NCBI RefSeq assembly: GCF_027923765.1
Contig: NZ_AP026709.1
Span: 553,501-617,500, forward strand
Length of the DNA: 64,000 nt
Source of the DNA: Pseudodesulfovibrio nedwellii
GTDB taxonomy: Bacteria; Desulfobacterota; Desulfovibrionia; Desulfovibrionales; Desulfovibrionaceae
Direction: 5' to 3'
This document shows positions 1 to 64,000 of this stretch, piece by piece. The notes beneath the pieces are model-generated. The model was not told the DNA's origin. It did no database searches and was given only the letters and a program-made list of their open reading frames with translations. Within the stretch, counting starts at the first letter, position 1. Each line of letters opens with the position of its first letter. The position numbers were made by a program, and so were the translations under genes.

Positions 1-49
1 TTATTATTGAACGGCATTGCCCGTGTAACCTTTAACAGAAGGAATTAAA

Positions 50-904
50 ATGAGTAAATTTGGCTTTGAATTGATGGATGAACGGACCTTTCGTATTGGT
101 GGAAAAAAATATGATATCCCAAATGCGGAGATTGAGCTTTCCACGATCTTTAAACCGGAAGAGCAATCGTACAATCAAGTTTTTCCTCAGCACGACACAG
201 AACCTCTTTGCGCCTATAAAGCTCTTGACCTATATTGCTTGAAGCTCAATTGGCAGTTGTCAAAGATCAAGAGAATCTTCACCGAGAACGCTGACAATCT
301 CTATAAAATGCAGCGAGATTTGCAGGCCCCAGAAGCGGCAAAATTGCTTTCAAAAGATGTTCAAGAATACTGCCGTCTTGTAGCCGAAGCTCGTCAAATG
401 GCGGCTGATAAGAATTCTTTTGTGGACATGGTGAAATATCGGGCGACATTGCTTCCAGAGCCTTCGAGTAAAGAAGAGATGATGGTGCGCACCATAGCGC
501 AGCAAACAATCAGGCAGGAGCTTGCAGCGCGTTATAAGCGGCTTGGACAAAATGACATGGAACGAACATCCAGTGCGTTGCGTTCCATTACAAAGACTGG
601 TGACCTCGTTCAAGATTTGAACTTGTTGGAAGCCGTTCGAAAAAATACTCTTTTCGAACCCTCGGAGGGAATCTTTAAGATGGCCGAAAAGAAGTTGGTT
701 GAAGCGTATTATCCGTGGATCAGTGATCTTGAAGAGATTGCAAAAGTTGTTGAAAAGTGGACTGCAAACAGAATGACTTTTCAAGCTATGCCAGCCTTGA
801 AAGATGCATTGCCTTTCGGCCTTACACCGGAAAGTATTAAGGAAATGACCGAGCCGAAATCGGAACCGGAAAACCTTACAGAGATGATGAAGAAAGCTGC
901 TTAG
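50..904 (+). CDS. Hypothetical island protein, 284 aa
   Basis: I do not recognise this family. The ATG follows an AGAAGGA ribosome-binding site at good spacing. The protein is soluble, with no signal peptide or membrane segment, and looks mostly helical and charged: roughly residues 60-230 are rich in Lys, Glu, Arg and Leu. The C-terminal tail (about 260-284) is acidic and Pro/Lys-rich and probably disordered. A hairpin terminator follows the stop. Lying in an integrase-bearing island, it may be phage- or plasmid-derived cargo, but nothing in the sequence gives a function. Confidence 0.6.
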   Translation: MSKFGFELMDERTFRIGGKKYDIPNAEIELSTIFKPEEQSYNQVFPQHDTEPLCAYKALDLYCLKLNWQLSKIKRIFTENADNLYKMQRDLQAPEAAKLLSKDVQEYCRLVAEARQMAADKNSFVDMVKYRATLLPEPSSKEEMMVRTIAQQTIRQELAARYKRLGQNDMERTSSALRSITKTGDLVQDLNLLEAVRKNTLFEPSEGIFKMAEKKLVEAYYPWISDLEEIAKVVEKWTANRMTFQAMPALKDALPFGLTPESIKEMTEPKSEPENLTEMMKKAA

Positions 905-923
905 ACGCGGTCTAAGAAGGGTG

Positions 924-957
924 AGCGGGGTGGATGTTGAAACCCCGTTCATTTTTA
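924..957 (+). terminator. Terminator after the 284-aa gene
   Basis: Arms CGGGGT (926-931) and ACCCCG (942-947) enclose a 10-base loop and are followed by a T-rich run. It isolates the 284-aa gene from the recombinase unit downstream. Confidence 0.6.
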
Positions 958-960
958 TCA

Positions 961-1074
961 AGTGATATAATAAAACGAACGTTTTTTATTCTTGTTTTGA
1001 TATATAAAATGGGTTGACTATTTTATTCCATTGAATGTATAAATAAATCTCGTTGAACGTTTTATTATATCACT
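961..1074. repeat. 17-bp perfect inverted repeat flanking the recombinase promoter
   Basis: The left arm (961-977) reads AGTGATATAATAAAACG. The right arm (1058-1074) is its exact reverse complement. The arms enclose 80 bases that contain the only good promoter of the recombinase gene, and the right arm abuts that gene's GGAG ribosome-binding site (1075-1078). Such arms could be crossover sites of an invertible segment, resolvase subsites, or an operator for autoregulation. Confidence 0.8.
1014..1043 (+). promoter_or_regulatory. Sigma-70-type promoter between the inverted repeats
   Basis: TTGACT (1014-1019) and TATAAA (1038-1043) are separated by 18 bases and read towards the serine recombinase gene. 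It lies wholly between the 17-bp inverted repeat arms, so inversion of the segment would turn it away from the gene. Confidence 0.5.
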
Positions 1075-1086
1075 GGAGAAGTGATC

Positions 1087-1698
1087 ATGGGAAAGGCAGT
1101 CGCATATGTCCGGGTTAGCACCACGAAGCAGGATGTTGAAAGTCAGGAGAACGCAATTCTGAAATACGCCGATTCCGAAGACATCAAAATTCACCAGTGG
1201 TTCAAACTGGAAGCCAGTAGTCGGAAATCGATTAAGGAACGCCGTATTGATGAACTTCTGAATGTCTTGGGAGATGGAGACACACTGGTTGTCTCGGAAC
1301 TCTCCCGCCTCGGAAGATCATTGTCCCAGATTGTTTTGACGATTGATGAGTTGCTGGGGAAGGGTGTGACCTTTGTTGCTATCAAGCAAGGAATGAAGCT
1401 TAACGGAGCCAAGGATATCACTGCAAAGGTTCAAATTGCCATGTTCGGATTACTGGCTGAAATTGAGCGTGATCTTATCTCAGAGCGCACTAAAATGGGC
1501 TTAGATGCCGCCAGAGCGAAGGGAAAGACACTTGGCCGTCCGAAAGGCAGCAAAGGCAAAAGCAAGCTGGATGGACGTGAAGATGAGATTGTTGACCTGC
1601 TCCAGAAGGGGATCAGCAGACGCGCTTTAGCATTGTATTTGAAGGTTGCTCCCCCGACATTAGTAAACTTCATTAAGAGCCGAAATTTGAGCGTCTAA
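1087..1698 (+). CDS. Serine recombinase (resolvase/invertase family)
   Basis: This is a small serine site-specific recombinase of about 203 aa, the size of Tn3-type resolvases and Gin/Hin-type invertases. The N-terminal catalytic domain starts AYVRVST, whose Ser is the nucleophile. It continues with the SELSRLGRS segment that carries the family's catalytic arginines and with the IERDLISERTK region before the long E helix. After GRPKGS come a short linker and a helix-turn-helix (about 165-200) for DNA binding. I chose the ATG at 1087 because GGAG is 8 bases upstream; an in-frame GTG at 1081 is too close to it. The gene sits directly behind a promoter flanked by inverted repeats. No transposase is beside it. 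Whether it acts as invertase or resolvase cannot be read from the sequence. Confidence 0.9.
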   Translation: MGKAVAYVRVSTTKQDVESQENAILKYADSEDIKIHQWFKLEASSRKSIKERRIDELLNVLGDGDTLVVSELSRLGRSLSQIVLTIDELLGKGVTFVAIKQGMKLNGAKDITAKVQIAMFGLLAEIERDLISERTKMGLDAARAKGKTLGRPKGSKGKSKLDGREDEIVDLLQKGISRRALALYLKVAPPTLVNFIKSRNLSV

Positions 1699-1997
1699 AG
1701 CCCCCCCCTGTCAAAAATGGCGGCTTCGTCGTTGCGGCTTCGGCCTCTCCATATTTTCGCAAAACCCTGACGTTGTCGGAGTTGAAAAAATTCGGACTAA
1801 CCCCGATTACCTCAAATTAAGTGAGTCTTCGTTGGTGTAGGGCGGGATAAATTGGTAAGTGTCATAAGCAGCATACATTTCTGGACAAAGATAACAATAA
1901 TTGTTTAATATATGTCGCTGCGCAACCTTTTGTAAATACAGGTTTTTTCTGTCAGGATGCTGATTGCTTTGCTTTCCAACACGGGGAAACCATTTAA
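1699..1997. other. Intergenic stretch, no gene seen
   Basis: No coding region is convincing here. A run of eight C residues (1701-1708) lies just after the recombinase stop codon. The rest becomes AT-rich towards the next gene and presumably holds its promoter, but I cannot name a clear -35/-10 pair. Confidence 0.4.
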
Positions 1998-2012
1998 GTG
2001 GCAGGTGGATTT

Positions 2013-2870
2013 ATGGGTAAGATGAAAAAAAGAATAACAGTTCGTTTTTTTTCAATTGATGCTGATAGTGAATTTTTTAACGACTTTATCGCAATCCATC
2101 AAGCAAACCAAGTGAGCGGCAAGCCCGTTCGAGTCTTTAATGTTAGAGACAAAAAACATTTTATTAAAATACATGACGAATTTGAATATAGAGATTCGAC
2201 TGTTTTCTTTTTGTCTGTCGTGAGAGAGCGCTATACGTGGCAAGCAAAAGCTCTTTCTGATGGAACAATATCGGGAATCTCTTTAAACCAAGGCATTATT
2301 GGCGATCCTTATTATTATTTCTTTCTACCTGATCGTAAGATTTTGATGGGGTTCACGACTGGGCCAAGTGCCAGCGTTCGAAGTGTGGCAAACACTGTCT
2401 TGCAGCAGTTCAAAAAGGATAGGACAGCAAAGGTGTTTGTTGAGCCTATTTCGAAGGAACAAGAATATGCAAGGATCAAAGACCTTGTAGAATTCTCAGA
2501 GGTTCGTTTTAGTGTGAATCCTGCTTCTCTTACTGCTGGTGGTGATGAATTGCCTAGCATCTTTAAAGGGTTGCGATCTTCGCCATTTATGGCAAACAGC
2601 TCAAGGCTTGAGCTTACTATTTCTGACTTTGGTGATGACGGATTCTCTCAAGAAAACCTGCTCGATGCGGTTGACTATCTCTCCGATAATGAGTGCTGTA
2701 CCACTTTGATAGTGAGAGGGCTTGATGCTGAAGGCGAAAGCCACCAACTCAATTTAAATAGAGCGTATTTGAGTTACAGCACTAGTATTAAAATCCGAGA
2801 CAAATTTGTAGGTGAAAAAGTAGCTAAAAAGATCATTCAGGATGCTTTTTCTTCGCTTAATGGGCTATGA
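2013..2870 (+). CDS. Hypothetical protein convergent with the Hachiman operon
   Basis: This protein of about 285 aa belongs to no family I recognise. It has no signal peptide or membrane segment. The sequence alternates beta-like stretches (for example ITVRFFSID near the N-terminus and TLIVRGLDAEG near residue 245) with helices, and ends in a helix. The reading frame opens at a GTG (1998), but AGGTGG lies just before the ATG at 2013, so I use that start; an ATG at 2022 is also possible. Its stop codon abuts the hamB stop codon with no bases between, so the two units converge tail to tail. The position suggests it was captured with the defence genes. A defence accessory, an antitoxin-like role or unrelated cargo are all possible. 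Confidence 0.65.
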   Translation: MGKMKKRITVRFFSIDADSEFFNDFIAIHQANQVSGKPVRVFNVRDKKHFIKIHDEFEYRDSTVFFLSVVRERYTWQAKALSDGTISGISLNQGIIGDPYYYFFLPDRKILMGFTTGPSASVRSVANTVLQQFKKDRTAKVFVEPISKEQEYARIKDLVEFSEVRFSVNPASLTAGGDELPSIFKGLRSSPFMANSSRLELTISDFGDDGFSQENLLDAVDYLSDNECCTTLIVRGLDAEGESHQLNLNRAYLSYSTSIKIRDKFVGEKVAKKIIQDAFSSLNGL

Positions 2871-5348
2871 CTATAGCAACAGCCTTTCTATCTCTTTCTT
2901 CGTGATAGGATGTAGAGTAGACAGACTGTCCTCATCGTAAAGCGACCGAAGTGTTTCAAAATTGGGAATCGGAATATCTGGCTGTAGCTTGCTATTAATT
3001 TCGACAGCCGTTTCTCTAGATAAACCGATGTTCACCAGTTGAATGAATCGCTTATCACATCCACCAGCTTCAATAAATCCGTGCAACTTAACGCTTTCGA
3101 CTTCCTCGTTTCGACTTTGTGTTATGTTAGTGAATAACAGTTGATAACAGCGTAATGCGGAAGCCATTTTAAATCTGATGTCGGAGTTTATGGTGGCAAT
3201 AACCTCTCGAACATTCGTATTGCACTTTTTTCTCGGCCAATGATTCATTTGTTCCAGTATTATAGAGTGTAACGACTCCCCTTGAATCCATTTTCTGGCA
3301 ATTACACAAGCAAAGGGAACGGAGCTTTTTGTCGGGAGAAAAATTCCAAATTGATTCAATTCCGAGCAAATTTTTTCAAGCTGAGTATAGAGCCTTGTAG
3401 ACATGGGGTGTGGAAGCGCCCATTCTGATAAATCGCCGCGCATACGGAGAAAATCATATAATGAGTTTTGTTGAAGGTAGCCGACAGTTGGATTTGCTTC
3501 TAATGTAAATGAGTCAACAATCAACTCATCAAATGACCGTTCAACCTGACTTATTAAGTCTATTTTGACTTGCGGTTGGAGAGTAATTTCATTTGCATCA
3601 AGTGTTTGTGAAAGGGTGTCATTCTCAAATTCTTTAAGCAACTTGTTGGCAATCGCATAATAGGTATATTGTCCATCAGTTGAGTGATCGTATGTACCTT
3701 GCAACGCTTGCTTAACTCCATTTACGTTGTCATTTAGAATTTGGTAGTATGTTGGTATTTTGTCTGCTTCATCTTCTTTTTCTTCAAAATAGTCCTGAAA
3801 TCTCCAACTTGGCAAATCAACTAAAAAAATATTCCCAGAAAAGTGCTTAAGCATACGCCCAGCTCTTCCTGTGATGTTGTCAATTTTTACGTCTTCAATT
3901 TGCTCTGGATTGCCAAATTGAACAACCTGAAGAGGGTTTTGGAGAAATAAATTTTTCGCGGGAAGATTTACCCCTTCTGCCAAAGTGCTTGTACAAGCGA
4001 TGAAGTCAATTTCGCCATCTCGCGCAAGAGACTCAACCATTCTTCTCACAACACCGGGAAGGGGTCCATAATGAAAGGCAACTCCCTTTTTTAAGTTTTC
4101 GGCCAGAGTAAAATCTTGATGCAGGAACGTAGCAACATAATCGGCAGCCTCTTGAAGCCTTGGGCTGTCCTTTTCCTTTGTTATCATGTCAGAAATTGCT
4201 TTGGCACTATCTTCGCAGTTGTTCGTTTTGTTGCGGTATACGATATTGCTTTCGCCGCTTCCAAGACGATAAGCTATACTACCGAGCTTGTCCCCTGCAA
4301 AATTCTTGGGAATGACTACTTGGCTTTCTGATTTGTAGTGCGATAGGATTATATCTCGATTAACCAACTTTGTATTAATTAAGATTTTGGCAACAGGTGA
4401 GCGCTTTGTTGTTCTCTCAGAGAATTCTATTTCATCAAAAATGGAATTAAAAGCCTTCAAGTAACGCTGTGACGGCATGCTTATGATAATCTGAGGCTCC
4501 CCACCCTCAAGAACCTTTTGCAACGTCATGTGCAATAGAACGCCACGGCTTTTGTCTGAGATGTTGTGTGCTTCATCAACAAACAAAAAATCAAAATATA
4601 AGATGTCTGCTTGAAGTGTCTCAAACAGCCTTTCTTGGGTCATAACAAAAATAGTTTTGCTGTTGTACGCTTCTTCTTTTGGGAAAGTGCAAATTTCAAT
4701 ATCATTTTCGAAGCCGCCTTTTTTGGCAATCTCATAAACCGTATTCGATACTTCGGATATTAAAGCACGAGTTGGTACAACAATGGCTGCGAAGGCTCCG
4801 CCGCTCTGAGCAACTTCCCGAACCAAATATTGCAATATAATATGCGTCTTGCCTGTTGAAGTCGGAGCAGCGGTGATAACATCTTCGCCTTCTTCAAGGT
4901 CTTCCCATAAACTCCTTTGGTAGTCGGTCAAAGGATGATCTATAGCTTCCACGGTGTTCAAGGCTTCTCTGAGGTCTTTTCTGACCTCGTCGAACATGCT
5001 GATTTTGAAATTGATATTCGGGAATTTTTCCCTGAGCAACGTGATGTTGGGAAAGTCACCAGCTTCGTTGAAGACGTGATCTGCAATAACGACAAGCTCA
5101 TTTACCTCCTCTCCGCAGACATATAAAAGCATCGAAAGGAGTTCGGCTCCTTTTTTTCTGATGGACTCATCATCAGATTGATAAAAGTATTGCAGTGAGG
5201 TTGTGAGCTTTTTAACGACCTCTCTTTCAATTTGATGCTCTTCCCCAGCAATTTTTTTGACATAATTTTCAAAAAGCTCATTTGACGCTGCGCCATATCC
5301 TTCGCTGGATAGAATCGTATTTGATAACTTGGTGTAAAATGCACTCAT
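2871..5348 (-). CDS. hamB: Hachiman defence helicase HamB
   Basis: This is a superfamily 2 DEAD/DEAH-type helicase of 825 aa, the HamB partner of a Hachiman anti-phage system. Visible motifs are Walker A APTSTGKT (161-168), the motif Ia-like VPTRA (191-195), DEAH (258-261), and a motif VI-like ITGRAGR near residue 490. The N-terminal 140 residues are helical. The roughly 300 residues after the helicase core lack a known domain and are typical of the family's C-terminal region. The start overlaps the hamA stop as ATGA (5345-5348), so the two are translationally coupled. In studied Hachiman systems HamB senses DNA with exposed ends or gaps and releases the HamA nuclease; that role is inferred here from family and gene pairing. 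Confidence 0.88.
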   Translation of the reverse strand: MSAFYTKLSNTILSSEGYGAASNELFENYVKKIAGEEHQIEREVVKKLTTSLQYFYQSDDESIRKKGAELLSMLLYVCGEEVNELVVIADHVFNEAGDFPNITLLREKFPNINFKISMFDEVRKDLREALNTVEAIDHPLTDYQRSLWEDLEEGEDVITAAPTSTGKTHIILQYLVREVAQSGGAFAAIVVPTRALISEVSNTVYEIAKKGGFENDIEICTFPKEEAYNSKTIFVMTQERLFETLQADILYFDFLFVDEAHNISDKSRGVLLHMTLQKVLEGGEPQIIISMPSQRYLKAFNSIFDEIEFSERTTKRSPVAKILINTKLVNRDIILSHYKSESQVVIPKNFAGDKLGSIAYRLGSGESNIVYRNKTNNCEDSAKAISDMITKEKDSPRLQEAADYVATFLHQDFTLAENLKKGVAFHYGPLPGVVRRMVESLARDGEIDFIACTSTLAEGVNLPAKNLFLQNPLQVVQFGNPEQIEDVKIDNITGRAGRMLKHFSGNIFLVDLPSWRFQDYFEEKEDEADKIPTYYQILNDNVNGVKQALQGTYDHSTDGQYTYYAIANKLLKEFENDTLSQTLDANEITLQPQVKIDLISQVERSFDELIVDSFTLEANPTVGYLQQNSLYDFLRMRGDLSEWALPHPMSTRLYTQLEKICSELNQFGIFLPTKSSVPFACVIARKWIQGESLHSIILEQMNHWPRKKCNTNVREVIATINSDIRFKMASALRCYQLLFTNITQSRNEEVESVKLHGFIEAGGCDKRFIQLVNIGLSRETAVEINSKLQPDIPIPNFETLRSLYDEDSLSTLHPITKKEIERLLL

Positions 5349-6232
5349 TTTTCGATACCCATCTGCTCTTTGAATCCATCCACAACGTCATCAAGTGAAG
5401 AAAATGGAAGCATCAGCAAGGTCGTTTTGTCCCACTGACCGTCATTGTTGAGAAGCTTTGTATAAAAGTCAGAAATGTACTCTTCCGCTTTCTCTTTATA
5501 GCTGTCGATAAACGTGGCTTCATCTTCAAAACATGATGGCTCTGAAAACCCTATAAAACACGGAGAGTAAATGGACTCCGCTTGAATATTTTCATTGGAA
5601 AATGGATTTAACACCGACAGAATTTCATTTTCGATTTCAGCGTTTATTTCTGGAAAATTGATATAGGTTTCAATCAAGTCAAACTCATTCTCATATGTAT
5701 CAAGGGCATTTCCCATCGACTCTGTTGCCTGAGAGGCTGCGCTTTTGAATGACTGATACATTTTCGACTCGCCAAGATATAGACGAAGCGCTCCATCAAC
5801 ATACTGTGCATGCACTGCATCAGCCCCATGAACAGGTACTCTGCGAGACGTCTTCGTTGACACCTTGCTTAAAAGTTTTGGAGCTTCAAGGTACACATCA
5901 AGAAGTGTGAATAATATTAACTCACCAAGTTCTCCCTTCGCAGTGTGCTGACTAAGCTTGCGAACTGCTCTTCTGAACAACACTTTTGCTGATTCTGGAT
6001 TTTTAATATCCAGTTTTTTCTCAATATGATCGTGGGAATATACGAATTTAGTCAAAAGGCAATTTTCGATCAATTCAAAGAATGTCGATGTATCACACTT
6101 CCCGTCAGCGCAGGGAAGATAGATCATTCGAGCGTCAACCGGCTGTTTGTTTATAGTCCAGTTAACACCAACCTCTTGGAGTACAGCACGGATCTCTTCG
6201 GCGTTATCAAGTTGAGTCTTGAGTTGTGGCAT
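5345..6232 (-). CDS. hamA: Hachiman defence nuclease HamA (DUF1837)
   Basis: This 295-aa protein matches the DUF1837/HamA type. It has a PD-(D/E)xK-like nuclease signature: a helix GELGELILFTLL (100-111), then GAD with Asp138, then LGESK with Glu155 and Lys157. It lies immediately upstream of, and overlaps, a DEAH helicase of the right length, the defining pair of Hachiman. HamA is thought to degrade DNA indiscriminately once released by HamB, stopping phage by clearing DNA from the infected cell. All three nuclease residues are present, so the protein looks active. The start is ATG with a weak AGGG site upstream. I identified it from the motif and the partner, not from a database search. Confidence 0.87.
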   Translation of the reverse strand: MPQLKTQLDNAEEIRAVLQEVGVNWTINKQPVDARMIYLPCADGKCDTSTFFELIENCLLTKFVYSHDHIEKKLDIKNPESAKVLFRRAVRKLSQHTAKGELGELILFTLLDVYLEAPKLLSKVSTKTSRRVPVHGADAVHAQYVDGALRLYLGESKMYQSFKSAASQATESMGNALDTYENEFDLIETYINFPEINAEIENEILSVLNPFSNENIQAESIYSPCFIGFSEPSCFEDEATFIDSYKEKAEEYISDFYTKLLNNDGQWDKTTLLMLPFSSLDDVVDGFKEQMGIEK

Positions 6233-6328
6233 TTTTCAACCCTGTCAATTGTTGTTTCAATTATTGAGTGCTCCTCTTACATATCAAATATTTAACATGA
6301 AATCACGAATATAATAGTCCGTCCAATT

Positions 6329-6422
6329 AGGTCGGGAATTTTCACAAGCGGTTATAAAAGGACTGTCCAAAGTTGGAAAGCCCTTTGATTTGTGTTTGAA
6401 GTGACAGGACGGGACTTTTCAC
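6329..6422 (+). repeat. Pair of 17-base direct repeats
   Basis: The units at 6329-6345 and 6406-6422 read AGGwCGGGAmTTTTCAC, differing at only two positions, and start 77 bases apart. They could be binding sites or remnants of a duplication. Confidence 0.5.
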
Positions 6423-6804
6423 CCCAGCCTTATGAGATTGTTAGTTGCCGGGGCCATTCCTTTTGATGTTAGGGAATGGCCTCATAATTTTGCGTTTATG
6501 TGGTAGTAGAAAGGAAGTCACCAATTATGCGGAGTCATTTGGTTGTCTGTATAATTTTACTGAACTCCAAATTGCGTTCAGTACCGAAGTCGTCCTTCAG
6601 ATTGCTCAGAGTACCCATGTAAGGCTTCGTAGTGTTTCGTATGGACGGAGGCGCAAGATATTGAATGGCATCCTTCCGGTCCGATCATGCGTCATCCGTT
6701 TTGTGCGAGTCGCTTGAAGGGAATTTTTGCCGGATAAAGGAAAAAGGGTCTCCACAGTGTGAATCCCCTTTGCTATTAAATTTTAGGCTCTAAAGTCTTT
6801 GTAG

Positions 6805-6845
6805 AAGCGGGGTTGTGGTTTTAGACCGCAGCCCCGCTTTTTGTG
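6805..6845 (+). terminator. Strong terminator reading right, with no clear plus-strand gene
   Basis: A 14-base arm starting AGCGGGG pairs almost perfectly with an arm ending CCCCGCT across a 5-base loop, and a T run follows on the plus strand. On the minus strand, where the neighbouring gene ends, no T run follows, so the structure suits a rightward transcript better. Confidence 0.65.
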
Positions 6846-6847
6846 AT

Positions 6848-7210
6848 TTAGTCGTCTTCGTCCATCAGGTTTTGTAATCTGATTTTATAATTAACGCATT
6901 CTTCACAATAAAGGCCACCTAGTTCAAATTTCTGATTGTAGGCTTCTGGCAAATCAATCATTTGGATTTTCCCATTGCCAAGACACTCATCACTATCGCA
7001 TTCCGGTGTTAAGTGTGGGTCAATGTATTTATTAAAGACATTAATTTGTTTGTCAGAGAGGTTGTCAATGCTTTCATCATCTAAGATTTTCTTTGAGATA
7101 CCTAACGATATCTCATTATCAATTTCTTCATTTTCGATGACTGCTTTTAATGCATTGATAAAAACATCCTGTTCTTCCTGTTCTTCCATCCATCGCTTGA
7201 TTAAAGACAT
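6848..7210 (-). CDS. Hypothetical small acidic protein with two cysteine pairs
   Basis: This 120-aa protein is not recognised. The N-terminal half is acidic and helical (QEEQ, IENEEIDNEIS). The C-terminal half has CDSDEC near residue 91 and CEEC near residue 103, a spacing that could bind one zinc ion. There is no signal peptide. Its ATG has a GGAG-like sequence upstream. It lies between the Hachiman region and the integrase, a position often held by small regulators or excision factors in islands, but it has no obvious helix-turn-helix. Confidence 0.55.
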   Translation of the reverse strand: MSLIKRWMEEQEEQDVFINALKAVIENEEIDNEISLGISKKILDDESIDNLSDKQINVFNKYIDPHLTPECDSDECLGNGKIQMIDLPEAYNQKFELGGLYCEECVNYKIRLQNLMDEDD

Positions 7211-7348
7211 ATTTGCTCCTTAGTATTTCAACTGTGACTAAAGCGTTAAAAAAGTTGATAACCTATATGCCTTGCTGGAGTCCGTGTCTACAAGTGAGGG
7301 GATTTGTAAGATAAGTTTTAATGAAGTATGCCGCTATAAGTTCCTTTC

Positions 7349-9073
7349 TTATTTGACAACATACTTTGACCGCCGCAAATGTCCCATTCCCTCCACAACA
7401 AAATTTAAGGGCTTAATTACGTCTTCATATCGCGCTTTGATGGCGTGGTAATCAGCATAATAATCCTTAGACATAGACATTTGTCTTGTGCCTGTAGAAT
7501 CGGAATGTCCGACAGTTTCTTCCAGTTTGCGAGTGCTTGCGCCGTTTTGTTTGGCGGCGTTGATCAAACAGCTACGGAATGAGTGGAAAACCTTTTTGCG
7601 GCCTTCCTCGGCTGGACTGATGTTGATCTTGGGTGTGAAGGTTTTTGTCCACCAGTCAGAGATTCTTTGCCCGTCCCGGTCATTTTTGGGTTTTATCTGG
7701 AAGATGGTTTCATGCCCTTTGGCTTTTTGTTGTTGCACGAAAGCCGGGAAGTTCAATTCCTTAATAATGAAATCATGTAAGGGAATGTCGCGTTTGCCTG
7801 ACGGAGTCTTATCCTTTCGGATGTGAAGATACCAAATTTCGTCCTCAGTTTGCCTCAGATCGTCGCAATGCAGCGCGGCTAGGGCTGACTGCCTTGCTCC
7901 AGTGTAAAGAGCCAGCAGGGGAGTCCAGAAGTGCCAATGCTTATTATGAGTGTCATTCACATAGCGTTTGTCGGTGAAAATATTTGTCAGGTCTTGAGTT
8001 GAAAAACGCTGGTAGATGGCTGTTGTTGATTTGGCTCCACGGATTCCCTTGCCTTTAGCAAAGTTAGTTTCCATGTAGCCTTCTAAAATTGCCCATTTGA
8101 AAAATGAGCTAATGGTCATGATTTTGTTGGTGACTGTTCTTGCACTTAGTCTGTCTTTCTTCGGAATATCTGTCTCTAGCAATTCAGCAATGGATTTTTC
8201 CCTGTAAAGTGGGCTTTTGTTTTTTGCTTTGGGCAACTGCTTTAAAGCGTTTCGAAATTCCCGCATTGTGTCGTGTCCGATTTCCCCAATAGAGATGTCC
8301 CCGATAATTTCCATGAAATTTTGCAGGTCTTCGTTGTATTTAGTTTTCGTTGTGACTGCGAAATCACCACTATCTATGAAATCGGGAATAAGTTCCGACA
8401 GCGGAAAAGCCTTCACCGAATCAACATCAACGCTGATTTTTTTCTGTGCCGGAGGTTTGGTAATCGCCTGAACAAAGTCACCACCCAACACATCACCGGC
8501 ATCACGCCGTTGAGAGAGGGTGTTCAGTCGGATGTGGGTTTCAATTATTCCCCGTGCAATTTGGTTGTATTCCAATGTCCCTTGAGGGTAGGCGTAGCCG
8601 TTCCGGCGCATGAAAATTTCTATTTCATCTTGGATCAAAGAAAAATCATTGTTGGTCAGACAAGATTGCAGTTCCGACAACCATAGCGACTTGCTGGTTT
8701 GATTGAGTTCATGGGCTGATTGTCCCGGCACAGTCGTTAAATTTGGGAATTTAGCGGGGGCTTTTGGTTCAGCGCGTTTTAGTTTGTCGTCGGCTTGGAG
8801 TCGGTCCAGATGGGTGTGAAGATCGTATTCAAGGACGGCAGGGTCGATAGCTTTGGTTTTGCTTGTCCGAAGGTCCACAAATTTAGCTTTCCATTGCAGT
8901 GCAAGTGACCCAGCAAATTTACTGGCTTTGCGTTTGTCGCCAGTGTTGAGATTCTTCATGATAACCGTTTTATTCTTCCCCGTGTTTTTGTTTGGGAAGA
9001 ACGGCTGTAAATCGGTTGGAATGTTGAGTCGGAAGTAGTAGACGGTCCCTTTTTGGACAATATTCTTGCACAT
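7349..9073 (-). CDS. Tyrosine recombinase (site-specific integrase)
   Basis: This integrase of about 574 aa has the phage/ICE integrase layout: an N-terminal DNA-binding region, a SAM-like core-binding domain (about residues 220-340), and a C-terminal catalytic domain. The catalytic set is visible as TGARQS (Arg), IRKDKTPSGKRDIPLH (Lys), HSFRSCLIN (His and Arg), TVGHSD (His) and MSKDYYADY (Tyr). The frame opens at 9130, but an AGGAGG site precedes the ATG at 9073 and the protein then begins CKNIVQKGTVYYFRL, as in related integrases. The gene lies against the 3' end of tRNA-Met and is transcribed away from it, so it probably drives integration of this island at that tRNA. Confidence 0.93.
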   Translation of the reverse strand: MCKNIVQKGTVYYFRLNIPTDLQPFFPNKNTGKNKTVIMKNLNTGDKRKASKFAGSLALQWKAKFVDLRTSKTKAIDPAVLEYDLHTHLDRLQADDKLKRAEPKAPAKFPNLTTVPGQSAHELNQTSKSLWLSELQSCLTNNDFSLIQDEIEIFMRRNGYAYPQGTLEYNQIARGIIETHIRLNTLSQRRDAGDVLGGDFVQAITKPPAQKKISVDVDSVKAFPLSELIPDFIDSGDFAVTTKTKYNEDLQNFMEIIGDISIGEIGHDTMREFRNALKQLPKAKNKSPLYREKSIAELLETDIPKKDRLSARTVTNKIMTISSFFKWAILEGYMETNFAKGKGIRGAKSTTAIYQRFSTQDLTNIFTDKRYVNDTHNKHWHFWTPLLALYTGARQSALAALHCDDLRQTEDEIWYLHIRKDKTPSGKRDIPLHDFIIKELNFPAFVQQQKAKGHETIFQIKPKNDRDGQRISDWWTKTFTPKINISPAEEGRKKVFHSFRSCLINAAKQNGASTRKLEETVGHSDSTGTRQMSMSKDYYADYHAIKARYEDVIKPLNFVVEGMGHLRRSKYVVK

Positions 9074-9164
9074 AAAAACGAGCCTCCTTCTGGTACATAA
9101 TAGGCATAATATGTACCAAATGTGTACCAAAACATGTTGTTTTCAGGCCGTTTCAGGAGCTTTA

Positions 9165-9196
9165 AAACGAAAAAACTCCTGTTTTCACAGGAGTTT
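9165..9196 (-). terminator. Terminator of the tRNA-Met gene
   Basis: Arms AAACTCCTG (9173-9181) and CAGGAGTTT (9188-9196) form a 9-bp stem. On the minus strand it is followed by a run of T, directly after the tRNA 3' end. Confidence 0.7.
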
Positions 9197-9206
9197 ATTC
9201 TAATCG

Positions 9207-9283
9207 TGGTAGCGAGGAGAGGACTTGAACCTCCGACTCTACGGATATGAGCCGTATGCTCTAACCAACTGAGCTACCTCGCC
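9207..9283 (-). tRNA. tRNA-Met (anticodon CAU)
   Basis: This is a full 77-base cloverleaf with encoded CCA. The acceptor arm GGCGAGG pairs with CCTCGCT, leaving a G-U pair at 1-72. The anticodon loop CTCATAT gives CAU, and the T arm contains GTTCAAG. It reads as elongator Met; a lysidine-modified Ile tRNA is less likely. The 3' end faces the integrase and is the probable attachment site of the island. I found no second copy of this 3' end elsewhere in the window. Confidence 0.93.
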
Positions 9284-9375
9284 ACATTTGTTTCGCCCAA
9301 GCGAGGACAGCTTATAGAACGTCTTTTTGTGCTTGGCAAGAGGAAAATTGAAATATTTCGTTTTTTTGGAACATA

Positions 9376-10167
9376 TTACAAATACAGGAGAATCAAAGGA
9401 GCGAGTGCCAACCGGTAAATAGCGAATGGGCGCAAGGTTAATTTACCAAGAAGATAGATGAATCCTTTGATTGCCAACCAAGCAGAAATGAAAGAAACAA
9501 AGAATCCGATAAAGAGGAAAAGGAAGTCTCCTCCATGGAAAAGTTGGTAATTTTTCGATAGGTCGTAGCCCGTTGCTGCGAACATGATCGGAACGGCTGC
9601 GATGAATGAATATTCTGCAGCTACGGTGCGACGTGCACCAAGCAGCATGCCGCCCATGATGGTCGCGGCAGATCGTGAAAAGCCGGGCCAGAGGGCCAAG
9701 CATTGGAATAAGCCGATGCCCAGAGCGAGTTTAGGTGTTATTTCATCGAGGGAGATTGTTTTTTCTGATTTGTTCATTCCTTCGACTATAAAAATAAGAA
9801 CTGCGCCGACAGCCAAGGCTATTGCCACAGTGGTAGGGCTGAACAAATATTGTTTGATATAACTGTGTGTGAGCAATCCAAGTATGGATGCCGGAAGGGA
9901 TGTCAGGAAGAGGAGCCATAAGCCGTAGATTCCAGAAAATTTCTGATTTGAATTTGGCCGCAGTAGGCCGAGGAAGCGATCCCAATACAAAACGACAACG
10001 GCCAGAATGGCACCGAGTTGAATGACGATTTCAAACGTTTCGGCCTTGGGGCCGGTAAAGTCGAGTAAGTGCCCGGTTATGATGAGATGTCCGGTGCTCG
10101 ATATGGGTAGAAACTCGGTCAGTCCTTCAACTATTCCGAGAATGACCGCGATATACCATGGTGCCAT
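9376..10167 (-). CDS. uppP: Undecaprenyl-diphosphatase
   Basis: This integral membrane enzyme dephosphorylates undecaprenyl diphosphate so that the lipid carrier for peptidoglycan and other envelope polymers can be reused. The family signatures are clear: GIVEGLTEFLPISSTGHL near the N-terminus, with catalytic Glu residues and SST, and a PGFSRSAATIMGG motif in the second half. The protein is hydrophobic throughout, with about eight membrane segments. The frame extends upstream to 10302, but the conserved MAPWYIAVILGIVEG start at 10167 has a GAGG site and gives the usual length of about 263 aa. It is the first host gene beyond the tRNA and is divergent from the lpt genes. Confidence 0.95.
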   Translation of the reverse strand: MAPWYIAVILGIVEGLTEFLPISSTGHLIITGHLLDFTGPKAETFEIVIQLGAILAVVVLYWDRFLGLLRPNSNQKFSGIYGLWLLFLTSLPASILGLLTHSYIKQYLFSPTTVAIALAVGAVLIFIVEGMNKSEKTISLDEITPKLALGIGLFQCLALWPGFSRSAATIMGGMLLGARRTVAAEYSFIAAVPIMFAATGYDLSKNYQLFHGGDFLFLFIGFFVSFISAWLAIKGFIYLLGKLTLRPFAIYRLALAPLILLYL

Positions 10168-10210
10168 GTGAGCCTCATGTGAAGAAAAATGTTGATATTT
10201 AGGCTTGAAC

Positions 10211-10227
10211 GTTGGGCCTAGCCCAAC
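10211..10227. repeat. Short dyad in the uppP / small-gene divergent region
   Basis: GTTGGGC and GCCCAAC are separated by CTA in the divergent promoter region between uppP and the 60-aa gene. It could be an operator; no T run follows on either strand. Confidence 0.4.
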
Positions 10228-10304
10228 TAAGAGTCTCTTGCAAGCCCTTGAATGCTGGTGTATTTGATTAAGTTGAACCTTTGACCATTTTTCAGGAGTC
10301 ATTC

Positions 10305-10487
10305 ATGACAACCATTATGCCGCAGAGCGAACTGATGCGCAAAGCTGTTGCTTGGATCAGTGGAAAAATAAAAAATAATCCAGACAGCAAATTTGTTGCA
10401 TTGGTTGAAAAAGCCGCAGTACGCTTCAATCTCTCGCCCAAAGATGTCGAGTTCCTTCAGCGTTTTTTTAAAAAAAATCAGGACTAG
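10305..10487 (+). CDS. Conserved-looking small protein, 60 aa
   Basis: This 60-aa protein has CAGGAG 8 bases before its ATG. It is basic and helical, contains a VAWISGKI stretch and ends FLQRFFKKNQD. It has no cysteine, signal peptide or membrane segment. It lies 9 bases before lptF in the same direction and is probably co-transcribed with lptF-lptG. I do not recognise the family, so no function is proposed. Confidence 0.6.
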   Translation: MTTIMPQSELMRKAVAWISGKIKNNPDSKFVALVEKAAVRFNLSPKDVEFLQRFFKKNQD

Positions 10488-10496
10488 AATCCGCCT

Positions 10497-11663
10497 GTGC
10501 AAATTCTTCACCGACAAATATTTCGTGAACTACTCAAGCTGTTTGGCTTGACTGTTTCCTGTCTTTTGGGGCTTATTCTGATTGGCAGAATGTTACAGTT
10601 GCGTTCTTTGTTTTTATCTCAGGACATTGGTTTTTTTAATATATTGCAGCTTTTCTTCTACCTAACGCCATTTTTTTTGTTGCTTATCACGCCTATCGCC
10701 ACCATGCTGAGCGTGTTTTTGACGTTTTTACGTATGAGTACGGACAATGAATTGACCGCACTCAAGGCGAATGGGGTCAGTCTTTACAAGATGTTACCTG
10801 CACCATTGGCGTTTTGTACCCTGTGTACTTTATTTACCTTATTTATTTCATCCTGGGGGCTTGCATGGGGAATGGACATGTTCAAGACCAAACTTTATCA
10901 GTTTGCCAGGACACATTCTAAATTTGCATTGCAGCCGGGGGTTTTTAACAAGGAATTCCCTGGTATTACTTTTTATGCGCATCAAGTGGACAATGAGAAA
11001 GGCGAATTGAAGTTTGCTTTTGTTCGTGACGAGTCTATTAAGGGGACTTCTGTTGTGGTCGTAGCCCCTGAAGCACAGATTGAATCTACAGCCGCGACAG
11101 CGGAAATTCGAATTACGTTTAAGAACGGAAATATCTTTCGAAAGAGTGGAGAAGAACTGAATATCCTCAAATTTGGTACATATGCCATCAGACTTGATCT
11201 TGGTAAGTTGCTCATGGGATTTAATTTTAATGAAGACAAGGCCAAGGATATGCCGTTGTCTCGGTTGAGTGCCATCCGTAGTGATCACAACGAAGCGCCG
11301 GGTCGTGGCGATCGGTTTTATCGAAAAGTGAACACCGAATATTTCAAGCGTATTACATTGCCGATTGGATGCCTTGTGCTTGGTATGTTTGCTATTCCCA
11401 TTGCTTCTGCCTTTCGTGGGTTGAAGCAGCAATATGGTCTGCTTTTGTCCATGGGGCTGTTTCTTGTCTATTACACGATGTTTTCTGTTGGTGTGAGTAT
11501 GGGAGAGTCTGGGGCTATCCCTCCGGCATATGGCTTGTGGGCGCCTAATTTCGTTTACATATTTGTGGCCTTGATAGGCATGCGCTACGCCAACAAAGAA
11601 CGGATGCCTACTTTTGTTCATTGGCTTATGCATTTACGATTCAATAAGAGGGCGAGCGCATGA
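10497..11663 (+). CDS. lptF: LPS export permease LptF
   Basis: This YjgP/YjgQ-family inner-membrane protein of 388 aa would form, with LptG and the LptB ATPase, the transporter that extracts lipopolysaccharide from the inner membrane. There are three membrane helices in the N-terminal 120 residues, then a periplasmic beta-rich domain (about 125-270), then three helices at the C-terminus, the family layout. The GTG start has only a distant CAGGA upstream, so translation may be coupled to the small gene before it. The stop overlaps the lptG start (ATGA). No lptB is visible nearby. Confidence 0.92.
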   Translation: MQILHRQIFRELLKLFGLTVSCLLGLILIGRMLQLRSLFLSQDIGFFNILQLFFYLTPFFLLLITPIATMLSVFLTFLRMSTDNELTALKANGVSLYKMLPAPLAFCTLCTLFTLFISSWGLAWGMDMFKTKLYQFARTHSKFALQPGVFNKEFPGITFYAHQVDNEKGELKFAFVRDESIKGTSVVVVAPEAQIESTAATAEIRITFKNGNIFRKSGEELNILKFGTYAIRLDLGKLLMGFNFNEDKAKDMPLSRLSAIRSDHNEAPGRGDRFYRKVNTEYFKRITLPIGCLVLGMFAIPIASAFRGLKQQYGLLLSMGLFLVYYTMFSVGVSMGESGAIPPAYGLWAPNFVYIFVALIGMRYANKERMPTFVHWLMHLRFNKRASA

Positions 11664-12808
11664 AGAATATCTTCGGCGTAGGCGTTCTCAGTCGGTATCT
11701 CATTCGGCAGAATCTTTATTTGATGGCTATCTGTCTGGCTGCGGGTACTGGTATTTATCTTTTGTCAGATGTTTTTGATCGTTTGGATGATTTTATTCAG
11801 GCGGGCTTAGGTGTCGAGACGATTCTTTTCTATTTTGTAGTCAAGATTCCACTCATCGTGTCTCAGTTGATGCCGGCGATTTTTTTGCTCGCCATGGTTA
11901 TTCAACTTGGTGTGTTGACCCGATCTCGAGAGATGCTTGCTTTGCGAGCCGGTGGTGTTTCGCTCGCGTGGTTTATCCGTTTTTTTGTCATCTATGCGAT
12001 GATATGGAGCGTCGGCCAGTTGGTTTTTTCTCAATTCCTTGGAGTTTTTGGAGAATATGAGGCTAATAGAATTTGGAAAGAGGACGTTCGGAAGAAGCAA
12101 CTAGATGAAATGACGATCAAGAATTTATGGTTTCGCGATGGTCCTTTCATTGTGCTGGCGGAAAAGGCCTATCCCGGCAAAAGCAAAGCAAGTGGTATTA
12201 CTGTTTATGAATTCACCACGGACAGTCAGGATCTCATCAGAATTTTGAGTGCCAAAAAAGCACTTATTGATGATCACGGATGGGGATTATTGGATGTGCA
12301 CGAACTTGATACCCGAACGTTTATCGGGGTCAGTCGACTATCTCAATTTCTGTCAGTCAGGCAAAATCTCAAGGCGTATGCCGCCGTGGAGCTCAAGGGA
12401 GACAAAGCTCAGTTGCCCTTGTTAGAGCTTTCGCGAGCGATCAAGAAGCTTGAGGAGTCTGGATCTAATGTGGAGATTCTACGAACCGTCTGGCATGGTA
12501 AACTTTCCTATGCGTTTTCCATGGTGCTTATGGCATTGTTTGCCATGGCGTTGATGACGTTCTCTGAGAATCTCTATGCCAACATCGGGCTGGCATTGAT
12601 CCTGATTTTTATCCAATACGGGGTCCACGTTGTAGGAGCCACGGCAGGCGAAAAGGGTGTTTTACCACCCATTATGGCGGCCTGGCTTGGCAACGCCATA
12701 ATGGGATCCCTGGCATCTCTACGATTGGCTTGGGTAGCTTTACCGAGGTTCCAGATCACAGTCAGGGAATGGATTGGTGGATTGCGGCTAAACCGCAGTC
12801 GATCATAA
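11660..12808 (+). CDS. lptG: LPS export permease LptG
   Basis: This 382-aa partner of LptF has the same arrangement of N-terminal helices, a periplasmic jelly-roll-like domain and C-terminal helices. It begins with the LSRYLIRQN segment typical of these permeases. It overlaps lptF by four bases, so the two are made together. Its last six bases overlap the end of the convergent engB gene. Confidence 0.92.
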   Translation: MKNIFGVGVLSRYLIRQNLYLMAICLAAGTGIYLLSDVFDRLDDFIQAGLGVETILFYFVVKIPLIVSQLMPAIFLLAMVIQLGVLTRSREMLALRAGGVSLAWFIRFFVIYAMIWSVGQLVFSQFLGVFGEYEANRIWKEDVRKKQLDEMTIKNLWFRDGPFIVLAEKAYPGKSKASGITVYEFTTDSQDLIRILSAKKALIDDHGWGLLDVHELDTRTFIGVSRLSQFLSVRQNLKAYAAVELKGDKAQLPLLELSRAIKKLEESGSNVEILRTVWHGKLSYAFSMVLMALFAMALMTFSENLYANIGLALILIFIQYGVHVVGATAGEKGVLPPIMAAWLGNAIMGSLASLRLAWVALPRFQITVREWIGGLRLNRSRS

Positions 12809-13384
12809 TTTCGCGTATTCGCCCAACACATCCCAGAGGTTGTCTTCACCTTTGCCCGTTTTGCTGGAGAACAGCAGGGGATTGTTCTTTTGTTGCAGGA
12901 TATCTTTCCATTGACTCTGGAGTTTGGCCAGTTCCCGCTGTTTTGGCTTATCGGCCTTTGTCAAAACTGGGATGACAGGTATGCCGAGGCTTTTTAGATA
13001 GGAAGTTAATTCCATATCAATTTTTTGTGGTGTGAGGCGTGAATCGAGTAGGACAGCAACCGCTTTGAGTTGCGGATTACTGGTCATATAGGCCTCAATG
13101 AGTTTGGCCCATTTGGCCCGTTCCGTTTTTGAGCATTTGGCATAGCCATAGCCCGGCAAGTCAACAAGGAAGTAACCGTCTGGATTGACTTTATAATAAT
13201 TGAGACTTCGGGTTTTTCCTGGCTTGGAACTGATTTTCGCCAATTTTTTTCGTCCCGCCAAGCGGTTGACCAGTGAAGATTTTCCAACGTTGGAACGTCC
13301 TGCCAAGGCTATCTGGGCCTCGTCGAAGTTCTCAAGTTGCTTGATTTCGTATATTGTTTTGACTAACTCAATGGTTCGGTTCAT
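12803..13384 (-). CDS. engB: GTP-binding protein EngB (YihA/YsxC)
   Basis: This small essential GTPase is involved in large ribosomal subunit assembly and linked to cell division. The G motifs are intact: G1 GRSNVGKSSL, G3 DLPGYG and G4 TKAD, plus a SSKTGKG G5-like segment. I use the ATG at 13384 (MNRTIELVK) because this gives the normal length of about 193 aa; the frame runs upstream to 13426. It is convergent with lptG and divergent from aroQ. Confidence 0.94.
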   Translation of the reverse strand: MNRTIELVKTIYEIKQLENFDEAQIALAGRSNVGKSSLVNRLAGRKKLAKISSKPGKTRSLNYYKVNPDGYFLVDLPGYGYAKCSKTERAKWAKLIEAYMTSNPQLKAVAVLLDSRLTPQKIDMELTSYLKSLGIPVIPVLTKADKPKQRELAKLQSQWKDILQQKNNPLLFSSKTGKGEDNLWDVLGEYAKL

Positions 13385-13494
13385 AAAGAAATACCGCTCT
13401 TGCTTATGGTTTTCATCAAGCCCCACCTTTCGTCATTTTTAGGGGGAGAGTCAAGGCAAGGAAGCGAAAAATTTTGGAATAGAGGGAAATGGGC

Positions 13495-13953
13495 ATGGCC
13501 AAACTCAATATTTTGATACTGAATGGTCCGAATTTGGGACATATAGGCAAGCGGCAACCGGAAATTTATGGTTCGCAAACCATAGATGATATGCCCGTCT
13601 TGTTGGAAAAGACCATGGGCAAGGCTGCTGAAGATATTGCCCTCACACATTTTCAATCTAATTCCGAAGGCGCTCTTATTGATCGTCTGGAATTGGCCAG
13701 AGAAGAAGGTATTGACGGTATTGTGTTTAATGCTGGGGCATATACTCACACAAGCCTTGCCATTTCCGATTGTCTGGCCTGGATAGATATTCCGTGCGTG
13801 GAAGTGCATATAAGCAACATCTGGGCGCGGACGGATCAGCCTCTTAGACAGCAATCACTCATGGGTGACTGCTGTGTGGGTGTCATTGCCGGATTTGGTA
13901 TTCTGGGGTATGTCCTTGGTGTTCAGGCGTTGTACGAACGTCTGGCTAGGTAA
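13495..13953 (+). CDS. aroQ: Type II 3-dehydroquinate dehydratase
   Basis: This enzyme converts 3-dehydroquinate to 3-dehydroshikimate in the shikimate pathway. Family motifs are NGPNL near the start, RQPEIYG with the catalytic Tyr, FQSNSEG, NAGAYTHTS, and EVHISN with the catalytic His. The protein is about 152 aa, normal for this dodecameric type. Two start codons are possible, at 13489 and 13495; GAGGG is 8 bases from the second, so I use that. A canonical LNLLG after the NGPNL motif is here GHIGK, a mild departure. It is followed at 48 bases by efp. Confidence 0.94.
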   Translation: MAKLNILILNGPNLGHIGKRQPEIYGSQTIDDMPVLLEKTMGKAAEDIALTHFQSNSEGALIDRLELAREEGIDGIVFNAGAYTHTSLAISDCLAWIDIPCVEVHISNIWARTDQPLRQQSLMGDCCVGVIAGFGILGYVLGVQALYERLAR

Positions 13954-14001
13954 AATTCTTGAAAATAACCGGACTGACCGGGTAAACGTTTTGGAGTAGA
14001 T

Positions 14002-14559
14002 ATGATTTCAACCAAAGATTTCAGGACCGGCCTGAAGATTGAAATAGACGGAAAACCTTTTGAAATCGTCGAATTTCAACATTTCAAACCAGGTAAGGGC
14101 GGTGCCATGATGCGCACCAAACTTCGTCATATGAGAACCGGTCAGGTTTTGGATAAGACTTTCCGTTCCGGCGAGAAGGTCAAAAAGCCGGATATGGTCG
14201 TCGTCGGTATGCAGTTTATTTATAAAGACGGTACTGATTATGTTTTCATGGACCTTGAGACCTACGAACAAATGAATGTTCCTGCCGAAAATGTCGGTGA
14301 GAAGGGTGGGTATATCAAGGAAGGCGACACCGTGAAGGTTCTGTTGTATAATGGTGAGCTTATTGGCGTTGATTTGCCTGCCAATGTCAACCTGACTGTT
14401 TCCCAGACCGACCCGGGTGTGCAGGGTGATCGTGTCAGTAATGCGACCAAGCCCGCCACCCTTGAAACCGGCCTTAAGATCAATGTACCGCTCTTCATTA
14501 ACGAAGGCGAGACGATTAAGGTTGACACCCGCAACGGAGACTATCTGGGACGCGAATAA
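14002..14559 (+). CDS. efp: Translation elongation factor P
   Basis: EF-P rescues ribosomes stalled at consecutive prolines. The 185-aa length and three beta-barrel domains fit the family. The tip loop PGKGGA near residue 33 carries the Lys that is modified in many bacteria, and the C-terminal [11 protein letters not shown] is characteristic. No modifying enzyme gene (epmA/epmB or earP) lies in the window, and the tip residue is Lys rather than Arg, so an EarP system is excluded. A GGAG site precedes the ATG, and a terminator follows the gene. Confidence 0.97.
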
Positions 14560-14594
14560 AGCGGACTTGCAACTCGTTGTGAAAATTGCGTAAA

Positions 14595-14632
14595 AAGGGT
14601 CGTGGACAGCGTACTGTCCAGGACCTTTTTTT
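14595..14632 (+). terminator. Terminator after efp
   Basis: The hairpin is GGTC-G-TGGACAG pairing with CTGTCCA-G-GACC around CGTA, followed by seven T residues. Confidence 0.85.
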
Positions 14633-14647
14633 ACAAAGCGAGACCAC

Positions 14648-16861
14648 ATGGCAAAAAAACGGAAAACAACAGTACAGCATGGCAAAAAAGGACGCGGACC
14701 GGAATTTATCGGATTGTTTTTTTTGTTTTTGTCAGCCTTCCTGTTTCTGAGCCTTTTATCATTTAGCCCTGGCGATCCGAGTTTCAATCAGTCTGTGACC
14801 TCTGGTGCGCTTGTGCAGAATGTAGTTGGATATGCAGGGGCATACTGTGCCGGATTTCTTGTTACAATTTTTGGTATCGGAGCACTGTTCTGGCCGATCT
14901 ATTTTTTGTATCTTGGGCTGACCAAGTTTGTGTCCAAGCTAAAACTTTCGATTACCCGCTGGTTGGGACTTGCTGGATTGTTTATCGCATTCGAGGCATG
15001 GGCCATGCATCCGTGGTTTTCCACGGTGCCACATGACGCCTATGGTCTTATTGGGAGTGGATATTTCGGGCGTGACATCATTACTCGATTTACTATGCCG
15101 TACTTGCGGCCTGTCGGGACATTTCTCCTATGGCTTTTTGTGACTATTATTTCTTTTCAGGGTGTCCTTGGTTTCACCTGGGTTTCTGTGTGGAATTCTT
15201 TGGTCCAATGGTGGGACGCCTACAGCGAGGGAGCGCTTAAACGGCAGGAAGTACGGAAAGCTCGTAAGTCGACAAAGGCTTCGGCAAAGAATGAAACAAA
15301 GAATGCATCCAATGAAGATATGGGTTTGCAGTTTGTTGATCTTGAGTCGGAAACACCAGCAAAACCAAAACCACGATCCAAGCCGAAACCCAAGCCGATA
15401 GCCAAGTCTACGGCTCACGTCGTTTCCGGCAATGGTGATCTTCCTACCACGGAATTGTTGACTCCTCCTGTTGATCGCAAAACCAGTCAGACACAGGAGG
15501 TTTTGCAACCGTTGGCAGATAGACTCAAGGAATGCCTGAATAATTTCAATGTGCAGGGTGAAATTCAACAGGTTGTCCCCGGTCCGGTCGTGACCATGTT
15601 TGAATTCAAGCCCGCGCCGGGTATTAAGGTCAGTAAAATTGAAAATCTGACAGATGATATTGCATTGGCACTGCGTGCTGAATCCGTTCGTATTGAAGCT
15701 CCGATTCCAGGTAAAGACAGTGTTGGTATTGAAATTCCCAATATTGATCGTGAAATGGTCTTTTTACGTGAAGTGCTTGAATCTGAAGAGTTTACACGTT
15801 CAAAGTCGCCGTTAACTTTAGCGCTTGGTAAAGACATTCATGGAGCAACCAAAGTTGCTGATCTGGCTAAAATGCCACACCTTTTGGTCGCAGGTGCGAC
15901 TGGTGCGGGTAAGTCTGTTGGTATCAATGGCTTTTTGTTGAGTCTGCTATATAAGGCTGGCCCTGAAGACGTTAAACTTCTGCTGGTCGACCCTAAGCGT
16001 ATTGAGTTGGCGCCGTATGCGGAGTTGCCTCATCTGGTACATCCGGTTGTCACGGATATGAATCTTGCCAAGAGCGCATTAGAATGGGCCGTGTTCGAGA
16101 TGGACTGCCGATACAAGAAAATGGCTCAACTCGGTGTGCGTAATATTGAAGGATACAATCAAAAGCTGGCTTCCATGGGTGAGAATCTCCCCGAAGAATT
16201 TCAGCATATGAAACCCATGCCATACTTGGTCATAATTATTGATGAGTTGGCTGATTTGATGATGACGGCTGCCAAGGACGTGGAACAATGTATTGTTCGT
16301 TTGGCTCAGTTGGCCCGTGCTGCCGGAATCCATATGATTCTGGCGACACAGCGTCCGAGTGTGGATGTTGTCACCGGTATCATCAAGGCTAACTTTCCCA
16401 CACGTATATCTTTTTTCGTGACTTCAAAGTTCGATTCTCGGACTATTTTGGACGGTGTGGGCGCAGAACGGTTACTAGGCAAGGGGGACATGCTTTTCAA
16501 GCCCAGCGGCGGTAAGCTCAAGCGTATGCACGGAGCGTACGTGGATGAGACGGAAATTGCGCATGTCGTTAAGTTCTGGAAGGAATCTATACCGCAGGAA
16601 TTTGAACTTGATTTTACTGATTGGAAGCAGAAATCAGGTGATGGCGGTGGTTCTGGCCCTGCCGGGCAGTCTGATGACCCTGTGTATGATGAGGCGGTAC
16701 AGTTCGTGCTTACTCAAGGCAAGGCGTCTATTTCCTTGTTGCAACGGCGTTTTAGAATTGGTTTTAACCGTGCAGCACGTTTTATCGAACAAATGGAAAC
16801 AGAAGGTATTCTTGGCCCACAGGAAGGCAGCAAGCCGCGTAAGGTTCTCAAGTCTGAATAA
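14648..16861 (+). CDS. ftsK: DNA translocase FtsK/SpoIIIE
   Basis: This 737-aa septal DNA pump clears and orders chromosome termini during division. The N-terminal region has four membrane helices (about residues 20-180). A Lys/Pro-rich linker follows (about 190-260), with repeats such as KPKPRSKPKPKP. The RecA-like motor has Walker A GATGAGKS and Walker B VIIIDELADLM, and a C-terminal winged-helix gamma domain (about 665-735) would read polar DNA sequences. The start has a weak ribosome-binding site. The lolA-like gene follows at 13 bases and is probably co-transcribed. Confidence 0.95.
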   Translation: MAKKRKTTVQHGKKGRGPEFIGLFFLFLSAFLFLSLLSFSPGDPSFNQSVTSGALVQNVVGYAGAYCAGFLVTIFGIGALFWPIYFLYLGLTKFVSKLKLSITRWLGLAGLFIAFEAWAMHPWFSTVPHDAYGLIGSGYFGRDIITRFTMPYLRPVGTFLLWLFVTIISFQGVLGFTWVSVWNSLVQWWDAYSEGALKRQEVRKARKSTKASAKNETKNASNEDMGLQFVDLESETPAKPKPRSKPKPKPIAKSTAHVVSGNGDLPTTELLTPPVDRKTSQTQEVLQPLADRLKECLNNFNVQGEIQQVVPGPVVTMFEFKPAPGIKVSKIENLTDDIALALRAESVRIEAPIPGKDSVGIEIPNIDREMVFLREVLESEEFTRSKSPLTLALGKDIHGATKVADLAKMPHLLVAGATGAGKSVGINGFLLSLLYKAGPEDVKLLLVDPKRIELAPYAELPHLVHPVVTDMNLAKSALEWAVFEMDCRYKKMAQLGVRNIEGYNQKLASMGENLPEEFQHMKPMPYLVIIIDELADLMMTAAKDVEQCIVRLAQLARAAGIHMILATQRPSVDVVTGIIKANFPTRISFFVTSKFDSRTILDGVGAERLLGKGDMLFKPSGGKLKRMHGAYVDETEIAHVVKFWKESIPQEFELDFTDWKQKSGDGGGSGPAGQSDDPVYDEAVQFVLTQGKASISLLQRRFRIGFNRAARFIEQMETEGILGPQEGSKPRKVLKSE

Positions 16862-16874
16862 TTGGAGAAAATAA

Positions 16875-17567
16875 ATGTCTAGATTGTATATTTCGTGTGT
16901 GGCGGTTTTTTGTGCTTTGTTGATTCCTTTAGGCGCGATGGCTTCTGAACCTGTGGCACCAGAAGATCTGCCTGATCTTATCCAGCAACGTTATGAAACT
17001 TTGAAGACTTTTCAAGCTGATTTTGTTCAGGAGTTAACAAATGTTGCCAGTGGCGAAGTGGAAACTCGTGAGGGGAAGATATGGTTTCGTCAACCGTCAC
17101 AAGTTCGGTGGGAAACCACCAAGCCGGAAAATGAATTGCTCGTTGTCGGTCCAGAATTTGCCTGGAATTACATTGAGGACGAAGAGCTTGCTATCAAATA
17201 CAGTGTGGCAAGTCTTTTGGATTCCAAGACCATTTTACGCTTTATATCCGGTCAGGCCAACATCAAGGAAGACTTTGTAGTCAAGACGGAGTGGCAGGGC
17301 GCCGATGCCGTCCGTGAGCGGTGGGGCAAGGGTTTTACCGTATTGCAGCTCGTTCCCAAGGAAGCTGAGCCGGGTATGGTTCTGGCCTTCGTAGGCGTAG
17401 AATCAGACACCGGCCTGCTTCGACAGGTCATGATCGTTGATTTTTATGGAAACGGCAATGAACTTAGATTGTCCAATGTTGAGTTGGATGTCAATTTGAC
17501 ACCTGATATGTTTAGTTTTGTTCCGCCGCAAGGAACGCAGGTGGAAGACAATACTCAGGGGTTTTAA
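16875..17567 (+). CDS. lolA: LolA-family outer-membrane lipoprotein carrier
   Basis: This 230-aa secreted protein has a signal peptide (about residues 1-24, ending AMASEP). The mature part has the LolA layout: an N-terminal helix with LIQQRYETLKTFQADFVQ, then beta strands with IWFRQPSQVRWE, a typical LolA signature, and LLVVGPEFAWNY. LolA shuttles lipoproteins across the periplasm; some relatives carry other lipids. It follows ftsK closely and overlaps the 3' end of the convergent pseudouridine synthase gene by four bases. Confidence 0.88.
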   Translation: MSRLYISCVAVFCALLIPLGAMASEPVAPEDLPDLIQQRYETLKTFQADFVQELTNVASGEVETREGKIWFRQPSQVRWETTKPENELLVVGPEFAWNYIEDEELAIKYSVASLLDSKTILRFISGQANIKEDFVVKTEWQGADAVRERWGKGFTVLQLVPKEAEPGMVLAFVGVESDTGLLRQVMIVDFYGNGNELRLSNVELDVNLTPDMFSFVPPQGTQVEDNTQGF

Positions 17568-18319
17568 GTAAGCTTTACGGCTTTTTTCAGAGCCTGAAGT
17601 TCACTCTTTGTGAGCTCGCGCCACGTGCCACGCTTGAGGTTGCCCAAGTTTACAGGACCTTGTTGGACCCGTCTAAGGTGAAGAATGGTCAGTCCTAAAA
17701 GGTCGCACATTCGGCGAATCTGTCGATTTATGCCTTGAATAAGTGTGATTTCGACTTGTTGCGTACCTGCTACAGGTTTTTTCAGCTCTACTTTGGCCGG
17801 GGCCAGCGAGTCTCCTTCAGGGAGAGTCATACCTTGTCGCATAGTCTTGATCGCTGATTCCGGCACGGTGCCACGTACTGTCACCTGATAGACTTTGGGT
17901 AGATGGTATTTGGGATGGGTGAGGCGATAACACAGGTCTCCATCCGTGGTCAGCAGGAGCAGTCCTTCGGAAAAATAGTCCAATCGTCCTACAGGGAATG
18001 GCCGTAATCTCCTAATTTCATTGGGAAGAAAGTCCAGAACGGTTTGCCGTCCCTGGGGATCATTGACCGTTGTGACTGTTTCTATGGGTTTGTGCAGAAT
18101 CAGCGTCATGTTTCCGGCTTTACCGGGGAGGCTGATGGATCTGCCATTGACAGCGACGGCGTCAACATCTGGATCAACTTTGATTCCGGGAGAATCAGCA
18201 GTTGTATCGTTGACGGTTACTTGACCACTGAAGACCATGTCGTCTGCGCCGCGACGGGAGGTTACCCCGCACTGGGCGATAAATTTATTCAGTCGGATTT
18301 GTTTTTTTTCATTGGACAT
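17564..18319 (-). CDS. rRNA pseudouridine synthase (RsuA/RluB family)
   Basis: This 251-aa enzyme isomerises specific uridines in rRNA to pseudouridine. An N-terminal S4 RNA-binding domain (about 7-65) starts RLNKFIAQCGVTSRRGAD. The catalytic domain carries GRLDYFSEGLLLLTTDG with the nucleophilic Asp, and later INRQIRRMCDLLG, both family signatures. The RluB/RluE/RsuA subfamilies are hard to separate by eye; the S4 domain favours RluB or RsuA. It is 9 bases downstream of the yedF-like gene on the same strand. Confidence 0.93.
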   Translation of the reverse strand: MSNEKKQIRLNKFIAQCGVTSRRGADDMVFSGQVTVNDTTADSPGIKVDPDVDAVAVNGRSISLPGKAGNMTLILHKPIETVTTVNDPQGRQTVLDFLPNEIRRLRPFPVGRLDYFSEGLLLLTTDGDLCYRLTHPKYHLPKVYQVTVRGTVPESAIKTMRQGMTLPEGDSLAPAKVELKKPVAGTQQVEITLIQGINRQIRRMCDLLGLTILHLRRVQQGPVNLGNLKRGTWRELTKSELQALKKAVKLT

Positions 18320-18328
18320 TCGTTGTTC

Positions 18329-18943
18329 TTAGACACGAATTGTCTTTGTGGCAAGCTGGAAACTGGTCACGATGTCGAGCATATTGGTCACATCGCCTAC
18401 GTCTTTTTGTGCAGTCAGTCCGAAAAATTCGAGACAAGTTCCACAGACTAGGATGGAAACACCATTTTTTTCGAGCTCTTGAAGCGCTTTGAGACATCGA
18501 CTGTCCTCGACGGCAAGCTTAACGGCTCCGTTGACCATGACAATGCGCCACAAATCGTTTCCAAGCTCTTTGAGTGTGCTCAGGAAGTTGAACATAAGGC
18601 TGGAGCCAAGTTCGTCATCTCCGGAACCCATGACGTCCGAAGCAATGAAAATCAATATTTTTTGATTATCGAGATCTTCGATTTCTTGGCTGGACATGAC
18701 TTTGCACACTTCACATTCATTGTTTGCCAATTTGCAGGCGGTCACTATAAAATCCGCCCCGGCTATTTCTGTAGATGTTTCATATCCTTGTACCGTCAGA
18801 AAACGAGAGACATTTTCTTGAGCAGCTTCATTGTCTACAGTGATGTTTAGGCGTTCAGGAGCCTGTTTTTCCAGTGCCTCTTTGGCTTTGAGAACAGGTT
18901 GAGGGCAGGGCAGACCTTTGCAGTCGAGTGAGATATCAATCAT
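18329..18943 (-). CDS. yedF: TusA-DsrE two-domain sulfur/selenium protein (YedF-like)
   Basis: This 204-aa protein fuses two small sulfur-relay folds. The N-terminal TusA/SirA domain (1-75) has CKGLPCPQPV, whose CPxP cysteine normally carries a persulfide. The C-terminal DsrE/F-like domain (about 95-204) contains KILIFIASDVMGSGDDELG and SILVCGTCLEFF with a Cys pair that may accept sulfur or selenium. The fusion matches proteins annotated as YedF, associated with selenium metabolism. The gene has a strong GGAG site. Its exact partners here are unknown, since the neighbouring pseudouridine synthase is not functionally linked. Confidence 0.87.
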   Translation of the reverse strand: MIDISLDCKGLPCPQPVLKAKEALEKQAPERLNITVDNEAAQENVSRFLTVQGYETSTEIAGADFIVTACKLANNECEVCKVMSSQEIEDLDNQKILIFIASDVMGSGDDELGSSLMFNFLSTLKELGNDLWRIVMVNGAVKLAVEDSRCLKALQELEKNGVSILVCGTCLEFFGLTAQKDVGDVTNMLDIVTSFQLATKTIRV

Positions 18944-19106
18944 GTTTTCTCCTTAAAAAAATAAATCACCACAGGTCTCATGGTAGGTCAAATAGATAAA
19001 ATACATCGACTATACGGAATGGAAAGATTTTTTAGATAGGATATCTTCACTTGTCCTCAATGTGTTGAGTCGATATGTAATCAAAATAAAAAGTGATTAT
19101 TAAAAA

Positions 19107-19751
19107 ATGAAAATACCATTTGATCCATTGCGCTTGGTCCCACTTGTTTCCGCCATATTTAATGGTTGGGGCAAAACTTTACGTTTTGAAGAACATGGCG
19201 ACTTTGGAGCTATCGTTGAAGAGGGCCGACAAGGTAAGCCATATATTTTTGCGTTGTGGCATGGGGAACTATTCCCTTTAGCCGCTTATGCAAAACGGTT
19301 TGATTGCCGATTTGCGATCATTGTCAGTCAAAGCAAAGATGGAGAGCTTATTGCCAGATTTCTCGAGCGTAATGGGCATGTTGCTGTTCGTGGGTCAAGT
19401 TCTCGGGGCGGAGTGAAAGCCCTTATCCAAACTAAGCGTTTAATATTAAAAGAAAAATTAATTGGTGGAATCACGGTTGATGGCCCTCGAGGACCTCGGC
19501 ATAAGGCCAAAGATGGCGTTATTCTGCTTGCTCAAAGGACTGGGGCACAAATTGTACCTTTGCGGGCGTCTGTTTCGCGGAAAAAAGTGTTCAATTCCTG
19601 GGATAAATTTGTGGTTCCGTATCCGTTTTCAAAATGTCATTTCCATGTTGGAGAACCTATGGATGTGACAACAGATAAATTGGATAAGGATGTTTTGAGA
19701 CGAGAGAGAGAGCGTTTGGAAAAACGATTGCTTGCACTCGGATCAGCATAA
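19107..19751 (+). CDS. DUF374 lysophospholipid acyltransferase family protein
   Basis: This 214-aa protein belongs to the DUF374 branch of the LPLAT acyltransferases. The catalytic HGELF motif (HxxxxD-type site, about residue 50) is followed by SQSKDGELIARFLERNG, GSSSRGGVKAL and the substrate-binding VDGPRGPRHKAKDG. In sulfate reducers such proteins are thought to acylate lipid A precursors or phospholipids; the substrate cannot be told from the sequence. A bidirectional terminator separates it from convergent gcvT. Confidence 0.87.
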   Translation: MKIPFDPLRLVPLVSAIFNGWGKTLRFEEHGDFGAIVEEGRQGKPYIFALWHGELFPLAAYAKRFDCRFAIIVSQSKDGELIARFLERNGHVAVRGSSSRGGVKALIQTKRLILKEKLIGGITVDGPRGPRHKAKDGVILLAQRTGAQIVPLRASVSRKKVFNSWDKFVVPYPFSKCHFHVGEPMDVTTDKLDKDVLRRERERLEKRLLALGSA

Positions 19752-19782
19752 AAAAGGGGACGCTAAGGCGTCCCCTTTTTTA
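19750..19782. terminator. Bidirectional terminator between the acyltransferase gene and gcvT
   Basis: Perfect 8-bp arms GGGGACGC (19756-19763) and GCGTCCCC (19768-19775) enclose four bases. A runs on the left and T runs on the right let it work for both convergent genes. Confidence 0.88.
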
Positions 19783-19785
19783 TGC

Positions 19786-20871
19786 TTAGTCGACTTTTTT
19801 TCTTGCCGTGCCATCCTTGAAGAAGGGGAGGGCTGCTTTTTGTGCTTTTAGTTCTACACGGGCTGTCTTTACGATAAATTCATCGCCATCGGCATCCTCT
19901 GCTCGAACATATGCCAGCGCGATGCAGTGTCCCAAACTTGGAGCGAATGAACCACTGGTGATTACACCGGTTTTTTCTCCGCTGGGCAACAAGACTTCGT
20001 CGTAATGACGAGCTGTACGGCGTCCGTCGATGCTCAGGGCAATCAAAGATTCTTTTACTTCAGCCAAGCCGGATTTGCCAATATACTCGGTTTCTTTTTT
20101 TAGAAAGAAACCAGCTCCAGCCTCTTTAGGTGTGTGGTCTTCATCCAGATCCTGACCATAAAGCGGATAACCGATTTCTAGCCGCAAGGTATCTCTGGCT
20201 CCAAGTCCAATCGGTTCCACTCGTTCATCCGCTGCCAGCTTTTCCCATATTTTCAGTGCATTGGTGGACGGAAGATACAGTTCATATCCGAGTTCGCCTG
20301 TATAGCCTGTGCGACTGACGATCATGGGGAATCCGGCAACATCGGTTTCTTCGAAGTTGAAATATTTTAGATGATTCCAATTGGAATCCAACAGAGCATT
20401 GAGGACTTCCAGACTTTCGGGGCCTTGTACGTCGATTTTTGCCGTTTCATCACTGACGTCGGTCAGGACCAAGGCTGCAGGGAGATTTGCCCGGATGTGG
20501 TCAAAGTCTTTCTGTCGGCATGCGCCGTTGACAACCAGCATGTATTCGTCTTCGGCTGTGCAGTAGATGATGAGATCATCATTGATGCCACCGGATTCAT
20601 TGAGCAAAAAACCGTAGCGGCATTTACCTGAAGCCAGGGTTTCCAGATCGTGGCTGACGATTTTATTGAGTCCATCTTTTGCTCCGGCACCGGAGAGTTT
20701 GAATTCACCCATATGGCAAATGTCGAAGATACCGGCCTTAGTGCGGGTATGCTTGTGTTCGACAATGATACCTTTATATTGCACTGGCATGTCAAATCCG
20801 GCAAACGGGGCCATTTTAGCACCGTTTTTCCGATGCCACTCAGTGAGCGGTGTTGTGGCGAGAGATTCCAA
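19786..20871 (-). CDS. gcvT: Aminomethyltransferase (glycine cleavage T protein)
   Basis: GcvT transfers the methylene group from the aminomethyl-lipoyl H protein to tetrahydrofolate, releasing ammonia. The 361-aa protein has the family opening TPLTEWHRKNGAKMAPFAGFDMPVQY and the folate-binding GYTGELGYELY region; ARDTLRLEIGYPLYGQDL and a C-terminal barrel follow. The start is TTG, decided by a strong AGGAG 7 bases upstream. No gcvH, gcvP or lpd lies in the window, so the rest of the complex is elsewhere. The large unknown gene 18 bases upstream is probably in the same operon. Confidence 0.93.
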   Translation of the reverse strand: MESLATTPLTEWHRKNGAKMAPFAGFDMPVQYKGIIVEHKHTRTKAGIFDICHMGEFKLSGAGAKDGLNKIVSHDLETLASGKCRYGFLLNESGGINDDLIIYCTAEDEYMLVVNGACRQKDFDHIRANLPAALVLTDVSDETAKIDVQGPESLEVLNALLDSNWNHLKYFNFEETDVAGFPMIVSRTGYTGELGYELYLPSTNALKIWEKLAADERVEPIGLGARDTLRLEIGYPLYGQDLDEDHTPKEAGAGFFLKKETEYIGKSGLAEVKESLIALSIDGRRTARHYDEVLLPSGEKTGVITSGSFAPSLGHCIALAYVRAEDADGDEFIVKTARVELKAQKAALPFFKDGTARKKVD

Positions 20872-20889
20872 TGTAAACTCCTTTTTGAA

Positions 20890-22656
20890 TTACTTGAATT
20901 GGCCGGAGGGGGGATTGCTCGCGACCCGGGATTTCCTGATGGAACGGAATTCATCAAGTAACATAACCAGTTGTTGGTACAATTTTTTGATTTCTCGTCC
21001 ATAGGGTGAAAGTTTTTTTTCGTCGATATTCACATATTTTCTGCGGAGATAGGCGTCGGAAATAACATCGTTGCCTATGATCAGCACTTTAACAACCAAC
21101 TTATCGAAATAATTTACGATTTCGAATTTTAGTTCGTTGAGGATATCCGTCATTAATACCAGCATTTGGTGATAGGAAACAGGTTCTCCCTTGTACTTTC
21201 TATAGCGGAGATCCTCAAGTATGCGAACCTTACGCGCTTGCTGAATCTGTCCATATCTGGCCCAGACTTCCTGATGGAGAGCGTAGTTCTCATTAAAAAC
21301 TTCGTAATTGTCCGGGGCCAACAGGTATCCGTCGAGCACGCGGACTATTTGTGAGTAGTAGTCGTCCGAGTAATCCACGATGCGGTGCATATGTTTGGAA
21401 AGCCACATGTAGAGTACTTTGAGTCGTTTTTCATGGGTGTCGGTATCCGAAATGACTTCACTTCGTTTGTAGTTCACAGGGATGCGATATTCTCCTCGTA
21501 CAATGTCGTTGAGGCGAAGGATCATGTTGCGGACATTCTGAATGATATTCAGACTGTCATTTACCCGTCCCGTAATGGGATGAATGATTTCCTGCTTGAG
21601 AACCGACAGAGCGCGAGCTTCCCGGACGTTTTTGGGACTGTAGTCATGCTGTTGGTATGTGACGCGCAAAATGACAACACGTTTTTTGTCATCAACAAAG
21701 AATCCCTGATCTTTGAGTAACTCAATAAGATCCTTTTGATTCTCATGGATTTGAACAAGGGCTGTTTTTTCAATTCTCGGATATTTTAGAAGTTTTTTGG
21801 GCGTACCTGGAGGCGGAGACATCATCGTCGTGATGGTCCTGTCACTTTGGCCGAGCACGCGCACTATGAAACGTTCATTTTGGCGCAGGAGGCGAATGGC
21901 AAACATGGCCGAAGAAGTACGGCGTTCTGAAACAATGGGGAATCCGTGAAGCTCCATCATGAATTGATAAACGAATAAGCGGTTGCATTCGTACATCAAG
22001 TTGTTGCCGGGTTTGAATTTGCCGATTCTCAGGCCGAATTGTTTAAGTTCGCTATCTAGGTTGGACGGTAAAGATGCATACATTCCTTGCAGAGTGAATT
22101 TTCCGGAACTATCATGAGCTATTACATGGGCGCGTTCCAACTCAAGCAAGAGTGGGAGCATTTTTGAATAGGCATCAATGGAACAAATGTCTTTTCCATC
22201 GAATTCTTCAAGAAATTCATGATGGTATCGTTTGGGCAGACGACTTTGAAATGTACGGATGTTATTTGCGATGACATTTTCTTCTATGGCGCAATTGTCT
22301 TGAAGTTGCATTTCTTCCCAATCAGACAGGGAGTGCAGTGCGTCATACTGGAATATTTCTTGAAATGAATTGAGCTGGCGTTCGAAGGCAACCATGGAAA
22401 ATCCGGGGAGGGCCTTGTACTCGTAAAGGTCGAGTTCAAATGACGGAAGAAGTTCTCGGGCCTGGACGAGTGGGTAGTCCTTGACTTCAAAATATGGCTT
22501 GAGAAGGCAATACTTAATGTGCTTGAAGTCGATGAATTGCTTCAATTCTTCAAGTGTTTTCAGCGTGTGCTGATCGTTTTTTTCTTCACCGGATTCCTGA
22601 AAATCAGGTGCTTTGCTAAAGGCTTTTTCCCACATCAAGAGTTGTCCCGGAATCAA
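20890..22656 (-). CDS. Large hypothetical protein upstream of gcvT
   Basis: This protein of up to 588 aa belongs to no family I recognise. It has no signal peptide or transmembrane helix. It is rich in charged helices, with many Arg, Lys, Glu and Tyr residues, including LNIIQNVRNMILRLNDIVRGEYRIP near residue 385, and may contain coiled-coil segments in the C-terminal 200 residues. The start is uncertain: ATG at 22656 or 22635, neither with a strong ribosome-binding site. It ends 18 bases before gcvT. A cytoskeletal or envelope-associated role is conceivable from composition alone; nothing supports an enzyme. Confidence 0.7.
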   Translation of the reverse strand: MIPGQLLMWEKAFSKAPDFQESGEEKNDQHTLKTLEELKQFIDFKHIKYCLLKPYFEVKDYPLVQARELLPSFELDLYEYKALPGFSMVAFERQLNSFQEIFQYDALHSLSDWEEMQLQDNCAIEENVIANNIRTFQSRLPKRYHHEFLEEFDGKDICSIDAYSKMLPLLLELERAHVIAHDSSGKFTLQGMYASLPSNLDSELKQFGLRIGKFKPGNNLMYECNRLFVYQFMMELHGFPIVSERRTSSAMFAIRLLRQNERFIVRVLGQSDRTITTMMSPPPGTPKKLLKYPRIEKTALVQIHENQKDLIELLKDQGFFVDDKKRVVILRVTYQQHDYSPKNVREARALSVLKQEIIHPITGRVNDSLNIIQNVRNMILRLNDIVRGEYRIPVNYKRSEVISDTDTHEKRLKVLYMWLSKHMHRIVDYSDDYYSQIVRVLDGYLLAPDNYEVFNENYALHQEVWARYGQIQQARKVRILEDLRYRKYKGEPVSYHQMLVLMTDILNELKFEIVNYFDKLVVKVLIIGNDVISDAYLRRKYVNIDEKKLSPYGREIKKLYQQLVMLLDEFRSIRKSRVASNPPSGQFK

Positions 22657-22827
22657 TAATTTATTACAAGTATATCCTGTTCAAATAATTATCTCTTGTT
22701 CATATACATATATGAGCCGAAATACAATGATTTAGGGGTATGGTTTCAGCTCTTTCAGGGATTTGTGTCATGCGGGCTATATTGAATTGTTTTTATTTGA
22801 TATCGGCGAAACAATTGTCCTGAATAA

Positions 22828-22856
22828 TTGACATTCTCTGTGTATTTTGTTATTGT
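22828..22856 (+). promoter_or_regulatory. Sigma-70-type promoter of the DUF6485-like gene
   Basis: TTGACA (22828-22833), a 17-base spacer and TATTGT (22851-22856) lie about 60 bases before the ATG of the small cysteine-rich gene. Confidence 0.55.
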
Positions 22857-22915
22857 CTCGCGGCTTTTGAGGGGGTCTGAATGGGGTCGGACTTAGTGAA
22901 GAAACGAGGCGAGTA

Positions 22916-23119
22916 ATGAAAAAGAAAGATCAGTGTCCTAGGGCAAAAATTAACGAAAAGTATTGCACCTGTACGGCTGCATGCGACAAGCATGGGCTTT
23001 GTTGTGAGTGTTTGCATTATCACAGGCAACGCGGTGAACTTCCTGCTTGTTATTTCACAGTTGAAGAAGAGCGGACGTTTAATAGGTCTGTGGAATTCTT
23101 TATTCAGCGAAGGACATAA
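22916..23119 (+). CDS. Small cysteine-rich protein (DUF6485-like)
   Basis: This 67-aa protein has seven cysteines in its first 45 residues: CPRAKINEKYCTCTAACDKHG, CCECLHYH and PACYF. The pattern resembles the short cytosolic DUF6485 family found in anaerobes, which probably binds a metal or iron-sulfur cluster; the assignment is from memory of the pattern. GAGGCGAG precedes the ATG. A clear promoter and a terminator frame it, so it is a monocistronic unit. Confidence 0.75.
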   Translation: MKKKDQCPRAKINEKYCTCTAACDKHGLCCECLHYHRQRGELPACYFTVEEERTFNRSVEFFIQRRT

Positions 23120-23147
23120 TTGTACCGGTAGTCGTTTGAAGGGAATA

Positions 23148-23174
23148 GGGCGGAGGTGCTCCGCTCTTTTTTTT
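23148..23174 (+). terminator. Terminator after the DUF6485-like gene
   Basis: Arms GGGCGGAG (23148-23155) and CTCCGCTC (23159-23166), around GTG and with one G-T pair, are followed by a run of T. Confidence 0.85.
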
Positions 23175-23249
23175 GAGGGGAGAATCGTTCCTCCACACTG
23201 ACGTCCAATTGCTGAATTCATGAGGAACTCAGTGATTTTTCGGGCAGGA

Positions 23250-23789
23250 TTAAATGTTGGTCATGAGTCCTGTTTCCCAGAGGATGACAAGGTTGGGTGT
23301 CAGTAGTTCTTTGAATTCTTTGACAAGGCAAGTCATTTCTTCCTGAGAGTAATAAAATCCTTCAGAGACTTCATCTGTGTTGGGGATGACTGGCTGTGTG
23401 TTTTTGGGAACGGTGTAGAGGGTTATATGTTCAAATCCGGTTTCCGGTCCGGCTGGAATTTCCATCCAAAAATGAAGATGGTCGACTTCCAGATTCAATT
23501 CATCTTTGAGTGCACGTAGTCCTGCCTCATAGGTTGATTCTCCTGCTCGAGGGTGGGTGCGGGCAGAAATATCCCAACGACCGGGAAAGAATGGCTTATT
23601 GTTGTCCCGTTTCTGAAGAAATATTTTTCCATCAGGGTTCAATACGATGACTTGGACCGAACGATGTTTCAGTAATTGTCGGTGTACTGTCGTTTTGGAG
23701 AGGACGGCCAAAGGACGGTTGTGTTCGTCGACAACTTCAATCGGTTGGTTGTCCTGGGTCGGTTCCAGTGGTTTTTTGTTGAAAATCAT
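23250..23789 (-). CDS. NUDIX hydrolase (IPP isomerase-like)
   Basis: This protein of about 179 aa contains a Nudix fold. The Nudix box is GESTYEAGLRALKDELNL, which has RALKDEL where many members have REUxEE; this matches the branch that includes isopentenyl-diphosphate isomerase and YfcD-like hydrolases. Features LQKRDNNKPFFPGRWDIS also fit that branch. The frame opens with GTG at 23837, but no ribosome-binding site is there. I use the ATG at 23789. The substrate is not predictable; neighbours give no hint. Confidence 0.85.
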   Translation of the reverse strand: MIFNKKPLEPTQDNQPIEVVDEHNRPLAVLSKTTVHRQLLKHRSVQVIVLNPDGKIFLQKRDNNKPFFPGRWDISARTHPRAGESTYEAGLRALKDELNLEVDHLHFWMEIPAGPETGFEHITLYTVPKNTQPVIPNTDEVSEGFYYSQEEMTCLVKEFKELLTPNLVILWETGLMTNI

Positions 23790-23886
23790 ATCGTTGGTTC
23801 CAATATTCTTTGATTTGCCATTCAACTCCGTATACACTTAATATTTCAATTATTCCAGTGTTCAAAAAAGGCTGATGAGGTAAGGA

Positions 23887-24339
23887 ATGTGTGAAGACGT
23901 AGTCGTACTGGGCAAAGATGATGTTCAGGACCTTATTGATCTGGAGGCTCAGTGTTTCGAATATCACTGGACTCGTGAACAATTCCTTTTGGGTTTGTCA
24001 AGAAAGGCCTTTAAGGTGCTTGGCATACGGCACGAGGACGTTCTAGCTGGCTACATTGCTTTTTCATTGATTGAGGATGAAATGGAGATTCTTAATCTGG
24101 CCGTTCGTCCCGAGTTCAGAAGACATGGACTGGCTGCGCGATTGTTGGCTGATAGTTTTGAGGTCTGTGGTGAGAACAACATCAAAAAGAGTTTTTTGGA
24201 TGTCAAGGTGTCCAATGAGGCGGCCTTGTCACTTTATAGGAAATTCGGATATAAAAAGATCGGTGTAAGAAAAAAATATTATCCTGACACCAAGGAAGAT
24301 GCTTTGCTTTTCAGGTATGATTTCCCAAACAAAGACTGA
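23887..24339 (+). CDS. rimI: Ribosomal-protein-alanine N-acetyltransferase (GNAT)
   Basis: This 150-aa GNAT acetyltransferase has the acetyl-CoA binding motif RPEFRRHGLAARLL (the R/QxxGxG/A signature) and a C-terminal NEAALSLYRKFGYKKIGVRKKYYPD segment typical of RimI. RimI acetylates the N-terminal Ala of ribosomal protein S18; many bacterial homologues have broader targets. The gene is 21 bases from pgk in the same direction and may share its transcript. Confidence 0.88.
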   Translation: MCEDVVVLGKDDVQDLIDLEAQCFEYHWTREQFLLGLSRKAFKVLGIRHEDVLAGYIAFSLIEDEMEILNLAVRPEFRRHGLAARLLADSFEVCGENNIKKSFLDVKVSNEAALSLYRKFGYKKIGVRKKYYPDTKEDALLFRYDFPNKD

Positions 24340-24359
24340 CCGGATAAACGAGGATAGAG

Positions 24360-25562
24360 ATGCTTTTTATTGATCAAGTTGATATCATAGGGAAAAAACT
24401 ACTCTTTCGCGTCGACTTCAATGTCCCTCTTGAAAGTGGCGTAATTACTGACGATAATCGCATTCAAGCGGCCATTCCAACCCTCAAATATGCCTTGGAC
24501 AAAGGGGCTTCGATCATCCTTTGTGCGCATTTGGGTAAACCTAAGGGTAAGGTTGTGCCGGAGTTGTCTCTGGCTCCTGTGGCAAAGCGTACGAGTGAAC
24601 TGCTTGGAGTGGACGTTGAGCTTGTACCCGGCCTGTTGAGTGAGCTGGCAGGGGAAAAGGCGGCTGCGCTCAAGCCTGGGCAGGCGATCATGCTGGACAA
24701 TCTTCGTTACAATCCCGAAGAAACCGGAAAGACGGCAGCGGAGCGCGGCGATTTTGGCCACAGACTTGCTGCTCTTGCAGATATATATGTTAATGATGCT
24801 TTTGGCGTTGCCCATCGTGAAAATGCTTCCGTTGTGGATATTCCCAAGTTTGCTCCAGTGAGTTGTGGCGGATTCCTTTTGAAAAAGGAACAGGAATTTC
24901 TTGGTGATGCTTTGAAGAATCCAAAGCGTCCATATGTCTGTGTTTCCGGTGGAGCCAAAGTGTCCACCAAACTGGGGATATTGACCAATTTGCTTGGTAA
25001 GGTTGACGACATCATTATTGGTGGTGCCATGGCCAACACTTTTATGCTGGCCAAGGGCTATGAAGTTGGTAATTCCCTTGTTGAAAAGGATTTGGTTGAG
25101 GATGCCAGGTCGATTATGGATAAGGCTGAATCTATGGGGTCAAAGCTTCATTTGCCTGTTGATTACATCTATGCAGCTTCGCATGACGCAGTCGAGGCCG
25201 GTGGTATTTGTGCGGCTGATGAAATTCCTTCTGATTCTATGGTGTTGGATATCGGGCCGGAAACCGTTAAGTCCTTTGTCACTGTTCTTGGCCGATCTAA
25301 GACTATTGTTTGGAACGGTCCCATGGGACTGTTTGAAACTTCTGCCTTTGCCAAGGGGTCTTTGGCTGTTTGTGAAGCCATAGCCAACCTTGATGATGCG
25401 CTCAGCATTGTAGGGGGTGGTGATACGGATGCCGTTGTTCATTTGATGAACCTTGCTGACAAATTTAGTTTTATTTCAACCGGAGGCGGATCGTTCCTTG
25501 AATTTCTTGAAGGTAAGGAACTGCCTGCTTTTACAGCATTAAAGGAGGGCTTGAACTCATGA
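24360..25562 (+). CDS. pgk: Phosphoglycerate kinase
   Basis: This 400-aa glycolytic enzyme makes ATP from 1,3-bisphosphoglycerate. The hinge-bending two-domain protein shows RVDFNVPLESGVITDDNRI, HLGKPKGK, DNLRYNPEE, and the C-terminal GGGDTDAVV nucleotide loop with STGGGSFLEFLEGK. GAGGATAGAG precedes the ATG. The stop overlaps the tpiA start (ATGA), coupling two consecutive-pathway enzymes. Confidence 0.97.
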   Translation: MLFIDQVDIIGKKLLFRVDFNVPLESGVITDDNRIQAAIPTLKYALDKGASIILCAHLGKPKGKVVPELSLAPVAKRTSELLGVDVELVPGLLSELAGEKAAALKPGQAIMLDNLRYNPEETGKTAAERGDFGHRLAALADIYVNDAFGVAHRENASVVDIPKFAPVSCGGFLLKKEQEFLGDALKNPKRPYVCVSGGAKVSTKLGILTNLLGKVDDIIIGGAMANTFMLAKGYEVGNSLVEKDLVEDARSIMDKAESMGSKLHLPVDYIYAASHDAVEAGGICAADEIPSDSMVLDIGPETVKSFVTVLGRSKTIVWNGPMGLFETSAFAKGSLAVCEAIANLDDALSIVGGGDTDAVVHLMNLADKFSFISTGGGSFLEFLEGKELPAFTALKEGLNS

Positions 25563-26314
25563 AGAAACTCATGGCTGCCAATTGGAAGATGTACAAGACC
25601 TGTGATGAAGCCAGATCTACGGCAGAGGAGTTGGTCAAATTGACGGCTACGAATCTTCCGGCTGATCGGGAGGTGCTTGTTTTTCCGCCCTTTACTGCTT
25701 TGAAAGGTGTGGCAGATGCTTTGGCTTGGCAAGAAGGCTTCTTTGCTGGTGGGCAAGACTACTATATAGAAGAAGAGGGTGCTTTTACCGGAGAAATTTC
25801 TCCGAAGATGTTATTGGATGCTGGGGCTGTATATGGTCTTACTGGTCATTCTGAGCGTCGGCATATTTTGGGTGAGGGTGATGAGTATATCGGTAAAAAG
25901 ACAGCCTACGGGCTTGCCCGTGGCCTCAAGGTCATTTTGTGCGTCGGAGAGAAGATCGACGAACGAAAGGGTGGAGAAGTAGAAGAGGTTCTTGAGCGAC
26001 AAATTCGTGTTGGACTGAAAGATGTTCCGACAGATGTTGCTCCGGATCGATTGAGTATAGCCTATGAACCCGTGTGGGCGATCGGCACAGGAGAAGTGGC
26101 AGGACCTGAAGAAATTTCAGCAGCCCACGGATTTGTTCGGAAAATACTTATTTCGATCTTTGGAAATAATGCTAATGAAATGAGGGTTTTATATGGAGGG
26201 AGTGTCAAGCCAGGCAATTGTGCCGAGATTATTGCGCTTGACAATGTCGACGGAGTGTTGGTAGGAGGCGCGAGCTTAGAGGGCGAAAGCTTCAGTCAGA
26301 TTGTTTTGGCCTGA
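25559..26314 (+). CDS. tpiA: Triosephosphate isomerase
   Basis: This 251-aa (beta/alpha)8 barrel interconverts dihydroxyacetone phosphate and glyceraldehyde 3-phosphate. Catalytic features are AANWKMYK (Lys), TGHSERR (His), and AYEPVWAIGTG (Glu and the flexible loop), with GGSVKPGN binding phosphate. An AGGAGGG site sits inside the end of pgk. SecG follows at 40 bases, a common gene order. Confidence 0.97.
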   Translation: MKKLMAANWKMYKTCDEARSTAEELVKLTATNLPADREVLVFPPFTALKGVADALAWQEGFFAGGQDYYIEEEGAFTGEISPKMLLDAGAVYGLTGHSERRHILGEGDEYIGKKTAYGLARGLKVILCVGEKIDERKGGEVEEVLERQIRVGLKDVPTDVAPDRLSIAYEPVWAIGTGEVAGPEEISAAHGFVRKILISIFGNNANEMRVLYGGSVKPGNCAEIIALDNVDGVLVGGASLEGESFSQIVLA

Positions 26315-26354
26315 TTTAGCGCTTGTTAATGTGGAATAAGAGAAGGATATAATT

Positions 26355-26696
26355 GTGGATACCTTGGTCATAGTCATTCATGTTTTGGCTTGCATCTTTT
26401 TGATCGGTGCAGTAATGCTGCAGTCCGGCCACGAGGGGATGGGAGTCATCTTCGGCGGCGGAAGCAGTTCAATGTTCGGTAGCTCCGGTGCAGGCGGACT
26501 CCTGGTGAAAGTTACCGCGGGCCTGGCAACGGTTTTCTTGATTACCTCTCTTGGGTATAATATCCTGAGCGGTAACAAAGTAGCCGATCAAGACTCCATC
26601 ATGTTGCAGAGCAACACGGTAGAGACAACTGCTCCGGCAGAGCCGGCCAAGCCGGGTATTACATTCCAGGATTCTGGAGACGCCAAGAGCGAATAG
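26355..26696 (+). CDS. secG: Preprotein translocase subunit SecG
   Basis: This 113-aa subunit of the SecYEG channel has two membrane helices flanking the GGGSSSMFGSSGAGGLL loop that identifies the family. The C-terminal tail is longer than in E. coli and rich in Ala and Pro. The start is GTG, set by AGAAGGA 7 bases upstream. It is the last gene of the rimI-pgk-tpiA run, before a tRNA-Leu gene. Confidence 0.92.
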   Translation: MDTLVIVIHVLACIFLIGAVMLQSGHEGMGVIFGGGSSSMFGSSGAGGLLVKVTAGLATVFLITSLGYNILSGNKVADQDSIMLQSNTVETTAPAEPAKPGITFQDSGDAKSE

Positions 26697-26713
26697 CTCA
26701 AAGCATATATAGT

Positions 26714-26800
26714 GCCGAGGTGGTGGAATTGGTAGACACGCTGTCTTGAGGGGGCAGTGGAAGAAATTCCGTGGGGGTTCGAATCCCCCCCTCGGCACCA
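26714..26800 (+). tRNA. tRNA-Leu (anticodon GAG), copy 1
   Basis: This is an 87-base class II tRNA with a long variable arm and encoded CCA. The anticodon loop TTGAGGG gives GAG, reading CUC and CUU. It differs from the copy at 28743 by a single base in the variable arm (here ATTCC). The following hairpin terminator is also duplicated. Confidence 0.95.
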
Positions 26801-26807
26801 CGATATT

Positions 26808-26847
26808 AAAAGGGTTGTAGCTAATAAGCTGCAACCCTTCCTCTTTT
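26808..26847 (+). terminator. Terminator after tRNA-Leu copy 1
   Basis: Arms AGGGTTGTAGC (26811-26821) and GCTGCAACCCT (26828-26838) pair with one G-T wobble; CCTCTTTT follows. It is closely related in sequence to the terminator behind copy 2. Confidence 0.8.
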
Positions 26848-27045
26848 GGTTTTATTGGTTCAATAAATATATCTTGTTTTTGTTGATCAAATACTTCGTC
26901 GTGAGTTTTTATCTCATCTTTACCTTAAAGGTAACATCTATTACTTTCATCTATCTCTGGATTGAGTCATTTGCTTTTGGGGAGCAAATTAACGGTTTGA
27001 AATTGATGATTTTATGTAGTTTTAATAAGTTGCAGGTGTGACACC

Positions 27046-27621
27046 ATGGTTTCCTTTGAAGATGGCAGTTACGAGAACGAAACTTTTGAAGAGTTTGTCT
27101 GGAACGAAGATCTTGAAGATATTGAATTTTACAATTGCACTTTTAAAAATTCGTCTTTTCAATCCAGCCGTTTTATAGAATGTAGTTTTGATAGCTGTGA
27201 ATTTATTCGATGTAATCTGTCTCTCATTGAGATTAAGTACACATCTTTTTTAGATGTCAAATTTACCGATTGTAAGATGTTGGGAGTGAGTTGGGGAGGA
27301 GCAGGCGGCTTTCTTTCTGCGTCATACGATGGTTGTCTTATGAATAATAATATTTTTGCCGACATGAACCTCACGCGATTCAAATTTTCATCTTGTTTTT
27401 TAGTCGAAGCATCGTTTTCCAATGTGAAAATGAGACATTCGGTATTTGATGATTGTGATTTACGTCAGTGTCAGTTTCATCAAGCTGATTTGAGCTTCGC
27501 AGATTTTACAACATCCCGTAACTATTACATGAACGCTACGAGCAACACACTTCAAAAGACATTATTTTCATTGCCTGAAGCTGTTTCGTTGCTCGCCAAT
27601 CTCGATGTTGTCCTCAAGTAG
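27046..27621 (+). CDS. Pentapeptide-repeat protein
   Basis: This 191-aa protein shows repeated A(D/N)LxF-like five-residue units through most of its length: IEFYNCTFKNSSFQSSRFIECSF near residue 25 and HSVFDDCDLRQCQFHQADLSFADF near residue 130. Such proteins fold as a right-handed quadrilateral beta helix; Qnr/MfpA types mimic DNA and shield gyrase, others have unknown roles. Cys is frequent at repeat positions. It lies in the AT-rich segment bracketed by two tRNA-Leu genes and may be transferred cargo. The role is unknown. Confidence 0.88.
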   Translation: MVSFEDGSYENETFEEFVWNEDLEDIEFYNCTFKNSSFQSSRFIECSFDSCEFIRCNLSLIEIKYTSFLDVKFTDCKMLGVSWGGAGGFLSASYDGCLMNNNIFADMNLTRFKFSSCFLVEASFSNVKMRHSVFDDCDLRQCQFHQADLSFADFTTSRNYYMNATSNTLQKTLFSLPEAVSLLANLDVVLK

Positions 27622-27872
27622 AATATGAAGACCTTTTTATTGTCCTTCTGTTAGCCACTGAGGGCGTTTGGGGTACAACAACGTGTTATGTGCTTCTACA
27701 TCCCTTTAAGCGTTTTGGGCCCCGTTCTGCGTAGATTATGCACGACGGGCTTTTCTTCGTCTTTCACATCTCAATTTTACTTGAAGTGACCATTTTATGT
27801 GTCGACAAAAAAGGTATAATTGAGATTTTCCCTGAGATTATGTTACAGATTGGGCAGATCGAAGGAGAAGGT

Positions 27873-28574
27873 ATGAGGGCGTTCATTACGAGTTTATTGG
27901 TTTTACTATTGTCGATGAGCCTTTGTTCTACAGTTTTAGCTGGTGAAGTTTGGCGAATCACATCGCTTGATTGGCCGCCATACTCCGACAGTAAGGTTTT
28001 AACTCAGGGGAAGTCGATCCAAAAACTTAAGAAATTGCTTGAAAAAGAAAGTATTGAACTTGTTGTAGAATTTTATCCGTGGGCGCGAGCCCGTGATATT
28101 GCTCTCCAAACAGAATACATAGGGTATTTCCCTGCTTGGCCAGAGGAAGTGGAGGAGGGCTTTATAGCATCATCTCCCGTTGATTGGTCGGAAATTGCCG
28201 TAATGACTTATGCTGGATCCGGTCTTGAGTGGACTGATATGGACGCTCTTTTCCAGGTCAAGGTTGGTCTTGTGAAAAATTATGAATATCCAGAAATTGT
28301 CGCCTCTCTTGCTCGTAAATGGTCAAAAAATGTCGATGCGACACCCGACGAGATGGCTCTTTTGCGAAAGCTCGCAGATGAACGAATTAAGGTTGCCATT
28401 ACGAGTCCGTCCGTTATGTTGTATCTCGCAAGACAGTTGGACATTGATAATATCCGTGTTTTGAAAAGAATCTGTAGAAATCCACTTGTTATGGCATTCA
28501 AGGATACTCCGGAAAATATGAAAAGACTGCGTTTGTTGGACAGGATGATTCAGAATACGCCGAGAGAGGACTGA
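27873..28574 (+). CDS. Periplasmic substrate-binding protein (SBP family 3-like)
   Basis: This secreted protein of about 233 aa has a signal peptide (residues 1-23, ending VLAGE) and a compact bilobed binding domain. The mature start WRITSLDWPPYSD resembles the family 3 amino-acid-binding proteins. I use the ATG at 27873 because GAAGGAGAAGG directly precedes it; the frame continues upstream to 27738 without a site. No permease or ATPase gene is adjacent, so it may feed a distant transporter or act as a stand-alone sensor. It lies with the pentapeptide gene between the tRNA-Leu copies. Confidence 0.82.
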   Translation: MRAFITSLLVLLLSMSLCSTVLAGEVWRITSLDWPPYSDSKVLTQGKSIQKLKKLLEKESIELVVEFYPWARARDIALQTEYIGYFPAWPEEVEEGFIASSPVDWSEIAVMTYAGSGLEWTDMDALFQVKVGLVKNYEYPEIVASLARKWSKNVDATPDEMALLRKLADERIKVAITSPSVMLYLARQLDIDNIRVLKRICRNPLVMAFKDTPENMKRLRLLDRMIQNTPRED

Positions 28575-28742
28575 CGATTCGACAAAGGGTGAAGAATCAG
28601 TCTGTTATCTTTTATATATCAAAAATCGTTGTTGAGTCGGTTTTTTTGAGAAAATGGTATAAAAAATGAAAAAATCGTCTTAATTCCCATTTTTTAGTTG
28701 ACTTTTTCGGTAGATAGGTCAAAAGACTCTTCCGGATGAAGT

Positions 28743-28829
28743 GCCGAGGTGGTGGAATTGGTAGACACGCTGTCTTGAGGGGGCAGTGGAAGAAATTTCG
28801 TGGGGGTTCGAATCCCCCCCTCGGCACCA
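28743..28829 (+). tRNA. tRNA-Leu (anticodon GAG), copy 2
   Basis: This 87-base tRNA is identical to the copy at 26714 except for one base in the variable arm (ATTTC instead of ATTCC), with the same GAG anticodon and encoded CCA. Similarity continues past the CCA into the terminator, so the duplicated unit is the tRNA plus about 50 bases. Confidence 0.95.
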
Positions 28830-28838
28830 CGATATCAA

Positions 28839-28880
28839 AAAGGGTTGCAACCTACAGGTTGCAACCCTTCCTCTTTTTTC
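28839..28880 (+). terminator. Terminator after tRNA-Leu copy 2
   Basis: Perfect 13-bp arms AGGGTTGCAACCT (28841-28853) and AGGTTGCAACCCT (28856-28868) are followed by CCTCTTTTTTC. It lies just beyond the stop codon of the convergent hybrid kinase. Confidence 0.85.
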
Positions 28881-28897
28881 TGTTGAAATTTACAGAG

Positions 28898-31303
28898 TTA
28901 ATTTGTTGCCTGCACGATGTCGGTTATCGCTTTGTACAATGTCTCGATATTTACGGGTTTTGCTTGATAGGCATTCATTCCGGCTGCAAGGAATGTGTCT
29001 ACATCTCCTGTCATGGCATATGCCGTCAGGGCGATGATTGGAATGGCTCTGTTGGTATTACCTGCTCTTCCTTTCCGAATGGCTTTTGTTGCTTCTACTC
29101 CATCCATTATCGGCATTTGGATGTCCATGAGGACTAGATCGAATGAAGATTGGCGAAGAGCTTTTAATGCCTCATTACCATTTTCTACCACCACGACATC
29201 CGCACCGTTTTTTGCCAAGAGTCGAGATGCAGCAAGACTGTTGATATGTTCATCTTCAGCCATGAGTATCCGCAGGTCTTTCAATGTCTGGGCATCCTGT
29301 ATCACAACACTCCCAGGTTGTTTGAGAGGATGGACTGTTTCGTCTGTTTTGGAGATGTCCAAGAAACAGGTGAAGTAAATCGTTGTTCCTTTCCCTACAA
29401 CGCTTTCCACGGCAATGTTACCTCCCATGAGGGTAACAAGGCGTTTCGTTATGACCAATCCTAGTCCTGCACCCTGATGATCTCGTCGATATCCTTTGCT
29501 GACTTGTGAAAATGGTTGAAAGAGAGTGCTGAGTTTGTCATCGGGGATACCGACGCCGGTATCGGCAATGATGAAAAGGATTTTACACTTGTCAGGATCA
29601 GTGGTTGTCAGAGGGGAAAGTGTTATGGAGACTCCCCCCGACTTGGTGAATTTCAAGGCATTGCCGACCAGATTTACTAACACTTGTAGAATTCTGGTTT
29701 CATCTCCCAACAATTGATGCGGTAAAGAAGAAGAGATGGAGTGGCGTATGGTCAACCCTGATTGTTTGAGAGTAGGGTAAAACAATTCTTTGATATTATT
29801 AAGTATATTTTCAAGATTGATTGGGGAATTCCTGATGAGCATCTTGCCTGCTTCGACTCGTGAAAGATCAAGGATATCAGAGAGCAGGTGCGAAAGGCGT
29901 TGAGGTATGCCGTTGAGCGGAGTCCGTACCTCGTGACTCATGTTTGCAAGAAATTCTGATTTGGCCTTGTTAGCTGCCTCAGCTTCATTTTTGGCAGAGA
30001 GAAGTTTTTTTGGGAGAATATGTCGATGCAATCCGATAGCAAAAATATCTGCCAACGATTGAACATCTTTAAGAATTTCATCCGTATATTCTTGGTCTGC
30101 ATTAGCGAGCGATATTTGTCCAAATATTTTGTCGCCGTATATTACAGGAATGGACATGAAGTTGTACAATGGCAGATGTTCGTCTGGCAGTCCTGTTGCC
30201 GCAGGATGCGTCTTTGGCGAGTTTGTGTAAAAGGCTTTTCGAGTGTTAAGACTATGTCCCCACAAACCTTCATATCCATTAGGCTCTTTGGATAATATTA
30301 TGGGAGTATCTGGTGATATGGGGGCAGCAACATCGTCGGCCATGTTGGAGCCTGTATGAATTATGTTTGCTTGACTGGTCGGGTCAATGGAACTGACATA
30401 CCCTTTACTGCTATTACTTATTATAAGAGATTTATGATAAACTTTTTGAGCAATATCGTTGATATTGGCACTGTCTTGGAAAAAGACTCGGACGATTTGA
30501 GCCTTTGCGTCGTTTAAGATGGATTCGTGGACTGTTTCTTTTTGGGCCTGCTCTCTTGCCTTTTGCGAGCGGCGTAATGAACGACCACCAAGGGCGAGGA
30601 AATCCACTCCTAGAGCCCAAATTGCTGGAATGCCAGTATATATCATCATCCGCTGACTGGCTGTGAAGATCAATATGTTTGTTAATGGGACTTTGACGCT
30701 GACGCCTTCACGAATATCACCGATTTTGTAGCCTTGGTGCGCATGGCATTTTAAACATCCTTCTTCTGTTAGCATCGGTTTCATGAGCCGAAGGTAGGAT
30801 GTCCCATTTTCCTTTATAATTTCGCCGATCTCATTTTTCCATTTTTCGAATTCAAAGAGAGCGTGCTGTTCCCATGGATCGGCCTTGTTTCCTGGCCGCA
30901 ACGGATTCAGGCTTGTGATATGGCCAACTATGCCGAAAAGTTGGGAGTAATGTTCATTGAGTTGGCGAATCATATACGCCGGATTCATGAGCGTCAGGTA
31001 CTTTCCAGATTGGGTCGAAATGTCCCGTTCTGGAAGATGAGATAAGTACGGATTGGGGGGTGTTTCTTTTGTCGCAGGAACATATATTCCGCCGTGAATT
31101 GTGGCCCAGAGCCTGAAGGTTTGATCTTTATTGAAAGCTTCCCGACCTTTTACGAAGGCGAGATTGGTTGTCGTTTCTTTGAGTAAAACATCACCCATGA
31201 GACCAAATATGAGATTGGCAAATGTCCAGAATACGATAAGCACAAGAGCTTGATTCCATATACTTTTTCGCCAAGATCGTAAAATGGACTTTGTTATGGG
31301 CAT
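28898..31303 (-). CDS. Hybrid histidine kinase with haem-c sensor domain and shortened HisKA
   Basis: This 801-aa membrane sensor has a membrane helix at about 15-38, a periplasmic Tll0287-like (DUF3365) domain with the haem c motif CLKCH (183-187), a second helix at about 208-240, a GAF-like domain (about 262-425), a HisKA box NMSHEVRTPLNG with His457, an HATPase domain, and a C-terminal receiver domain with VLMDIQMP carrying the phospho-Asp. The haem suggests redox or gas sensing. The dimerisation helices are odd: only six residues separate TPLNGI from LLSDILDLSRVEAGK, where related kinases have roughly 40-45. The frame is intact across it. No partner regulator is adjacent. Confidence 0.87.
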   Translation of the reverse strand: MPITKSILRSWRKSIWNQALVLIVFWTFANLIFGLMGDVLLKETTTNLAFVKGREAFNKDQTFRLWATIHGGIYVPATKETPPNPYLSHLPERDISTQSGKYLTLMNPAYMIRQLNEHYSQLFGIVGHITSLNPLRPGNKADPWEQHALFEFEKWKNEIGEIIKENGTSYLRLMKPMLTEEGCLKCHAHQGYKIGDIREGVSVKVPLTNILIFTASQRMMIYTGIPAIWALGVDFLALGGRSLRRSQKAREQAQKETVHESILNDAKAQIVRVFFQDSANINDIAQKVYHKSLIISNSSKGYVSSIDPTSQANIIHTGSNMADDVAAPISPDTPIILSKEPNGYEGLWGHSLNTRKAFYTNSPKTHPAATGLPDEHLPLYNFMSIPVIYGDKIFGQISLANADQEYTDEILKDVQSLADIFAIGLHRHILPKKLLSAKNEAEAANKAKSEFLANMSHEVRTPLNGIPQRLSHLLSDILDLSRVEAGKMLIRNSPINLENILNNIKELFYPTLKQSGLTIRHSISSSLPHQLLGDETRILQVLVNLVGNALKFTKSGGVSITLSPLTTTDPDKCKILFIIADTGVGIPDDKLSTLFQPFSQVSKGYRRDHQGAGLGLVITKRLVTLMGGNIAVESVVGKGTTIYFTCFLDISKTDETVHPLKQPGSVVIQDAQTLKDLRILMAEDEHINSLAASRLLAKNGADVVVVENGNEALKALRQSSFDLVLMDIQMPIMDGVEATKAIRKGRAGNTNRAIPIIALTAYAMTGDVDTFLAAGMNAYQAKPVNIETLYKAITDIVQATN

Positions 31304-31791
31304 CTCTATTCTCTTTGATTGTGCAAGCTGTTGTTTGAAAAATATCGATCATGCAAATCATATGGCGTTGTGACTATAATTTTAATGTTTATATATTGGT
31401 TTGCATTAAATCTGATCAATGCTTTGCGAGTTTAAGAGTGAAGCAGTTTTTGCCGTGTTTGTGGTATTGTTAAATAGATTTTGAGAATTTTATGAGTATA
31501 AAAATGAAGGCTGACAATTTATCATTAGTGTTTTGGGAGGAGGATTCTGAGGACAAAAAGAGGGGATTGGAATTAAAATTTAATTGATGATTATCATACT
31601 GAACACCCCATCAAAGTATGTAAAAAATTGATTGGTCAATCAGTTAATTTAAATATTTTTTAAAATATATAAATTTTACAAATGCTTAAGTGAATACTTT
31701 TTTCTAGCCTTTTAGTCTTATTGTGATATCGTGCACTCGTTTTCAAGGCAGATAATTTTGAATATATAATTTTCAAGCTAAGGACAGTATC
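31304..31791. other. AT-rich intergenic region, no gene seen
   Basis: This region lies between divergent genes, the hybrid kinase and the OB-fold protein. It is strongly AT-rich, with no open frame carrying a ribosome-binding site. A TATAAT (31765-31770) lies about 20 bases before the start of the OB-fold gene and may be its -10 box. Confidence 0.4.
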
Positions 31792-32130
31792 ATGAAACGT
31801 ATGAGTATTTTTTTAGTTTTCCTTATGGTGATAGGTTTAAATTTTAGCACAACCAGTGATCTTCAGGCTGCCGGACCGCACATAGTTACAACCGTAGCTG
31901 AAGCTAAGGCTTCTGGTATTGATGCAGAGGTTGAACTGAGTGGGCGTATTGTCAAAATGATTCAGGATGATAAATTCTTGTTTTCTGACGGAACAGGGGA
32001 ACTGTTGGTTCTTATTGATGGCAAGATGCAGGATTTGAATTATGAGAATGCCAAGGTTGTCGTTTCTGGCCTGATCGCTCAGAATTTTATGTATACAGAA
32101 GTGAAAGCCGATTCTATCGCGGTTCGTTAA
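31792..32130 (+). CDS. Periplasmic OB-fold protein (YgiW/BOF family)
   Basis: This 112-aa secreted protein has a signal peptide (about 1-27, ending LQAAG). The mature domain contains VELSGRIVKMIQDDKFLFSDGTGELLVLID, the characteristic BOF signature of a small OB-fold barrel. YgiW/YdeI-type proteins are linked to stress tolerance; the ligand is unknown. It stands alone between an AT-rich promoter region and a strong terminator. Confidence 0.87.
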   Translation: MKRMSIFLVFLMVIGLNFSTTSDLQAAGPHIVTTVAEAKASGIDAEVELSGRIVKMIQDDKFLFSDGTGELLVLIDGKMQDLNYENAKVVVSGLIAQNFMYTEVKADSIAVR

Positions 32131-32148
32131 AAAAAATATACCAAATCG

Positions 32149-32184
32149 AAAAGGGGAGCCTCATCTGGAGGCTCCCCTTTTTTT
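32149..32184 (+). terminator. Terminator after the OB-fold gene
   Basis: Perfect 10-bp arms GGGGAGCCTC (32153-32162) and GAGGCTCCCC (32168-32177) are followed by seven T residues. Confidence 0.9.
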
Positions 32185-32192
32185 ATGAGAAT

Positions 32193-32337
32193 GGCCCTTT
32201 CGTTTTGATACGAAAGGGCCAACAAGAGGCTTGCAGGTCCGAAAGGACTGACTTTAGACGATGTGGATTGCGGTCACATTTACTTCAAACCTCGTGTTTT
32301 TTTATTGCGTCAGCACGGTGAGAGGGGCGTGCTGACG
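32193..32337. repeat. Two strong hairpins downstream of PFOR
   Basis: The first has 11-bp arms GGCCCTTTCGT (32193-32203) and ACGAAAGGGCC (32210-32220). The second has 9-bp arms CGTCAGCAC (32308-32316) and GTGCTGACG (32329-32337), ten bases past the PFOR stop. Neither has a T run on the minus strand, so they may stabilise the 3' end of the PFOR message rather than terminate it. Confidence 0.5.
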
Positions 32338-32346
32338 TTTTCCTGT

Positions 32347-35949
<3,603 letters not shown>

Positions 35950-37209
35950 TTACTCCGTTGATTTCTGTAAAGGTCTGTTTCTTTTTATTATATGTAAACG
36001 CTCGCTGTAGACCGTTTTTTGGGTCGCAAGTGCTATTTCCAATTCCTCATTGGTCGGAACAATCAAGATGTCTATGGCACTTCCTTGGGCATGAATCTTT
36101 CGAGTGCCGTTCTTTCTTTTGTCGTTTTTCGTGTTGTCCAGTGAGATTCCCAGATGATCGAGGCCGTCACAGACCGCTGCTCGTGTATAGGCGTCATTTT
36201 CTCCGATTCCAGCGGTGAAGACGATGGCATCAACAGAACCAAGGATGGCAAGATAGGAGCCGATTGTTTTTTTGACCCGATAGGTGAACATTTCAAATGC
36301 GAGTTCTGCATCCGTATTACCAGATTCACGTGCCGTGTGGATGTCGCGCATGTCGCTTTGACCGCAAATGCCGACTAAACCGCTTTGAGTGTTAAGCATG
36401 GTATTGATTTCGTTCACGCCAAGCCCTCTGTTTTTGGCGAGAAAGGCGTAAATGGCAGGGTCAATATCGCCGCAACGTGTCCCCATCATTAAACCGGCAA
36501 GAGGTGTCAGCCCCATGGTTGTATCTACGCATTTACCATTCTTGACCGCCGCCATGGAGCATCCGTTACCAAGGTGGATCGTAATCAGGCTGGTGTTATC
36601 AACGGTTTTGTCGAGGTGGTCAGCTGCCGCTTTGGTGACATATTTATGTGATGTCCCATGAAATCCGTATCTGCGAATCTTGAGAGACGTGTATAGCTCC
36701 ATGGGGAGTGGATACATAAACGCTTTGGGAGGCATGGTCTGATGAAATTCCGTATCAAACACAGCCACCGCAGGTGTGTCTGGGAATAGTTCCATCGCAG
36801 TTTCGATGCCGGTCAGGTGGGCCGGATTGTGAAGTGGCGCCAGCGGAACTAAATTTCGAATTGATTTGATAACGTCTTTTGTTATCAACACCGGCTGGGA
36901 AAATTCGTCAGCGCCTTGAACAATTCGATGACCCAAGGCGTCAATCTCATTGAGAGAATCGATAACACCCCATTCATTTCCGGTGAGCTTTTTGACCATG
37001 ATGCGCATGGCTGCTTTGTGGCTGAGGATTGGAATATCTTCAGTGTCTTTCGCATCAGGCCATTTTTGCGGATTGGAGATTTGGGTTACGGTACCCATTC
37101 TTTCGCCGATACGTTCGATGACACCGGTAGCGAGGACGCATTCCGTATTCATGTCCAGCAGTTGATATTTTAATGAAGAACTGCCGCAGTTGATGACGAG
37201 AATTTTCAT
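35950..37209 (-). CDS. ackA: Acetate kinase
   Basis: This enzyme converts acetyl phosphate and ADP to acetate and ATP, the substrate-level ATP step of pyruvate oxidation. The 419-aa protein starts ILVINCGSSSLKYQL (phosphate binding) and shows FDTEFHQTMP, GFHGTSHKYV and HLGNGCSMAAV, all ASKHA-family signatures, with FTAGIGEND near the C-terminus. It directly follows pta with no gap and precedes the PFOR gene, an arrangement used by lactate- and pyruvate-oxidising sulfate reducers. Confidence 0.97.
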   Translation of the reverse strand: MKILVINCGSSSLKYQLLDMNTECVLATGVIERIGERMGTVTQISNPQKWPDAKDTEDIPILSHKAAMRIMVKKLTGNEWGVIDSLNEIDALGHRIVQGADEFSQPVLITKDVIKSIRNLVPLAPLHNPAHLTGIETAMELFPDTPAVAVFDTEFHQTMPPKAFMYPLPMELYTSLKIRRYGFHGTSHKYVTKAAADHLDKTVDNTSLITIHLGNGCSMAAVKNGKCVDTTMGLTPLAGLMMGTRCGDIDPAIYAFLAKNRGLGVNEINTMLNTQSGLVGICGQSDMRDIHTARESGNTDAELAFEMFTYRVKKTIGSYLAILGSVDAIVFTAGIGENDAYTRAAVCDGLDHLGISLDNTKNDKRKNGTRKIHAQGSAIDILIVPTNEELEIALATQKTVYSERLHIIKRNRPLQKSTE

Positions 37210-39330
37210 TTATACATCCCTCTCTGCCTGAGCCTGAATAGCTGTGATAGCCACTGTATTAACGATGTCACGGATGTGGCATCCTCGACTCAGGTCATTG
37301 ACCGGTTTGTTGAGTCCTTGCAGAACAGGACCGATTGCCATGGAATCCGGGACGGATCGTTGTACGGCTTTGTAAGTGTTGTTGCCTGTATTTAGGTCAG
37401 GGAAAATGAAGACTGTTGCCCGTCCGGCAACGTTGCTTTCAGGCATTTTTGTGCGGGCGACATCCATATCGACTGCGGCATCATATTGAAGAGGGCCTTC
37501 AATTGGGAGGTCCAGTCCTCTTTCTGCAGCCAGTTCACGGGCAATCCGGGTCGCTTCGATAACTTTTTGAACGTCTTCGCCTGAACCTGATTTTCCGGTG
37601 GAGTAAGATAACATGGCAACATAGGGATCAACTCCGAATAGACGAGCTGTTTCTGCGGAACTTAATGCTATTTCAGCTAATTGTTGCGCATTGGGGTTGG
37701 GATTAACCGCGCAGTCACCAAAGACCTGTACTCGGTCTCCCACACACATCAGGAATATGCTTGAAACAATGGAAGCGTCCGGTTTGGTTTTGATAAATTC
37801 GAAAGCGGGGCGGATGGTTTGGGCGGTGGTGGTCACCGAGCCTGACACCATGCCGTCAGCGTCGCCGGCCTTGACCATCATGGTCCCGAAATAGGTGGGA
37901 TCACTCATGCGGTCTCGAGCATCCTCCATACGGATGCCTTTATGCTTTCTGATTTCGAAATAACGGTTGGCGTAGTCTTCGAAATAGTCGGATTTGGCAG
38001 GATCAATGCATTGGGCACCATTGAGGTTGACTCCGAGCGTGGAGGCCTGTTGGTGGATAATGTTAGGGTCGCCGAGCAGGGTAATATCTACAACATTGCG
38101 GCGTTGTAATATCTCTGTTGCTTGAAGAACGCGGTCACTTGTTCCTTCAGGCAGGACAATGTGTTGGCGGGTTGTCTTCGCTTTTTCGATGAGGTTGTAC
38201 TCGAACATGAAAGGCGTGACCTTGTGTGATTGGGTCGTGCCCAGTCTTTTTCGCAATTCTTCGGTGTCAACGCATGACTCGAATAGGCCGATTGCTGAGG
38301 CAATCTTGGCTGGATGCTCCGGGTCGATGGTGCCATGAAGTCCTTGTACTATTTGTGTTGTTTTGTATGTGTGGTCTTTGACGCTCAGTATAGGCAGGGG
38401 AACACCGGTCCAGCCTTCAATCAATCTGTGGATTGTCTCTGACGGTTGTAGATCGCCCGTCAGTACAATGCCGGCAATATCGCCATAGGATGACGATTGG
38501 CGTGAAGTGATGCTCGCAAGGATAATGTCAGACCTATCGCCTGGAGTGATGATCAGACTGCCGTCCTCAACATATTTGAGGAAATTGCTGATATGCATGG
38601 CCGCAGTGACAAAGTTGTCCACCTGGGTTTCCAACCTGCCATGTCCGTAGAGGACTTTGGCGTCGAGCCATTTGATGACATCATGTATGGTGGGATTTCC
38701 AAGCCGTTTGTCGTCCGGGATAATATACGCTAGCAAAGGATGTGTGGCATGCGTTTTGGAGGTGATTTCATCAAGGATACTCTTGGGAATATCTGGGTCA
38801 GCACGGTTGATGACCAGTCCCAAGACTTCCAATCCTTTGGCTTCGAAACTTTCAATAGTCCGTTGAGCCGCGCCGGTAATTTCTTGTGCTGTGGTGTTTA
38901 ATCCATTGACAACCAGTAGAACCGGGCAACCGAGGTTGGACACGATTGATCCGTTGACCTCGTATTCAAAAGTTTCATTGCCCCCGATGTAATCAGTGCC
39001 TTCACACAGAACAAAGTCATACTCTTTTTCCAATTCCTTAAATTTGTTCAGCGTATTTTCCAATAACAGGGAGCGTTGGCCTTCATTGAGCAGACGACGA
39101 GCTTCACTTAGTGTGTAGGCGTAAGTCTGATCATATTCCATATCCAGTTTGAAGTGCCTGAGAATCAGATCAATATCGTGGTCCCGGCCATTTTTGACAG
39201 GGTCGTTGATGATAGGGCGGAATATGGCCACGCGTTGCACATTGGCACGTAGTAGTTGCATTATGCCGAGAAGAATGGCGGATTTTCCGCTTCGCGCTTC
39301 GGTTGCTGCAATATAGAGACTCTTTGACAT
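37210..39330 (-). CDS. pta: Phosphate acetyltransferase, long form
   Basis: This 706-aa enzyme converts acetyl-CoA and phosphate to acetyl phosphate. It has three parts: an N-terminal P-loop domain of the BioD-like type (EARSGKSAILLG near residue 12), a central DRTGG-like regulatory domain (about 215-330), and the C-terminal catalytic domain (about 380-700) with LPEGTSDRVLQA, KAGDADGMVSGSV and LPIEGPLQYDAA. GGAGAAAAGTT precedes the start. It heads the pta-ackA-PFOR unit and lies 136 bases after rnfB on the same strand. Confidence 0.96.
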   Translation of the reverse strand: MSKSLYIAATEARSGKSAILLGIMQLLRANVQRVAIFRPIINDPVKNGRDHDIDLILRHFKLDMEYDQTYAYTLSEARRLLNEGQRSLLLENTLNKFKELEKEYDFVLCEGTDYIGGNETFEYEVNGSIVSNLGCPVLLVVNGLNTTAQEITGAAQRTIESFEAKGLEVLGLVINRADPDIPKSILDEITSKTHATHPLLAYIIPDDKRLGNPTIHDVIKWLDAKVLYGHGRLETQVDNFVTAAMHISNFLKYVEDGSLIITPGDRSDIILASITSRQSSSYGDIAGIVLTGDLQPSETIHRLIEGWTGVPLPILSVKDHTYKTTQIVQGLHGTIDPEHPAKIASAIGLFESCVDTEELRKRLGTTQSHKVTPFMFEYNLIEKAKTTRQHIVLPEGTSDRVLQATEILQRRNVVDITLLGDPNIIHQQASTLGVNLNGAQCIDPAKSDYFEDYANRYFEIRKHKGIRMEDARDRMSDPTYFGTMMVKAGDADGMVSGSVTTTAQTIRPAFEFIKTKPDASIVSSIFLMCVGDRVQVFGDCAVNPNPNAQQLAEIALSSAETARLFGVDPYVAMLSYSTGKSGSGEDVQKVIEATRIARELAAERGLDLPIEGPLQYDAAVDMDVARTKMPESNVAGRATVFIFPDLNTGNNTYKAVQRSVPDSMAIGPVLQGLNKPVNDLSRGCHIRDIVNTVAITAIQAQAERDV

Positions 39331-39466
39331 AACTTTTCTCCATGAAAGGCCGGGTGGGAGGAGGAGGGTATCTGCGTTTATGCAGACACCCTTCCTGAAT
39401 CATGCACCGAGTAGGTCTTGGGGTGATAGGGCGTCATGATGTCCTCCAGAGCCAGGGTATGGTGTT

Positions 39467-41575
39467 CTACCTTTTGAATGCGTCGCCAATGAGGGATCGA
39501 TCATCAAAGGTATTGTTTTTGTCGTAGCAAATCAGTCCGCACTGTAGGCATCGGTTGGATTCGGCAAGAGCTTCTTCTTGACTGAGTGCACCTTCAACTT
39601 CATTGAATGAGCAGTTCCTGTCATCGCCGTGGCAGAGATGTGGCATTATGGCCCGATTTTGGCGTTCAACTTGGTCGATTTCTTTGAATAAGGTGTACGG
39701 AATCATTTCAGTCTGCATGGTTTCCGGTATGGGGATGTCGCCTTGCTGCATGAAGTAATGCATGGAGCGGGCGGCCTTTCTTCCATCACCAATGGCCGAG
39801 ATTACGAGATCTGGGCCTGTATAGACATCGCCAGCGGTGAAAACTCCCGGAATGATGGTTTCAAAGGTTTTTTCATCTGCCACGATGGTTTGCCAACGGG
39901 TGGTTTCGAATTGACAGGTTTTTTCATCGCCATCTTCATAAAGACAGCTGAGGTCAGGTTTTTGTCCGATGGCAGGAATGATTAGGTCTGCGGACATAAG
40001 AGCTTCTGAACCTTCTTTTTTGATTGGACGACGTCTGCCTGAGTCATCAGGTTCGCCCAGTTCCATTTCATAGTATTCAAGGTGTGTTGCTCTGTCGTTT
40101 TCGTCGCCGACGACACGGGCTGGAGCGGCCAGAAATTTGAAATCAACGCCTTCTTCTTCGGCACCAATGATTTCTTCCATGTTGGCGGGCATTTCCGCTC
40201 TGGTGCGTCGATACATGAGTGTGACTTTCGCTCCCAGACGGATGCAAGTTCTGGCTGCGTCAATGGCGGTGTTTCCGCCGCCGACAACGATGACGTGTTT
40301 GCCGACTTCTGGTTTTTGGCCCAGAGCATGAGCTGTGAGAAATTCGATACCGCCCATGACACCTCCAAGGTCTTCGCCTTCGGCGTACATGCCGCTGGCC
40401 TGCCATGCGCCGATACCAAGGAAGAATGTTTCGTATCCTTCTTTTTTGAGTGATTCGATGGTAAAATCCACGCCAAATTTGGTGTTGAGCTTAGCTGTGA
40501 CACCGAGGTCCAAAATTCCCTGTATTTCCCAATCCAGATCAGCCTTGGGCAACCGATATTCTGGAATACCGTATCTGATCTGTCCGCCGAGTTTCGGCAT
40601 GGCTTCAAATATAGTTGGGCTGTGCCCCAGTCTGCGGAGGAAGTAGGCACAGGACAAACCGGCAGGTCCGCCACCGATGATAGCGACTTTTCTACCGGTG
40701 TCCTGAGCACATGGTATGGTCAGGTGTTTGCCGGAACGGAGTTCCCGATCAGCAACAAACCGTTTGAGCATGTTGATACCGACTGGATCGTCCACAAATT
40801 GTCTGCGACATTCGGTTTCACAAGGACGAGGACATACGCGACCACAGGTGATAAGAAGGGGGTTTCTTTCCTTGATGGTCATGACGGCGCCGTCGAAGTC
40901 GCCTTCTTTTATTTGTTGAATATATTTGGGGATATTAATTTGTCCGGGACATTTCTGTCGGCACGGGGCCAGACAATCCGTTGTCTGGTTCAGGTGTAAC
41001 AGGTGGGCTGACATGCCGGAAACCGTGATGACGCCGCGCGGACATGCATCAACACAATTGCCACAGGCCTTACATTCTTCCGGGTCAATGACAGGGAGTC
41101 CGTCAGGGCTCATATGAATGGCATTAAAGGGACAAGCACGAACACAGGACCCGAGGCCAAGACAGCCTTCGGGGCATGTCTTTGACCCGCCGTAAAGTTG
41201 GTGGGCGGCCCGGCAATCAAGAGCGCCTTCATAGTGAAAGCTGTTTTCTGCGCGAATGCCACCTGTGCAGTCCCGGATAGCGAGCTCTGGTTCACGTTCG
41301 ATGACTTTTTGTCCCATGATACCTGCGACGGCTTTGCTTGTATCAGCATCGGCTACGATACAAACGGACGCCGGAGCTTTGCCTGCAACAATGGCCGCTG
41401 CTGCGCCTGAGCATCCCGGGAATCCGCAACCGCCACAATTGGCGCCGGGTAGATTATCTTCAATGAGGCTTATACGTGGGTCTTCTTTGACGTAGAGCAG
41501 CTTGGAGGCAATACCCAGAATCCCTGCCGCCCCAAGTCCGATGCCGAAAAGAGTCAATCCTGATGTCACTATCAT
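39467..41575 (-). CDS. rnfB: RnfB fused to a GltD/NfnB-like FAD-NAD(P) oxidoreductase
   Basis: This 702-aa protein is much longer than ordinary RnfB (about 180-330 aa). Residues 1-170 are RnfB: a membrane anchor, ANCGGCGFPGC for one cluster, then CLGLGSCVRACP and CKACGNCVDACP. Residues of about 190-270 form the GltD-type iron-sulfur helical domain (CLAPCRQKCPGQINIPKY, CGRVCPRPCETECRR). FAD binding is AIIGGGPAGLSCAYF (about 300), NAD(P) binding is VIVVGGGNTAIDAARTC with YRRT (about 440-460), then FTAGDVYTGP. A last Cys cluster, CLQCGLICYDKN, is near 680. The YRRT arginines favour NADPH in this family. It ends the rnfCDGEAB operon and could pass electrons between NAD(P)H and ferredoxin. Confidence 0.93.
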   Translation of the reverse strand: MIVTSGLTLFGIGLGAAGILGIASKLLYVKEDPRISLIEDNLPGANCGGCGFPGCSGAAAAIVAGKAPASVCIVADADTSKAVAGIMGQKVIEREPELAIRDCTGGIRAENSFHYEGALDCRAAHQLYGGSKTCPEGCLGLGSCVRACPFNAIHMSPDGLPVIDPEECKACGNCVDACPRGVITVSGMSAHLLHLNQTTDCLAPCRQKCPGQINIPKYIQQIKEGDFDGAVMTIKERNPLLITCGRVCPRPCETECRRQFVDDPVGINMLKRFVADRELRSGKHLTIPCAQDTGRKVAIIGGGPAGLSCAYFLRRLGHSPTIFEAMPKLGGQIRYGIPEYRLPKADLDWEIQGILDLGVTAKLNTKFGVDFTIESLKKEGYETFFLGIGAWQASGMYAEGEDLGGVMGGIEFLTAHALGQKPEVGKHVIVVGGGNTAIDAARTCIRLGAKVTLMYRRTRAEMPANMEEIIGAEEEGVDFKFLAAPARVVGDENDRATHLEYYEMELGEPDDSGRRRPIKKEGSEALMSADLIIPAIGQKPDLSCLYEDGDEKTCQFETTRWQTIVADEKTFETIIPGVFTAGDVYTGPDLVISAIGDGRKAARSMHYFMQQGDIPIPETMQTEMIPYTLFKEIDQVERQNRAIMPHLCHGDDRNCSFNEVEGALSQEEALAESNRCLQCGLICYDKNNTFDDRSLIGDAFKR

Positions 41576-41610
41576 GTCAGTATTTCCTGTCTTTATTATT
41601 TGCGGCTTTT

Positions 41611-42186
41611 TTAGATCATGCCTTTGAATGCGAAGAATGCGAGCGACATCAGTCCGGCCATCACCAGTCCGATAGGTGTGCCGCGCATGGCGATTGGGAG
41701 CCTGCGTACTGCCAGTCGTTCACGAATTCCGGCCAGAAGAACAAGTGCGACCAGAAAACCCATGCCTGAAGCAAAAGCGAACATGACAGACTTCATCAGG
41801 CCGAATTCCTCACGTTGACATATGAGGGCAATACCCATGACTGCGCAGTTGGTTGTGATGAGGGGAAGAAAAATTCCCAGAGATTTGTACAGTGGCGGGA
41901 CCATCTTTTTGAGGAACATCTCAACAAACTGAACAAGTGATGCAATGACCAAAATGAAGGCTAATGTTTGAAGGTAGCCCAGTCCGAAGGGGATGAGAAC
42001 GTGCCGTTGTACCAGCCATGTAATGGCTGTCGCCATGACGGCGACGAAGACCACAGCTCCACCCATACCTATGGCAACGCCGGATTCCTTGGAAGTTCCA
42101 ATGAAAGGGCAGTTACCGAGATATTGTGCCAGTACGATGTTGTTGACGAACATCGCACCTATGAAAAGAAGGAAGAATTCCTGCAT
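41611..42186 (-). CDS. rnfA: Rnf complex subunit RnfA
   Basis: This integral membrane subunit of about 191 aa has six helices and the conserved FFLLFIGAMFVNNIVLAQYLGNCPF opening. RnfA and RnfE together hold the membrane iron-sulfur centre in solved Rnf structures; the conserved cysteines NCPF and TNCAVMG are present. I use the ATG at 42186, which has a GAGGG site; the frame opens earlier at 42210. Confidence 0.95.
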   Translation of the reverse strand: MQEFFLLFIGAMFVNNIVLAQYLGNCPFIGTSKESGVAIGMGGAVVFVAVMATAITWLVQRHVLIPFGLGYLQTLAFILVIASLVQFVEMFLKKMVPPLYKSLGIFLPLITTNCAVMGIALICQREEFGLMKSVMFAFASGMGFLVALVLLAGIRERLAVRRLPIAMRGTPIGLVMAGLMSLAFFAFKGMI

Positions 42187-42200
42187 GATAGTATCCCTCG

Positions 42201-42881
42201 TTATGAACAATTAGAAGCACTGCCGCATCCGCCGCAGGAACCACAGTCGTGAGTGGGGGCTTCGACCGCTTTCAAGCCTTTGCGCCGCCGTTGAACATTT
42301 TCCACAAAGGTCATCAGGGCGAGCAGAACGCCAAGGCTGACAAAAGCTCCTGGTGCTTCGACCATGAAGCCAAAAGGTTCAAAACCTTGCCATGTGACAT
42401 CCGTTCCAAAGAGTTGCCCCTTGCCGAGGACTTCACGCAATGCGCCGAGAAATGTCAGGGATATGCCGAAACCCATTCCCATGCCGAGTCCGTCAGCCGC
42501 AGACAGTAGGGGCGGGTTCTTGGAGGCAAAAGCTTCAGCTCGGCCAAGGATGATACAGTTGACCACGATGAGTGGGACAAAGATGCCAAGCTGTTGATAG
42601 AGCGGGTATGCAAAGGCCTGCATGAGCAGTTCAACGGCAACGACCAGTGAAGCCGAGATAGCGATAAAACAGGCAATTCTGACTTTGGCTGGAATGAGTT
42701 TTCTGACCAGTGAGACCAGAAGGTTGGAAAGGGTGAGGACAAAGACTACAGCCATGCCCATGCCCAGCCCATTATCTGCTGTGTTCGTGACTGCCAGCAC
42801 AGGACAGAGCCCCAGTACCAGTTTGAACGGGGGGAGGTCCTTCCAGAGACCCTTGGAGAATTCTTTCCATAATTTATTCAT
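42201..42881 (-). CDS. rnfE: Rnf complex subunit RnfE
   Basis: This membrane subunit of about 226 aa has six helices, with GLCPVLAVTNTADNGLGMG near the N-terminus and IVNCIILGRAEAFA in the fourth helix, both containing the cluster-binding cysteines shared with RnfA. The C-terminus has extra cysteines (DCGSCGGCGSASNCS), a possible metal-binding tail that canonical RnfE lacks. The ATG at 42881 has GGAG 8 bases upstream; a second, poorer start lies at 42893. The stop is 14 bases before rnfA. Confidence 0.95.
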   Translation of the reverse strand: MNKLWKEFSKGLWKDLPPFKLVLGLCPVLAVTNTADNGLGMGMAVVFVLTLSNLLVSLVRKLIPAKVRIACFIAISASLVVAVELLMQAFAYPLYQQLGIFVPLIVVNCIILGRAEAFASKNPPLLSAADGLGMGMGFGISLTFLGALREVLGKGQLFGTDVTWQGFEPFGFMVEAPGAFVSLGVLLALMTFVENVQRRRKGLKAVEAPTHDCGSCGGCGSASNCS

Positions 42882-42917
42882 TATATGCTCCATTTAGTGG
42901 CGTCTTCACACTGTGTG

Positions 42918-43493
42918 CTAGGACCAATCCTTGGCGAATTCGGATTTCAGTGAATTGAATATGACAATGGCATTTTGAACAGCGGAAACAGTTCCGGTGG
43001 AGGATATGGTTGCTCCGGCAACGGCATCAATGCTGCCGCCATTCTTTTTGAGGTTCATTGAATCAAGCGGATGCTCCTTGAATTGGGTGGTAAACCCGTG
43101 AGAAGCGACGCGAGAACCCAACCCCGGTGTTTCTTTCATAGTTGTGATGCCAATGCCGGACAACGTGTCGGATTTGATGTCAAATCCAACCATAACGCCG
43201 ATATTACCGCCGTAACCTCTACCGGATGTCTCGAAGGCGACTGCGGTTAGCTCTCCGTCGTGGATCGCTGGAAAGACCGTTATTGTTTTACCGTCCATTT
43301 TGAATTTTTTTCGGTCCTTGATAGGGTTGTTGTTATACTTGTGGAGGACCGATTCGATGGCGGGAGCCTGAACAAAAGTCAGTACCTGTTCTTCGATAAT
43401 AGGGGCAGTGGCTTGTTTAAGCGCTGCCAGTGTCACTCCCGACAATCCACAAATCAGGGAGAGTACGATCATCATTTTGAGCATTTCTTTCAT
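42918..43493 (-). CDS. rnfG: Rnf complex subunit RnfG (covalent flavoprotein)
   Basis: This 191-aa subunit has an N-terminal membrane helix (about 7-25) and a periplasmic FMN-binding domain. The flavinylation motif is DAVAGATISS with Thr162 as the predicted FMN-phosphothreonine, a modification made by ApbE outside the cytoplasm. KETPGLGSRV is another family signature. AGAGG precedes the start. The window's only ApbE domain is the MFS-ApbE fusion at 57820-60000. Confidence 0.94.
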   Translation of the reverse strand: MKEMLKMMIVLSLICGLSGVTLAALKQATAPIIEEQVLTFVQAPAIESVLHKYNNNPIKDRKKFKMDGKTITVFPAIHDGELTAVAFETSGRGYGGNIGVMVGFDIKSDTLSGIGITTMKETPGLGSRVASHGFTTQFKEHPLDSMNLKKNGGSIDAVAGATISSTGTVSAVQNAIVIFNSLKSEFAKDWS

Positions 43494-43496
43494 GGG

Positions 43497-44447
43497 TTAC
43501 CTCTTTCCGAAAGGTCTGGGGCGAATACGTTCCAAGACCGGCGTGAGCAGGTTGGCAAGCAGGATGGCAAAAGGCACTCCGTCAGGATAGATGCCATAGA
43601 CTCGGATGATGACAATCATGACCCCGGTAATTATTCCGAAGAGAAGCATGGGGATTTGTCTGTTAGGTGATGACGGGCCGTCGGTCGCCAGGAAAAAGGC
43701 GCCGAATAGCGTGGAACCAGTCAACAGATGGAGAGTTGGCGTGGCATAAATCGTGGGGTCAGCCATGTTGAAGAGACCCGCAGTAATAAGGACTCCTCCG
43801 ATGACACCGACCGGAATGATGGTGGATATATGTTTACGAATGACGAGAAACAACGCGCCGGTTACAACGCCAGCGATTTGGGTTGCTCCCAGTCCACCGA
43901 GTTGTTTTCCGAGGAATAACGCACGGGAGTCGGTAATCATGACGGCATCAAGGCCGAAGTTTTTGAGTTGGGCCAAGGGATATGTGAGATCAACATTGAG
44001 CATAGTTGCGTCAATATCCATGAACCCGGGCCAGGATATCCGACATACCGCCCATCCGATGAGTGGTGCGCAGAATGGACTGCCACCGAGCCCGCCAAAC
44101 ATCATTTTACCCAGTATAATGGATGCGGCACTTCCTATGGTGACAAGCCACCAAGGGGCAGATGCCGGTAAAAGAAATGCGAAGCAAAGCCCGACGGTGA
44201 AAGCGTGGAAATCGCGCACTTGGGGTTTTTGATCCATGAACATGGTGCACACAGCTTCTGTGAGGATAGCTGTTGCCACAGAAAGCGCCATGACGCGGAA
44301 AGCTGTCATGCCGTATGAAGTCATGGCCATAGCAGCCGCTGGTATCATAGCCAGAAGAATATTAACCATCCTTCCCTGAACAGTGATGCCACGATGTCGA
44401 TGGGGCGGGACCGAGACGGTCAATGCGAATGGATTGAGTTGTTTCAT
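43497..44447 (-). CDS. rnfD: Rnf complex subunit RnfD
   Basis: This 316-aa NqrB/RnfD-family integral membrane subunit has about nine helices. The second covalent FMN site is LLTGSTLFGAFFLATD near residue 245, with the Thr of TGST as predicted attachment. RnfD moves ions as part of the redox-driven pump. It starts immediately after rnfC and ends 3 bases before the rnfG start. Confidence 0.95.
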   Translation of the reverse strand: MKQLNPFALTVSVPPHRHRGITVQGRMVNILLAMIPAAAMAMTSYGMTAFRVMALSVATAILTEAVCTMFMDQKPQVRDFHAFTVGLCFAFLLPASAPWWLVTIGSAASIILGKMMFGGLGGSPFCAPLIGWAVCRISWPGFMDIDATMLNVDLTYPLAQLKNFGLDAVMITDSRALFLGKQLGGLGATQIAGVVTGALFLVIRKHISTIIPVGVIGGVLITAGLFNMADPTIYATPTLHLLTGSTLFGAFFLATDGPSSPNRQIPMLLFGIITGVMIVIIRVYGIYPDGVPFAILLANLLTPVLERIRPRPFGKR

Positions 44448-44449
44448 GG

Positions 44450-45550
44450 CTATTTCTCCTTTCCAGCCACACTTTTGGCTCGTTCAAGTTCGTTTTTTGC
44501 GAGCCGGATATACTGAAGCATGGGGCGTTGTGCGATACAGAAGAAGCCGCACAATCCACATTCAAAGCAGGCATCCACAGATTCATCGGCTGCTTTGTCG
44601 TACATGCCGAATTCCGCGTAGCTGGTGATCATGGCTGGATCGAGTCTGGCTGGGCAGTGACGAATGCATTCACCGCAACCAACACAAGGGGAATCCTGTG
44701 CAACGGGGGCGGAATTTTTGACTAAAGTGATGGCGGTGGTGTCGCGAGTCACCCCCTGCATGGGGCTGGCAGCGGCTGACCCGCGAAGAACACCACCGAG
44801 TACGATACGATCTCGGTCTTCGATATTGTCACCAGTTATATTGATGATTTCTCCGACAGGAGTTCCGAGGAGAAAGATCTGACTCGTTTTATCTACTGTG
44901 ATCATGGTTTCCATGACGGGCAGGCCCGTTTCCATGATTCTTCCGATGTGAAAGACTGTTTCCAGGCCCACAACGAGCGTGTTGTCCGGATTTTCTTTGC
45001 CGGTTACGGTCAATGCAACCATGGGGTCCAATCCGGCAGGGTACTGTTCTGAAATTTTAGTGTATCGTGTGCTTTCCAGCAGGTCCGATCCATTGATTGC
45101 TGCCAAATATGTTGCGGGTGGTGCATATATGGAAAGAAGAGCCTGTATCCCCAATTCAAGAGTTCCACTGGCCGTAGACAAAAGTGTTGAGCGAGCCGTG
45201 AGCCCTTGTTCTTCATCCACGCCGTTTATGATCAATGTTTGGATATCCGAAGCTGCTGTGATGTCAGCCCCAAGTTCAATGAGTGCTTTAAGAAGCTCTT
45301 GCCCGGCAATACCATTGAACGAAATTGGTTCGACTGTTTCATCGCCATCAGCGGTTATACGAATTCGGTAGGGGTCGACATGGTCGATAGTTCCAGCCAC
45401 TGGAGCATGGATATCTCCAAGGCCAGAGATTGAGGTTGTGGCAATTCGTTCACCGCGTTTGACAGCTTGACCACATGTAACCAGATAACAGTGCCTTTTT
45501 AGCGTTATTTCAGCCTGCGAGATGGCTCGAGGTGTATCGTGCTTATTCAT
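44450..45550 (-). CDS. rnfC: RnfC lacking the canonical NADH/FMN site
   Basis: This 366-aa RnfC is shorter than usual (about 430-700). It retains the barrel-sandwich part (IHAPVAGTIDHVDP), the LIING strand, the SLBB-like region and two [4Fe-4S] sites (CVGCGECIRHCPARL and CFECGLCGFFCIAQ). Two motifs of canonical RnfC are missing. The glycine-rich NADH loop (GLGGAGFPT in other species) is replaced by ELGADITAASD, and the FMN-binding AECEPY segment reads GVDEEQG. It therefore probably cannot bind NADH or FMN in the normal way. It lies 6 bases after the decahaem cytochrome gene, suggesting a different electron partner. Confidence 0.9.
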   Translation of the reverse strand: MNKHDTPRAISQAEITLKRHCYLVTCGQAVKRGERIATTSISGLGDIHAPVAGTIDHVDPYRIRITADGDETVEPISFNGIAGQELLKALIELGADITAASDIQTLIINGVDEEQGLTARSTLLSTASGTLELGIQALLSIYAPPATYLAAINGSDLLESTRYTKISEQYPAGLDPMVALTVTGKENPDNTLVVGLETVFHIGRIMETGLPVMETMITVDKTSQIFLLGTPVGEIINITGDNIEDRDRIVLGGVLRGSAAASPMQGVTRDTTAITLVKNSAPVAQDSPCVGCGECIRHCPARLDPAMITSYAEFGMYDKAADESVDACFECGLCGFFCIAQRPMLQYIRLAKNELERAKSVAGKEK

Positions 45551-45556
45551 GTTCGC

Positions 45557-46324
45557 CTACCTAGTGATGTGGCATTGGTTACAGTTGTCAGGTCCATATG
45601 GGCCGACCTCATTTTCTTCGTGGCAGGACATGCATTGGTCGTGAAATGCATTCATGCGTGGAAGAACGAGTTCCCGTGTTTCGGATTCATGGCATTTGTT
45701 ACAGGAGGTGAAGTCGCCCTCGTATTGGGTCATATCCACTTGAACATGGCAGGATTTGCAGCTTGAGAGGCCTTTATCAAACATGTCTTCATGACAGTTC
45801 GTACAGCTTTGGTGTCCAGCCAGACGCATGCTCAACAGATCACCAGAGTCATCACCTTTGTGGCAGTTGGCACATTTTTGCGGCTCGGGTTCGATTTCTT
45901 TGCCGTGATGGCAATCATAGCAATCGTCTGCATAGTCTTTGTGTTCTTCATGATCGAAAATTATTGCTTCATATTCAGTGTGATGACAGCGAACGCAGTA
46001 TGATTCATTAGGGAATGAATCCATGTGGTTATTAATATATTCATCATTAAATTCGTTGGGATGACATGAACCACAGTCAAGCGCTTTGTTATCCTCAACC
46101 GTCATTACGTCAGTGCCTTTTTCGTGGTGACATTGAATACAGTTGATCTGGTAGTCACGATGATGGACGAGGTGGGAAAAGATGACTTTTCCGCCATTGT
46201 TCTGGAACAGAATCCGTGCTGGCATCTGTGCTTTCTCACTCGTTTTGATGTATCCGATTGCGGACGCTGCCAAGAGTAAAATAGCTGCAAGAATGACCGG
46301 AAGTATCTTTGAATTTGAACGCAT
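45557..46324 (-). CDS. Decahaem cytochrome c of the Rnf operon
   Basis: This 255-aa protein has an N-terminal uncleaved-looking membrane anchor or signal (about 7-26) and ten CxxCH haem c sites, from CIQCH near residue 62 to CNQCH near 250, plus many extra His for axial ligation. A decahaem cytochrome (DhcA) heads the rnf operon in Desulfovibrio, and this matches it by position and haem number. It probably exchanges electrons with the periplasmic cytochrome c3 pool and RnfG/RnfC. A GAGAGGAAAG site precedes the ATG. Confidence 0.93.
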   Translation of the reverse strand: MRSNSKILPVILAAILLLAASAIGYIKTSEKAQMPARILFQNNGGKVIFSHLVHHRDYQINCIQCHHEKGTDVMTVEDNKALDCGSCHPNEFNDEYINNHMDSFPNESYCVRCHHTEYEAIIFDHEEHKDYADDCYDCHHGKEIEPEPQKCANCHKGDDSGDLLSMRLAGHQSCTNCHEDMFDKGLSSCKSCHVQVDMTQYEGDFTSCNKCHESETRELVLPRMNAFHDQCMSCHEENEVGPYGPDNCNQCHITR

Positions 46325-46379
46325 CTTTCCTCTCCGTCGCCTGAGCGCGACAGCTCAACAGTTAAAAAAGGTTTTTTTA

Positions 46380-46411
46380 TCCTGCGGGCGGTCATCAATG
46401 ACCGCCCGCAG
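46380..46411. repeat. Strong hairpin between the dicarboxylate transporter and rnf genes
   Basis: Arms of 13 bases, CCTGCGGGCGGTC and its complement, enclose a short AT loop. No T run follows immediately on the minus strand, so it may only partly terminate or may stabilise the upstream message, leaving read-through from the frd genes into rnf possible. Confidence 0.5.
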
Positions 46412-46422
46412 GGAGGTGGAGT

Positions 46423-47964
46423 TTATTTAGGCATGACAGCCCAGTCCGGCACGGAGTGGAGATCGATTCCCCAGACAACGGGCAGGAGGTATACGACAAA
46501 GATCGTAATTAAGAGGGTGCCTATGATGTTTAACCATAGGCCCGCCTTGGCCATTTGTTTGATTGATATGCATCCGCTGCCGAAAACGACCGCGTTGGGC
46601 GGTGTTGCTACGGGAAGCATGAATGCGAAGGAAGCAGCTACACATGCACCGATGATGGTTGCATAGGGATGGACGCCCATTGCAATGGCTGCGCTACCCA
46701 TAATCGGGACAAGCAATGTTGCAGTAGCAGTATTGGAAGTTATTTCCGTCAGGAAGATGGTGATCAGCACGACTGCGCCGACGAAAACCATGATGCTGGT
46801 GCCTTCAAGCCCACCCAGTTGGGAAGCAATATAAGTTGCCAGGCCGGTCTTGGCAAAGCCGTTGGCAATAGCCAGGCCACCACCGAAGAGCAGGATGACA
46901 TCCCAGGGAATCTTGACGGCGGTTTTCCAATCCAGAAGGAATTCACCTTTTTTGAAGTTGGTGGGAATGGCGAACAGAATCAAGGCTCCAAGGATACCGA
47001 TTGTGGCATCATGGATGTAGCCGAAATTCGGCATGATATCGGTAACGAAGGGAACCCCTTTAAGGAAACCACGGGCTAGCCAAAATGTGGCGACGAAACA
47101 GCCGACCACAACGATTTTCTTTTCTTCGGAAGACATGACGCCAAGTTTCTGAATTTCTTCGTCGATAATTTTTTTGCCGCCTGCGAGTTGCATTCCACCC
47201 ATGGGGAAAAGAAGCTTGGTCAGGACGACCCAGGAAATGGCAAGCATGACGACAGACAGGGGCACACCAAACATCATCCACTGACCAAAACCGATTTCAA
47301 CGCCGAACATCTTGTCGATCATACCGACCATAATGGTGTTGGGAGGGGTGCCGATAATGGTTGCAACGCCACCCATGGAGGCTGCGTAAGCAATACCAAG
47401 CATGAGACATTTACCGAAGTTTGATTCAGGACCGGTGGTTGCACATGCACGCAGGGTCTTGGAGTCAAAACCTGTGGCCTGCTGGATGACGGCAAGTCCG
47501 ATGGGGACCATCATCATGGTGGTTGCCGTATTGGAAACCCACATGGACAGGAAGGCTGTAGCGATCATGAATCCGAGAATCATTCTGCCTGGACTGGTTC
47601 CGACCATTCGAATGGTATGTACGGCGACCCGCTTGTGCAGGTTCCATCTTTCCATGGTGACTGCGAGGAAGAAGCCGCCCATAAACAGATAGATCAGATG
47701 GTTGGCGTAGGGAGCAGTTGCAGCTTTGGATTTCATGATGCCGAGTAATGGGAATAAGGCGATGGGCAAAAGGGATGTCGCCGGAATGGGAATAGCTTCC
47801 GTAATCCACCAGATTGCCATGAACACTGTCACTGCAGCGACTCGCCACGCTTCAACCTTCATCCCCTCAGGGGCCGGAAGGAGAAGCATTAATGCAAAGA
47901 CGATGGGGCCGAGAAAGAACCCTACCATCCTGCCTTTTCCGCTTTCCTCTGCTTGTGCACTCAT
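46423..47964 (-). CDS. DASS-family (SLC13) dicarboxylate symporter
   Basis: This 513-aa secondary transporter has about 11-12 membrane helices and two SNT motifs: SNTATTMMMVPI near residue 145 and TSNTATATLLVPI near 415, which build the sodium and carboxylate sites of SLC13 carriers. Fumarate, succinate or malate are the likely substrates, given fumarate reductase, fumarase and malic enzyme upstream on the same strand. An AGGAGG site precedes the ATG. Two hairpins lie in the 116-base gap to the malic enzyme gene. Confidence 0.9.
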   Translation of the reverse strand: MSAQAEESGKGRMVGFFLGPIVFALMLLLPAPEGMKVEAWRVAAVTVFMAIWWITEAIPIPATSLLPIALFPLLGIMKSKAATAPYANHLIYLFMGGFFLAVTMERWNLHKRVAVHTIRMVGTSPGRMILGFMIATAFLSMWVSNTATTMMMVPIGLAVIQQATGFDSKTLRACATTGPESNFGKCLMLGIAYAASMGGVATIIGTPPNTIMVGMIDKMFGVEIGFGQWMMFGVPLSVVMLAISWVVLTKLLFPMGGMQLAGGKKIIDEEIQKLGVMSSEEKKIVVVGCFVATFWLARGFLKGVPFVTDIMPNFGYIHDATIGILGALILFAIPTNFKKGEFLLDWKTAVKIPWDVILLFGGGLAIANGFAKTGLATYIASQLGGLEGTSIMVFVGAVVLITIFLTEITSNTATATLLVPIMGSAAIAMGVHPYATIIGACVAASFAFMLPVATPPNAVVFGSGCISIKQMAKAGLWLNIIGTLLITIFVVYLLPVVWGIDLHSVPDWAVMPK

Positions 47965-48025
47965 GTTTACCTCCTAATCTATTGGCAAAAAAGCCGTCAT
48001 TGTAATGGTAATCCCAGTCTTTGAA

Positions 48026-48071
48026 CTCTCGGAACCCGAGAGCCGGGCAGGTCCGCAACCTCCCTGCCCGG
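48026..48071. repeat. Two hairpins between malic enzyme and transporter genes
   Basis: CTCTCGG/CCGAGAG (48026-48042) and CCGGGCAGG/CCTGCCCGG (48043-48071) are adjacent and GC-rich. They sit in the leader of the transporter gene and may tune its expression relative to the upstream genes. Confidence 0.5.
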
Positions 48072-48080
48072 TAATGGGGA

Positions 48081-49400
48081 TTAGATACCGAGATCGTATG
48101 AATCGACGAAGGCCCCCACGCGAGCGGAGGAGTCTGCAATACGCTGACGCAGTTCCTTCTTGTATTCATCAAGATCAATATTCTTGCGTGCGACACCTGT
48201 GTCCATGGCGGCCTTGGCAACAGCCACGGAAACGTATTCGATTAGCCGCAGGTCAAGAGCCTTGGGGATGATGTAATCGATGCCGAATTCAAGCGTGTCG
48301 ACGCCAAAGGCTTCGCAAACGTATGCCGGAGCCGGTTCCTTGGCGAGAGCGGCCAGAGCTTGTGCGGCGGCGAGCTTCATTTCTTCATTGATGGCTGTGG
48401 CACCAACATCGAGAGCACCTCGGAAGATGAACGGGAATCCGAGGACGTTATTTACTTGATTGGGGAAGTCAGAGCGTCCGGTACCCATGATGGCGTCAGG
48501 TCGAGCTTCCTTGGCGTCGGTGTAGGAGATTTCCGGATCAGGGTTGGCACAGGCGAAGATAATCGGGCTGTCTGCCATGGATTTGACCATTTCTTTGGAA
48601 ACCATGTCCTTGACGGACAGGCCGAGGAAACAATCAGCTCCTTCCATGGCTTCTGCCAGAGAGCCGTATTCTTTTTCTGTGGCGTAAGCTTGTTTGGTCT
48701 CATTGAGGTCCGTACGGCTTTTGTTGATATGACCGCGCGAATCGAACATGGCTATATTTTCGGGAAGGACACCCATACCTTTGTACAAGTTGGTACAGGC
48801 GATAGCTGCTGCTCCTGCGCCGGAGATGACAACGCGCATGCCTTCAGCTTTTTTGCCGGAGATTTCCAAGGCGTTCATCATACCGGCAGCTGTCACGATG
48901 GCGGTGCCGTGTTGATCGTCATGGAAGACAGGGATATTCATCTCTTTTTTTAATTTTTCTTCAATATAGAAGCATTCTGGAGCTTTGATGTCTTCAAGGT
49001 TGATGCCGCCAAAGGTCGGTTCCATGGCCTTGACGATTTCAATGATCTTGTCAGGATCGGAAACGTCGAGGTTGATATCAAAGACATCCACATCAGCGAA
49101 AACTTTGAACAGTACGCCTTTACCTTCCATAACCGGCTTGCCTGCGGCTGCACCTATATTGCCGAGACCAAGAACAGCCGTTCCGTTGGACACGACGGCG
49201 ACCAGATTGCCGCGAGCGGTGTATTCAAAGGATTTCGATTCATCTTCAGCTATTTCCAGACAGGAGTGGGCAACACCGGGGCTGTATGCCATGGACAGGT
49301 GTTTTTGAGTGACGCACGGTTTGACAGGAACAACTTCAATTTTACCTTTTCTCCCCATGGAGTGAAAATCGAGAGCTTCTTGTTTGGTGAATAAGGCCAT
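48081..49400 (-). CDS. Malic enzyme (malate dehydrogenase, decarboxylating)
   Basis: This enzyme of about 439 aa converts malate to pyruvate and CO2 with reduction of NAD(P). Family motifs include [24 protein letters not shown], the metal site [14 protein letters not shown] and [11 protein letters not shown], and a Rossmann motif [10 protein letters not shown]. It is the short bacterial form without a PTA domain. The ATG at 49400 with GGAGATAAAA gives the normal N-terminus; the frame opens at 49478. It links fumarase (malate) to PFOR (pyruvate). NAD or NADP preference is not clear. Confidence 0.93.
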
Positions 49401-49425
49401 TTTTATCTCCTTGGATAACGGTTTT

Positions 49426-49983
49426 TTATTTGAGGCCGGCAGCTTTACGATCGGGGACGGCGTAGAGTTCTCCACCATGGGCGTCGTTGATGACGAGCAG
49501 GGGAAAGTCTGTGACTTTCATTTTACGAACGGCCTCCGGGCCGAGTTCGTCAAAGGCGATGACCGTGGATTCTGTAATGGAATTGGACAGAAGAGCTCCT
49601 GCGCCACCTGTTGCGCCGAAGTAAACGGCTGTGTGGTCCTGCATGGCTTGGCGCGTTTCATCATTGCGTTTACCCTTGCCGATGGTGGCCTTGAGGCCCA
49701 GGCTGTAGAGACGCGGGGCATAGGAATCCATGCGATAGCTGGTTGTCGGACCGGCTGCGCCGATGGGGCGTCCCGGAGGGGCTGGGCTGGGACCAACATA
49801 GTAGATTGCAGCACCTTCAAGGGCGAAGGGAAGTTCTTTGCCTGCGTCCAGCAGATCCACAAGTTTTTTGTGGGCAGCATCGCGGGCGGAGTAGATGGTG
49901 CCGGAGAGGAATACTACATCGCCAGCCACAAGCTGTTTCATGTCTTCGTCTGTCAGCGGGGTATTCAGTTTATATTCAGCCAT
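49426..49983 (-). CDS. Fumarate hydratase class I, beta subunit
   Basis: This 185-aa beta subunit corresponds to the C-terminal domain of class I iron-sulfur fumarases. Signatures are LSGTIYSARDAAHKK, YVGPSPAPPGRPIGAAGPTTSYRMD and GKGKRNDE. It starts with an ATG that overlaps the alpha subunit's stop codon (TAATG), so the subunits are translationally coupled. It follows alpha and precedes the malic enzyme gene by 25 bases. Confidence 0.93.
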   Translation of the reverse strand: MAEYKLNTPLTDEDMKQLVAGDVVFLSGTIYSARDAAHKKLVDLLDAGKELPFALEGAAIYYVGPSPAPPGRPIGAAGPTTSYRMDSYAPRLYSLGLKATIGKGKRNDETRQAMQDHTAVYFGATGGAGALLSNSITESTVIAFDELGPEAVRKMKVTDFPLLVINDAHGGELYAVPDRKAAGLK

Positions 49984-50822
49984 TAGAGTACGACCTCCTC
50001 GTGCCGTTGGGAGTGACACTGGATGTTTACGGCCAAGGGAAGACTTGCCAGATGGCAGGGATCGACAGCCATTTTCACACTGAGAGCAGTGGTTTTTCCG
50101 CCGAGGCCCATGGGACCGATGCCGAGTCTGTTGATGGCATCTTCGAGTTCTTTTTCCTTGGCTGCGATATCCGGGTCAGGATGTGTGTCATCCAGTCGAC
50201 GCATAAGAGATTTCTTGGCAATGATGGATGCGTGTTCAAAGGTACCGCCAATGCCGAGGCCTACAACGATCGGAGGACAGGGGTTGGGGCCGGCTTCAGC
50301 AACGCGGTTGATAACGAATTCCTTGATGCCTTCCCAGCCTTGAGCTGGTGCCAACATGGTGCAACGACTCATGTTTTCACTGCCGCCGCCTTTTGCCATA
50401 TAGACAATCTTCAGCGTGTCGCCAGGGACGAAATCAAAGTGAATGATTGCGGGGGTGCCATCGCCTGTATTGGCCCGACTGAACGGGTCGCAAGCGGATT
50501 TTCGTAGAAAACCATCGGCATACCCTTTACGAACACCTTCGTTGATGACTTCACGAAGATTTCCTCCGTCAATGCGAACGTCGTCGCCGACTTCAACAAA
50601 GAGGACGGCAAGGCCGCAATCCTGACAGAGGGGGAGTTTTGTACTTTTGGCAAGGTCGGCATTTTCCAGAAGTTGGCGCAGGACTTCCTTTGCGGAGTCA
50701 CTGGTTTCTTTGGCCATCGCCTGTTCGAGTTTGGTGCGGACATCGCTCGGCAGCTCTGTGTTTGCCTTGATGCACATGTTTGCCACGGCATCGACTATTT
50801 CGCTGGTTTTGATTGTGCGCAT
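49983..50822 (-). CDS. Fumarate hydratase class I, alpha subunit
   Basis: This 279-aa alpha subunit carries the catalytic [4Fe-4S] cluster: Cys in PLCQDCGLAVLF (about residue 61), in the CTMLAPAQG segment and in NPCPPIVVGLG. Together with the beta subunit it interconverts fumarate and malate and would be oxygen-sensitive, as expected for an anaerobe. It starts two bases after frdB. Confidence 0.94.
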   Translation of the reverse strand: MRTIKTSEIVDAVANMCIKANTELPSDVRTKLEQAMAKETSDSAKEVLRQLLENADLAKSTKLPLCQDCGLAVLFVEVGDDVRIDGGNLREVINEGVRKGYADGFLRKSACDPFSRANTGDGTPAIIHFDFVPGDTLKIVYMAKGGGSENMSRCTMLAPAQGWEGIKEFVINRVAEAGPNPCPPIVVGLGIGGTFEHASIIAKKSLMRRLDDTHPDPDIAAKEKELEDAINRLGIGPMGLGGKTTALSVKMAVDPCHLASLPLAVNIQCHSQRHEEVVL

Positions 50823-50824
50823 GA

Positions 50825-51565
50825 TTATTTCTTCCTGAAGATTTCTTTGATTGCTGTGATGCCCATCTTGCGGCGGAGGAAACCGAGTTGATCTTGCAGC
50901 GGCAGCCCTTTAGGGCAAACGTCTTCACAGGCCAGCAGGCCCATGCAGCCGAATATACCGTTATCATTGCCGATGATTTCAAAGTATTGATCGTCAGAGC
51001 GTTCATCTCTGGGGTCGACGACAAATCGGGCAATACGGTTTAGGGCCGCTGCCCCCATGAAATCATCCCGCAGGCGGGCGGTTCCACAGGCAGAGACACA
51101 ACAGCCGCATTCGATGCAGCGTTCGAGTTCATAGATTTGGTTGGCTACCTTGTCGTCCATGCGCTCTTCTTTCTTGGTCGGATCGAATGTCTTGGACGTG
51201 TGAACCCATGATTCAGTTTTGTCGTACATTTCTCTGAACCAGACACCCGTATCCACGGAGAGGTCTCCGACGAGTTTGAAGACAGGCAGGGGGTGCAGTG
51301 TGATATTGGTGGGTTGATCTTTTGTTTTGGTCTGACAAGCCAGGCCCGGACGCCCATTGATGACCATGGCGCATGCGCCACAGATGCCTGCACGACAACA
51401 GAAGTCGAAGATGAGGCTCGGGTCCTGTTCTTCCCGCAGTCTATTTAGAGCAATGAACAGGGTCATGTTTGGGGTTTCATCAAGGGTGTAGGTCTGCATG
51501 TGCGGGACCTTTCCCTTTTTTTCTGGATTATACCGGAATATTTCGAATTTTATTTCTCTACCCAT
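50825..51565 (-). CDS. frdB: Fumarate reductase iron-sulfur subunit
   Basis: This 246-aa subunit relays electrons from the membrane cytochrome to the flavoprotein. The [2Fe-2S] site is CCRAGICGACAM with a fourth Cys in GLAC. The [4Fe-4S] site is CIECGCCVSAC, and the [3Fe-4S] region is CMGLLACEDVCPKGLP. It follows frdA by 27 bases. Confidence 0.95.
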   Translation of the reverse strand: MGREIKFEIFRYNPEKKGKVPHMQTYTLDETPNMTLFIALNRLREEQDPSLIFDFCCRAGICGACAMVINGRPGLACQTKTKDQPTNITLHPLPVFKLVGDLSVDTGVWFREMYDKTESWVHTSKTFDPTKKEERMDDKVANQIYELERCIECGCCVSACGTARLRDDFMGAAALNRIARFVVDPRDERSDDQYFEIIGNDNGIFGCMGLLACEDVCPKGLPLQDQLGFLRRKMGITAIKEIFRKK

Positions 51566-51592
51566 GATACGTTCCTTTTTTGATCCGGGTTA

Positions 51593-53470
51593 TTACTTCT
51601 TGCCAATTTTAGTGACAGGGCTTTTGACGGTGCGATCCTTCACATATGTTTCGTCTGCGGGAATGATCGTTCCACCGCCGTATCCGCGGTCACCCGGGGG
51701 CAGTTCGAAAACAGGCGTGGTGTCTTCGTAGCTGAGTTCAGGCATGTCGGCCTTTTCTGGCCAGTATGCCAGCGTCCGATTGAGCCAATCCTGATCATTG
51801 CGTTCAGGATAGTCTTCGCGGTTGTGAGAACCTCGGGATTCAGTACGAACCATTGCCGCTTGGGCAATGCACAGGGCGAGCTTGACCTGTCCTTGAATCT
51901 TGAGTGCGGCAGCCAATTCGTGGTTAGGGCCTGCGCCATCAGAAACAAGGCTGACTTTTTTGGATTTTTCGAGAGTCTTTTGCAACGTTTCGACACATTC
52001 TTCCAAACCATCCTGATTACGGAAGACAAAGCAGCCTTTCATCAGGGCATCTTGCATCTCATTGCGTACGTCGTAGACATTGAGTTTGCCGTTGCGACCA
52101 TGAATAAGGTCGTGAATGCGTTTTTCCTGTTTTTTGACTTCGGCATTGATGAGTTGGGTATCGAATTTGGTTTCGTGCCCCTGGAGGAACTCGACGATTT
52201 TTGTTCCGATGATTCCACCGGCCACGACGGTTTCAGCCAAAGAGTTTCCGCCAAGACGGTTGAAGCCGTGCATATCCCAACAGGCCGCTTCACCAGCGGA
52301 ATAGAGGCCTTTGAGACCATACACCGCGCCGTCTTTATTGGTACGAATACCAGCCATGGTATAATGTTGGGTCGGACGAACTGGGATAAGTTCCGTACGT
52401 GGGTCGACACCAAGGAAGTGGTGACAGATTTCGTCTACTTCACGGAGCTTGGTGGAGATATGTTTGTCACCAAGGTGACGGATATCGAGCCAAAGATGCT
52501 CGCCGTATGGACTTTTTACGCCTTTGCCTTCACGCATGTGATGGGTCATCCAGCGAGAAACAACGTCACGAGAAGCGAGTTCAGCCTTGTCCGGCTCATA
52601 GATGTTCATGAAGCGTTCTTCATTACAGTCAAGCAGGGTTCCGCCGTCTCCGCGACAGCCTTCAGTCACGAGTATGTCCGTGGGAACAATACCGGTGGGA
52701 TGAAACTGAATGGATTCAGGGTTACCGATGGGGACAACACCGGTGTCATGGGCGATGATATGGCCGCCACCATCACAGATGACTGCGTTGGTTGTGGCTT
52801 TGTAGATACGACCAAAACCGCCAGTACAGATGGCGGTTGCCTTGGCGAGATATGTTTCAAGCTGACCGGTTCGCAAGCAGCGAACAACAGCACCCATGCA
52901 GGTTTCGCCGTCTTGAATTAGGGCGATGGCTTCTTTTTTGTCGAAAACATCAATGCCAAGTTCGGCACAACGGTTGTCCATGGTACACATAACCGCATGG
53001 CCTGTACCATCAGACGTGAAGCAGGTGCGCCATTTGGCAGTACCGCCGAATGAACGAGCTGTAATCAACCCTTCATTTTCTTTTTTTTCAAATTTTTCAA
53101 ATTTTTCTCCACCTTTAAAGAAAAATGATTTGCCTGGAATGACGCGGTTCCACGGCACACCCCAGTGTGCGAGGCGGCGCATTTCGATAGGAGCATTGTC
53201 TGCGAAAAGTCGGGCAACTTCCTGATCGCAACCCCAGTCAGAACCTTTGACTGTATCAATGAAATGGATGTCAGGGCCATCGCCTTCACCTTTTGCAGAG
53301 TTGCCGAGAGCAGCCTGCATTCCACCTTGTGCGGCAGAGGAGTGAGAACGTCTTGCTGGAACAATGGACAGGCAGGTTGCTTTGAAGCCGCTTTGCGCAG
53401 CCTCACAGGCGACACGCTCTCCGGCTAGGCCAGCACCAATAACGAGCAGATCTGAATAGTACGTTTGCAT
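51593..53470 (-). CDS. frdA: Fumarate reductase flavoprotein subunit
   Basis: This 625-aa catalytic subunit has FAD covalently bound at the His in RRSHSSAAQGGMQAAL. GAGLAGERVA is the dinucleotide fold, HPTGIVPTDILVTEGCRGDGG the active-site region, and RLGGNSLAETVV the C-terminal FAD contact. In the Wolinella-type CAB arrangement it works as menaquinol:fumarate reductase, though reversal to succinate oxidation is possible. A run of Lys and Glu (KFEKFEKKENEG near residue 125) is unusual but in frame. Confidence 0.95.
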   Translation of the reverse strand: MQTYYSDLLVIGAGLAGERVACEAAQSGFKATCLSIVPARRSHSSAAQGGMQAALGNSAKGEGDGPDIHFIDTVKGSDWGCDQEVARLFADNAPIEMRRLAHWGVPWNRVIPGKSFFFKGGEKFEKFEKKENEGLITARSFGGTAKWRTCFTSDGTGHAVMCTMDNRCAELGIDVFDKKEAIALIQDGETCMGAVVRCLRTGQLETYLAKATAICTGGFGRIYKATTNAVICDGGGHIIAHDTGVVPIGNPESIQFHPTGIVPTDILVTEGCRGDGGTLLDCNEERFMNIYEPDKAELASRDVVSRWMTHHMREGKGVKSPYGEHLWLDIRHLGDKHISTKLREVDEICHHFLGVDPRTELIPVRPTQHYTMAGIRTNKDGAVYGLKGLYSAGEAACWDMHGFNRLGGNSLAETVVAGGIIGTKIVEFLQGHETKFDTQLINAEVKKQEKRIHDLIHGRNGKLNVYDVRNEMQDALMKGCFVFRNQDGLEECVETLQKTLEKSKKVSLVSDGAGPNHELAAALKIQGQVKLALCIAQAAMVRTESRGSHNREDYPERNDQDWLNRTLAYWPEKADMPELSYEDTTPVFELPPGDRGYGGGTIIPADETYVKDRTVKSPVTKIGKK

Positions 53471-53480
53471 TGGATGATCC

Positions 53481-54131
53481 TTACTGACCTAATGTTACAA
53501 AGCGAATCAGCGTGGCGATGCCGATGACCATGAACATGGTGAACAGTGTCGACTCGAGCTTTTTGAAGCCCTTGCGCTTATCTGATTTGATGAAGCCCCA
53601 TTTCACTGCAATGCGGTAGAATCCGACGCTGACGTGGAGTTCGACACAGGGAAGCAGGAGCATATAGAAAACAAACCACCAGAATTGCTGCATGCGTGCA
53701 GCAGATTTCATGGCGGTGATGGGGAGATCATTTAGGACGACCCACATGTGGATGGCGCCGAGGATCAGGATGATCATTGCGGTTCCAGCCTGAACAATCC
53801 AGAGCCATGTGTCCCGATGCTTAAGCATTTTAGCGTGTTGCCAGATTGTGGATTGATCTTCCACACGGAATGGAATCTTACGAGCTGCCAGAACGAAATG
53901 GACCAGGAATGTCAGAAAGATAATGGGTCCTCCCACCTGGGCCATGTATGTGACCTCAAAAAAATGTGCGATGGCATTCATGATGCTCGGCGAAATGACT
54001 ACGGAAGATACGAGCAGCATATGACACCACATAAAGAGGATGAGTCCTGCACCCGTAAGCATCTGTAGCCAGTCTAGGCCAGCATCGACACGGGACAGTC
54101 CTGGAACTGATGTTGTGTGGTTTTTCATCAT
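53481..54131 (-). CDS. frdC: Fumarate reductase cytochrome b subunit
   Basis: This 216-aa membrane anchor has five helices and His residues placed as in the dihaem cytochrome b of Wolinella-type enzymes (for example FMWCHMLLVSS, FFEVTYMAQ, and ILGAIHMWVV). It transfers electrons between menaquinone and FrdB. It is the first gene of the frdCAB-fumarase-malic enzyme run and lies about 160 bases after the sigma-54 promoter. Two adjacent ATG codons are possible; AGGTG precedes them. Confidence 0.93.
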   Translation of the reverse strand: MMKNHTTSVPGLSRVDAGLDWLQMLTGAGLILFMWCHMLLVSSVVISPSIMNAIAHFFEVTYMAQVGGPIIFLTFLVHFVLAARKIPFRVEDQSTIWQHAKMLKHRDTWLWIVQAGTAMIILILGAIHMWVVLNDLPITAMKSAARMQQFWWFVFYMLLLPCVELHVSVGFYRIAVKWGFIKSDKRKGFKKLESTLFTMFMVIGIATLIRFVTLGQ

Positions 54132-54300
54132 TTGTTCACCTGTTGTTCAAAAATTGTAACGAAACTGGCTTGGGCCATGACCTCTTGTCGGGTGTTTTGT
54201 GTGGTAAGCTGATTGTTGTGGCGATGCGTTTTAGGCACATTCGTTGCTCGCCCGTATTCCAACCTCCTCATTATTTGATGCATTTGATGAGTTGGTAAAA

Positions 54301-54316
54301 GCAACAGGCGTGCCAT
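54301..54316 (-). promoter_or_regulatory. Sigma-54 promoter of the frd operon
   Basis: On the minus strand the site reads TGGCACGCCTGTTGCT, a full match to the -24/-12 consensus TGGCAC-N5-TTGC(A/T). It points to frdC. The gene for a sigma-54 activator (DctD-like) lies just upstream. Confidence 0.9.
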
Positions 54317-54317
54317 G

Positions 54318-54338
54318 ACTTTGTCAGTGACAAAGTCT
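54318..54338. promoter_or_regulatory. Palindrome adjoining the sigma-54 promoter
   Basis: Perfect 9-bp arms GACTTTGTC and GACAAAGTC are separated by 3 bases, ending one base upstream of the -24 element. Such symmetry suits a dimeric regulator. It is closer than a typical enhancer-binding site, so it could be a repressor site or a proximal DctD site. Confidence 0.65.
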
Positions 54339-54378
54339 AAATATTTCAATGGATTAATTTTATGAGAAAAGAAGGATG

Positions 54379-54424
54379 AGCGGATTTTCGCTGACGCTGA
54401 AAAAGCATATCAGCGAAAATCCGC
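54379..54424 (-). terminator. Hairpin after dctD
   Basis: Arms of 15 bases, GCGGATTTTCGCTGA and its exact complement, enclose a 15-base loop directly after the dctD stop. The minus strand then reads CATCCTTCTTTTC, a weak T tract, so it probably terminates dctBD ahead of the frd promoter. Confidence 0.6.
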
Positions 54425-54434
54425 CGAGAGGTGT

Positions 54435-55781
54435 TTACTGGCGTTTCAAGTCGTACTTGGACATTTTTTCATTGAGAGTTCTTCGGGGGATACAGAGGTC
54501 GTCAATGACATTTTTTACGTTGCCGCCATGACGTGCGAGTGATTCCTTAATCAGGTGGCGTTCAAAGAGATTGACTTGATCCTTAAGGCTAATAGAGGAA
54601 GCGCATTCGCCTGCAATTGAGCTGGAGAGAATTTGTGGAATACGTTCTTGAGGCGGGAGGGCAGACAAGACATACCGTTCAGTCATACTTTTGAGTTCTC
54701 GAACGTTTCCGGGCCAGTCATGGCTCATCATGATAGCCAGACTTTGCGGCGTGGCACTGTCTGCCGAAGTGCCATAAGTGTCTGCAGCCTGTTCCAAAAA
54801 GAAAGAAAAGAGTAGAGGGATATCATCCTTTCGTTTCCTCAACGGTGGTACTGTCAGCTCCACGGTGTTCAGACGGAAGTACAGGTCTTCGCGGAGACGA
54901 CCTTCCTTAATGGCTTTTTGTGGGGATTCATTCATGGCAGAAAGTAGTCGGAATTCTACAGGCCTTAATGTGTTGGAACCCAATCTTGTTATCTCTTTAT
55001 GCTCCAAAGCTCTCAGGAGTTTTCCCTGAACATCAATAGGCATGGAACTCAGTTCATCGAGAAAGAGTGTGCCACCGTTTGCCGCCTCCAGCTTGCCAAT
55101 ACGTTTGCCCTGGGCGCCTGTGAAAGCGCCTGATTCATGACCGAATAATTCACTTTCAGCCATGTTTACAGGAATAGCCGCACAATTTAGGGCAAGGTAG
55201 TTCTTTTTATTGCGATGGCTCAATTTATGGATTGAGCGCGCAACAACTTCCTTGCCGGTTCCGGTTTCCCCAAGGATTAGAACATTGGCAATGGTCGGGG
55301 CGATATGTGTCATTTCCTTTTTTAGGCTTCGCATGGGAACACTTGAACCCACAAGTCTGGAGTCCAAGCCTTCGCTGTCAACAAGAGCTTGTTTAAGGAG
55401 TCGATTTTCTATAACAAGTTGACGTTTTTCAAGGGCTCGTTTGATGGTTTCCACAATCCGTTCAGGATCGAAAGGCTTTTCTACGAAGTCATACGCACCA
55501 CCTCGAATGGCTTCTACAGCCATGGCAATATCCCCGTGGCCGGTAAAGAGGACTACCGGAAGATCCGGATCGACCTCTGCTATTTTTTTTTGAAACTGCA
55601 AACCATCAAGACCGGGCATTTTGACGTCCGAAAGGACGATCCCTTCATAATTCTTTGTGATGGTTGTAAGAGCCTTGCTTGCATCTTCGAAGCTCAGCAC
55701 TTCAAATCCAGAGAGTTCAAGCCATTGTCGGGCGGAATCGCGTACAGATTTTTCATCATCAACAAGAGTGACCTTATTCAT
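54435..55781 (-). CDS. dctD: Sigma-54-dependent response regulator (DctD-like)
   Basis: This 448-aa NtrC-family activator has a receiver domain (1-120) with the phospho-Asp in VLSDVKMPG, an AAA+ domain (about 145-375) with GETGTGKE (Walker A) and GAFTGA (sigma-54 contact), and a C-terminal Fis-type helix-turn-helix with ARHGGNVKNVIDDLCIPRRTLNEK. It is two bases after dctB and immediately upstream of a sigma-54 promoter for the fumarate genes, its likely target. AGGAGTCG precedes the start. Confidence 0.94.
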   Translation of the reverse strand: MNKVTLVDDEKSVRDSARQWLELSGFEVLSFEDASKALTTITKNYEGIVLSDVKMPGLDGLQFQKKIAEVDPDLPVVLFTGHGDIAMAVEAIRGGAYDFVEKPFDPERIVETIKRALEKRQLVIENRLLKQALVDSEGLDSRLVGSSVPMRSLKKEMTHIAPTIANVLILGETGTGKEVVARSIHKLSHRNKKNYLALNCAAIPVNMAESELFGHESGAFTGAQGKRIGKLEAANGGTLFLDELSSMPIDVQGKLLRALEHKEITRLGSNTLRPVEFRLLSAMNESPQKAIKEGRLREDLYFRLNTVELTVPPLRKRKDDIPLLFSFFLEQAADTYGTSADSATPQSLAIMMSHDWPGNVRELKSMTERYVLSALPPQERIPQILSSSIAGECASSISLKDQVNLFERHLIKESLARHGGNVKNVIDDLCIPRRTLNEKMSKYDLKRQ

Positions 55782-55783
55782 GG

Positions 55784-57559
55784 TTACGACTCCTTATTTT
55801 GTTTGGATAAAGGAAGATACACAGTAAATTCAGCGCCTTGATCAAGGCAGTTCCTTGCACGAAAATCACCATTCATATCCTTGATGATCTTATAGGAGAT
55901 GGAAAGCCCAAGTCCAACGCCGACGCCTTCTTTTTTGGTGGTAACAAAAGGCTCAAAAAGCTTTTTGTCGATATCAGAAGATATGCCTGGACCATTATCC
56001 CAGACGCGGATTCTTGCCTTTTCATCACTGGCACTCAGCGTCACACCGATGAAGGATGACTCTGTGTTTTGCAAGGCATCAAGTGCGTTTCTGAAGAGAT
56101 TAATCAGCACTTGTTCAAGCCGAACTCGGTCTCCCTTGATGAGGATGGGGGTGTCCGGCAAAGTTAATTTGAGTTCACAGTCTTCTACACGCATTTGATG
56201 CTTCATGAGTGTCAGGGATTCATTGATCGCTTGCCGTAAATCGAACTCTCTGTCCGTATTTGATGATTTTCGGGCGAAAGATTTCAATTGTTCTGTAACC
56301 TTTGCCATGCGGTCACCCAGTTTAGAAACTTTCGTCAGGGTAGGATCAAGTTCATCCAACAGATTTCTCGCCAGCATAAGTTTACAACTGGCGATATATG
56401 TTTTTGTTGCGGCAATTGGTTGGTTCAGTTCATGGGCGATAGCGGTCGCCATTTCGCCAAGCGCTGCCAATTTACCTGCCTGGACAAGTTCTTCCTGAGC
56501 TTCTCGCAATTCCACTTCGGTACGTTTGCGGTCTTCAATTTCTTGGGCCAGTTGTTTATTGATGTCCCGAATGTGTTCTGCTTCGACAGCTTGTTGTCTG
56601 GAAAGTATTTTTTGGTGTCGTTCCCTCAGAAGGAGGCGAGTGAGAATAGCAAGACCAATGAGGACAAAAGTCGTTAAAGACATGCCCAATGTTCTTTCCC
56701 ACAAAGCACTTTGTTCCAACAGATAAAGTATATCCCAGTTCATCCCTGGAATGGATCGAGTGTTTTCGAAAAAACGTTCTTTATCTATGGTGACTTCATC
56801 CATGAAGCCCATTCGGGTCGTGTGTTTTGCTGGAAGATGTTTGAGTTTTAATTTGGGATATTGGCCGCGTTCATTAATTTTTGCCAATGTTTCGTTTGAG
56901 AGTGGTTTTAACGTCCTATATTTCCAGCTTGGTCGGCTCGACAGGATGATGACTCCGTTAGCGTCAACCACGAATACAGTCTCACCTCCTTCCTGCCATA
57001 AATTTTCCAGGGAAGAGAGTACGATTTTGGCGACAGCGACACCAACGATCTTTTCATTACTACGAATTGGGTGAGAAATATAAAATCCAGGTTCTCCGAT
57101 AGTTATACCAACACCAAAAAACATACCGTTTTTGCCAGTGATCGCATCTTTGAAGTACGGACGAAAACTGAGGTTTAATCCAATAAAGTTTTTAGGTTTT
57201 TTCCAGTTGCTTGAAGAAATGACAACTCCATTTTCGTTAATGACATAGACTGCGGCAGAACCAGAGTTGATGCTTGCTGATTCCAGAAAAGAATTAACCT
57301 CTTCGACATTACCTTCTCCCTCAAGAAGATCCCTGACAATTTCTGTTTCAGAGATCAGGAAGGGGAGATATTCGTGTTTTTTGAGAGCGGATTGAAGAGT
57401 GCTTTCGTATAATGTCAACCGTTCATTGGAGACCCGATCAAGATCTTGAATGTAGTCATATTGGACGATTAAGGCCACAAGTACCGGAATGCCTATCATG
57501 AACATGAACGTCAAAAAAATAGGAATTGCTTTGCCCTTATACGTCTTGAATAACTGCAT
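55784..57559 (-). CDS. dctB: C4-dicarboxylate sensor kinase (DctB-like)
   Basis: This 591-aa sensor kinase has a membrane helix at about 10-30, a periplasmic double-Cache region (about 40-275) of the type that binds dicarboxylates, and a second helix at about 290-310. A coiled linker follows, then HisKA with IAHELNQPIAATKTY, and an HATPase domain with FRNALDALQN, DNGPGI and GLGLSISYKI. The paired DctD gene follows. Its ligand is inferred as succinate, fumarate or malate from the regulated genes. Confidence 0.93.
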   Translation of the reverse strand: MQLFKTYKGKAIPIFLTFMFMIGIPVLVALIVQYDYIQDLDRVSNERLTLYESTLQSALKKHEYLPFLISETEIVRDLLEGEGNVEEVNSFLESASINSGSAAVYVINENGVVISSSNWKKPKNFIGLNLSFRPYFKDAITGKNGMFFGVGITIGEPGFYISHPIRSNEKIVGVAVAKIVLSSLENLWQEGGETVFVVDANGVIILSSRPSWKYRTLKPLSNETLAKINERGQYPKLKLKHLPAKHTTRMGFMDEVTIDKERFFENTRSIPGMNWDILYLLEQSALWERTLGMSLTTFVLIGLAILTRLLLRERHQKILSRQQAVEAEHIRDINKQLAQEIEDRKRTEVELREAQEELVQAGKLAALGEMATAIAHELNQPIAATKTYIASCKLMLARNLLDELDPTLTKVSKLGDRMAKVTEQLKSFARKSSNTDREFDLRQAINESLTLMKHQMRVEDCELKLTLPDTPILIKGDRVRLEQVLINLFRNALDALQNTESSFIGVTLSASDEKARIRVWDNGPGISSDIDKKLFEPFVTTKKEGVGVGLGLSISYKIIKDMNGDFRARNCLDQGAEFTVYLPLSKQNKES

Positions 57560-57805
57560 ATAAATACTCGCTATCTGCTGAGTGTTGTTATGGTCGCCAG
57601 TGTGAGAGCTTTTGATTACTCAGTGTTGTATGCCGTCTATTTGCCCCTGTTTGATTGCAGCAAACCATCGGCGAAAAACCGCTTATTTTAAAGGGTATAG
57701 ATAGAGCCGTTTTCATAGTGTTTTCTCTAACAATTTATTTTAATTCGTTTTTATCTCTTTCGGTGTAATCGAAGACTCTTTGATTAAGCAAGAATAGTAC
57801 CGAGA

Positions 57806-57831
57806 TTTCAACAATAATATTATTGTTGAAA
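57806..57831. repeat. 26-bp perfect palindrome over the MFS-ApbE stop codon
   Basis: The sequence from 57806 to 57831 is its own reverse complement, centred on AATATT. It covers the last codons and stop of the MFS-ApbE gene. It is AT-rich, so as an RNA hairpin it is weak; as DNA it is a good candidate for a dimeric protein site. Confidence 0.7.
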
Positions 57832-60000
57832 GTTATCTGTGGTCACAATTTGCATGTCGGGAGTGAACCATATGGCTGATGTCGTAGGGTATTCTTTCTT
57901 CATGATACTTTTACCTTTGAAAGGTCCGAGAATAAAGAGAGCTGTTGCTAGTGCATCCGCTTTTTCTGCACTGTCGGCGATGACGGTCACTCCAACCGAT
58001 GCGTTGGCAGAACTCATATCGGATGGGTTGATAATGTGGTGTCGAAATTCTTTCTTCCCGTGGTTTTCAACGGTTACAAATTGTTGGTAGTCCCCAGATC
58101 CGCATACTCCTTTTTCCCGAACTGTAATGGTCTTATACACAGTATCGGAACGAGGATGTCGTATGCCAACGGTCCAATCCTGGTCTCCGAAACAATAGAA
58201 GTCGCCTCCTGCTTCTACTATACCAGATTGAATTCCTTGTTTTTGCAGCAAGGCAACAGCAGTATCAATGATCGTGCCTTTGGCTATTCCTCCAAGATCA
58301 AGAGCCATTCCCTTCTTTTTCAGGCGAATACGTTTGTTTTCATTATCAACTATGACCATGTTGTGATCGACAAGCCCTTTTTTCATCTGGGCCAGAGTTT
58401 CATCAAGAGCATAGTAGAGCGGAGAGGTTGTCAGAGCACCGATCGTTGGATCAAAGGCCCCGTCAGTTTTTTTGCTGTATTCAAGGGCCCGGTTGATTAA
58501 GGCGTATGACCTTGTTGAGGGTGTCACCCAATACTGTCCGGCTCCTCGGTTGATTCTTCCGATTGAACCTTCTAAATTGCGATGGTCGTAATCTTTTTGC
58601 AACATCCGCATGGTAGTGATTGTTTTTTGAGCAGCTTTGTCTGCGGCGGCTTGACTTTGAGCCTTGATGGTCAAGTTAATTATTGTACCCAGACCAACAT
58701 CGGTGAATCGGTATATGGTCTTGTCACCAGCAAGGAAAGGATGCGTTTGAGGAATAGATAGGACGTACAGAGGAATTGCGGCCAGCAATGCGCAACAAAG
58801 GGCCGCGCTCCATGAAAGTGTTTTTTCCCAATACAGATGATCCCGAAAGCTGGAAGAGAGCAGGGGGATGCAGGAAAAAACACCTATTATCGCTACAAAT
58901 TGCAAGGCCGGTGCGACTGAGTGGATTATTTGAATTAAAAATCCGCCAAGAAGAGGACCAAAGAGAAATCCGAGTCCGGCAGCAAAGTGCGTGGTGCCAA
59001 AGGCCATGCCTTGATTTTGGGACATATCGGATGCAGCGGTCATGGATGCTGGAATGGATATGGCGGTTCCAAGTCCCATGATTGCTCCCCAGAGAATGAA
59101 ATGCCATGGCTCTGAACTTGTCCCGAGGGCAAAGAGAGCACTCGCGCTGAGAAGCATACCAAAAACGATAGTACCAAGTTGTGTTTTTTTGCCATGAATT
59201 CTTCCCATGAGCGGAAGACAAAGGCTGGTTGTAAAGCTTGGTATTGCATACAAAATTGCGATTTCAAACCCGGTCCACCCGAGTTTTATGGTTAAAAGAA
59301 TTGGATAAAAAGCTGTGAGTAGACCAATGCCAAGAGTTCGACCGAATATGGAGAACAGTAGGTACGTCGCATCAAGTTTTTTGAGAACGGAGGGATTGGA
59401 GGTACTTTTTCCCCTGACTGTTCGAGTTTCTTTAGGCAGAAAGAAAATAATAATCAGTGTTGCAAGCCCCATACAAAGGGACAGTCCCAGAAGCGGTGGT
59501 TTGATGGAACGGTTGAGATAGAGCAATCCACCAAGAAGAGGTCCGCAAAAAAGGGCTATGTTGAAAGCCATGGAATACAATGCGAACCACCGTGGGAGTG
59601 TCTCTTTTGACCCATTTCCTCCCAATGTGGCCATCCCAATTGGTTTGATGAGACCGGAAACAAGACCCAGAATGAATTGAATGACATACAGAGTCGTTAA
59701 ACTCGTATGAAAAAAGTACAGTAAAGGAATAATACAGCCAATGAATGTCGTGAGAAGTAGTGGAAGACGCGGGCCAACTTTGTCTCCCCAAAGGCCGGCA
59801 ACTGGTGCGATTAATAATTTGGCAAGATAGTATCCCGCAAATGCACTGCCAAGCCAGATGCCACTGATTCTTTCATCGAAAGATAGAAGTGGAATTGTAA
59901 ATGAAAATAAGCCAATACCCAGTGTCGAAAAAAGCCCACTGGAAAGTATCGCCCAAAAAATACGGCGAGTATTGTGAGTGTGTGTATCGGAATTGCTCAT
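57820..60000 (-). CDS. MFS transporter fused to ApbE flavin transferase
   Basis: This 726-aa fusion has two parts. Residues 1-385 are a 12-helix major facilitator transporter, with GDKVGPRLP after helix 2. An additional helix (about 396-416) leads into an ApbE domain (about 425-726) with DGAFDPTIG (513-521), LDLGGIAKG (568-576), EAGGD (596-600), HHIINP (654-659) and DSAEKADALATA (676-687), the last being the Mg/FAD site. With 13 helices and a cytoplasmic N-terminus, the ApbE part should lie in the periplasm. ApbE transfers FMN from FAD to Thr in RnfG and RnfD. The transporter half may supply the flavin, but that is inference. Confidence 0.92.
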   Translation of the reverse strand: MSNSDTHTHNTRRIFWAILSSGLFSTLGIGLFSFTIPLLSFDERISGIWLGSAFAGYYLAKLLIAPVAGLWGDKVGPRLPLLLTTFIGCIIPLLYFFHTSLTTLYVIQFILGLVSGLIKPIGMATLGGNGSKETLPRWFALYSMAFNIALFCGPLLGGLLYLNRSIKPPLLGLSLCMGLATLIIIFFLPKETRTVRGKSTSNPSVLKKLDATYLLFSIFGRTLGIGLLTAFYPILLTIKLGWTGFEIAILYAIPSFTTSLCLPLMGRIHGKKTQLGTIVFGMLLSASALFALGTSSEPWHFILWGAIMGLGTAISIPASMTAASDMSQNQGMAFGTTHFAAGLGFLFGPLLGGFLIQIIHSVAPALQFVAIIGVFSCIPLLSSSFRDHLYWEKTLSWSAALCCALLAAIPLYVLSIPQTHPFLAGDKTIYRFTDVGLGTIINLTIKAQSQAAADKAAQKTITTMRMLQKDYDHRNLEGSIGRINRGAGQYWVTPSTRSYALINRALEYSKKTDGAFDPTIGALTTSPLYYALDETLAQMKKGLVDHNMVIVDNENKRIRLKKKGMALDLGGIAKGTIIDTAVALLQKQGIQSGIVEAGGDFYCFGDQDWTVGIRHPRSDTVYKTITVREKGVCGSGDYQQFVTVENHGKKEFRHHIINPSDMSSANASVGVTVIADSAEKADALATALFILGPFKGKSIMKKEYPTTSAIWFTPDMQIVTTDNFQQ

Positions 60001-60123
60001 ACTGGGGTCATGTCCTAATTTAAGTCAGTGTGACTATAAATAGCCAAGAATGGCAAGCTGTTCGTGTGCTTGCCATAATAGTACATGGTGAAAACTCAGC
60101 AAAGCGCCTTTTATTTTATATTA

Positions 60124-60168
60124 AAAGAAGGCCTTGCGAAAAACATGCGCAAGACCTTCTTTTTTTGA
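60124..60168. terminator. Terminator between the TPR gene and the MFS-ApbE gene
   Basis: Arms AGAAGGCCTTGCG and CGCAAGACCTTCT pair with one mismatch and are followed by a T run on the plus strand; the minus strand, on which the TPR gene ends, has CTTCTTTTAA. Confidence 0.75.
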
Positions 60169-60189
60169 TTCTTAGAGTTGTTATTCGAG

Positions 60190-62280
60190 TTAGAATGGAT
60201 AAACTAAAGTGCTTTCAGTGCTTTTCTGTTTGCCTATCTTTTTATTGATGGCATCGATACGGGCCTTGGCAGCTTCTCGCTGTTCTTTACGCGCGGCATT
60301 ACGGATAACTGTTCCAAGCAAGCGTTTAGCGGTTTCGTATTTCCCCCTTTTTTCATAAATGAGGGAAGCACGATACATGGCGGTCAGCGCCCAGATGTTT
60401 TCCTGTGGATATTGCCAGGCCAGTTTGAGGTAATAATCCAAGGCTTTATCCATGTTACGCATGGCGTGCTCGCCTTCGCCCAACCAGAACAATGTTTCAG
60501 CCTGAAGAGCGGTCGTCATGGTGGATCGATTGTCCCACATAATCAGCAGTTCTTTTTGGGCTGTTTCGTAGTCTTTTCGCTGTTGATATAACAACGCCAT
60601 ACGTAAACGGGTCATGACCGGGATAGGTGTGCCAGTTTTGACCATTTCCTTATATGTATCTAGCGCTGCGGACTGTCTGCCAGAATCAAGTTCAATACGT
60701 GTTTTGATATCCAGCCAGGATGTTTTTAGGTTCGAAGGCAAACTTGGCTCATCTATTTGGTTTAAATAAAATGCACTTAACTGTAGATTTTTGGTTTTGG
60801 CTGCGTCGTTTGCCAAATAGAGTAATCCTTGAATGCCGAATGAAGAATCATCAAAAAGAAATGCTGAGCGTTTGGCCAGTGAAACAGATGGTTTCTCATT
60901 AAAGAGTTGTTGCCAGTATGCAAGCAGCAATAATTTGTCCAATGGGTATTGATCAAGAGAAAGCGAAGCAAGTTGTTTGCTCGGAGCGGTTGTCCAGAAA
61001 GGAGCTTCTGTTTGAGCATTAACGTCTTGTCCCGCCGCACCGGAAAGGGCGGTCAAAATTGGATAAAGAGCATAAGATTCAGTCGGTTTTTCCGGTAGGA
61101 TATTATTAAAGTTGTCCTTGAAGGTTAGGAGTCCTGCAAGACGAAGAGAAATCGGAAGTGTTTTTTTATTTAAAGAATTCCAAATAGTTCTGGATGATTC
61201 AACATCTCCGTTAGATAATGTTAAAGCAAGTTTAAAGTTCGTGAGAAGGGCGGATGTTTCTTCAGAGATAAGCATTGATCTCAGTTCATTATCGATAGCC
61301 TTTTGGGCATCATCAAGCGACATGGTCAAAAGATTATTCCTAAACTGCGTCCATGGTCCAGAATGAGGATTGCCGAGGAACCACTGACTTCGGGATTTGG
61401 AGTAGGGAGCTAAAAGATTTCCAGACCAGAAAGCATTGGCCTTGAGGTATTTTCCGGTGGTGAAAGGGGAAAGATCTGTTGGCAGAGTGCCTTTTTCAAG
61501 GAAGAGTATGATTGATTTCCAGAATATCTTGACGGTTTCTTGTGAAATTTTGTCAATCTGGCTATTCGCTGCATCAAACTTTTCCAAAGACGCGGAAGCC
61601 ATGGACTGAGCGATCAATGTTGTATCATTAGGAAGTAGGAAGGGTGCTGTAATAGAAGGGGATTCAGTAGGTTCTAATTCTTTTTTTTCTTTTAATTCCG
61701 CATGATTGTTGTCGGTAAGTGCTTGAGCAATACTCCAGAAGCTGTCATTCCATGCACGCTGTCCTACCGCCATGACCAGATTGAGTGCCTCTTTTTGAGA
61801 GGATCTGGATAGAGTATGATTTGCGGAATATGACCAGTACATTTTGAGCCAGACATCATGCCAGATATCAGCAAGTTCTGGTTCAGCCTTTAAACGTCGT
61901 TTGGCGACTGAATCATCCATGAATTTTGTAGCCTGAGTGAACCAGAGGACGGCTTTTGAAAGGTCACCTAGTCCTCGATAAGCCTGTCCACCAAGCCATA
62001 ATCTTTCTGCTTCAAGGGTACGATCCTCAAAAGCAGGTGTCATTTCAATGATTTCAAGTGTTTTTGCTGGTGAATTGAGGTTTAAATACACTTGAGCCCG
62101 TTTAAGGATTGCTTCAGGAGAGTCTTCTGCAGTTTCGGTTGCATATTCCTTTTCAAGGCGATCCCAAGCTCCATAGTGTTCAAGCCATTTTTGAAAGGTC
62201 TGTTTTTGTGCCGCCAGGCTGTTGGTGCCTGGAATAAGCAAACAGACTATTAATGCGAAAAAGGAAAGCGAAAGTTTCAT
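60190..62280 (-). CDS. Periplasmic TPR-repeat protein
   Basis: This 696-aa secreted protein has a signal peptide (1-24, ending SLAAQ) and helical repeats. TPR-like units are visible at about 55-120 (PEAILKRAQVYLNL, LWLGGQAYRGLGDLSKAVLWF) and at 560-665 (AETLFWLGEGEHAMRNMDKALDYYLKLAWQYP), ending in a Lys-rich helix. The middle 250 residues show no clear repeat. Similar proteins act in envelope assembly or protein complexes; no partner is evident from neighbours. A hairpin terminator follows. Confidence 0.8.
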   Translation of the reverse strand: MKLSLSFFALIVCLLIPGTNSLAAQKQTFQKWLEHYGAWDRLEKEYATETAEDSPEAILKRAQVYLNLNSPAKTLEIIEMTPAFEDRTLEAERLWLGGQAYRGLGDLSKAVLWFTQATKFMDDSVAKRRLKAEPELADIWHDVWLKMYWSYSANHTLSRSSQKEALNLVMAVGQRAWNDSFWSIAQALTDNNHAELKEKKELEPTESPSITAPFLLPNDTTLIAQSMASASLEKFDAANSQIDKISQETVKIFWKSIILFLEKGTLPTDLSPFTTGKYLKANAFWSGNLLAPYSKSRSQWFLGNPHSGPWTQFRNNLLTMSLDDAQKAIDNELRSMLISEETSALLTNFKLALTLSNGDVESSRTIWNSLNKKTLPISLRLAGLLTFKDNFNNILPEKPTESYALYPILTALSGAAGQDVNAQTEAPFWTTAPSKQLASLSLDQYPLDKLLLLAYWQQLFNEKPSVSLAKRSAFLFDDSSFGIQGLLYLANDAAKTKNLQLSAFYLNQIDEPSLPSNLKTSWLDIKTRIELDSGRQSAALDTYKEMVKTGTPIPVMTRLRMALLYQQRKDYETAQKELLIMWDNRSTMTTALQAETLFWLGEGEHAMRNMDKALDYYLKLAWQYPQENIWALTAMYRASLIYEKRGKYETAKRLLGTVIRNAARKEQREAAKARIDAINKKIGKQKSTESTLVYPF

Positions 62281-62666
62281 GGTCCCTCAAATGCCGTAAA
62301 CGGCTTTTTATTGTCTTCGATCAGGCATTCTTATCAGTCTCGAAAAAAACTCTCAATGGTGAGTTAGTAGAAGTCGAACTTCCCGACGTAAAAAGGGTAT
62401 GTCTGATTTTTATCGGAAGTTATGAAAGCTTATTTACCTTCTACTTGTTAAAAGTTTACATAATTTACATTATGAGACAAACGTGTAGTAAGCTGAAATA
62501 AAGAGTTAATCTGCATTGTGTTCTGTTGCATGTCAGATCGTCGCTATTCGTCGGCTTATCAATAAGCCCGCCGAAACCGTTAAATGCCCTGTGAGTTAAT
62601 TGGATGTGTTTTCTGATCTTGGGGTCGGTTTAATGAGAGAACATCGTTAGGGCTTGAATGAAGGCC
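62281..62666. other. Intergenic region with small hairpins, no gene seen
   Basis: This stretch lies upstream of the TPR gene. It includes a short GCCG-TAAA-CGGC-TTTTT hairpin near 62292 and GGCTTAT/ATAAGCC (62553-62568). No open frame has a ribosome-binding site or plausible composition. Confidence 0.4.
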
Positions 62667-62693
62667 AAAAAAAAGACCCTGTCTAGGGCCTTT
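62667..62693 (-). terminator. Terminator after the YHS-like gene
   Basis: On the minus strand AAAGGCCCT pairs with AGGGTCTTT (one G-T pair) around AGAC, followed by a T run. Confidence 0.8.
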
Positions 62694-62718
62694 CTCTTTA
62701 TGTGATTCGTTGAGAGTT

Positions 62719-62997
62719 TTATTCGTCGTCTTTTTCGATGGTCGTAGCTTGAATTTGTTTCAAGTATTTGTCCCGACATTCATAGGAACAGAACATGTGG
62801 ACTTTGTCCCCTTCTCGAACTCGAATAGAACTATCCTTTTCAACATACGTACCGCAAACCGGGTCTTTGACCATTTCGCCGGAGGCCACTTTGTCCTTGA
62901 TGACCTTTTCGCTTTGCATTTCCTTTTTTTTCTTGTCGCCCATGAAGAGCTTGTAAACAAGGAAAAGTGCTACGCCAATGACCAGGAATTTCAGCAT
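62719..62997 (-). CDS. Small membrane-anchored YHS/TRASH-like metal-binding protein
   Basis: This 92-aa protein begins with a membrane helix (3-19), then a Lys-rich linker. The domain has VKDPVCGTYVEKD (about 43-55) and HMFCSYECRDKYL (about 67-79). The Cys, Cys-x3-Cys spacing is the YHS/TRASH metal-binding pattern. Such domains bind Cu, Zn or heavy metals. It lies downstream of folK on the same strand, 24 bases away, and is probably co-transcribed. Confidence 0.85.
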   Translation of the reverse strand: MLKFLVIGVALFLVYKLFMGDKKKKEMQSEKVIKDKVASGEMVKDPVCGTYVEKDSSIRVREGDKVHMFCSYECRDKYLKQIQATTIEKDDE

Positions 62998-63021
62998 GGT
63001 ATGTCTCTTTTATGTATTGGT

Positions 63022-63522
63022 TTAGGCTTTTTGCCAGATTTTACGATCTTCGAGCCGGTATTCAATAGCATCCAGGGCTTCATCGATGGTTGTTCCATCA
63101 GGAAACACGTAGTTTGGTGCGATTTCCTTGAGGGGTACGAGGACAAACGCCCTTTCTTTGGCTCGCGGATGCGGCAAAGTCAGGAAATCCATGTCCATGG
63201 TCACATCACCCCAGGCGACGATATCCATATCCAGCGGCCTAGGGCCACCCTTCACCGTTCTCTCACGTCCCATTTTTGCTTCAATAGCCGTACACGTGGA
63301 CATAAAGCCTTGTGGTGACCAAATTTCGGCATCAATTTCCAGTGCGATCATCTGGTTTGTGAACCACTGTTGATCCTTGACTTCGCCCTGAGGCTCAGTC
63401 TCGTAATATTCGGATACAGCCTTGAGACGTATCTCATCTCCATAGTCTTCAAGCTTAATCAAGGCCTCGTGAAGATTGTCTTCGGTGTCTCCAATGTTGG
63501 AGCCGAGGCTGACATAGCATAT
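63022..63522 (-). CDS. folK: HPPK (folate pyrophosphokinase) with an apparent ATA start
   Basis: FolK transfers pyrophosphate from ATP to 6-hydroxymethyl-dihydropterin in folate synthesis. GERTVKGGPRPLDMDIV-like residues (RERTVKGGPRPLDMDIVAWG) and LPHPRAKERAFVLVPL are family signatures. The first ATG in frame, 63462, is too late: the frame continues upstream through CYVSLGSNIGD, the essential N-terminal strand and ATP-site Asn. Between that motif and an in-frame TGA at 63553-63555 there is no ATG, GTG or TTG. The best start is ATA at 63522, overlapping the dapL stop as TAATA, the pattern normally seen as TAATG. The gene gives about 166 aa, a normal size. Confidence 0.88.
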   Translation of the reverse strand: MCYVSLGSNIGDTEDNLHEALIKLEDYGDEIRLKAVSEYYETEPQGEVKDQQWFTNQMIALEIDAEIWSPQGFMSTCTAIEAKMGRERTVKGGPRPLDMDIVAWGDVTMDMDFLTLPHPRAKERAFVLVPLKEIAPNYVFPDGTTIDEALDAIEYRLEDRKIWQKA

Positions 63523-64000
63523 TACAGTTTCGATATTCTGGATACCGCCTCCTCAAGCAGATCGTTATTCACAGTCAGGGAGATACGGAAATACCCTTCT
63601 CCCGGTGTTCCGAAACCATTGCCGGGTGTGAGTACAACGCCTGTCTGTTTCAGAACGTTCGTCACGAATTCCGACGATTTATTTCCATCAGGTACATTGC
63701 ACCACAAATAGAAGGAAGCGTCGGGGACGCGATGGTTTATGCCCACCTTGGTTAAAGCGGCACTTACCACGTCTCTGCGTTCCTTATAAATGGCGCGGAA
63801 TTTTTCAGCGTAGGGTTCGCCATTGCGAAGCGCTGCGATACCGGCTTCCTGAACAGCTTGGAAAATGCCTGAATCCACATTTTCTTTGATCTTGCCCAGG
63901 CCTGCGACCAGATCACTGTTACCTACGGCCATGCCGACACGCCAGCCGGTCATATTGTAGGTTTTGGACAGGGAATGAAATTCGATGCATACCTCTTTGG
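63522..64000 (-). CDS. dapL: LL-diaminopimelate aminotransferase, 3' part
   Basis: Only the C-terminal 159 residues are in the window; the gene continues beyond 64000. The PLP lysine is in EFHSLSKTYNMTGWRVG, a sequence typical of DapL. VPDASFYLWCNVP and GYFRISLT are the C-terminal substrate contacts of class I aminotransferases. DapL makes LL-diaminopimelate in one step for lysine and peptidoglycan, as in many Desulfovibrio. A related aspartate aminotransferase cannot be excluded. Its stop overlaps the folK start. Confidence 0.88.
   Translation of the reverse strand, partial: KEVCIEFHSLSKTYNMTGWRVGMAVGNSDLVAGLGKIKENVDSGIFQAVQEAGIAALRNGEPYAEKFRAIYKERRDVVSAALTKVGINHRVPDASFYLWCNVPDGNKSSEFVTNVLKQTGVVLTPGNGFGTPGEGYFRISLTVNNDLLEEAVSRISKL

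Follow-up and report, generated by a model that had tools for sequence, protein, structure and literature searches.

FAD is made in the cytoplasm, and ApbE, the FAD:protein FMN transferase, uses FAD in the periplasm. A 2025 review describes FAD's route to ApbE as obscure. We analysed a stretch of 64,000 nucleotides from the genome of Pseudodesulfovibrio nedwellii (the window; the genome is G000 in our sample), in which one gene encodes both an MFS transporter and ApbE. The question raised by this locus is whether a single protein could supply flavin to the periplasm and also attach it there, and to which substrate.

Domains and predicted topology of the fusion protein

The fusion gene is an unbroken open reading frame with an ATG start (Table 1). 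The ApbE profile PF02424 matched its product with an E value of 4.5e-61 over profile positions 1-265 of 266, indicating a full domain, and ApbE chains in the PDB matched as well, the best being 1vrm (E 2.2e-32). The MFS_1 profile (PF07690) matched with an E value of 1e-37 in two stretches, the best of which covers residues 19-199; these stretches and 12 hydropathy peaks show that the MFS part contains both halves of the 12-helix fold. Neither PF07456 (EetB/ECF) nor PF01554 (MATE) was among the Pfam matches listed for the protein.

Table 1. Coordinates of the fusion gene, its domains and the predicted Rnf substrates in the window
Feature	Position	Strand	Details
MFS-ApbE fusion gene	57820..60000	-	726 aa, one chain; ORF, Pfam, homologues
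MFS domain	58846..59958	-	residues 15-385; 12 predicted helices; DHA (drug:H+ antiporter)-like
Thirteenth helix and linker	58693..58845	-	residues 386-436; helix centre at about residue 404
ApbE (FAD:protein FMN transferase) domain	57871..58692	-	residues 437-710
Probable terminator hairpin	60125..60160	-	gap separating the fusion from the TPR gene (60190-62280); found by eye
RnfG, predicted substrate	42918..43493	-	NF045876 RnfG_DVU2794; acceptor Thr162, codon 43008-43010, in VAGATISST
RnfD, second predicted substrate	43497..44447	-	GAT at residues 187-189 (Thr189)
rnf cluster	39467..46324	-	multihaem cytochrome c, rnfC, D, G, E, A, B; no apbE of its own

A hydropathy profile computed as the mean over the alignment has 13 membrane peaks N-terminal to the ApbE domain, centred at residues 27, 59, 89, 118, 153, 178, 222, 256, 284, 307, 348, 373 and 404. 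Two further peaks, at 576 and 682, were barely above the threshold (1.03 and 1.07) and lie within the ApbE fold; we regard these two as soluble segments. Sequence conservation is poor in the thirteenth helix and linker; the helix is present, with its hydrophobicity kept, in all 55 fusion homologues examined. In the window protein, lysine and arginine residues number 17 in the even loops 0-12 versus 4 in the odd loops 1-11, a bias that is not uniform, since loop 10 has none. Given the cytoplasmic N-terminus that is usual for MFS proteins, 13 helices and this charge bias would place the ApbE domain in the periplasm, the location also predicted in the first-pass annotation. A single-sequence AlphaFold2 model of the protein had a mean pLDDT of 40.3.

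The ApbE domain carries the residues expected of the enzyme. H655 was kept in all 75 aligned ApbE sequences, and D682 and T686, which we take to be the Asp and Thr near the Mg/FAD site of ApbE, in 74 of the 75. H655 is probably the counterpart of His257 of Vibrio cholerae ApbE, described as the essential His in PMC5655446.

The fusion recurs in other genomes. Matches at E 1e-30 were obtained in 55 of 348 genomes of the class; 53 of these have the fusion (54 genes, two of them in G307) and two have a stand-alone MFS only. Within the genus the fusion is present in 34 of 36 genomes, and in a phylum sample of 395 genomes it was found only in the window genome and in G684, a genome of another family that is 76% complete and lies outside the class sample; scoring was limited to three candidates per genome in the class search and to two in the phylum search, and weaker relatives of the MFS may have escaped it. 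The fusion gene of G305 has its N-terminus cut by a contig end. Recurrence in 53 class genomes and in G684 argues against a frameshift or an assembly artefact, and the single chain of 12-helix MFS, thirteenth helix and full ApbE domain that had been proposed is confirmed by the reading frame, the Pfam matches, hydropathy and this recurrence. A search of plasmids with the fusion returned 14 records, none of which reached 80% query coverage.

Mean pairwise identity among 54 homologues was 0.43 for the MFS part, 0.23 for the linker and 0.55 for ApbE. In a tree of ApbE sequences, which left out four mis-extracted rows (L155, L157, L161 and L165) and fus_L027, whose start was mis-chosen, the fusion ApbEs (29 rows) grouped in a clade of their own with SH-aLRT 100, distinct from the stand-alone ApbEs linked to rnf (18) or to nqr (10), a result that favours a single origin. 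The hairpin between the TPR gene and the fusion suggests that the fusion is transcribed as a separate unit; with a loop of 9, above the maximum of our hairpin scan, the hairpin is absent from the list of that scan. Neither an FMN riboswitch nor any other flavin-linked RNA was found near the fusion (three tRNAs in the window) or near the nqr-linked MFS genes discussed below (one tRNA in nine loci).

Rnf as the predicted substrate

The complete, single-contig genome of 3,762,062 bases contains one ApbE, which is the fusion; a separate apbE, which would have spoken against the fusion as the enzyme for RnfG, is thus absent from it. Two FMN_bind proteins were found in the same genome. Both are RnfG and both have GAT at Thr162, the second copy (G000:C1:895702-896271) in the motif ISGATISST; the Thr162 site named for the RnfG of the window is thus present in the sequence (Table 1). 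DUF2271 is absent from the genome.

The RnfD of the second rnf cluster (L080 5726-6706, G000:C1) has GLGEVHIA, versus GLGATQIA in the first RnfD, and is without the Thr acceptor; the second Rnf may carry covalent FMN on RnfG only.

Across the 348 class genomes, among the matches listed, ApbE and the RnfG model were both matched in 179, one without the other in 8 genomes each way, and neither of them in 153. The E value limit for RnfG was 0.001, and 166 of the 187 exceed the curated cut-off. An RnfG match is present in every one of the 53 fusion genomes of the class. Among the matches listed, the fusion is the sole ApbE in 29 of the 53 (26 of them in the genus), several of which are incomplete drafts, such as G229 at 67%.

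Gene order bears on the same point. On the minus strand the window runs from the TPR gene through the fusion, a sensor kinase, a sigma-54 regulator, frdCAB, fumarase, malic enzyme, a DASS-type transporter and a cytochrome to rnfCDGEAB, pta and ack. In G235 (L073) and G684 (L132), the fusion directly follows rnfB on the same strand. A stand-alone apbE follows rnfB in 21 of 23 comparison loci, which were chosen for an ApbE near rnfG or an unassigned ApbE; the exceptions are L152 (opposite strand) and L149 (no rnf). The post-rnfB position is occupied by rnfF in Desulfovibrio alaskensis, according to PMC4841214. For the 30 of 53 fusion genomes in which the distance between fusion and RnfG was tabulated (both on one contig), 22 have the two within 17 kb of each other, 7 have them 43-54 kb apart, and in one they are 3.2 Mb apart. 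In genus g34 the fusion adjoins frdC in 17 of 18 loci (L114-L131), with rnf often elsewhere, so that linkage to rnf is not universal. Since these distant cases weaken the linkage, it is the sole-ApbE argument that carries the weight.

Positions 35950-57559 of the window form a continuous C4-dicarboxylate block, which comprises the kinase, with a Cache domain, the sigma-54 regulator, frdCAB, fumarase, malic enzyme, the DASS-type transporter, rnf, pta and ackA.

Taken together, the sole ApbE, the restriction of FMN_bind to the RnfG copies and the post-rnfB position in G235 and G684 lead us to infer strongly that Rnf is flavinylated by the fusion protein. The assignment of Rnf as target in the first-pass annotation is in this respect well supported, also by the 29 fusion genomes with no other ApbE match, and on these sequence grounds we regard the activity as very probable.

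Two members of the genus lack the fusion. G289 has two stand-alone ApbEs (loci L133, L148 and L149), one of which ends an rnf operon (L148); they are a natural replacement of the fusion. The other, G308, with 82% completeness, gave no match to ApbE.

The transporter half and its relatives beside nqr

We examined the MFS half for signs of transport function. Residues G69, D73 and G76 in loop 2-3 and P154 and G157 in TM5 are kept, the last two in all 68 sequences of a set of 54 fused and 14 nqr-linked MFS. We take the loop 2-3 signature to be motif A and the GPxxGG of TM5 to be motif C, which is presumably typical of exporters. With these signatures kept, the MFS half is probably more than an inert anchor. 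Q108 (TM4), R221 (TM7), S315, P317 and others are likewise invariant in 68 of 68. Typical DHA members presumably have the Arg of motif B in TM4, and the Gln108 found instead throughout the fused and nqr-linked set is a departure from them. Among ten other MFS (nine of G000 and one of G524), position 108 is Arg in four and Gln in one, and position 221 is Arg in two. R221 and Q108 may bind the phosphates of FAD or take part in coupling. The solved sequence closest to the MFS domain is NorA, a multidrug exporter, which suggests efflux and carries no information on flavin.

We then asked where relatives of this MFS domain occur without ApbE. In the class, 14 MFS-only relatives were listed at E 1e-30, with 32-37% identity to the fusion MFS. 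All 14 adjoin nqrABCDEF and apbE (the nqr set being complete, or cut off in L078), although the loci come from three genera only and are not independent events. In 13 of them the MFS gene immediately precedes nqrA in the same orientation, and in one (G283, L078) it is convergent beyond apbE. NCBIfam models identified NQR subunits in L079 (A, B, C and F), L078 (F) and L082 (A), and the others were assigned by similarity to these. According to PMC12052999, ApbE must attach FMN to NqrB and NqrC for NQR to work, and the nqr loci have the acceptor motifs LAGAT in NqrC and YSGAT in NqrB. One MFS family is thus joined in a single chain with the ApbE that serves one FMN-dependent pump and, unfused, neighbours the ApbE that serves the other.

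In those 14 genomes, among the matches listed, the nqr-type MFS lies within 10 kb of an ApbE in 12 of 12 rows versus 5 of 132 for other MFS, a comparison in which the rows are not independent and the genomes were chosen for carrying the gene. Two of the five other rows are one gene matched twice, next to the nqr-type MFS of G259. Just before that nqr-linked MFS lies an open frame of 896 aa with two successive MFS matches (G259:C9:116291-118774). In a small MFS tree, which omits nine G000 paralogues whose long branches spoiled a larger tree, the nqr-linked MFS formed one clade (SH-aLRT 100), and their placement relative to the fusions had a support of 21. The phylum search gave one counter-example, an MFS-only match in G524 (26% identity, E 4e-31) with no ApbE within its 18-kb locus. 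G307 (L081, L082 and L083) carries two MFS-ApbE fusions, one of them far from rnf, plus an nqr-linked stand-alone MFS.

The claim that the MFS domain exports flavin thus has indirect support only, from the kept transporter motifs, the invariant Gln and Arg and the position of all 14 listed relatives beside nqr-apbE. On balance we think it likely that the domain exports a flavin nucleotide.

A proposed mechanism and its alternatives

We propose, with about the same assurance, that the fusion is a membrane-anchored flavinylation machine for Rnf with the MFS domain as flavin exporter. The MFS domain, a DHA-type exporter, would move FAD, or a different flavin nucleotide, out of the cytoplasm into the periplasm, where the thirteenth helix would hold the ApbE domain and the tethered ApbE would capture the released FAD. 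ApbE would then transfer FMN to Thr162 of RnfG, and probably also to Thr189 of RnfD, with release of AMP. Members of this MFS family would also work as separate proteins, encoded next to the Na+-NQR operon and the apbE there. Whether these proteins make up an undescribed MFS family of dedicated FAD exporters, unfused for NQR and fused to ApbE for Rnf as a channelled device, seems to us a nearly even call that leans slightly toward no. A direct hand-over of FAD between the two halves, as in the self-contained delivery device of the first-pass annotation, is more doubtful.

An alternative is that the MFS half is a former drug-type exporter, now mainly an anchor or tether or engaged in unrelated export, and that FAD comes through another transporter, such as a MATE protein. 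The closest solved relative is, after all, a multidrug exporter; MATE proteins are present in 36 of 36 genomes of the genus, so FAD could arrive by a Bfe-like route; and most rnf operons of the class have a stand-alone apbE with no such MFS alongside. However, 39 positions of the MFS part hardly vary over 53 fusions, with a much less conserved linker, and the unfused relatives cannot tether anything, yet they adjoin nqr and apbE in every listed case. The dN/dS of the MFS part is also low (0.106 for the window versus L007 and 0.082 versus L008), though the results by domain are mixed over four pairs, L018/L024 ranking the domains differently, and we give them no weight. We consider the anchor reading unlikely. 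Still less probable is a transporter working inward, which would recover AMP, or FMN or riboflavin, from the periplasm: the presumed TM5 exporter motif is kept, and the MFS domain is nearest to efflux pumps. Recovery would nonetheless predict the same gene neighbourhoods, and AMP is described as both a product and an inhibitor of ApbE in PMC12052999.

The presence of frdCAB beside the fusion, in the window and in 17 of the 18 g34 loci, raises the further idea of a cytoplasmic ApbE that modifies soluble or quinol fumarate reductase, for which PMC12052999 offers precedents in the cytoplasmic ApbE of Klebsiella and the fused ApbE of trypanosomatids. Yet the thirteenth helix, with its hydrophobicity conserved throughout the homologues, is predicted to place ApbE outside, FrdA is of the ordinary quinol type, FMN_bind was found in the genome only in RnfG, and the fusion ends the rnf operon in G235 and G684. 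We reject this idea as highly improbable.

The reading that we favour, a flavin exporter joined to the enzyme that serves Rnf, can be set beside known systems. The rnfF/apbE of D. alaskensis (PMC4841214) and of other rnf operons resembles the fusion in enzyme family, in predicted target and in the post-rnfB site seen in G235 and G684; unlike the fusion, the stand-alone ApbEs of rnf operons are lipoproteins or signal-anchored proteins of about 340-380 aa with no transporter. In Listeria and Clostridia, EetB-FmnA pairs a dedicated FAD exporter with a co-located apbE, including in Rnf clusters (PMC9973259). EetB, however, is an ECF transporter and a polypeptide separate from ApbE, whereas the fusion has an MFS domain in the same chain, and EetB (PF07456) was found in none of the 348 class genomes. 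The Gram-negative FAD/FMN exporters Bfe of Shewanella and YeeO of E. coli are of the MATE family, not MFS (PMC5655446), and Bfe is said, in PMC9973259, not to co-locate with apbE. In the ApbE-fumarate reductase of trypanosomatids, ApbE likewise shares one chain with a protein from its own pathway (PMC12052999), but that protein is the substrate of ApbE, and the partner here is a transporter.

Our search of the open literature, with subscription papers mostly outside it, found no description of an MFS-ApbE fusion, which leaves absence from print unproven; the word MFS does not appear in the main texts of PMC8238504, PMC12052999, PMC11334425 and PMC12174285, and database records may already annotate such chains. 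The fusion is a variant of known parts, and flavin export now has an independent genomic line in the nqr-linked MFS. The fusion and its relatives beside nqr are a concrete candidate for the supply of FAD to ApbE, and the question is testable with a single gene. If the proposal is true, MFS would join ECF and MATE, the families of flavin exporters already reported.
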